A stretch of 25,536 bases of DNA from a virus. The stretch lies in IMG/VR virus record IMGVR_UViG_3300035180_000396, positions 1 through 25,536 of that record; one strand, given 5' to 3'. Shown in pieces: positions 1 to 25,536 of the stretch; position 1 is the stretch's first letter, and the number at the start of each line of letters is the position of its first letter. A model generated the notes under the pieces. The model did not search any database. It was not told the origin of the DNA and was given only the letters and a program-made list of their open reading frames with translations. Made by a program: the position numbers and the translations under genes.

Positions 1-174
1 CAAGCCCCTGGCCTGATTGTCTACGCCACGAACGGCAATACCGTGTCGCTATCCTATGGTGCCCGCCCGGCCATGACGTTGCCGGATCAATTCCCGGACG
101 ATATCGACTATCAGTGGTATTTAAACAAGGCGGAGTCGATGTTGCGCGACCTTGGATATTATGCGTTGACATAG
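1..174 (+). CDS. C-terminal end of an unidentified phage protein (5' partial)
   Basis: An open frame enters from the left edge and ends at TAG 172-174, giving 57 visible residues (starts QAPGLIVYATNG, ends LRDLGYYALT). The stretch FPDDIDYQWYLNKAE is acidic and aromatic. It reads like a folded C-terminus rather than a chance ORF, because codon use matches the neighbouring genes and the frame has no stop. I do not recognise the family with confidence; a replication enzyme such as a DNA polymerase is one guess from its position at the edge of the early region. The stop codon lies inside the promoter that starts the next operon, so this gene and the small genes downstream are probably separately transcribed. 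Confidence 0.6.
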   Translation, partial: QAPGLIVYATNGNTVSLSYGARPAMTLPDQFPDDIDYQWYLNKAESMLRDLGYYALT

Positions 175-194
175 ATAATTTATTTAGCTATATT
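166..194 (+). promoter_or_regulatory. Strong sigma70 promoter with operator-like spacer
   Basis: TTGACA at 166-171, a 17-bp spacer and TATATT at 189-194 match the sigma70 consensus at 11 of 12 positions with ideal spacing. Transcription should start near 201, just upstream of the ribosome binding site of the gene at 228. The spacer and the first bases of the -10 (172-190, TAGATAATTTATTTAGCTA) form an imperfect inverted repeat. It is 16/19 identical to the perfect palindrome inside the leftward promoter at 23368-23396, so a shared repressor or activator is likely. Confidence 0.85.
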
Positions 195-227
195 AAGGAC
201 TCGATAATCAAAAAAAGGGGGTTGCCC

Positions 228-404
228 ATGAAGTCTACAAAGCAGGCCGTCGCCGCTGTACGGGCGGCGAAAAATTTTGACCGTTGGGGAGCAGACGCCG
301 CCACAAAATACGCCAGTAAGCACGGGGTTAGTATTTTGCAATTCGCTATGGCGTTGGCTATCGAAACCCGCCTTGCACTGAAGCGGGCCAGCAATGGGCG
401 CTAA
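228..404 (+). CDS. Small conserved-type phage protein, 58 aa, function unknown
   Basis: The start is ATG 228, chosen because AAAGGGGG lies about 8 bases upstream and the promoter at 166-194 would start transcription near 201; longer in-frame versions would begin upstream of the promoter. The protein is basic and helical-looking, with the core RWGADAATKYASKHG followed by a Leu/Ala-rich helix (LQFAMALAIETRLAL). Small proteins of this style are common in phage early operons, but I cannot name a family or a function. It is the first gene of a four-gene rightward operon and overlaps the next gene by 11 bases, which suggests translational coupling. Confidence 0.7.
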   Translation: MKSTKQAVAAVRAAKNFDRWGADAATKYASKHGVSILQFAMALAIETRLALKRASNGR

Positions 405-558
405 AGTATCCGACGCAATGAAAAAGGCCCGCAAGCTAGTAACGGAAAAGGGGCTAACCCCCTACGCCGCCGCCAAGCAATGCGGCCTTACTCGCTCCGC
501 CATTTATATGGTCACTTGGTATAAAGAATGGAAAGGGAAACAAAATGAGTTGGCATGA
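394..558 (+). CDS. Small helix-turn-helix protein, 54 aa
   Basis: The frame runs from ATG 394 (inside the end of the preceding gene) to TGA 556-558. Residues about 20-38 (GLTPYAAAKQCGLTRSAIY) have the pattern of a homeodomain-like or Cro-type helix-turn-helix: a helix with small residues, a Gly-containing turn and a second helix with TRSAIY. It is very short, with few residues outside the DNA-binding unit apart from a basic N-terminal helix. It may act as a regulator and is a candidate for binding the palindromic operators at 172-190 and 23372-23390, but that link is only positional. ATG 418 is an alternative start that would retain the motif. Confidence 0.65.
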   Translation: MGAKVSDAMKKARKLVTEKGLTPYAAAKQCGLTRSAIYMVTWYKEWKGKQNELA

Positions 559-763
559 CCACCGCGGGCACGGCTCCCCCGCCTCCTTCCCGCGTACTAT
601 CCGCCAAGCGCTTGGCCCCCATGCCCGCCTCGACCTCCATACACCGACGCCGCGCTGGCGTAGTGCTGTCCGCGTGATCGTCAAAGGCGCCGCTTATTTC
701 GTGGCGGCAGGGCTGTCCGGCGCTGCGCTTGGCTTCTTCCTCGCCTTCGTGGAACGCCTGTAA
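545..763 (+). CDS. Small single-pass membrane protein, 72 aa
   Basis: The start ATG 545 lies 14 bases inside the preceding gene. The N-terminal 40 residues are His/Pro/Arg-rich (MSWHDHRGHG) and look disordered. Residues about 44-70 form one hydrophobic segment (VIVKGAAYFVAAGLSGAALGFFLAF) followed by a short charged tail, so a single membrane span is predicted. No signal-peptidase site or lipobox is evident. It could be an early membrane-active protein, for example in superinfection exclusion, but nothing in the sequence establishes this. It sits in the small-gene operon behind the 166-194 promoter, away from the lysis genes on the opposite strand. Confidence 0.65.
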   Translation: MSWHDHRGHGSPASFPRTIRQALGPHARLDLHTPTPRWRSAVRVIVKGAAYFVAAGLSGAALGFFLAFVERL

Positions 764-765
764 TC

Positions 766-1050
766 ATGCGCAAAGCCCCGCACGTATGTAAGGCCGTGCA
801 GTATAGCGACCAGATGGTTTGCCATGCGTGCGGGCTTTATTGGGACGTCAACGACCCGGAGCCGCCGGCCTGCCAGCACGGCAAGCGGAAGACGGCACCA
901 GTCGTCGTCCGCTTGCCGTTACGTTTTCCGGAAGAGTTGCCCCCCGACGTCGCCGCTGAAATGGTCAAAACTTATCAGGCCAACGGCGGACGGGCGGAGG
1001 GCATGAAGGCGGCGTACCGCCTACTGTTGGACCGAATCAGCCCCGATTGA
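766..1050 (+). CDS. Cys-rich phage protein with putative zinc site, 94 aa
   Basis: The start ATG 766 follows the previous stop by two bases. The N-terminal part has cysteines at about residues 8, 19, 22 and 36 within CKAVQYSDQMVCHACG and DVNDPEPPACQ, which could form one zinc site (one Cys, a CxxC pair and a final Cys). The pattern DQMVCxxCGLxWDVNDPEPPxC is familiar from many phage and prophage small proteins of unknown function. The C-terminal half is helical (residues 58-90). It is the last gene of the rightward operon, and its final 14 bases overlap the end of the convergent holin-like gene. Confidence 0.75.
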   Translation: MRKAPHVCKAVQYSDQMVCHACGLYWDVNDPEPPACQHGKRKTAPVVVRLPLRFPEELPPDVAAEMVKTYQANGGRAEGMKAAYRLLLDRISPD

Positions 1051-1594
1051 TTGTCGGAACCGACGGGTCGGCTTGCATCTTGCCGCGATACCATGACGCA
1101 ATGCCAAGAATAGGCGAAACAACGCCAATTATGCCGGCGATGGCCGCCAAGATGCCCGGCAGTTGTGCGAGCCCTTCCGAGCGGTTGTAGACGATGGCGG
1201 CGCCGTATGCCGCAAAGACTGTCAACACGGACAAAAGCACCGCGATTGCCACAGCAAAGCCAATGGCTGGACGCCAACCGTAGGTCGGCCAATGCTCCGA
1301 CGCGGCTTCTGTCTGCATGGTCTTATTTACTTCTCCGGCCGCCGCAATTTCCGCTTTTGCCTGATCCGTGGCCAGCTCTTGAAGCTTGACGCGCTGGTCG
1401 CTCTCAATCTGCGCCAGTTTGACGGCGGCGTCGGGGTTGCTCTGCAGGGCTTGGCTTACTGCGGACGGCGTCGCCTCAGTGCCCAGCGCGGCGGCAACCA
1501 GCCCGCCAAGGGCGCCGCCTGCCGGCCCGCCTAAAAGCGTACCCAAGAGCGGCGCGGCCTTACCTACGGCCCCCGCTATGTCTTTCCATTCCAT
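1037..1594 (-). CDS. Holin-like protein of the GTA 3TM type, 185 aa
   Basis: This is probably a membrane protein for lysis, resembling the GTA-type three-span holin family. It has a Gly/Ala-rich hydrophobic N-terminus (about residues 8-38), a charged helical stretch (about 50-95, likely coiled coil), then WPTYGWRPAIGFAVAIAVLL leading into a long hydrophobic segment and a last one near LAAIAGIIGVVSPILG. The WRPxIGF motif before the membrane segments is typical of that family. The start ATG 1594 (MEWKDIAG) is preferred because it overlaps the endolysin stop as TAATG and has AAAGGGG upstream; a longer version starting at 1639 would sit well inside the endolysin gene. The phage also has a LydA-like holin, so this protein could be an antiholin or second holin. 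Confidence 0.75.
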   Translation of the reverse strand: MEWKDIAGAVGKAAPLLGTLLGGPAGGALGGLVAAALGTEATPSAVSQALQSNPDAAVKLAQIESDQRVKLQELATDQAKAEIAAAGEVNKTMQTEAASEHWPTYGWRPAIGFAVAIAVLLSVLTVFAAYGAAIVYNRSEGLAQLPGILAAIAGIIGVVSPILGIASWYRGKMQADPSVPTINRG

Positions 1595-2079
1595 TATGCC
1601 GCCCCTTTCTTGAGGTTGCCCGCAATGCGCCGTGCCCACCCTTTGCCGAACGATGGCCAGGTCGACAAGTTGGTCATGAATTCCAGCCGGGCGGCATTGA
1701 AGAGAAGGACCACGGACGCCACGGGGGCGGCCGACACGGCATCCAATGTGAGCGGCCCAAGCTTCCCGTCGTCCGCAACGCCGACGGCGCGCTGTAGCCA
1801 GCGGACGGCCTGCCCGACGCCGCTATTGACTGCCCCGTCGAATACTTGAAAGGCCACAGGGTAAGGTAGCGCGTCGAAGGCCGGGAGCCAATAGCGTTTG
1901 AAATAGATGGCCTTGGCGACGCTTTGGTCCATGTCTTTCATGGCCCCGAGGTATCCATTCTCCCGCGCGGTGTCCAAGGTAACCCCCCAATTTGTTTCGC
2001 CGCCGGGGTCATTTGGGTTGTTCGTATAGCCGCCCTCGTTCCCCAACAACTCTGCGAACGCTTTGTCGAAGTTGCTCAT
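1594..2079 (-). CDS. Endolysin, GH108 family N-acetylmuramidase, 161 aa
   Basis: The protein degrades peptidoglycan at the end of infection by cutting between N-acetylmuramic acid and N-acetylglucosamine. The N-terminus FAELLGNEGGYTNNPNDPGGETNWGVT is the GH108 signature; Glu15 in NEGG is the expected catalytic acid. The second half (VFDGAVNSGVGQAVRWLQRAVGVADDGKLGPLTLDAV) matches the C-terminal peptidoglycan-binding helical part of the family. There is no signal peptide or SAR segment, so it should accumulate in the cytoplasm and need a holin for release. It overlaps the holin gene upstream (ATGA) and the GTA-type holin gene downstream (TAATG), which makes a compact lysis cassette. Confidence 0.93.
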   Translation of the reverse strand: MSNFDKAFAELLGNEGGYTNNPNDPGGETNWGVTLDTARENGYLGAMKDMDQSVAKAIYFKRYWLPAFDALPYPVAFQVFDGAVNSGVGQAVRWLQRAVGVADDGKLGPLTLDAVSAAPVASVVLLFNAARLEFMTNLSTWPSFGKGWARRIAGNLKKGAA

Positions 2080-2405
2080 TTTCGTCCACCTTTATGCCAG
2101 GCTTCCAAGCGTGCCTCCAATGCACGCTCTACGGCGAAGAGTAGGCGCGTCGCCATGTGGCCGCCAACGCCCGATGCCGCAGCGCATATGCCGACAGGCT
2201 GTTCAATGGCAGCTAAGCCCATGAAGACCGCCAACCCAACAAAACCGCTAGTGAATATTTCGCCCACTAGCTCCACGATATTAAAGGCCCGCGTGTGGCC
2301 CCTTTTAATTTTGGCGTACCAGTTCACGAGTCCACCTCCAAACGCCATTCCAAGCGCAAGTAGCCACGTCGCCGCGGTCCAAGCTGTAGGGTCTTTCTCG
2401 GGCAT
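2076..2405 (-). CDS. LydA-like phage holin, superfamily III, 109 aa
   Basis: A small membrane protein directly upstream of the endolysin, overlapping it by four bases. It begins MPEKDPTAWTAATWLLALGM, similar to LydA-type holins. Hydrophobic segments lie at about residues 9-30, 50-70 and 70-87 (FTSGFVGLAVFMGLA and EQPVGICAAASGVGGHMA), and the tail is charged (RALEARLEAWHKGGRK). It should form the membrane lesions that let the cytoplasmic muramidase reach the wall. Both position and topology support the call; the exact holin class is from memory of the family rather than a search. Confidence 0.85.
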   Translation of the reverse strand: MPEKDPTAWTAATWLLALGMAFGGGLVNWYAKIKRGHTRAFNIVELVGEIFTSGFVGLAVFMGLAAIEQPVGICAAASGVGGHMATRLLFAVERALEARLEAWHKGGRK

Positions 2406-2407
2406 TC

Positions 2408-2977
2408 TTAGGCCGCCTGTTTTATTTGAGGTTGAAAGATAAGAGGGGCCAAAGGCTGGCGCGTAACCGCTCCGGCGTCTTTGACATACACGTCGAGGAG
2501 ATTGCCCGCCTCAAAGCATAATTTCAGGCCGCGCCATTGTTTGACATAGCGATATTGAAAGGCGCCGCGTGGACCTTGGATAAGAAACCATCCTTGCTGT
2601 CCGTGGCTCTTGTCCAAGTCCAAGCCACACCCGGAGGAAGTGACAGTGTAGACGTCCCCAATGTGCGCCGCATGTGCAACCACATGCCAAGCGAAGCCGC
2701 ACGCCGGGTTACGCCACAGCCAAAGCACCATCCCCCAATAGTTACCCCAATACTCCGGGCAATGCATGGTCCGCCAGCCCGTGTCGCCCCATAGGCTATT
2801 GTCGGTCGAGGTATCGAACCAGAAGAGCCAGGAAGGCAACCGCGGCTCCACGCCGACGCCGTTTGCATTGTTGACCGGACCTTCGCGCATGACGGCGAAC
2901 GCCGGGAGCAACGGGGCCAGCACCATGGCCACAAGGAAGAAGGCGATATACAGCACGAGGCGGGCGGCGTATTTCAT
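2408..2977 (-). CDS. Conserved phage membrane-anchored protein (DUF7338-like), 189 aa
   Basis: The N-terminus is one long hydrophobic segment (residues 5-29, ARLVLYIAFFLVAMVLAPLLPAF), followed by a soluble domain rich in Trp (LPSWLFWFDT, NYWGMVLWLWRNP, GQQGWFLIQG). The pattern of an N-terminal span followed by PxWLxWFDTxDNSxWGDxGWRxxH resembles phage proteins of unknown function usually placed between tail-fibre and lysis genes. Its start shares one base with the upstream stop (TAATG). The protein could sit in the inner membrane during infection. I know of no established role. It is not an obvious spanin: no lipobox and no embedded Rz1-like frame was noticed. Confidence 0.7.
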   Translation of the reverse strand: MKYAARLVLYIAFFLVAMVLAPLLPAFAVMREGPVNNANGVGVEPRLPSWLFWFDTSTDNSLWGDTGWRTMHCPEYWGNYWGMVLWLWRNPACGFAWHVVAHAAHIGDVYTVTSSGCGLDLDKSHGQQGWFLIQGPRGAFQYRYVKQWRGLKLCFEAGNLLDVYVKDAGAVTRQPLAPLIFQPQIKQAA

Positions 2978-3366
2978 TAAAGCCCCGGGAGGCGGGAGAG
3001 GTAGTCGTTCACGGCAGGGGTAGCGTGCGTACTTTGGATTTCAGACATGATATCAAAATGGACGCCCCAGCACGCAGCGACCCATTCCGCCAGCACGTGG
3101 GCGTCGACTTGGTAGGGATTGGGGAAGCCCGCCCAATTCATAGCGGATTGATAATTGTCGAAGCCATGCAAGGCGCACGTCTCGTCGAGGTGCTTACGCA
3201 ACGCCGGCTCCAGCAAGCCCAAGCGTTCCTCCGCTGTTGGCTCGTAGGGGAGCCATTCGCCATTGCGCCAGGTGTAGTCGGGCGCCGGCCGTTGGGGCAC
3301 GTAAATGTCGAGGGGCGACGCTTGGTCGCCCTCGTAATAATTTCCGCTTCGGTCGATGAAATACAT
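2977..3366 (-). CDS. Tail-fibre assembly-like protein, 129 aa
   Basis: The N-terminus MYFIDRSGNYYEGDQ followed by DIYVPQRPAPDYTWRNGEWLPYEP is a pattern found in phage tail-fibre assembly and accessory proteins encoded right after tail fibres. The rest is a helical domain ending in NDYLSRLPGL. ATG 3366 is chosen because the fibre stop is three bases upstream and AGAGGG sits at SD distance; an in-frame GTG at 3375 would overlap the fibre gene. It may act as a chaperone for folding or attaching the fibre C-terminus, as in other phages with this gene order. The functional part is inference from position and family. Confidence 0.65.
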   Translation of the reverse strand: MYFIDRSGNYYEGDQASPLDIYVPQRPAPDYTWRNGEWLPYEPTAEERLGLLEPALRKHLDETCALHGFDNYQSAMNWAGFPNPYQVDAHVLAEWVAACWGVHFDIMSEIQSTHATPAVNDYLSRLPGL

Positions 3367-3368
3367 TA

Positions 3369-5408
3369 TTACCACCCTCTTTCTACTAGCATTTTAGCGC
3401 GCCAACTTGCCCCGTATGTACCCAAATAAAATATACCCCCGCCGCCTTTTGGGACTAGATACGGCAACCCCGTCGCGGAAGTTATTAGACTGATCGTGGA
3501 CTTATCCAAAGTACAAAGCACTGCATACCCGGCCGACGTTGAGTCGTTTATCCCGACATCTCCAAGCAAATCGCCGACGTTATATCCATTATTTGAAGAT
3601 ACGCATTCATAAAAAAACGTCCCCTTCCCGGCAATTCCGACATTGTGGTTTACAGAATAACGGGTCGAGGTCGCCCAAGGTGACGGCGTTATAGTACCGA
3701 TATAGCGCCCATTGAATGCATAGTTAGTAACAGAAGAAACCGCAGCAGGAGCGGTAATACATTCCCCGACGTATACCCGGTTTTTCTGAGTCAATCCCGG
3801 ATTCGTGCCGGCCACGGGAGATGCTGCGCTCGCCTGATACATTGCCATATCGACGATGCTAAAAAAGTCGGCAGCATAGCCCTGTGTCAAAACAGAAGAA
3901 GCTAGCGCCGGCACCGTGTAGGTCGTGCCGTTGGGGTGATCGCAATACGGCAGAAACTCGAATTCATCTACATAGCCGGTAATGTATGCGGAGAATCCCG
4001 CCACAACGGCGCCGCCGACTTGAATATTGGTAATGGCACAAATTTTAGACGCACTGGTTAATGTCAGGGTTGGGTCGGCAACGCCATTAACAAAAACTTT
4101 ATATGCGCCCGAAACAACATCATAAGTTAATTCGACAAAATTCCAAGTATTTATGGTTATTGCGGTGCCAGTTCCCACGACCCCACTGACCAAATCATTC
4201 GAAGACCCCGTGGACGATAAATACCAAGCGAATTTTCCCGTGCTTGTTAGGTTTAATGTCGCGCCATAACCGGCGGCATTAACGGCAGCAAATAAATTAT
4301 TATTCGCGGCCAATGCGGTCGGATATACCCATGCCCGCAAAGACCATGAACCACTACCGAGCGACGCGAAATCAGTCGACTTAATATAATCGGTCGTGCC
4401 ATTTAATACATTATTCACGCCGCCGCCGCCAAGTGCGGTCGCTCCAAACTTAACTTGATTCGATTGTAGGCGGGCGCCGCCGTTGGTCGTCCAAGTGTTG
4501 CCGAAATCGTCCAACATTGCAGTATTGCCGGCGATGCCGTCGTAATGCATGAGGGCTTGGGCGGCCCGGTTGTATTTGTTTCCGTATTGGACAGGGGCGA
4601 GCGTTTTATTCCAAGTTACGGAATTGACGCCCACATAATCCGCGCTGATGTACGAAAGGTTATTTGCAGCAAGGGCGGCGACTACGCCAGCAACGTCGGC
4701 GGAGAGCGTGGCCACGTTGTCGACCGCGCCATTGGCAAAGGCAATTCTCATGGCCTTGGCGGTTGCTGCCAAATTTAGCGCCAGCCCCGTGCCTGCGGAG
4801 AGGGTATTGGCGTACCCATTCGCGTCGGTGACGCCGAACGACACTGTCTGTCGGATCGGGGCGTTGTTGTCATTGATTACCAAATTCGTGAGCTGTGAGC
4901 CGTCGATTGCTGGCAATTTTCCGGCACCGTCAAGCACAACGGCGTTTCCTGCTGCGACCCCTGCGTCCTTTGTGGCCGCTGTGCCCAGCCCCAGCGCCGT
5001 ACGTGCCCCAGCCGCCGTAGTCGCCCCCGTGCCTCCGTTTCCTATCGAAACCGGCAGGGAGATTGTCGCTTGAATGGCGGCAATTGCGGCGGCGTACGCT
5101 GCCCCGACGACGTCGAAATTGGACGAGTCCGGCAACGCGAATACAATCCGTTTGCGGCTGTCTCTGACGGTCAGACTGTAGGCAATGCCGGGGGCGACAT
5201 ACAGGTTGGCGGGCGTACCGTTACGGGAGGGGCATCCCCCCGACGTGCGGACTGGTTGGGCCGCCGGCTGGGTTAGCGCGGCATCCCAATAGATTGCGAC
5301 CGGGTTGGTTTCCGGGTTCTGATTGATTGAGCCGTAATAGAGGTAGCCGTTTTGTAGCGGCAACCCGTCCAGACCTACAAAATTGACCAGGGGTGCGCCG
5401 ACTAGCAT
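3369..5408 (-). CDS. Tail fibre / receptor-binding protein with LamG-like domain, 679 aa
   Basis: A likely host-recognition protein. Residues 1-100 (LVNFVGLDGLPLQNGYLYYGSINQNPETNP) resemble the head-binding domain of P22-type tailspikes and podovirus fibres. Next is a phage fibre repeat segment (SIGNGGTGATTAAGARTALGLGT, about residues 121-145). The middle (about 350-490) has a concanavalin/LamG-like jelly-roll signature: WSLRAWVYPTA, WNFVELTYDV, YKVFVNGV, GYVDEFEFLP. The C-terminus ends WRAKMLVERGW, typical of fibre tips. GGAG lies 5 bases before ATG 5408. The part encoding the distal two thirds (about 3370-4700) is visibly richer in A and T than its neighbours, consistent with exchange of the receptor-binding portion. 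No lectin-type diversity-generating element is visible near it. Confidence 0.85.
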   Translation of the reverse strand: MLVGAPLVNFVGLDGLPLQNGYLYYGSINQNPETNPVAIYWDAALTQPAAQPVRTSGGCPSRNGTPANLYVAPGIAYSLTVRDSRKRIVFALPDSSNFDVVGAAYAAAIAAIQATISLPVSIGNGGTGATTAAGARTALGLGTAATKDAGVAAGNAVVLDGAGKLPAIDGSQLTNLVINDNNAPIRQTVSFGVTDANGYANTLSAGTGLALNLAATAKAMRIAFANGAVDNVATLSADVAGVVAALAANNLSYISADYVGVNSVTWNKTLAPVQYGNKYNRAAQALMHYDGIAGNTAMLDDFGNTWTTNGGARLQSNQVKFGATALGGGGVNNVLNGTTDYIKSTDFASLGSGSWSLRAWVYPTALAANNNLFAAVNAAGYGATLNLTSTGKFAWYLSSTGSSNDLVSGVVGTGTAITINTWNFVELTYDVVSGAYKVFVNGVADPTLTLTSASKICAITNIQVGGAVVAGFSAYITGYVDEFEFLPYCDHPNGTTYTVPALASSVLTQGYAADFFSIVDMAMYQASAASPVAGTNPGLTQKNRVYVGECITAPAAVSSVTNYAFNGRYIGTITPSPWATSTRYSVNHNVGIAGKGTFFYECVSSNNGYNVGDLLGDVGINDSTSAGYAVLCTLDKSTISLITSATGLPYLVPKGGGGIFYLGTYGASWRAKMLVERGW

Positions 5409-5419
5409 AGCTACTCCAA

Positions 5420-8038
5420 TTAAAAAGATGTATTGAGCGCGTCGTTCACGCGTGCCCGCAGTTTGCGGTCCTTTATGTTTTTCGCCATCATACGCAAACC
5501 AGACATTACCGGCAACGGCATGCCTGCTGTACCGCTCAATGCCATATCCATGGCGGCCAAAAGTACGGAGGCTGTATTGCTGGTATTCACAGCTCCCGGC
5601 GGCGTTGTGAACATTACCTTAGCCAAGTCATTTACCGCCCGCAATTGCTCCGCCCCACGCTTCCCGAACAGGTAGTCGAGTTTGCCGTCGCTGTCCAACC
5701 GTCGCACCGCCTTGTCGAGCGCGGCCGGCGATATCATCTCGTTGCCCGTGGTATCTCGTGCCACATTTTTGGTCGCCTCGTCCCGGATGTAGCGCACGGC
5801 CTGCCCTTGGATTTCCTTCCACGCCTGCTTGCCGTCTTCGCCCCCGGTTTGCAGCATTTTGCGAGCGTAGCGCATGTCGTCAAGAGACCCCCGGAAGACT
5901 ACCCGGTCGAAAACATCTTCGAGCGCCACTTTGCGGTCGGCCATGCCGCGCTTATTGTTGATGAGGTCAGAAATGACAGCGCGGTTTTCGTATTGGTCCG
6001 CGTACTTCGCCCGGAGTGAGCGCGCCTTAGTATAGAGGGGGCCGGCGGCATCTTCTGTTTGCGCGTCAATCATCTTTTTCAGAATGGTCGAATCGCGGAT
6101 TTCTGCCGGCTCAAACCCGGTCGCCTGGCTGATTTCACGGCGCAGGGCTTCCATTGTTTTCACGTTGGTCGGCAATGGCGCCAAGCTTCCGTCGGCCAAA
6201 CGCTCAGCGACCCCCAGCTTTATGGCGTATTGCTTGGCGTGGTCAGTCAGCGCCGTAGTTTTTAGCCCAGTCGGTTTGCTGTTGAGGTAGTCAATCACGG
6301 AGCCATTTATCGCCTCGTCTCCCGACCCGATGCTTACGGAGGAGCCGGGGTCGACCGGGTTGAGCGCTTCCGGGGACTTTTCCGCTTCCTTGTAGGCGAC
6401 GCGGATTTCGGCCTTATCACGGGCGGCGCGCGCCTGCAGTGCTTTGTCGACGGCGATGCCTACGCCGCGCACGTCGGGGGCTTCCGCGCCCGTCTGGTCT
6501 ATCCACGCCTCAAACGATTGCCGCACAGCCCTATGTTGCTCCGCCGCACGTTCCCGGATAGGCCCGCCAATGTCCGGATTCTTGGCGGCTTCCTGTTCGA
6601 AGCGCAATTGATCGAAGTCGCGGGTCGCTTGGCCCTTGGTCAAGTCGACCGGTACGGGCAACTCTTGGGCGGCGGCCTGGCGCATGCTGGCCACGTCGGT
6701 CGCGGCGGCGCCCGCGCTTCCCATGGTGCCCGGCGTAGGCGTTACCGCGGGCTTCCCCGTGGCCACGTTGGCGACCTTGCTGGCCACACTCTGCACGGCT
6801 TCCCCGGCCCGGCTTGCTGCTTGCGCTACAGGGGCGGCCACGGCTCCGGCTTGCGCTCGAACGGCGGGGGCAGCCGCCTTCATGCCTGCCCCAAGGGCTC
6901 CCATTTCAGCCGTCAGGGGCATAACAGGAATGGCCTGCTGCATGGCGTCGCCAACGTTTTGGGCGTACTCCTGGCCGGTTGCGGTGCGGGGCACGTAAGT
7001 CATGGCGCCCGCGCCCTTCATGGCCTCATTTTCAACCATTTGCGCGGCTTGCTGCGTGCCGAACGAGCCGTCGAGAATGGATTGCGTTATGCCCTTTACC
7101 GTGCCGCCTGCCATGCCCAGCGTGCCGCCAGTAACTCCGGTGACAGCGGTAAGCCCTGCCTCCCCAGCGCCGACAACCTTCTGCCCCAATGTGGGCTCCG
7201 GTGCTTGCTGGATAACGCCTTGCTCCGTTGCCGGCTTCCAGTTGGGGTCGTTCGTCGGGATACCTGCCGCGGCCGTTGTGGGCGGGAGTTTGACGATACC
7301 GGCCCGCATGTCTGCCTCAAGGTCGGCGCGCTCTTGGGGCGTCATTTTGCCGGAAGTGTAGGCGTCCGTAACCGCCTTGGGGAGCAATGTCGGTTCAGGG
7401 GGGGAGGCAGGTCCAGCGGGCGCCGGTTGACCTGCCAAGGTTGCGCCACGTGGCAGCATGACAACGCCGGACTTGACGTCGGACTCAAAGTCGGCGGCCT
7501 CCTCCGGCGTCATCTTCCCGGCCTTGTAGGCATCGTAGACGGCGGCGATGGCGTTGGATGCCGGGGAGGCTTGCTGTTGCTGCGATAGCACGCGCTGAAA
7601 CGTGCTTTGACCAGCAACAGGGGCGGCGGGCGCGGCGCTTTGCGCAGGCGCGGCGACGTCCATTACCCGCGACACATACGCGCGAGTTTTCGGCCCCCAA
7701 TTGCCTCGATCAGTGCCCCCGTGGTATTCGGCCACAGCGGCGTAAGGGTTGCCCTTGTTGCGGTCGAGCGAATCCTTCAGCAAACGCCCGGCAACCTCTG
7801 CTGCATTCTCCGGGCTCAGGTAGGCGTCCACACCGTACTTTTTGAGGGCGGCGTCGCGCGTACCGGGGATGATCTGGAATACGGTCTTTGCCCCCGCTTC
7901 CGATACTTGGTCGTGGTTGGAGCGTTCCCCCTTGGTTACGATTGAGGACAGCAAGCCGGGCGGCAAGCCCAACTTGTCCCCCGTGCTATCGGCAAGTGAT
8001 ACCCAATATGGGTCGCGGTAGCTGTTGGGGGTGTCCAT
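5420..8038 (-). CDS. Ejection / internal virion protein with lytic transglycosylase domain, 872 aa
   Basis: The N-terminal 120 residues form a lytic transglycosylase domain: LGLPPGLLSSIVTKGERSN with likely catalytic Glu38, then AGAKTVFQIIPGTRD (about 48-62) and AAVAEYHGG (about 100-108). It probably opens the peptidoglycan during genome delivery. Two related blocks follow at about 166-196 and 222-252, each with AYxxGKMTPxExADxExDxxxGxVxLP. A Gly/Ala-rich, possibly membrane-active region lies at about 290-420, and the C-terminal 400 residues are largely charged helix. The gene sits where P22 gp16 is encoded, and it may do the same job with an added muralytic domain. It abuts the upstream stop directly; GGAG in that gene serves as its SD. 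Confidence 0.85.
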   Translation of the reverse strand: MDTPNSYRDPYWVSLADSTGDKLGLPPGLLSSIVTKGERSNHDQVSEAGAKTVFQIIPGTRDAALKKYGVDAYLSPENAAEVAGRLLKDSLDRNKGNPYAAVAEYHGGTDRGNWGPKTRAYVSRVMDVAAPAQSAAPAAPVAGQSTFQRVLSQQQQASPASNAIAAVYDAYKAGKMTPEEAADFESDVKSGVVMLPRGATLAGQPAPAGPASPPEPTLLPKAVTDAYTSGKMTPQERADLEADMRAGIVKLPPTTAAAGIPTNDPNWKPATEQGVIQQAPEPTLGQKVVGAGEAGLTAVTGVTGGTLGMAGGTVKGITQSILDGSFGTQQAAQMVENEAMKGAGAMTYVPRTATGQEYAQNVGDAMQQAIPVMPLTAEMGALGAGMKAAAPAVRAQAGAVAAPVAQAASRAGEAVQSVASKVANVATGKPAVTPTPGTMGSAGAAATDVASMRQAAAQELPVPVDLTKGQATRDFDQLRFEQEAAKNPDIGGPIRERAAEQHRAVRQSFEAWIDQTGAEAPDVRGVGIAVDKALQARAARDKAEIRVAYKEAEKSPEALNPVDPGSSVSIGSGDEAINGSVIDYLNSKPTGLKTTALTDHAKQYAIKLGVAERLADGSLAPLPTNVKTMEALRREISQATGFEPAEIRDSTILKKMIDAQTEDAAGPLYTKARSLRAKYADQYENRAVISDLINNKRGMADRKVALEDVFDRVVFRGSLDDMRYARKMLQTGGEDGKQAWKEIQGQAVRYIRDEATKNVARDTTGNEMISPAALDKAVRRLDSDGKLDYLFGKRGAEQLRAVNDLAKVMFTTPPGAVNTSNTASVLLAAMDMALSGTAGMPLPVMSGLRMMAKNIKDRKLRARVNDALNTSF

Positions 8039-9400
8039 TTATTGCGCTCCGGGAGTGGCATATTTCATGTAGCTACGTTGGGGAACCTGCTGTTGACCTT
8101 GCTGCACGCCAAGCGCGCCGGCCTGCTTTGCGACATACTTGCTGGCGAAGTCCGCAAACGTAGAGCCCGCCGGCACATTGACGCCGCCGACGTTAATATC
8201 CTGCTTTGGCTTGCCCAGGTGTCCAACTGCGTTGACCCATTCGCTCTTGGCATTCTCCGTGGCCGCCGTGTATTGGTTCAGCTTGGCCATGCCACGCAGG
8301 AAAGACGCCATTGTCGCAGCATCTGCCGTTTCCTTGGGGAAGCCTTGCATGGCCATAGCAATGTCTTTGTCGGACGCCGGGCCAGGGGGCAACATTTTTA
8401 CCGCCTGATTGTTGCGAATACGGGCGTATTCTTGGCGCATTTGCGTCAGCGCATCCTGATTGCCGGTCGCGTTCTTCAGCCATTCGGACGCGCTGGACAG
8501 TGCGCCATAGCCGCCCCCGTTGTTTTCCAGCCGGGTCGCAAGATCAAGCATTTGCCCCGACGCCTGCGTGCTGGCCACACTGGCGACCGTCGAGTCGTTA
8601 ATGATCTTTTTTGCGCCGTCGTCAAGCTGGTTATTTTTCTGGTTCAGCTCGTAGAGTTTCATCTCCACGTCGCTTTGCAGCTTGTCCCGGTCCAACCCCA
8701 ATTGCCCCGCACGCGTTGCTATGTTGCTGTCGACGTCTCTGATTTGGGCGCCCTTGTATTGGCTTTCCAGCGCCAGGCGTTGCGGCGTGTTGCGGGCTTC
8801 CGCCTGTTTGATAGTTGCCTCTGCCGTACCTTGCGCAACCTTGCCTGGCTGTAGCTCTTGGGCGCGCTGCTGGTCGCCAAGGGTTGAGAAGGTCGACGCA
8901 AACTTTTCCGGACCCATGACCGACGCCAGCATGAGCCCGGCGGTTGTTTTGGCCTGATCCGGAGCGCCTGTAATGAATTGCCCCAAACGAGTCGCAGCGT
9001 CGGCGTCGTCCTGCTGTCCGGCGTTCTTGTAGGCATCCGCCTGCTTGTTGAGGAGGTCGACGGCAATCTCAGGCTTACCCGCCTGCAATGCGCTGTAAAC
9101 CTGCACCGAGTGACTGAGCTTCGCTTGTTGCTGGTCGCCGCTCAATACGTCCCACGATTTTTTGAAATGGTCCGCAAGTTGCGGGTATTTCGTCATCATG
9201 GCCGCATAATCCTTGGCGCCGGCATTGGGATTGCTGGCCAGCCCGGCAAGGTCCACTTGTAGCTGCTGTTGCTGCCTGATGGCCTGCTGTTGGAGGGCCT
9301 GTTGCTGCATGGCCTGATTGATAGCCAAGCCCCCTTGGAAACCTTGCAACGTGGCCTCCATGGGGGACTTCACATTCAATTGGTAGTTGATAGGGTCCAT
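8039..9400 (-). CDS. Ejection / internal virion protein (P22 gp20 position), 453 aa
   Basis: The protein is strikingly Gln-rich at the N-terminus (about residues 23-50, QAMQQQALQQQAIRQQQQLQ) and helical throughout, with long Ala/Gln/Lys stretches and no membrane span. It resembles internal virion proteins that leave the capsid ahead of the DNA. Its place between the gp7-like and gp16-like genes, and its length near that of P22 gp20 (471 aa), support that role; sequence similarity to gp20 itself is not evident by eye. The start ATG 9400 directly follows the upstream TAA, with GGGAG about 10 bases before it. It also directly abuts the next gene, so the three ejection genes form a tightly coupled block. 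Confidence 0.75.
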   Translation of the reverse strand: MDPINYQLNVKSPMEATLQGFQGGLAINQAMQQQALQQQAIRQQQQLQVDLAGLASNPNAGAKDYAAMMTKYPQLADHFKKSWDVLSGDQQQAKLSHSVQVYSALQAGKPEIAVDLLNKQADAYKNAGQQDDADAATRLGQFITGAPDQAKTTAGLMLASVMGPEKFASTFSTLGDQQRAQELQPGKVAQGTAEATIKQAEARNTPQRLALESQYKGAQIRDVDSNIATRAGQLGLDRDKLQSDVEMKLYELNQKNNQLDDGAKKIINDSTVASVASTQASGQMLDLATRLENNGGGYGALSSASEWLKNATGNQDALTQMRQEYARIRNNQAVKMLPPGPASDKDIAMAMQGFPKETADAATMASFLRGMAKLNQYTAATENAKSEWVNAVGHLGKPKQDINVGGVNVPAGSTFADFASKYVAKQAGALGVQQGQQQVPQRSYMKYATPGAQ

Positions 9401-10111
9401 TTAGAACATGCTCCCGGTAATGCCGCCGCCTAAACCGCTACCGCCAAAGCCGGCGACCGTGCTTGCTGGGGCGGCTGTGCTACCGAAGCCGCCCATGCCT
9501 GCGAAGGTGCCCACAGCGCCGCCCAGCGTATTCCACATTCCCGCCTGGCTTTGCCCTTGGGCCAGCGCAAGGCCGGCTTGCGACGCCCCCTGTTGCTGTA
9601 ATAGCGCGGAGATTGAGTTAGCCGATTGCATGCCTGCATTCCCGGACATTGCCGCGGCATTCTGCCCGATGGACGTAATGCCCCCAAGGCGAGAATATTG
9701 GTCGTTAATCATTTGGGACAACAGGGCGGGCCGGAACTGAGCCAACGCCCCTTGCACATTGCCGCCACGTAGACCACCTGTGGCCGACGCATTTTGCAAA
9801 ATTGCCCCTTCCCCTTGCTTTGCCAGCGCGGAAAACTGCGACGAATTTTGAAGAGAGTTCATTGCCGCCGCCTGTGCGTCGTTGCCGTTCAGCCCCAACA
9901 TATCTTGTTGGGCTTTGAGCGAACCAACGCCCGCGTCGGCGTAAGGCTTCAAAAGTTCCTTCATTGCGGCAAACTGCGCTTGTTGAGCTGCAATTGACGT
10001 ATTGGTCGAATTCATTTGAGCGTCGGCGGCACTTTGGGCGGCGTCAGATTGCGCCCCGGAAGACATTACTCCCCCGACAACGGCTGCACCTACTACGGCG
10101 GCGGCTACCAT
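9401..10111 (-). CDS. DNA transfer / ejection protein (P22 gp7-like), 236 aa
   Basis: A Gly/Ala/Gln-rich protein with a hydrophobic N-terminus (MVAAAVVGAAVVGGVMSSG). The middle resembles phage DNA transfer proteins: LKPYADAGVGSLKAQQDMLGLNG, QGEGAILQNASATGGLRGGN, LLSQMINDQYSRLGGI. Length is close to P22 gp7 (229 aa). The protein is packed in the virion and probably inserts into the inner membrane when DNA is injected. ATG 10111 is preferred because the GNAT stop lies two bases upstream and GGGAG is close; the longer frame starting at 10171 would overlap the GNAT gene by about 60 bases. First of three ejection genes. Confidence 0.8.
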   Translation of the reverse strand: MVAAAVVGAAVVGGVMSSGAQSDAAQSAADAQMNSTNTSIAAQQAQFAAMKELLKPYADAGVGSLKAQQDMLGLNGNDAQAAAMNSLQNSSQFSALAKQGEGAILQNASATGGLRGGNVQGALAQFRPALLSQMINDQYSRLGGITSIGQNAAAMSGNAGMQSANSISALLQQQGASQAGLALAQGQSQAGMWNTLGGAVGTFAGMGGFGSTAAPASTVAGFGGSGLGGGITGSMF

Positions 10112-10112
10112 A

Positions 10113-10568
10113 TCAGTCTCCCAACCACTTGGAGTAATAGACCTCCACACGGTCAAACCCCAGGATTTCAAAAAGCCAACTTGCGTCGGCGTGGCACTTG
10201 GAGCCTACGAACCAACGGTCGACCCTCCGGCGCCGCAATTCCATCTCAACAAACTTGAATAGCTTGATACCGCCGCGACCGCCGCGCTTGGCTGGGTGCA
10301 CGTAGAAAATATCCATAGTGCATGTCAGGCAAGTACGATAATGCAGGCCGGGGGCAATGAAGCCGATAAAGTAGCCGACTGGCGTCCCAAGTTCACGGAG
10401 GGTGACAAAGATCAATTCCCCGCGGGCTTCCCTCTGCAAATAAATCTCATATTGGGGGTCGAGTGGCACTTTGTCTTTGTTAAGCGCCAACTCATCCCAA
10501 TGCAGCGGAAAAAGCGGCCGGAATTCCCCCAACCGCTCCGTGAACGACTCGACCTGGCAGGTCAGCAT
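10113..10568 (-). CDS. GNAT-family N-acetyltransferase, 151 aa
   Basis: A small acetyltransferase fold: strand ELIFVTLRELGTPVGYFIGFI, then MDIFYVHPAKRGGRGGIKLFKFVE, where RGGRGG (about 95-100) fits the acetyl-CoA pyrophosphate-binding loop, then CHADASWLFEILGFDRVEVYYSKWLG typical of the C-terminal GNAT substrate region. It would transfer an acetyl group from acetyl-CoA to an amine or N-terminus. The substrate is unknown. The gene overlaps the upstream beta-hydroxylase by seven bases and ends two bases before the gp7-like gene, so it is expressed with virion genes. That placement suggests modification of a structural or ejection protein rather than host takeover. Confidence 0.82.
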   Translation of the reverse strand: MLTCQVESFTERLGEFRPLFPLHWDELALNKDKVPLDPQYEIYLQREARGELIFVTLRELGTPVGYFIGFIAPGLHYRTCLTCTMDIFYVHPAKRGGRGGIKLFKFVEMELRRRRVDRWFVGSKCHADASWLFEILGFDRVEVYYSKWLGD

Positions 10569-11149
10569 GCCGGCTTGCTCGTGCGAATGTCGACGACCAA
10601 ATGGATACGGTCGTCGGCGCTGTTGTTCACAACGTCATGCATCAGGCGGTTATTGAACCACCAGACCTCCCCCGTCCGCATGTTGACCTGCTCGTCCTCA
10701 CACGTGAAGAGCGAGCCGACAGCGGCCTGCAGGACGATATGGAAGCGGTCGTAATACTCAGCATGCGCGGCGGTATCCGGGTGCGGATAAATCTGGCCGC
10801 CCGGCTTGAGTTTGTTGATAATGCAGCGACCCAGGCGCTCCCCTTGCACAGCGGCCATTAGGTTGAAGATAAGCCCCCGTGCTTCCGGAATCTGCTTAAA
10901 AATCGGGTAATCCTGACATTCATGTTGATCGAAATTCGCCAAGTGTTGCGCCAATGCCTCTTCCGTCTGATGCACGGAACGGGGAGGGAAGCGCAAAATA
11001 ACGCTTTCAGTGTCGCCGAACGGCCCTTGCGGATAGTCCCGCAAGTAAGTGTCCTCCTTCCACACGTCGCCCATTTTGGCTAGGCGATGGATGGCGAGAA
11101 GAAGCGGGGCGGTATCGACGCCGGACGCAATGCGTAGGAAGTTTTTCAC
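10562..11149 (-). CDS. Aspartyl/asparaginyl beta-hydroxylase-family 2OG-Fe(II) dioxygenase, 195 aa
   Basis: The double-stranded beta-helix signature is visible: YPHPDT gives His123 and Asp125, LMHDVVN gives His171 as the third iron ligand, and Arg181 (DDRIHLVVDIR) is placed to bind 2-oxoglutarate. Also typical are LKPGGQIYPHPD and GEVWWFNNRLMHDVVNNS. The enzyme would hydroxylate Asp, Asn or another residue of a protein using O2 and 2-oxoglutarate. The start is GTG 11149, with AGGAG 8 bases upstream. It overlaps the GNAT gene by seven bases and precedes the ejection genes, so a virion or ejection protein is a plausible target. All key residues are intact, so it is probably active. Confidence 0.88.
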   Translation of the reverse strand: MKNFLRIASGVDTAPLLLAIHRLAKMGDVWKEDTYLRDYPQGPFGDTESVILRFPPRSVHQTEEALAQHLANFDQHECQDYPIFKQIPEARGLIFNLMAAVQGERLGRCIINKLKPGGQIYPHPDTAAHAEYYDRFHIVLQAAVGSLFTCEDEQVNMRTGEVWWFNNRLMHDVVNNSADDRIHLVVDIRTSKPAC

Positions 11150-11182
11150 GGGGATTTCTCCTTTTCAGGGTAGGGCGCGGCC

Positions 11183-11210
11183 GGACGCGCAAAAGGTACT
11201 CAGCGCGCCC
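11183..11210 (-). other. Inverted repeat in intergenic gap
   Basis: On the minus strand GGGCGCGC and GCGCGTCC form an 8-bp stem (one G-T pair) around a 12-base loop. It lies in the 95-bp gap before the hydroxylase gene and just downstream of a weak promoter match. No T-run follows, so it is not a convincing intrinsic terminator; it may structure the leader of the hydroxylase mRNA. Confidence 0.4.
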
Positions 11211-11240
11211 ATTATCCCCGCATTTTGCCCCCGTGGTAAA
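11211..11240 (-). promoter_or_regulatory. Possible internal promoter for the hydroxylase-ejection genes
   Basis: On the minus strand TTTACC (11240-11235), an 18-bp spacer and GATAAT (11216-11211) give a moderate sigma70 match. It lies in one of the longest gaps of the late operon, upstream of the beta-hydroxylase, GNAT and ejection genes, where an internal promoter would make sense. The -35 box is weak, so this remains a candidate. Confidence 0.3.
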
Positions 11241-11244
11241 GGGG

Positions 11245-11589
11245 TTAGCTCTGCACAAACCCGTCGATATTCAACGCCGTGATGGAAGACGCGGCGCCGG
11301 CCTGTGCCTGCACGAAATCCCCAGCGGACAACGCCGGTACGTCGACGTCAATATAGCTGTTGGCGGGAATAGAGGTCGTCGGAAGCATAACGTTCGCATC
11401 TCCGGGGGAGCCGCTCACTGGCACCGCCCATGCTTTGACAGTTACCGCCCCCACTGTGGTATTGGCAAATCGAATACGGGCATTCCGCACGATACTGTTC
11501 GCGGGGCTGGCTGGCGCAATGAAAAGCGTATCGGGGGCGGCATTGTTGACCTGCTTGGAGCCAAAAAGCTTGCCAAATGTGAGCGCCAT
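11245..11589 (-). CDS. Small virion-associated protein of unknown function, 114 aa
   Basis: The protein is Ala/Val/Thr-rich with alternating polar and hydrophobic residues, suggesting a beta-sandwich (VRNARIRFANTTVGAVTVKAWAVPVSG, YIDVDVPALSAGDFVQAQAG). It has no membrane span, signal peptide or catalytic motif. Its size and composition are like small decoration or appendage proteins in tailed-phage structural operons. It lies four bases after the coiled-coil gene and before a 95-bp gap, with AGGG upstream of ATG 11589. I do not recognise a named family; structural role is inferred from context. Confidence 0.65.
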   Translation of the reverse strand: MALTFGKLFGSKQVNNAAPDTLFIAPASPANSIVRNARIRFANTTVGAVTVKAWAVPVSGSPGDANVMLPTTSIPANSYIDVDVPALSAGDFVQAQAGAASSITALNIDGFVQS

Positions 11590-11593
11590 GGCG

Positions 11594-11869
11594 TTAAATC
11601 CCTAGAAAAGATTCGATTTTCTCAATTCGACGGAGAATATCGGTTAAATTGGGCTGGCGTGCGGCCAAAAGTAGCTGGATTTCCTCTAATTTGTTGAGGA
11701 TTGGCGTTAGATTCGGCGGGCGCCCGCTTCCGAGTTGTTGCAATAGCTCGTCGATGTTCGTCGGAGCAACCTCGCCGACCTCAGTGAATAGCTCCTCAAA
11801 CGCCCGGATAAGCTCCGGGGTCGGGAGAAACAGTTGGAGCTGTTGGCGGCTTATTTTTAACGCGCCCAT
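11594..11869 (-). CDS. Small coiled-coil protein in the tail-needle gene position, 91 aa
   Basis: The C-terminal half contains two heptad blocks with the same opening, NLTPILNKLEEIQLLL and NLTDILRRIEKIESFL, separated by AARQP. The N-terminal half is amphipathic helix (PELIRAFEELFTEVGEV). The protein would form a short trimeric or dimeric coiled coil. It lies two bases after the gp10-like gene, the position that P22 uses for the tail needle gp26, though it is much shorter than gp26 (233 aa) and similarity is not evident. It could be a minimal plug or a linker to another appendage. The function is not established. Confidence 0.65.
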   Translation of the reverse strand: MGALKISRQQLQLFLPTPELIRAFEELFTEVGEVAPTNIDELLQQLGSGRPPNLTPILNKLEEIQLLLAARQPNLTDILRRIEKIESFLGI

Positions 11870-11870
11870 A

Positions 11871-13286
11871 TCAAACCGCCAGCCCTTCTATCTTCGCCTC
11901 AATGCGAGCAATAGACAAATGGGCATCCGACGTGCCGCGGAAGCGCTGAATTCGCCAATTCCGCATGTTGCCCTGTTGCAACCAACTCAGGCGAGCGGCG
12001 CGCCGCCCCTGCTTGCCGGCGCTACGGGGGCGCTCTTGGCTCCACGTCTCGCCGTCAAGGGAGTAAGAGGTCCAGATTGTGGGGTCGACGTTCAATGCCA
12101 CATGGCCGGCTAGGGCGATAAGTTCAACCTCGTGGAAGATGGCCCCTGCAGACTCATTGTAGACGACCACGGTGCCGAACTCCCAACCGTTTGCGGTGCC
12201 GTAATGGCTGGAAATATTGTCGACGAATACGCCGACCGTGGCACCCGTAGGGTCGCCGGAAATCCATTTGTCATACGCCCATACCAAACCCCGGGCGCGG
12301 TATTGCCCCTTGCCGACAAGGCTTGATGTAAGAATGTACCAAACGGGTTCGCCCACTGCAGCGGAGCCGCTTGCGTCATATACCAACGTCTGGTCGGGCA
12401 AGTGTAGGTATAACAGACGGTGATTTTTGTCCATCCGGGGCTCAAGTACCGCGGTCGACAGTTGCGCCTCCGTGTACCCCTGCAGAATGGTGTCGACCTC
12501 GCGGGTCGACAGCGGCGTAGTGATGCCGTTGACGCCAAACCACACGGCTGGCGGCTCATTGCGGGCACTTCCTAAAAAGGCGATGCCGTTGTATGTAGTC
12601 AGGGAGAAGATGCACGCCGCGTCGGTGCCGATTGCCCCGCGTACCATTTGCGCGCCAGCATTACGGGAGAAGGGGAAGAGTGATCCGCCGATATTGTCGA
12701 AGACTTCCACCGTATAGCGGCCAACTGCGCAAACCTCGTCGCGCAATTTCAAAAGGCATTTGATAGGGTCCGGGTCAACTTCGGCGCTCCCATACTTGAG
12801 CGGGTTAACGCTGAATGGGTCCGTCAGTTCCGTTACCACAAGCGACGTGCCGTCCGTGGTCATGAAGTAGCCGTCGACCCACAGCACGTCAAGCGTGGTC
12901 CCGAGGTCCGTGTCGGTGACTTGCGCAAGCGTCGTGCCGTCGTAGTACCACAGCTTGCCGGCGCTAGCCACAGCCAAGCGGTCGAAGGAGTAGTCGAAGC
13001 TTACAGGGGTAGTCGTGCCGCCAATATCCCCGATTACGGTAAGCGTGCCGGCCGCGTCGACCTTTACCAACTTGGAGCCCATGGCCCTGTAACAAACCCC
13101 ATTCCAATTTATACCGCCCCGATCAACCCCAGGGCCAGTCGCCAACAAAGCAATCCCGTCGGCCGGTCGGAGATAGCCGTTAGAAATGCCCTGCTTTTTT
13201 GGGACCGGCACGAGGTTGCGCGGGTAGGAGGTGCGGAACTCCCCCGACGCGTCGGTGTAAATCCCGTTGAGAACGGGGATTTGCAT
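11871..13286 (-). CDS. P22 gp10-like packaged-DNA stabilisation / tail hub protein, 471 aa
   Basis: It closes the portal vertex after packaging as part of the tail machine. Similarity to P22 gp10 is visible along the length: YPRNLVPVPKK, NGYLRPADGIALL, a beta-propeller-like series (SFDYSFDRLAVASAGKLWYYDG), LGTTLDVLWVDGYFMTTDGTSLVVTEL, KCLLKLRDEVCAVGRYTVEVFDNIGGS, YNGIAFLGSARNEPPAVWF and RLLYLHLPDQTLVYDASGS. Length (471 aa) is close to P22 gp10 (472 aa). The start ATG 13286 directly follows the upstream TAA. Gene order gp4-like, two small genes, then gp10-like supports the assignment. Confidence 0.9.
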   Translation of the reverse strand: MQIPVLNGIYTDASGEFRTSYPRNLVPVPKKQGISNGYLRPADGIALLATGPGVDRGGINWNGVCYRAMGSKLVKVDAAGTLTVIGDIGGTTTPVSFDYSFDRLAVASAGKLWYYDGTTLAQVTDTDLGTTLDVLWVDGYFMTTDGTSLVVTELTDPFSVNPLKYGSAEVDPDPIKCLLKLRDEVCAVGRYTVEVFDNIGGSLFPFSRNAGAQMVRGAIGTDAACIFSLTTYNGIAFLGSARNEPPAVWFGVNGITTPLSTREVDTILQGYTEAQLSTAVLEPRMDKNHRLLYLHLPDQTLVYDASGSAAVGEPVWYILTSSLVGKGQYRARGLVWAYDKWISGDPTGATVGVFVDNISSHYGTANGWEFGTVVVYNESAGAIFHEVELIALAGHVALNVDPTIWTSYSLDGETWSQERPRSAGKQGRRAARLSWLQQGNMRNWRIQRFRGTSDAHLSIARIEAKIEGLAV

Positions 13287-13613
13287 TTAGGCTGCCGCCT
13301 CGCCTGGCTGAAAGTGCATGATTGTGGTCGTCGAGTCGGCCAAGTAGGCAATGGAATCATACTCCAAAGGCTTCTCGATAACCAGCACAGACCCAGCGCC
13401 GCCGGAGACTGCGACCGGAGTCTCGTTGACCGTGCATACTTTGCCCGGCTCGTCCGTACTGCTGAAGGTGACGAAATAGCCCAACACTGCCCCTTGGTTA
13501 ACAATCCGGATAGCGTGATTGCCCTTGCCGCATACAATCGTTTGAGACGCCGTCGTCGCGGTAACTTTCTGATTGGCCCCGCGGCGCGGCTGGAATGGGG
13601 ATTCTGAAGACAT
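13287..13613 (-). CDS. Small probable virion protein, 108 aa
   Basis: A beta-rich protein with no membrane segment: NQKVTATTASQTIVCGKGNHAIRIVNQGAVLGYFVTF, then GSVLVIEKPLEYDSIAYL. The pattern resembles small structural or decoration proteins placed between the gp4-like and gp10-like genes of podoviruses, but I cannot name a family. AGGAG lies six bases before ATG 13613, a strong ribosome binding site that predicts high expression, as expected for a multicopy capsid component. It ends directly against the gp10-like start. Confidence 0.65.
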   Translation of the reverse strand: MSSESPFQPRRGANQKVTATTASQTIVCGKGNHAIRIVNQGAVLGYFVTFSSTDEPGKVCTVNETPVAVSGGAGSVLVIEKPLEYDSIAYLADSTTTIMHFQPGEAAA

Positions 13614-13626
13614 GGAGGGCTCCTAA

Positions 13627-14082
13627 TTAGCCAACACGATACCAAGTGTCGGTGATGGTATCAAAGCGAAGACGGAAATAGCCATTTGCGGCCATGGTTG
13701 TCGGTGCACCTGTGACGGTTGCCCCATTGCCCGCAATGGTAAGGGCGGCAATGGATTGAGTACAGTTGACCAAAAGCTCCTGGCGGTCCAACACATTGGC
13801 CAGCGCCGGGAGGGTCAGCGTACCCGCGGCAAAGCCGCCGGTCGGCGTCAGCACCAACCAAGTGTTTTCGCCCGCATTGTTGACTTGAATGTTGAAGCCG
13901 GACGCGCTGGGGGCGGCGTATTGTGTAACCTTGTCGTCGGCGGCGGTAATCTGCGATTGGATGAATGCGGCCAACAGGGACAAAGACGCCTTGCGGGCGT
14001 CCCCGTTGTTAGAGGAATAGATAACGGCAAGGTCGGCCACACTGAGCGAGTCGACCGCGTTGAGTTGGTTGATTGTGGACAT
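13627..14082 (-). CDS. Probable head fibre or decoration protein, 151 aa
   Basis: The N-terminus (MSTINQLNAVDSLSVADLAVIYSSNNGDARKASLSLLAAFIQSQI) is a motif found at the start of several phage structural and fibre proteins of podoviruses. The rest (QYAAPSASGFNIQVNN, WLVLTPTGGFAAGTLTLP, ANGYFRLRFDTITDTWYRVG) is beta-rich and ends in a typical C-terminal strand with WYRV. There is a good ribosome binding site (AGGAG) before ATG 14082. It could decorate the capsid or attach to the head-tail junction. The exact role is inferred from composition and position. Confidence 0.65.
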   Translation of the reverse strand: MSTINQLNAVDSLSVADLAVIYSSNNGDARKASLSLLAAFIQSQITAADDKVTQYAAPSASGFNIQVNNAGENTWLVLTPTGGFAAGTLTLPALANVLDRQELLVNCTQSIAALTIAGNGATVTGAPTTMAANGYFRLRFDTITDTWYRVG

Positions 14083-14091
14083 TGCTGGCTC

Positions 14092-14577
14092 CTATTCGTA
14101 AATGATGGGGCCGTCGCCGCCAGCGTCGACCGGGTCTTCCGGCGTGCGCATAAATGGCTGGTTGACGGTGCGCCACGGCTTGGAGCCTTGGCCGCGGGGC
14201 AACGTATTGGGCGTCTGGCGCTCAGGCGTCGGCACGGCGACTTGATTGACCATATTGCTGTAAGCGGCGTCGGCCCACGCTTTGGTTTCGGCGGCGACCT
14301 GTTTCCCGTAGGACGGAGCCAAGCGGACAGCTAACCCGAGAAATAGCGCCTCGTTTGCAAAGTCGGGAACGCCGGAGTCGACGTCGGGATCGGAGTCGTC
14401 GGGATTGGACGGAAGCGAATAGCCAATGCGCACGCCGTTGGAATTCCAGCCGGCGACCATGGCATCCATGCGACGCAAAGCGCTTTGGATTTGGTCCGGC
14501 GTCAGGTCGTAGACATAGGCCGCTAAGCCGATTTCTTCAAAAGCTTGCGCAACTAGCTGTCGCTTCGTCCATCCCAT
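14092..14577 (-). CDS. P22 gp4-like head-tail adaptor, 161 aa
   Basis: The protein resembles P22 gp4 (166 aa), which binds under the portal ring and begins tail assembly. Shared features: an N-terminal helix LVAQAFEEIGLAAYVYDLTPDQIQSALRRMDAMVAGWNSNGVRIGY (compare gp4 with LEAMMAEWYQDGIITGY), then an acidic loop (DDSDPDVDSGVPD), ANEALFLGLAVRLAPSYGKQVA, and an Arg/Pro-rich tail with LPRGQGS. Its place between coat and gp10-like genes also fits. In P22, gp4 also has muramidase activity, and the catalytic residues for that cannot be judged here. Confidence 0.87.
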   Translation of the reverse strand: MGWTKRQLVAQAFEEIGLAAYVYDLTPDQIQSALRRMDAMVAGWNSNGVRIGYSLPSNPDDSDPDVDSGVPDFANEALFLGLAVRLAPSYGKQVAAETKAWADAAYSNMVNQVAVPTPERQTPNTLPRGQGSKPWRTVNQPFMRTPEDPVDAGGDGPIIYE

Positions 14578-14580
14578 GGC

Positions 14581-14880
14581 TTATGCCCCGACGTTCTTGA
14601 GGGCTTCCGCGGCGGCTTCTTCCAGCGCCTTGGCGTCGGCCATGGCTTGGTCGGCGGTGTCCTTGGCGGCCTTGGCTTCTGCCTTGGCGCGGGTCTTCGA
14701 GTCCTTTTCCTCGTCTACCTGCAGCGCCTTGAGCGCGTCCGGCGTGGTCGGGTGCCAACCATCAGCCAAGGCGGCGTTGACGACACCTTCTTCGTCAGCG
14801 TCGACGACCAACGTGTCGAAGTGCCCCCCGTGGATTTCGTGCGGGCCTGGCGCCCGATAAAGCATCGTTGCATTTTTCAT
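14581..14880 (-). CDS. Small conserved-type phage protein after the coat gene, 99 aa
   Basis: The N-terminal half (MLYRAPGPHEIHGGHFDTLVVDADEEGVVNAALADGWHPTTPDAL) is a short fold seen beside coat and adaptor genes in related phages. The C-terminal half is a long Ala/Lys/Glu helix (about 60-95) ending ALKNVGA. ATG 14880 is chosen over in-frame GTG 14889 because GGAG lies 8 bases before it. It is the first gene after the terminator-like hairpin that follows coat, so it is probably made at lower levels than coat. It may be a head-completion or connector component; no function is established. Confidence 0.7.
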   Translation of the reverse strand: MKNATMLYRAPGPHEIHGGHFDTLVVDADEEGVVNAALADGWHPTTPDALKALQVDEEKDSKTRAKAEAKAAKDTADQAMADAKALEEAAAEALKNVGA

Positions 14881-14892
14881 TGCGTACACTCC

Positions 14893-14920
14893 AAAAGGCC
14901 CGGGAGCCTAAGCCCCCGGG
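14893..14920 (-). terminator. Intrinsic terminator / attenuator after the coat gene
   Basis: On the minus strand CCCGGGGGC, loop TTAG and GCTCCCGGG form a 9-bp GC stem with one G-T pair, followed by CC and then TTTT. It lies directly after the major capsid gene, in a 50-bp gap. The short T-run suggests partial termination, which would give much more coat than downstream tail mRNA. Confidence 0.75.
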
Positions 14921-14930
14921 TCGTCGTTGG

Positions 14931-16322
14931 TTATACCTGGCTAAACAGGATAATCCCGGACATTTCCGGCTGCTTGTTCACGACCCCGAAGAGAGTATCC
15001 AAACGGTACTTCGTCTTCATGGTGTTGATATCGTAAAACTTCTGCATTACCAGCTCAATACCTTGGTCGGTGCTGGCGCGCATAACTGCGGTGCCGGCGT
15101 CCTCCGGTACAGCGTAACGGCCCGGGAGAATTTCAAGCGCGTCTTTCTGCCAGAAGGGGTTCACGTTGGCGGCCACAGTGTTGAGGAACGTAATAGCCGC
15201 GCCGTTGGCCGGGGTGGCCGTAACGTTTTGGTATTCCAGTTCCGCGTCGGTTGCGCCCTGAGCCGAAATAATCGGAGGGGTGATCTGGATAGTACCCGCA
15301 CCGCCGCCGCCGGTAACGATGGCGTTAACGCGGAATGTTTTGAGTTGGCCCGTATCCTGCTTGGTGATATGGTGGACCGCATTGACGCCAGCAATGGTAA
15401 AGGCGTCGCCGACCTTGACTGTGCCCGAAACGACGCCAATGGTGATCGTCTGGAAGCGGTTGTCGACGTTGCTAACCTCACCCGTGCTGGCGGTGCTGAT
15501 TGCCTTGGGGGTGTAATACTGATTCGCACCGTTGACGGTAACAGTTACGCCAGCGGCGGCCGTCAGGCGGTTAGCATAGTCCAGCTTGAATGTGTCGAAG
15601 CCGGCAACGTTGCCGACATACGCCTTTTCGTAAGCGTTGGTCGGCTTACCCTGCATCGTGCCGCGACCTGCCAAGTTGCTGGCCATGTTGTTGTAGTCGC
15701 GGGAACTGAACGCGGCATATCGGTCGAAGGACTGAATGCCTTGCTCGTTCATGATGGCGTCCATCAGCGCGACGTCGTCAAAGCCGGTGGCGGCAACGGT
15801 ACGCTTAACCACGAGGGAGCCTTGGTTGGCGGCCACGGCCATAAGCGCGACGTTGATATCGCTGGCGAGCTTTTGCTTCGCGGCGTCGCCCAGGCGTTGC
15901 TCCTGCAGGGCGTCGCGCAATTCCTTGGCAGTCAGGGTCCACGGTACGGACTTGGAGAAACCCAACGACGCCGGAACGGACAATTGCGTGTAGTCCTTGA
16001 AATTCGACGTCATGTCAGTGCCGGTAAAGGACTGCGCAACATAAGGTTGCGGGCGCCAAATAGTGTCGGCCGCTCGCTCCATTTCCATGCCGTCAGTGCT
16101 ATAGACGGACGCGGCACGAGACAGCACGAGCGCATCTTGGAAGCCTTCCAAAATGTTCTCAAAGGCGACACGTTCTTCTTTGTTGAAGGCGTTGGCGGCC
16201 AGCACCATGCCGTTACGGTGCATGTGCAGGAACAAGGCGCGGCGGATAGTCTCCCCGGCCCAAACGACCATGGCCAGCATGTAAAGCTTGGCATAGGTCA
16301 AAGCGTTGTAAATGCGCTTCAT
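14931..16322 (-). CDS. Major capsid (coat) protein, P22 coat-like, 463 aa
   Basis: It builds the icosahedral shell. P22 coat similarity is clear: AADTIWRPQPYVAQSFTGTDMT near the start, KLASDINVALMAVAANQGSLVVKR, FSSRDYNNMA, VAGFDTFKLDYANRL, and especially NVDNRFQTITIGVVSGTVKVGDAFTIAGVNAVH in the I-domain region, then NVNPFWQKDALEIL. Unlike P22 coat, it has about 38 extra N-terminal residues with hydrophobic and basic stretches (YMLAMVVWAGETIRRALF). The ribosome binding site (AGGAG, 10 bases before ATG 16322) supports the long form; Met39, where P22 coat homology would begin, has no good SD. The leader shares a motif with the scaffold leader. Confidence 0.93.
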   Translation of the reverse strand: MKRIYNALTYAKLYMLAMVVWAGETIRRALFLHMHRNGMVLAANAFNKEERVAFENILEGFQDALVLSRAASVYSTDGMEMERAADTIWRPQPYVAQSFTGTDMTSNFKDYTQLSVPASLGFSKSVPWTLTAKELRDALQEQRLGDAAKQKLASDINVALMAVAANQGSLVVKRTVAATGFDDVALMDAIMNEQGIQSFDRYAAFSSRDYNNMASNLAGRGTMQGKPTNAYEKAYVGNVAGFDTFKLDYANRLTAAAGVTVTVNGANQYYTPKAISTASTGEVSNVDNRFQTITIGVVSGTVKVGDAFTIAGVNAVHHITKQDTGQLKTFRVNAIVTGGGGAGTIQITPPIISAQGATDAELEYQNVTATPANGAAITFLNTVAANVNPFWQKDALEILPGRYAVPEDAGTAVMRASTDQGIELVMQKFYDINTMKTKYRLDTLFGVVNKQPEMSGIILFSQV

Positions 16323-16352
16323 TTGTGAAAATCTCCTATCGGATTGGGTTGG

Positions 16353-17285
16353 TTACGCCTGGCGCTTCGACCGTTTGTATTCCATGACCTTGGTGTAATT
16401 CCCGGTCTTTTCGGCCTCAGCGCGTAAGCGCTCAAGAGTTGAGTCCACCGTACCGGACTTGGGGCCAGTGCCTTGCACGACCTTTTCCGGGGGCGGGGCT
16501 TTCCGCAGCGTAACTTTCAATTGTGTCTCCAGTTTGGCAACCGCGAAAGCGTATTTCACGGGGTCAGTAATGGCGCTCAATTCCTTGAGCTTTGTCGGAT
16601 TCTTGCCAAGCGCGTAAATCAACATCTCCGGCTTTTCCGCACCCTGCAGAATGATTCCTTGCTGGGTAGGGTTGAGCGCGGATTGGGCGGTCGATTCTGC
16701 CTCCTCAAAATCCTTGACCTTGAGTTTAGTCTTTGCGTCCGCATAGGAAGCCAGCTTAGCATTCCAGGCGTCGGCCTGAGCTTTGGCGTCGGCTTCCGCC
16801 TTGGCTTTCTGCTCGTCGACTTGGCGCTTCTGTTCGTACCATTTGGTCAACGCGGTTTCGAAGGCTTCCGCGTCGTAATCACAGGCTTCGAGTGTAGGCT
16901 TAGCGCCAAGGGTCGGGGCGGCGGTTGCCGGCTCCGTCTTTGCTTTTACCTGTTCCTCAAGCTCACGATTGCGCTTGACCAAATCCCGGTGATTCTTGCG
17001 CAACTCACGGACCCATTCGGGAGCGTGGGCGGCTTCTTCCTCTTCGGACGGCGGCGACTCGTCCCCGATACTTACGACGACCTCGTCTTCAGGTTCCTCT
17101 TCGGTGCCGGCGGCGGTCCCGGTTTCCTCTTCGCCCGTTTCACCTTCGACGGTTTCCTCTTCGCCTTCGACAACGCAAAGAATTATGCCCGTTCGCACCT
17201 GATACCGGAACAAAGCCTGGTGCACACGGTACAAAAGTCCCATAAGAAGCGTCAATACTGCCGGTTTCTTCATAGCTAACCCCAT
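16353..17285 (-). CDS. Scaffolding protein, 310 aa
   Basis: The gene sits between portal and coat, the usual scaffold position (P22 gp8, 303 aa). After an odd hydrophobic leader (residues 1-38), it has a very acidic stretch (about 40-85: EGEEETVEGETGEEETG and SPPSEEEEAAHAPEW), then charged helix (VRELRKNHRDLVKRNRELEEQVKA) and coiled coil (about 140-185), and ends in a basic tail (KVMEYKRSKRQA) like the coat-binding tail of P22 scaffold. ATG 17285 has GGTGAG upstream; ATG 17273 is an alternative that removes only four residues. The protein should leave the procapsid before packaging. Confidence 0.85.
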   Translation of the reverse strand: MGLAMKKPAVLTLLMGLLYRVHQALFRYQVRTGIILCVVEGEEETVEGETGEEETGTAAGTEEEPEDEVVVSIGDESPPSEEEEAAHAPEWVRELRKNHRDLVKRNRELEEQVKAKTEPATAAPTLGAKPTLEACDYDAEAFETALTKWYEQKRQVDEQKAKAEADAKAQADAWNAKLASYADAKTKLKVKDFEEAESTAQSALNPTQQGIILQGAEKPEMLIYALGKNPTKLKELSAITDPVKYAFAVAKLETQLKVTLRKAPPPEKVVQGTGPKSGTVDSTLERLRAEAEKTGNYTKVMEYKRSKRQA

Positions 17286-17333
17286 TCAAAACTCACCCGA
17301 TAGAGACGGCCGGGCGGGCGCCGTTGCGAAATA

Positions 17334-19379
17334 TTACCCCATTCCCTGCGGTTGACCCAAGGATTCAGCGGCGCGGATAAGTTGGTCGCGTTGCGCCAGG
17401 TCGATGCCGGCCAATGTTTCCATGGTCTTTGCCTCCGACTCCCTGGCCTTGTTGATCGTAAGCACCGTGTCGGCGCGGGCCTTGACGGCTTCCGCGGAGG
17501 CTTGGTCGGCGGAGGCTTGGAGGAACTGCGTATTTGCGTCCGGCGGCTGGTCGGCTTGGGCTTGCTTCTCTTTCACGAGGTCTTCCATTTCGTCGTCGGT
17601 AGGCTTGACGACGCCCATGTGGATTAGGCGCTTACGGAAGTAGTCCCGGACTTCGCTGATGCCTTCGCCCTCCATGTTCATCATGGCCATGGCGCCAAGC
17701 ACCTGTAACGTTTCCTGATCCTGCGTAATTTGCATCATTCCAGTGAGGGCGCGAACGGTTGCGTTCTTCTTGCTCGAACTGGACGGACCAACGTCGACGG
17801 CGACGTCAAAGTCCGCGTCGCTAAGATCGTTCTCCAACTTGGTCGACCCGTCTTCCTGTGCCATGGGGCGCATAAGTTCGATTTGTTCGACCTCGCCTTG
17901 CGAGCCGACGCCCTTCATCTTCCGGCCATCTTCGACAAAGATATCCTTGGCCATTGATAGCCACACCTCGCCCGACCGCTTGATCGACTTGGCCATGTTG
18001 GAGACATAGATAAACGTCTGCATGTCCAACCGGTTTTGGATCAACTCGACGGCCTTGCCGCTAAGGTTTGGTTGCATCTGCTCGCCGGCTTGCTGGTTGC
18101 CCAATACGTCCTGCATGTCCTGCTCTGTAACCTGCAAGAGAGCCGCCATAGCTGGCGGAATATCCGGCGCCTTGGTGTAACTTTGTGGGCCGATGGCGGC
18201 CGGGTTGCCGTTGGGGTCCGTGAGCTGGTTGACCAAGAGGTACGGGTAATTCTTGATATTGTCGTCGGCCCACATCTGCTGATGACCGGCGATTTGCTCC
18301 GGGGTAAATATCGGCTTTTCGATTGCAGAGTAAGCCGCATATTCCCCGAGCTTTGACAGTTGCATATTCTTGAGGCGCTGGGGGTCTTTGGCCAAGCGGA
18401 CATGCCCCATGCAACGCTCCACGTTGTCGACAAACCAACGTTTGCCGTAGACGGGAATAATGGGGATACAGCGGCCGGCGATGATGCCGCAATCCTCCAG
18501 CACCTTGGACCCGCTCATGACGTACTTATGCACCTGGCGGCGCTTGATCTTCCGTTGACGGACTTCGCGCCAACCCGTGGCCGCCAACGTTTCCTCCAAC
18601 GTTTCGTCGTTCTCAAAGTCTGCGTCGCGTACCTTCTTCTCTTCGTCCAGTTGGTTGCGATACCAATGGATATATTCGGACGCATCTTCCACACGGTAGA
18701 GTTCGGCAACGTAGACGACGTCGGGCGTGAGCCAATCGAAGGCGCGTTGATGTACCTGCTTTGGCCATGATGCCGGATCGTCGCCCCATTGTTCCTTGTA
18801 GGCGTCCCGGCTGTAGGCGGTCAGCACATAGCAGGCTTTGGCGTCGGCCTTGTCCTGGCGCTTGGCGTTAAGGTCAAAGAAGACGGACGCGTCGGCATCA
18901 AAAATTGGTTCGATCCGGATACGCTGGCGCTCGTCGTCCTCGTCCTCGTCGTCCTCGTATTCAGCCCGAAGACGCCAAGCGCCAAAGCCGCCGCCGACCG
19001 CCTCTTCGAAGGCGTTGTCGTAGGCTTCTTCTGCGGTGCTGTCCTGCTCGTCGGCACGGTAGAGGCTGGCGCACGTTTCGGCCAGGTCGTCCCGGTCCTC
19101 GCCCGCCTTACTCGTGAAGTTCACGGAGATACGGTTATTCCGGTACTCGTTAATGATCCGGATAACGGCAAGGTGGACTTTGTTGACCTCAAAGCGCGGC
19201 TTGTTCTCGAACTGCTGCCCCAACGGCCCCTCCCATTGCGCCCCGGCGATGGAATAGAAGCGTCGATCTTGGAGACACTGCAGACGCTCGTCGCGGAGTG
19301 CGCTTTGGATCGTTTCAAATTCCTTTAGCGCCTCGTCATGGACGCGGGTTAAGCGTTCTTCTTTGGTCATGCGTGCCAT
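17334..19379 (-). CDS. Portal protein, P22 portal-like, 681 aa
   Basis: It forms the twelve-subunit ring at the packaging vertex. The P22 portal family pattern is clear: FYSIAGAQWEGPLGQQFENKPRFEVNKVHLAVIRIINEYRNNRISVNF, ETCASLYRADEQDSTAEEAYDNAFEEAVGGGFGAWRL, IPVYGKRWFVDNVERCMGHVRLAKDPQRLKNMQLSKLGEYAA, GKAVELIQNRLDMQTFIYVSNMAKSIKRSGEVWLSM. The C-terminal 100 residues are helical and rich in Ala, Gln and Glu, like the barrel of P22 portal. The start ATG 19379 (MARMTKEERL) is preferred: GAGG in the end of the terminase gene sits 8 bases before it, and the longer frame from 19466 would overlap terminase by over 80 bases. Confidence 0.93.
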   Translation of the reverse strand: MARMTKEERLTRVHDEALKEFETIQSALRDERLQCLQDRRFYSIAGAQWEGPLGQQFENKPRFEVNKVHLAVIRIINEYRNNRISVNFTSKAGEDRDDLAETCASLYRADEQDSTAEEAYDNAFEEAVGGGFGAWRLRAEYEDDEDEDDERQRIRIEPIFDADASVFFDLNAKRQDKADAKACYVLTAYSRDAYKEQWGDDPASWPKQVHQRAFDWLTPDVVYVAELYRVEDASEYIHWYRNQLDEEKKVRDADFENDETLEETLAATGWREVRQRKIKRRQVHKYVMSGSKVLEDCGIIAGRCIPIIPVYGKRWFVDNVERCMGHVRLAKDPQRLKNMQLSKLGEYAAYSAIEKPIFTPEQIAGHQQMWADDNIKNYPYLLVNQLTDPNGNPAAIGPQSYTKAPDIPPAMAALLQVTEQDMQDVLGNQQAGEQMQPNLSGKAVELIQNRLDMQTFIYVSNMAKSIKRSGEVWLSMAKDIFVEDGRKMKGVGSQGEVEQIELMRPMAQEDGSTKLENDLSDADFDVAVDVGPSSSSKKNATVRALTGMMQITQDQETLQVLGAMAMMNMEGEGISEVRDYFRKRLIHMGVVKPTDDEMEDLVKEKQAQADQPPDANTQFLQASADQASAEAVKARADTVLTINKARESEAKTMETLAGIDLAQRDQLIRAAESLGQPQGMG

Positions 19380-19383
19380 AGGG

Positions 19384-20721
19384 TTAACCTCGCTTGGCGT
19401 AATGGTTGGTCGTCGCCACGGGGGCGGCGGCAGGCTGGGGCTTATCGTACCGGATTGGCCATTCATAGTCGACGCAATAGCCGACCGCCGTGGTTATGTG
19501 CTGGTACTCGCTGTCGACCTCAATGAAGGTCGAGCCCTGTTTGATTTGCACAGTTGCGAAGCCCTTGTGGACATACTTGGCCCGCTCCGGATTGACGAAC
19601 AACGAGGACTCCCCGGCGGCGTTGCGTATCTTGGCGCGTACCGCATTCTGCCGGTCCTTGATGGACGGCGCTGCGTTCTTTACCTTGCGGGTAACGGTCC
19701 ACCCTGCAGAGCGCAACACTTGCTCCATTTCGGTGTAGTCGCTGGCGTGCCCGTGCTTTTCGCCAGCTCGCCCGGCCGGGTCACCGTAGATTATGACGGA
19801 GCGGTTCAAATGGTTTTTGTACTTCTCGACGAACTCTATAGCGGACTGCCTGGCCACAGCGGATTGCAACACAATCTCGTCGAGGATATAGAACGCGTCG
19901 CCGCGCCTGACGCCCACGCCGGAGGACAGCGGCGTAAAGTTAAAGTCATGGTGCCACATCAGTTGCTCATGCGGCCCTATCGTTTCGTTTGTGTAATTCC
20001 ATGGCCCATAGTCCTCATAAATACGACCGCTCGCGGTCTCGAAACTGGCTTCGTATTCCTGCCGATACTGCCGGGGGCTCATGCGGCGCTTTGCCGCCTC
20101 AATCACGTCGGGCGGGAGAATGTCCGAACTCTTCCACGTGTAAAGCTTCCAGTCCTTGTCGTTGCCGGTGCGGGCGTATTCCGCCAAATCATAGTAATGG
20201 TTCAGGCCGTCGGGAACGCCGATAAGCCAGCACCAAGCGCGGAAGTCCGGCCGCCGGGGGTCAATGGTATCAAGCGCCGGGCTTATGTTCTCCGGCCAGG
20301 CGGTGTCGTGGACGTCCGCAATCTCATCAATTATGCCCCCGGTCCAGATGATGCCCTCCATGCGCTGGGGCTGATCCAAGCCGACCAGACTTAGCGTCGA
20401 CCCGTTGGGGAACGGGATAATCAGCTCAGTCTCCCGGGGCTTCTCAGGCATCATGGAGGTAAAGCAAAGGCGCTTCAAGTCCTGCCAGTAGATACGCTTA
20501 ACCTGATCGCGGGTCGGGGCGGCCACAAAATAGGAGCCCGGCTCCCGCATGGCCTCCCGAGCAATGAAACGCTTGGCCCGCTCCGTCTTCCCTGAGCGCC
20601 GCCCGGCCGGTACGACCTTAAAGCGCACCTTGTCGTCAACGAGAGCCCGTTGCGTTGGATGCTCTGTCAAGGGATACCAGCGCGCCACGTCCTGAACGCT
20701 TGCCGGGGGCGCGGCGCTCAT
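19384..20721 (-). CDS. terL: Terminase large subunit, 445 aa
   Basis: This is the ATP-driven DNA packaging motor and nuclease. The ATPase half has Walker A GRRSGKT at 40-46, an adenine-motif-like VAAPTRDQVKRIYW, and Walker B GGIIDE at about 128-133. The nuclease half has HHDFNF (Asp259) and YGDPAG (Asp314), matching an RNase H-like fold, with a further acidic residue near the end (GYCVDYEW). There is no clear SD before ATG 20721: the 78 bases upstream to the Ntn hydrolase stop are open in frame but lack another ATG, so the start is a little uncertain (GTG at codon 12 is possible). It ends four bases before the portal start. Confidence 0.95.
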   Translation of the reverse strand: MSAAPPASVQDVARWYPLTEHPTQRALVDDKVRFKVVPAGRRSGKTERAKRFIAREAMREPGSYFVAAPTRDQVKRIYWQDLKRLCFTSMMPEKPRETELIIPFPNGSTLSLVGLDQPQRMEGIIWTGGIIDEIADVHDTAWPENISPALDTIDPRRPDFRAWCWLIGVPDGLNHYYDLAEYARTGNDKDWKLYTWKSSDILPPDVIEAAKRRMSPRQYRQEYEASFETASGRIYEDYGPWNYTNETIGPHEQLMWHHDFNFTPLSSGVGVRRGDAFYILDEIVLQSAVARQSAIEFVEKYKNHLNRSVIIYGDPAGRAGEKHGHASDYTEMEQVLRSAGWTVTRKVKNAAPSIKDRQNAVRAKIRNAAGESSLFVNPERAKYVHKGFATVQIKQGSTFIEVDSEYQHITTAVGYCVDYEWPIRYDKPQPAAAPVATTNHYAKRG

Positions 20722-20799
20722 ATGACAGACGCAACCGGCAAGAGGAGGACGGACAGCGCCGGGGCGACGGGGGAGGTGACGATGGCCGCCAACAGTAGG

Positions 20800-21414
20800 C
20801 TATTGCGCGCGGATAGCATCGTCGATGGCCTCCCGCATGGTCCCGCCTTCGCCGACTCGGTCGATATCGTAAAGGCAACGCCAGCGGTCGACGCCATTCA
20901 AAACCGCAAGCACTACGCAAGCCCCCGCCGCAATGAAGTCGACCTGCTCTGCGTCCGTAATGGCGGGCAGCTCGTGTAGCGATTGGGTAAGCACGTCGCC
21001 GCCGGTCCCGTGGTCAAACTCCATGGCGATACGTACCGCCTCCTCGGCACTCTTACCCAGGTGCATGGCCGCCAACGCATAGTCTCGGCCGGAGCCAACC
21101 GCATGGAAGCCGCGGGAGACATGGAAGAATCCGCCGGTAACATGGCGCCAGATATCGCGCCCATTGGTAAGCATGATGGCAGGATCGTCGCGGTCGGCGT
21201 CAAAGGACGGATATCCGTAATCCAATACATGCTCCAAATCGAGTTGGCAAACCTGCGCCCACCAGCGCTTAATTGCGCCATTCTGGCCAGCGGTGCCGAC
21301 CAGAAAGCCTTGGCCGCGGAGAATCTTGTCGTCGACCCGCTCCTTCATGCCCCAGCTATCCGTGGCCAAGGTGTCTGCCGCCATCGTGCGGCCGTCAAAG
21401 GCGACCGTCGTCAT
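20800..21414 (-). CDS. HslV/proteasome-like Ntn-hydrolase (peptidase family T1-like), 204 aa
   Basis: The N-terminus MTTVAFDGRTMAADTLATDSWG and DDKILRGQGFLVGTAG resemble HslV (MTTIVxxxxxGxxxxAGDGQAT, then a Lys and a FAG-type motif). After removal of Met1, Thr2 would be the nucleophile, with Asp14 and Lys30 as supporting residues. Later, FHAVGSGRDYALAAMHLGKSAEEAVRIAMEFDHGTGGDV matches the GSGxxYAxAA and following helix of the family. The enzyme would cut peptide bonds or act as a pseudo-protease. No AAA+ unfoldase such as HslU is nearby. It is encoded between the terminase subunits and overlaps the preceding 58-aa gene (ATGA), so it is made with packaging proteins. Confidence 0.83.
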   Translation of the reverse strand: MTTVAFDGRTMAADTLATDSWGMKERVDDKILRGQGFLVGTAGQNGAIKRWWAQVCQLDLEHVLDYGYPSFDADRDDPAIMLTNGRDIWRHVTGGFFHVSRGFHAVGSGRDYALAAMHLGKSAEEAVRIAMEFDHGTGGDVLTQSLHELPAITDAEQVDFIAAGACVVLAVLNGVDRWRCLYDIDRVGEGGTMREAIDDAIRAQ

Positions 21415-21587
21415 TGTGTCACCTCGATCATGTGGAAGGCTTGCGCCTTGCGGTTGAGGAGGCCAGCCAACGGGCAGCGTGGAGACACACCAAACACACG
21501 GGCGACAGCCACATGGCAGACGGACGGCACCATGTAGGCAACCATAACGACCTCCGGGTTCGTCTTATCATTGTAACGCTCAGTCAT
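21411..21587 (-). CDS. Small protein between terminase small subunit and Ntn hydrolase, 58 aa
   Basis: The frame runs from ATG 21587 to TGA ending at 21411, overlapping both neighbours by the ATGA arrangement, which marks a translated gene in a coupled operon. The protein starts MTERYNDKTNPEVVMVAYM and has three Cys (VCHVAVARVFGVSPRCPLAGLLNRKAQAFHMIEVTQ). There is no membrane span or recognised domain. The reverse-turn-rich middle might hold a metal but the Cys count is low. No function can be given. Its place inside the packaging genes suggests a role in packaging or in the hydrolase complex. Confidence 0.7.
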   Translation of the reverse strand: MTERYNDKTNPEVVMVAYMVPSVCHVAVARVFGVSPRCPLAGLLNRKAQAFHMIEVTQ

Positions 21588-22252
21588 ACGGGTAACCTCT
21601 CAGCAAGGGTTTTAAGGGCTTCGGCCAGGCCAACGTCGGCGGCCTTGGGCTTCTCTTCGAACATTTGGAAATAGCGCGCCAGGTTGGTCAACGCGGCATC
21701 TTGGTCGCGGATCATGATCTTGAAGCCGTCTTTCGTCTTCTGGATGCCAGCGTAAAGCCGGCGTGCGGCGGGCGACAGCGTCCGGGTGTCATGGATATGC
21801 GCGCGCTCCCAGCCGTTGCCGTGGCATTCCGGGCAGTGCTGGTTGGGCGTGCGGTTGGCGTCGAACCCGAAGCCGCCCATGCCGTCGGGGGCGCGCTTGC
21901 CGGACCTCACAGCTACGTCGACGGCGCGCATGTATTCCGCTTCGGTCCATTGGTACGCATGGCCAGCGCCCCAACAATGCCGACAGCATTCGCGTCGTAC
22001 CTCGACCAGCTCGTTGACGTCGACGTTCGCAATCTCCCACCAACGCCGAAGTATCGCCTCGACCGTTATTTCGCTCCGTACCTGGCAGTTTTTCAGATGC
22101 TCGGACACGGCGGCGGCTATTTCTGGTTTCTTCAACATGGCCGACCCCTGCTGGCCTGCCGTCTTCTCAGAATATCCAGCACGAACGGCGGCCTTCGTCG
22201 CATTCATGTCGACGCAATACTCTGAAACAAAAAGGGTTTCTTTCGGAGTCAT
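21584..22252 (-). CDS. Terminase small subunit with DnaJ-type zinc insertion, 222 aa
   Basis: It recognises phage DNA and starts packaging with the large subunit. The N-terminus MTPKETLFVSEYCVDMNATKAAVRAGYSEKTAGQQGSAMLKKPEIAAAV is the Terminase_2 helix-turn-helix signature. After ITVEAILRRWWEIANVDVNEL it has two CxxCxGxG motifs, CRHCWGAGHAYQW (about 92) and CPECHGNGWE (about 140), like one zinc site of the DnaJ Cys-rich domain; such an insertion is known in some phage small terminases. The start is ATG 22252, matching the family N-terminus, though no good SD is visible; a TTG at 22336 would add 28 unrelated residues. It is the first gene of the late operon. Confidence 0.9.
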   Translation of the reverse strand: MTPKETLFVSEYCVDMNATKAAVRAGYSEKTAGQQGSAMLKKPEIAAAVSEHLKNCQVRSEITVEAILRRWWEIANVDVNELVEVRRECCRHCWGAGHAYQWTEAEYMRAVDVAVRSGKRAPDGMGGFGFDANRTPNQHCPECHGNGWERAHIHDTRTLSPAARRLYAGIQKTKDGFKIMIRDQDAALTNLARYFQMFEEKPKAADVGLAEALKTLAERLPV

Positions 22253-22351
22253 AGCGCGGGAGTGTAGACCAATAGAACCCACATTGCCAACCACAACGGG
22301 GCAACTCCCCGATACCCTAAGTATAATTCTAAGCAATTGTCATGGGGTGGT

Positions 22352-22380
22352 ATTATAAACCTTTGTTTACTATATGTTTA
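22352..22380 (-). promoter_or_regulatory. Candidate promoter of the packaging/late operon
   Basis: On the minus strand TAAACA (22380-22375), a 17-bp spacer and a perfect TATAAT (22357-22352) match sigma70 at 10 of 12 positions. Transcription would start near 22345, leaving a leader of about 90 bases before the small terminase gene. The -35 box is one member of a pair of direct repeats, a likely regulator site. Confidence 0.55.
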
Positions 22381-22381
22381 C
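22364..22381 (+). repeat. Paired TGTTTAC direct repeats
   Basis: TGTTTAC occurs at 22364-22370 and 22375-22381, 11 bp apart, about one helical turn. The second copy overlaps the -35 box of the leftward promoter. The arrangement suits binding of a regulator to one face of the DNA; no regulator can be assigned. Confidence 0.5.
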
Positions 22382-22446
22382 TCTCGTTATACCCCTATAC
22401 CCTTTAATAAATATAACGCTGTACACCAATACGTCTACATGTACAT

Positions 22447-22458
22447 ATAGATATCTAT
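22447..22458. repeat. 12-bp perfect palindrome ATAGATATCTAT
   Basis: The palindrome lies in the divergent control region. Its arms (TAGATA/TATCTA) match the outer arms of the 19-bp operator palindrome at 23372-23390, but the spacing between arms is shorter, so a shared binding protein is only a possibility. Confidence 0.4.
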
Positions 22459-22518
22459 GTCTAAATAACGTCGTATACTGTAAAGGACTGCAGCGCGCGG
22501 GGAGGTGTCGCACTGGGG

Positions 22519-22547
22519 TGGTAAAATCTAAATTATCATCGTATAAT
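22519..22547 (+). promoter_or_regulatory. Weak candidate promoter for the rightward cassette
   Basis: TATAAT at 22542-22547 is a perfect -10 box placed so that transcription would begin near 22554, a short leader before ATG 22582. The -35 region (TGGTAA at 22519-22524, 17-bp spacer) is poor, so the promoter may need an activator or lie elsewhere in the gap; TTGTTT with an 18-bp spacer and TTATAC at 22363-22392 is an alternative. Confidence 0.4.
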
Positions 22548-22567
22548 TTGAACTAGCATATAGATTT

Positions 22568-22573
22568 AGGAGG
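22568..22573 (+). promoter_or_regulatory. Consensus ribosome binding site of the cassette
   Basis: AGGAGG, a complete Shine-Dalgarno core, lies 8 bases before ATG 22582. It fixes the start of the zinc-finger gene and predicts efficient translation. Confidence 0.85.
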
Positions 22574-22581
22574 GTAAACGC

Positions 22582-23001
22582 ATGGAAAGGAAGGAGGCGG
22601 CGGCGGCGGGTCTTAAGAAGTACGACACAGGTCGCCCGTGCAAGCATGGCCATCGCGCCGACAGGTATGTGGATTCCGGCGCCTGTTCGACGTGTCTTAA
22701 AAATATGGCATCTATAAAACACGCTGGCGGCGCATCTCAACGGGAGGAAGTTGCTACCAAAACAAAGCAAATTTATTTGTTTACCAAGGAATCCGGGCTA
22801 CAGAATATAAAGTCTTTTGTCGACTTGCTTGTTGCTTTGCGCCTCCCTGACATCGACCCGGAGGCGGTCAACCCCTGGCCCTATTGGCAAAAACAGGTGT
22901 CCCGCGAGACGTATCAAATCAAGGTCAGAGTACCGGTTGAAGATGTCGACGCCGCGTACGCTGCTGGTAAAGTCATGCTTGAGCCGGAGGTACGGAAGTG
23001 A
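22582..23001 (+). CDS. Zinc-finger protein of unknown function, 139 aa
   Basis: The N-terminus has the motif RPCKHGHRADRYVDSGACSTC (about residues 18-38), that is CxxGHxxxRYxxxGxCxxC, a treble-clef-like zinc site seen in phage proteins, some of them HNH or endonuclease VII-like nucleases. Here no HNH or other nuclease residues follow: the remainder is a linker (about 45-60), a helical part (KQIYLFTKESGLQNIKSFVDLLVALRLPDIDPEA) and a charged tail (YQIKVRVPVEDVDAAYAAGKVML). It may bind DNA or a protein. It is the first gene of a two-gene rightward operon set against the surrounding leftward genes, and it overlaps the primase-fragment gene by four bases (GTGA), so the two are translationally coupled. 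Confidence 0.8.
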   Translation: MERKEAAAAGLKKYDTGRPCKHGHRADRYVDSGACSTCLKNMASIKHAGGASQREEVATKTKQIYLFTKESGLQNIKSFVDLLVALRLPDIDPEAVNPWPYWQKQVSRETYQIKVRVPVEDVDAAYAAGKVMLEPEVRK

Positions 23002-23243
23002 ACAAGTCGACATTTATAAGCGCGGAAAATATCCCCGTCATTTTTGAGGGGCTGTCATTTAATTTGATGACAATGCGGGTCATTTTGCCGGACGGCACAC
23101 CGCTACGAAAAGAGCAATTCAAGGTGTTATATGGAGGCTACACATACGCCCTCGACTTTTCTAACGAGCATACGACCCGCGATGCCTGGCGGGCCTTTAC
23201 CAACAATATGGCGTTTCGTCCGCCTTTTGTTAAGCCGCGGTAA
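22998..23243 (+). CDS. Stand-alone paralogue of the primase-helicase linker domain, 81 aa
   Basis: The start GTG 22998 overlaps the preceding stop (GTGA). From about residue 15 onward it aligns without gaps to the first 67 visible residues of the SF3 primase-helicase at the right end, with 30 identities by hand count. Shared blocks include EQFKV/DQFKV, GGY, LDFxNExTxRDAWxAFT and a final RxPxV. The corresponding part of the large protein lies just before its helicase domain. The small protein has no Walker motif and stops before the helicase, so it cannot be an enzyme by itself. It could compete with, regulate or complement the replication protein, or act against related phages. No precedent is known to me. 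Confidence 0.8.
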   Translation: MNKSTFISAENIPVIFEGLSFNLMTMRVILPDGTPLRKEQFKVLYGGYTYALDFSNEHTTRDAWRAFTNNMAFRPPFVKPR

Positions 23244-23337
23244 TCATCGGGGGGCCGTCGTACTCGCCTACCCGGAAGGTCTTTTGCTCGCTGCGTACCG
23301 TTGCTGTAACAGTCTTACCGGCTTCAAACTGTTTCAT
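23230..23337 (-). CDS. Very small ORF behind a strong promoter, 35 aa
   Basis: The frame runs from ATG 23337 to TAA ending at 23230: starts MKQFEAGKTVTATV and ends GEYDGPPMITAA. GGAG sits 9 bases before the ATG and a near-consensus promoter lies about 30 bases upstream, which makes translation likely. The peptide is polar and beta-like (KTFRVGEYDG), with no membrane segment. Its last 14 bases overlap the end of the convergent primase-fragment gene. It could be a small early regulator or inhibitor; no family is recognised. Confidence 0.6.
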   Translation of the reverse strand: MKQFEAGKTVTATVRSEQKTFRVGEYDGPPMITAA

Positions 23338-23367
23338 TTTGTTGCGCTCCGTTGAGTTGATGAACGA

Positions 23368-23396
23368 ATTATAGATAAATTATTTATCTACGTCAA
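23368..23396 (-). promoter_or_regulatory. Strong sigma70 promoter with palindromic operator
   Basis: On the minus strand TTGACG (23396-23391), a 17-bp spacer and a perfect TATAAT (23373-23368) match consensus at 11 of 12 positions. It starts right after the terminator of the Gp49-family gene and reads into the 35-aa ORF, then antisense across the rightward cassette toward the packaging genes. Its spacer matches that of the promoter at 166-194. Confidence 0.85.
23372..23390. promoter_or_regulatory. 19-bp perfect palindromic operator
   Basis: TAGATAAAT, one central base and ATTTATCTA form a perfect inverted repeat spanning the spacer and the start of the -10 box, so a bound dimer would block RNA polymerase. 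The rightward promoter at 166-194 has a 16/19 match at the same position (172-190). The binding protein is unknown; the 54-aa helix-turn-helix protein at 394-558 is one candidate. Confidence 0.7.
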
Positions 23397-23397
23397 C

Positions 23398-23421
23398 AAA
23401 AAGATACCCGCACAGGGCGGG
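23398..23421 (-). terminator. Intrinsic terminator of the replication-side operon
   Basis: On the minus strand CCCGC, loop CCTGT and GCGGG form a 5-bp GC stem (extendable by a G-T pair), followed by TATC and TTTTT. It lies 28 bases after the stop of the Gp49-family gene and one base before the -35 box of the next leftward promoter, separating two transcription units. Confidence 0.75.
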
Positions 23422-23448
23422 CTAAATTTGCAGAAAGGTGACGGGCTA

Positions 23449-23949
23449 TTATATCGCGGCCATGAGTCGATGTTCAAGGACGTCGGAATAGGCGCGCATA
23501 ATGTTTGCTTGCTCCCTCATACGCTGTTGCTCTTCCGGGTCGACAGATGCAAAGCGGTAGCCCTCCATAAAACTCACCCGGCCCATTATCTTGAGGTCAA
23601 GGTCGGTCTTTTCCTTCAGCATGCGGAATTGGTGCGGCGGCAACTGTTCGGCTGGGCTCAGCTCACGGTTGACGCCGTTGCGGGCAGTGGCCAGGAGGAA
23701 GCCCAGGAACTCCCACACCTTGCGCTTAACCTTCTGCAGCGCGTAGCTTTCGCCAAGGGCTTGGTCGTAATTGGCCGGGTCGACACAGGCGCTTTCCTCG
23801 ACAATAGTGAAACCGTTGCAAAGCTTGGCCAACACGACGCTATGGTTGCCCATGCGGGAGCCATCGTGGCCGAGGATGAACGCGTCGACAACTTCTTCCG
23901 TGATCCGGGTAGGGTCGTCCCCCTGCAATAGATGCGCGGCTTCAAACAC
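23449..23949 (-). CDS. Gp49/gp66-family phage protein (N4 gp49-like), main frame, 166 codons
   Basis: The core VLAKLCNGFTIVEESACVDPANYDQALGESYALQKVKRKVWEFLGFLLA is the signature of the N4 gp49/Sf6 gp66 family, small early-region proteins of unknown function. The frame begins with a GTG at 23949 that has no usable ribosome binding site, and residues just before and after it (PKDVFEAAHL) match an internal motif of such proteins, not a start. The real start with a strong SD lies upstream in a different frame (23950-24020), so the gene appears split by a -1 frameshift. The core domain is intact. A terminator follows it. Confidence 0.8.
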   Translation of the reverse strand: MFEAAHLLQGDDPTRITEEVVDAFILGHDGSRMGNHSVVLAKLCNGFTIVEESACVDPANYDQALGESYALQKVKRKVWEFLGFLLATARNGVNRELSPAEQLPPHQFRMLKEKTDLDLKIMGRVSFMEGYRFASVDPEEQQRMREQANIMRAYSDVLEHRLMAAI

Positions 23950-24020
23950 ATCCTTGGGGCGCCGTCTTTCTCTTGCGGCCAGGCTATTACGTGCTTAATG
24001 CCAATGTAATATTTTGTCAT
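23950..24020 (-). other. Displaced N-terminus of the Gp49-family gene (other frame)
   Basis: ATG 24020 has GAGGAG 8 bases upstream, the best SD in this operon. It encodes MTKYYIGIKHVIAW followed by PQEKDGAP, a typical N-terminus of phage proteins that continue with a SWSPKDVFE-type segment. Here PKDVFEAA resumes in the -1 frame near 23953-23960. The frame that continues from ATG 24020 runs on as an uninformative Arg/Ser/Thr-rich sequence to 23658. A small deletion, a sequencing error or programmed frameshifting could explain it. Confidence 0.65.
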
Positions 24021-24040
24021 GCTTGGTACTCCTCAAATAG

Positions 24041-24199
24041 TTACCCCTGCTGGGGCGTTGGAAAACATTTAGCCCACTCCGCCACACAGTCCGGGCAAAT
24101 GGGATAGCCGGCGCGTGTCTCGTGCGGCTTCGACCGGATGATGTTGGGTCGCATGCAAAAGCCGCACTTTTTATGCGTATGTGGGCGATGTTCACGCAT
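24041..24199 (-). CDS. Small zinc-ribbon protein, 52 aa
   Basis: The frame runs from ATG 24199, overlapping the primase-helicase stop by eight bases, to TAA ending at 24041. It contains KKCGFCMRP and YPICPDCVAEWAKCF, two CxxC pairs about 20 residues apart, the layout of a zinc ribbon (ClpX-type zinc fingers look similar). GGAG lies six bases before the start. It may bind nucleic acid or the adjacent replication protein. It is translationally coupled to the helicase gene and precedes the Gp49-family gene, so it belongs to the replication operon. Confidence 0.75.
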   Translation of the reverse strand: MREHRPHTHKKCGFCMRPNIIRSKPHETRAGYPICPDCVAEWAKCFPTPQQG

Positions 24200-25536
24200 G
24201 GGCGGCTCCGGTAAGGGGGAAGGGAACCCGGCTATGGTTATTGGCTTGCTCGTAGGCTTTGGCGGCCTCCGCGGCCCCTTGCACGTGGCGGGCGGGGCTG
24301 TCCTTATGCACGAACAAGCGCGGCTTGCCTCCGTCTGGTAGTACAAGGTTGTTGACCCGGCCATCATGTAATGCCGGGTGCCAGTCGTAGCCCATGACAT
24401 GCAGCATTTCCCGGCGTTTGGAGTGCGTAACGCGGCGGCCTGCCCCCAAGCGTTCCAAGAGGCGGTCGAGTTGAATAGAGGATATCCAGCCGCCACAGAA
24501 GCCCGGCAAACCTTGCCCAATCGCTTCCGCTATTTCCTGCTCAATGCCTCCGGTGCTGGCGGCGACCGCCTCTGCCGTGGAACTGGTAGCCGGCGCGCGC
24601 TGGCAGTTGGTAGCCGGGTTGTAATCGTCCGGGATTGGGAAGGTATGCAGCAACTCCGACACGATGGCGTAACCGTCGGCTTTGAGCCAATCGTAAAGCC
24701 GCGGGAAGTAGTCCCCGGACATGCCGTCCCGGGTCAGGTCTTCGGCTTGCTGTTGGGCGGCAAATAGCGTGCAAATGCGGCGGTCGTTCTGCGTCTTCCG
24801 CACGGCGTCCTTGTGGTTGCTGTTAAGCATGAAGTTACCGCAAATGTCCGCGCTGATCTGGTCGACGCCCTTGCCCTCAATCTCAAGCCCGTCGCCCCCG
24901 GTAATCATGGGTTTCAGTTCTTCGAAGACCTCCGCGCGGCTATCTGGTAGATAAATGTCCTCCACGCCATAGAATACCTTGCCGACCATCCAGCTATTGA
25001 ACTGCGCCGCCAGCTTGGACGCTTTGGGCCAATGAACATAGCGGCGCCCGACGGCCTCTGCCACACAGCGGGTGAACAAGGTTTTGCCGTTGCCTTCCAC
25101 CCCCTGCAGCAAAGGAGCCCATTGAAACTTAACGCCGCGGTGCTGCACACATGCGGCCATGTAGCTCAAGAGGATCAAGCGGTCGCGCTCATCCGGCAGC
25201 ACGCGGCGCAGATGGTCCAAGAAAGGGTCGGCGTCGCCCACCTTGCGCGGCACTTCGACCGGCCAATAGGTGTTGACTTGCCGTACCCCTCCGCGCTCAA
25301 TGATTGCCCCGGCGGCCATGTCCGGCCGGAAGCAAGGGGAGTCGACGCGCGGGCATCGTATGGCTTGGCTTTGCGTGAAAGCTTCCCACGCGTCCCGGCT
25401 CGTGCGCTCGTTGGCAAAGTCAAGCGGGAACATATAGCCGCCAAAGTGAACTTTGAATTGGTCCGGCTTCAAGAGGACGCCCCCGGGCACGAGGACTTTA
25501 TGCAAGTCCCGGATGTAGACGCACCCTTTGAATAGT
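24192..25536 (-). CDS. Primase-helicase, SF3/D5-like ATPase part (5' partial)
   Basis: The frame is open to the right edge (residues LFKGCVYIRD precede the TTG at 25505), so the N-terminus lies outside and no start can be assigned. The visible 447 residues hold a linker domain (QFKVHFGGYMFPLDFANERTSRDAW), Walker A QGVEGNGKT (about 134-143 of the visible part), Walker B-like VFYGVEDIYL, a sensor region FMLNSNHKDAVRKTQNDRR, and a C-terminal winged-helix-like part (RRVTHSKRREMLHVMGYDW). This is the SF3 helicase of phage and plasmid primases (P4/D5 type). It should unwind DNA at the origin and, with the missing N-terminal part, synthesise primers. Confidence 0.9.
   Translation of the reverse strand, partial: LFKGCVYIRDLHKVLVPGGVLLKPDQFKVHFGGYMFPLDFANERTSRDAWEAFTQSQAIRCPRVDSPCFRPDMAAGAIIERGGVRQVNTYWPVEVPRKVGDADPFLDHLRRVLPDERDRLILLSYMAACVQHRGVKFQWAPLLQGVEGNGKTLFTRCVAEAVGRRYVHWPKASKLAAQFNSWMVGKVFYGVEDIYLPDSRAEVFEELKPMITGGDGLEIEGKGVDQISADICGNFMLNSNHKDAVRKTQNDRRICTLFAAQQQAEDLTRDGMSGDYFPRLYDWLKADGYAIVSELLHTFPIPDDYNPATNCQRAPATSSTAEAVAASTGGIEQEIAEAIGQGLPGFCGGWISSIQLDRLLERLGAGRRVTHSKRREMLHVMGYDWHPALHDGRVNNLVLPDGGKPRLFVHKDSPARHVQGAAEAAKAYEQANNHSRVPFPLTGAAHA

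Follow-up and report, generated by a model that had tools for sequence, protein, structure and literature searches.

The window analysed here, the 25,536 nucleotides of virus record IMGVR_UViG_3300035180_000396, encodes an 81-aa protein that, judging from sequence comparison and structure prediction, is a free-standing collar (Head) domain of an NrS-1-type PrimPol-helicase. Its GTG start codon overlaps the TGA stop codon of a zinc-finger gene as GTGA, and the same gene pair is present in other viral contigs. The record is a fragment in itself and the N-terminal half of its primase lies beyond its end; the features discussed below are collected in Table 1.

Table 1. Position and basis of assignment of the features of the window.
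Feature	Coordinates	Strand	Basis or remark
Terminase small subunit gene (TerS), divergent from the cassette	21584..22252	-	phrog_51, E 1.9e-36
ATACCCCTATACCCT, TACCCC-type repeat	22389..22403	+	conserved in the zinc-finger/TerS intergenic region
ATAGATATCTATGTCTAAATAACG, conserved intergenic block	22447..22470	+	0-1 mismatches in L003, L004, L005, L006
AGGAGGG, ribosome-binding-site-like	22568..22574	+	before the zinc-finger gene; read from sequence
139-aa protein, N-terminal CKHGH-x-CSTC zinc finger and C-terminal domain	22582..23001	+	ORF; phrog_1081, E 1.3e-13, residues 3-46
GGAGGT, ribosome-binding-site-like	22986..22991	+	6 nt before the collar-gene GTG, within the end of the zinc-finger ORF; read from sequence
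81-aa free-standing collar (NrS-1 polymerase Head-like) protein	22998..23243	+	ORF, GTG start
Partial PrimPol-helicase (collar, DUF5906 SF3 helicase, tail)	24192..25536	-	PF19263, E 6.6e-17; phrog_1829 DNA primase, E 2.7e-52
Primase collar stretch homologous to the 81-aa protein	25344..25532	-	tblastn, own-record search, profile-profile alignment

The ungapped likeness to the primase of the window on which the original prediction was based is borne out by tblastn, which gives 46.9% identity over 64 residues (30 identical), and the search of the own record with the 81-aa protein retrieves the primase at 48% identity with 58.9 bits and an E-value of 1.2e-17. In the profile-profile alignment (hhalign), 10 stand-alone copies and 55 primase segments match over 80 ungapped columns with 44% identity and an E-value of 3.5e-27, and on these alignments the likeness is far beyond chance. 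The matched region, previously described as a linker preceding the SF3 helicase, is instead predicted to be a folded domain, the Head or collar of an NrS-1-type PrimPol-helicase, and the 81-aa protein carries it as a separate ORF and not between the HBD and the SF3 helicase of one polypeptide. The protein belongs to no known family in Pfam (0 families matched, PF08706 (D5_N) included), PHROGs, PADLOC and NCBIfam; Rfam gave no match, nothing was retrieved by the PDB sequence search with the stand-alone profile, and an initial scan of viral sequences that used just the 81-aa sequence as query found nothing.

The AF2 model of the 81-aa protein (pLDDT 90.4) and that of the matching primase segment of L014 (pLDDT 90.8) have the same order of elements, although the former stops short of the final three Head strands. 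The top 8 PDB matches of the primase-segment model are only chains of the NrS-1 C-terminal region (6lrb, 6k9c, 6k9e), with a probability of 0.66-0.94 but modest E-values of 0.09-0.34; despite these, the specificity of the predicted matches among the 350,542 chains searched is telling. The fold search of the PDB with the 81-aa model alone gave no significant match, none having an E-value below 0.7, and in BFVD its best match (TMq 0.87 over 77 columns) is to a viral protein of 817 aa, while the weaker viral structure matches include several named primases.

The primase of the window is cut at the window end and comprises only the collar-helicase-tail part, the PrimPol part lying beyond; in Pfam it matches only DUF5906, plus a sub-threshold VapE-like match. 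Full-length relatives, taken from 80 IMG/VR loci, are ~760-900 aa long in most of them; those tested carry the NrS-1 polymerase HBD (PF22763) and DUF5906 (PF19263) and match by sequence the solved NrS-1 PrimPol and C-terminal region (PDB 6a9w/7rr3), so that PrimPol, HBD and DUF5906 helicase occur together in one protein. From its PrimPol domain through the helicase, the primase is colinear with the NrS-1 polymerase, although within the Head the alignment has gaps and is weak. The Head of NrS-1 is an alpha/beta domain (residues 304-391) located between HBD and helicase, and its hexameric ring encloses a positive channel of ~20 Å (PMC7102993). The primase collar sits at the same place as the Head of this polymerase of a Nitratiruptor phage (PDB 6k9c, 6k9e, 6lrb), in the order PrimPol-HBD-Head-helicase; in contrast, the 81-aa protein is the product of a separate gene without PrimPol, helicase, tail or the last three Head strands.

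The collar gene belongs to an opposite-strand cassette, as originally described: the zinc-finger/collar pair converges on the replication genes and diverges from TerS. The 139-aa zinc-finger protein has relatives that are 60-75% identical in L003, L004, L005, L006, L014 and L015, and the TerS/zinc-finger arrangement is the same in the window and in L003-L006. The zinc-finger gene is divergent to TerS in all 33 loci with a recognised TerS, of which 6 have a separate collar gene and 1 has a fusion. As a partner of the zinc-finger gene, the collar gene is optional; in fact, most relatives keeping the zinc-finger gene and the primase are without it, for which reason it is dispensable for this replication system, and downstream of the other zinc-finger genes no additional collar-like second gene was recognised.

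Other zinc-finger and terminase features were observed in these loci. A zinc motif resembling that of DnaJ, CRHCWGAG...CPECHGNG, is present in the TerS of the window as well as in its relatives. In L014 (12429-12875, +) and L015 (11379-11858, +), the cassette and TerS are separated by one more ORF, located on the same strand as TerS, whose product has a zinc finger of the cassette type at its C-terminus. In L034, the two proteins of the pair (12720-13034 and 13059-13706, -) end in KAEEDGDWP(E/Q)GDPR and the L033 zinc-finger protein (13131-13652, -) ends in IDWPEGDPR, possibly a docking tail shared with the L034 pair. The terminase large subunit match is broken by about 1 kb in L014 (13580-16015) and L034 (15037-17313), perhaps by an inserted element such as an intron, an intein or a homing endonuclease.

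On the minus strand of the window, a 35-aa ORF, MKQFEAGKTVTATVRSEQKTFRVGEYDGPPMITAA (23227-23337), overlaps the 3' end of the collar gene and resembles an internally shortened relative of a 71-aa gene of L003 (4051-4266, -). Just past the 3' end of the collar gene there are a terminator-like hairpin of the replication-side operon (23368-23396, -) and, after it, a promoter-like TTGACG-17-TATAAT (11 of 12; 23406-23422, -). A conserved phage gene (23449-24020, -) is seemingly split near 23950 between two frames, MTKYYIGIKHVIAWPQEK... being read in one and MFEAAHLLQGDDP... in another, due to a frameshift or a sequence error.

The two-gene pair, which the original prediction proposed to look for in other phages, was found in 10 further contigs (L003, L004, L005, L014, L015, L029, L033, L034, L037, and L100), where a collar gene lies directly 3' of a zinc-finger gene. 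The proteins of L004 and L005 are identical, L014 and L015 are near copies and L100 is a near copy of L037, so that about six lineages are represented besides the window. The two genes meet as ATGA in L003, L004, L029, L033, and L037 and as TAATG in L014 and L015, while in L034 they are separated by a short gap with no overlap. In L024 (12331-13125), the collar domain forms the C-terminal 78 residues of a multi-zinc-finger protein (E 2.7e-19, with a scoring profile that included L024 itself, whose branch is very long). L014, L015, L029, L033, L034, and L037 each also carry an intact ~800-aa primase that includes a collar. In the carrier contigs retrieved around a primase, the PrimPol-helicase lies a few kb away, and the short contigs L003-L005 end before it could come into view.

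In cultured phages, 96 and 90 records matched at one place each, which in the records opened, only some of the total, is inside ~790-aa primases, the remaining listed names being those that fit primases. The zinc-finger/collar pair was found neither in these cultured phages (records matched, part of them opened) nor in database families or in the incompletely covered literature. Jedunavirus also has a small gene beside a zinc-finger gene at this position, but visual inspection shows no likeness to a collar. In bacterial genomes, the pattern scan retrieved relatives neither of the zinc-finger protein nor of the window primase and, therefore, gave no prophage evidence.

The tree of 81 collar sequences (78 columns, weakly resolved) places 8 of the 10 stand-alones in one supported group (96/85), while L034 and L024, both on very long branches, fall outside this group; one common origin for the ten is not rejected (p-AU 0.39). 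The window copy shares 62% identity with the L015 stand-alone, and every primase is more distant from it. As other stand-alones, and not the primase of its own phage, are its nearer relatives, the duplication is an old one; the description of the protein as a fragment of the phage's own primase is not supported in that form, as most stand-alones form their own clade and the nearest sequences of the window copy are the stand-alones of other phages, which rules out a recent copy. The dN/dS values of 0.06-0.32, obtained for pairs with usable dS (the window pairs are mostly saturated at synonymous sites), indicate that the stand-alone collar gene is under purifying selection. These values, the 10 further contigs and the intact primases on six of them uphold the earlier view of a dedicated, translationally coupled gene and not of a decaying duplicate.

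The divergence of the stand-alones concerns residues that are near-invariant in 52 primase collars, namely Q12 (51/52), K37 (47/52), Q40 (47/52), and E65 (50/52), which are changed to L/M/I, to D/N, mostly to R and mostly to R, respectively. Y21 (52/52) is mostly F in the stand-alones and the less strict Q71 (43/52) is changed too, while F16, G18, P31, G33, F41, G46, G47, A66, and F67 are kept. The net charge of the stand-alones is +2 to +5 versus a mean of -0.5 in the primase collars. A charge-swapped K37/E65 salt bridge was considered and fails for the window copy, which has R37 and R65.

The region between the zinc-finger gene and TerS contains conserved elements. TACCCCTATACC occurs with at most one mismatch in 11 of 36 such regions versus a mean of 0.05 and a maximum of 1 in shuffles, a count in which related loci are non-independent and the motif is drawn from one of the counted regions. 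The direct repeat, of the type TACCCC(T/G)(A/T)TACCCC, is seen in the window, L003, L004, L006, L012, L017, L018, L026, L027, and L037, roughly 115-160 nt from the TerS start, and is kept where the coding sequence diverged; it is a candidate binding site, and a possible operator, late-promoter element or origin. The block ATAGATATCTATGTCTAAATAACG, which contains the palindrome ATAGATATCTAT, is near-identical in L003-L006, although the genes downstream of it are almost saturated at their synonymous sites. No clear signal of an origin was seen in the GC skew. Short repeats form long arrays in L018 (upstream of 10403), L004 (4240-4466), and L005 (7161-7550), the last of which reads on the minus strand as a pentapeptide-repeat protein (NLYGADLRSA...).

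With the domain identity, the gene overlap, the fusion, the old and selected status of the gene and the intact primase alongside as observed ground, the zinc-finger/collar pair can tentatively be regarded, at somewhat less than an even chance, as a two-part DNA replication accessory acting on the assembly or loading of the PrimPol-helicase. The two proteins probably act together because of their strict pairing, the overlap and the one fusion, and replication is the first guess because the collar stems from the primase collar and the PrimPol-helicase is present in the carriers. The 81-aa collar would be made in translational coupling with the zinc-finger protein and would work with it; the latter would bind DNA, most simply in the divergent control region from which it is encoded, whereas the free collar would ride on it, as it does by fusion in one phage, and contact the PrimPol-helicase, whose hexamer assembly or loading on DNA would thereby be steered or limited. 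Prim/Pol-HBD-Head of NrS-1 (N392) fails to bind ssDNA, and NrS-1 hexamers require the Tail for their assembly (PMC7102993); due to these results, the collar alone may not oligomerise or bind DNA, and a free collar is expected to need a partner. The more specific version, in which the zinc-finger protein at the TACCCC-repeat control site presents the spare collar to the PrimPol-helicase and the hexamer is assembled or held there, is rather unlikely.

The loss of the primase-invariant residues argues against a simple co-assembly of the stand-alones with the ring of the primase and suggests that their partner surface has changed; because of it, the stand-alones may no longer touch the primase. 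The position of the cassette beside the terminase gene would equally suit a late-gene regulator, and the collar could have been recruited as partner of the zinc-finger protein and have lost the primase contact, the pair then being a DNA-binding regulator of the terminase/late operon. This is doubtful but deserves serious weight: the invariably divergent zinc-finger gene of the 33 TerS loci, the conserved TACCCC-type element and the more basic stand-alones without the primase-invariant polar residues are in its favor, but every checkable carrier also has the PrimPol-helicase, and no DNA-binding fold was found for the collar, the PDB fold search giving no significant match. The residue changes also weaken the dominant-negative role that had been suggested, in which the free collar stops the primase hexamer by entering its Head ring or capping it, the target being the primase of its own phage (timing control) or that of a superinfecting relative. 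The fold core as in the primase collar, the absence of a catalytic domain and the hexameric ring of the NrS-1 Head (PMC7102993) are consistent with such a poison subunit; however, E65, Q40, Q12, and K37 are replaced, the strict pairing with a zinc finger would be unneeded and the NrS-1 hexamer is held by the Tail and not by the Head alone (PMC7102993), which makes it improbable.

A decoy for a host defence protein, or for a rival-phage inhibitor, recognising the PrimPol-helicase collar would account for the patchy presence of the gene and for a divergence faster than that of the primase collar, but a decoy should keep the primase surface from which the stand-alones diverge, its fusion with a zinc-finger protein is unexpected, and neither the 81-aa protein (0 families in PADLOC) nor the zinc-finger protein has a defence-family match, so that this role is very improbable. 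Finally, only the partial domain content suggests that the gene is what is left of a decaying primase duplicate or of a primase that was interrupted, and this explanation is practically ruled out: the frame is clean, the gene has its own ribosome-binding site, the overlap is conserved, dN/dS is low, the boundaries are similar in several lineages, and the six contigs carry, instead of an interrupted primase, an intact collar-bearing one.

Collars of this type are known as parts of larger proteins. In poxvirus D5 and related SF3 helicases, the D5_N collar is described as related to the NrS-1 Head (one helix and a three-stranded sheet) and as the only independent structural part of D5_N, whose domains are expected not to exist without the following DUF5906 (PMC9611036); here, in contrast, the collar is a gene of its own, without a PF08706 match. 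P4 Cnr is encoded by a copy-number gene near the P4 alpha primase-helicase (PMC8628076). Like the 81-aa gene, it is a small accessory near the primase-helicase of a phage-like element, with a proposed regulation of replication. Cnr acts on P4 alpha, and we know of no report of Cnr as a copy of an alpha domain or of a zinc-finger partner of Cnr. The phrog_1081 CxxGH..CxxC zinc-finger proteins include the N-terminal 44 residues of the partner, whereas neither the remainder of the 139-aa protein nor the coupled collar gene belongs to this family. The domain was therefore already known as a protein part, and for the separate zinc-finger-coupled collar gene no description was found in the literature searched, whose coverage is incomplete.

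SF3 helicase collars, known as parts of large replication proteins, are represented here by a selected gene that is coupled or fused to a zinc finger. If true, the control of replication by a detached helicase collar would be a mode for which no example was found among SF3 helicases. For the function of the NrS-1 Head, the 81-aa protein provides a naturally occurring minimal reagent. Its gene offers a function-linked handle on the zinc-finger gene present in every related locus with a recognisable terminase neighbour and hints at a possible control of replication in phages whose DNA is copied by a PrimPol-helicase.
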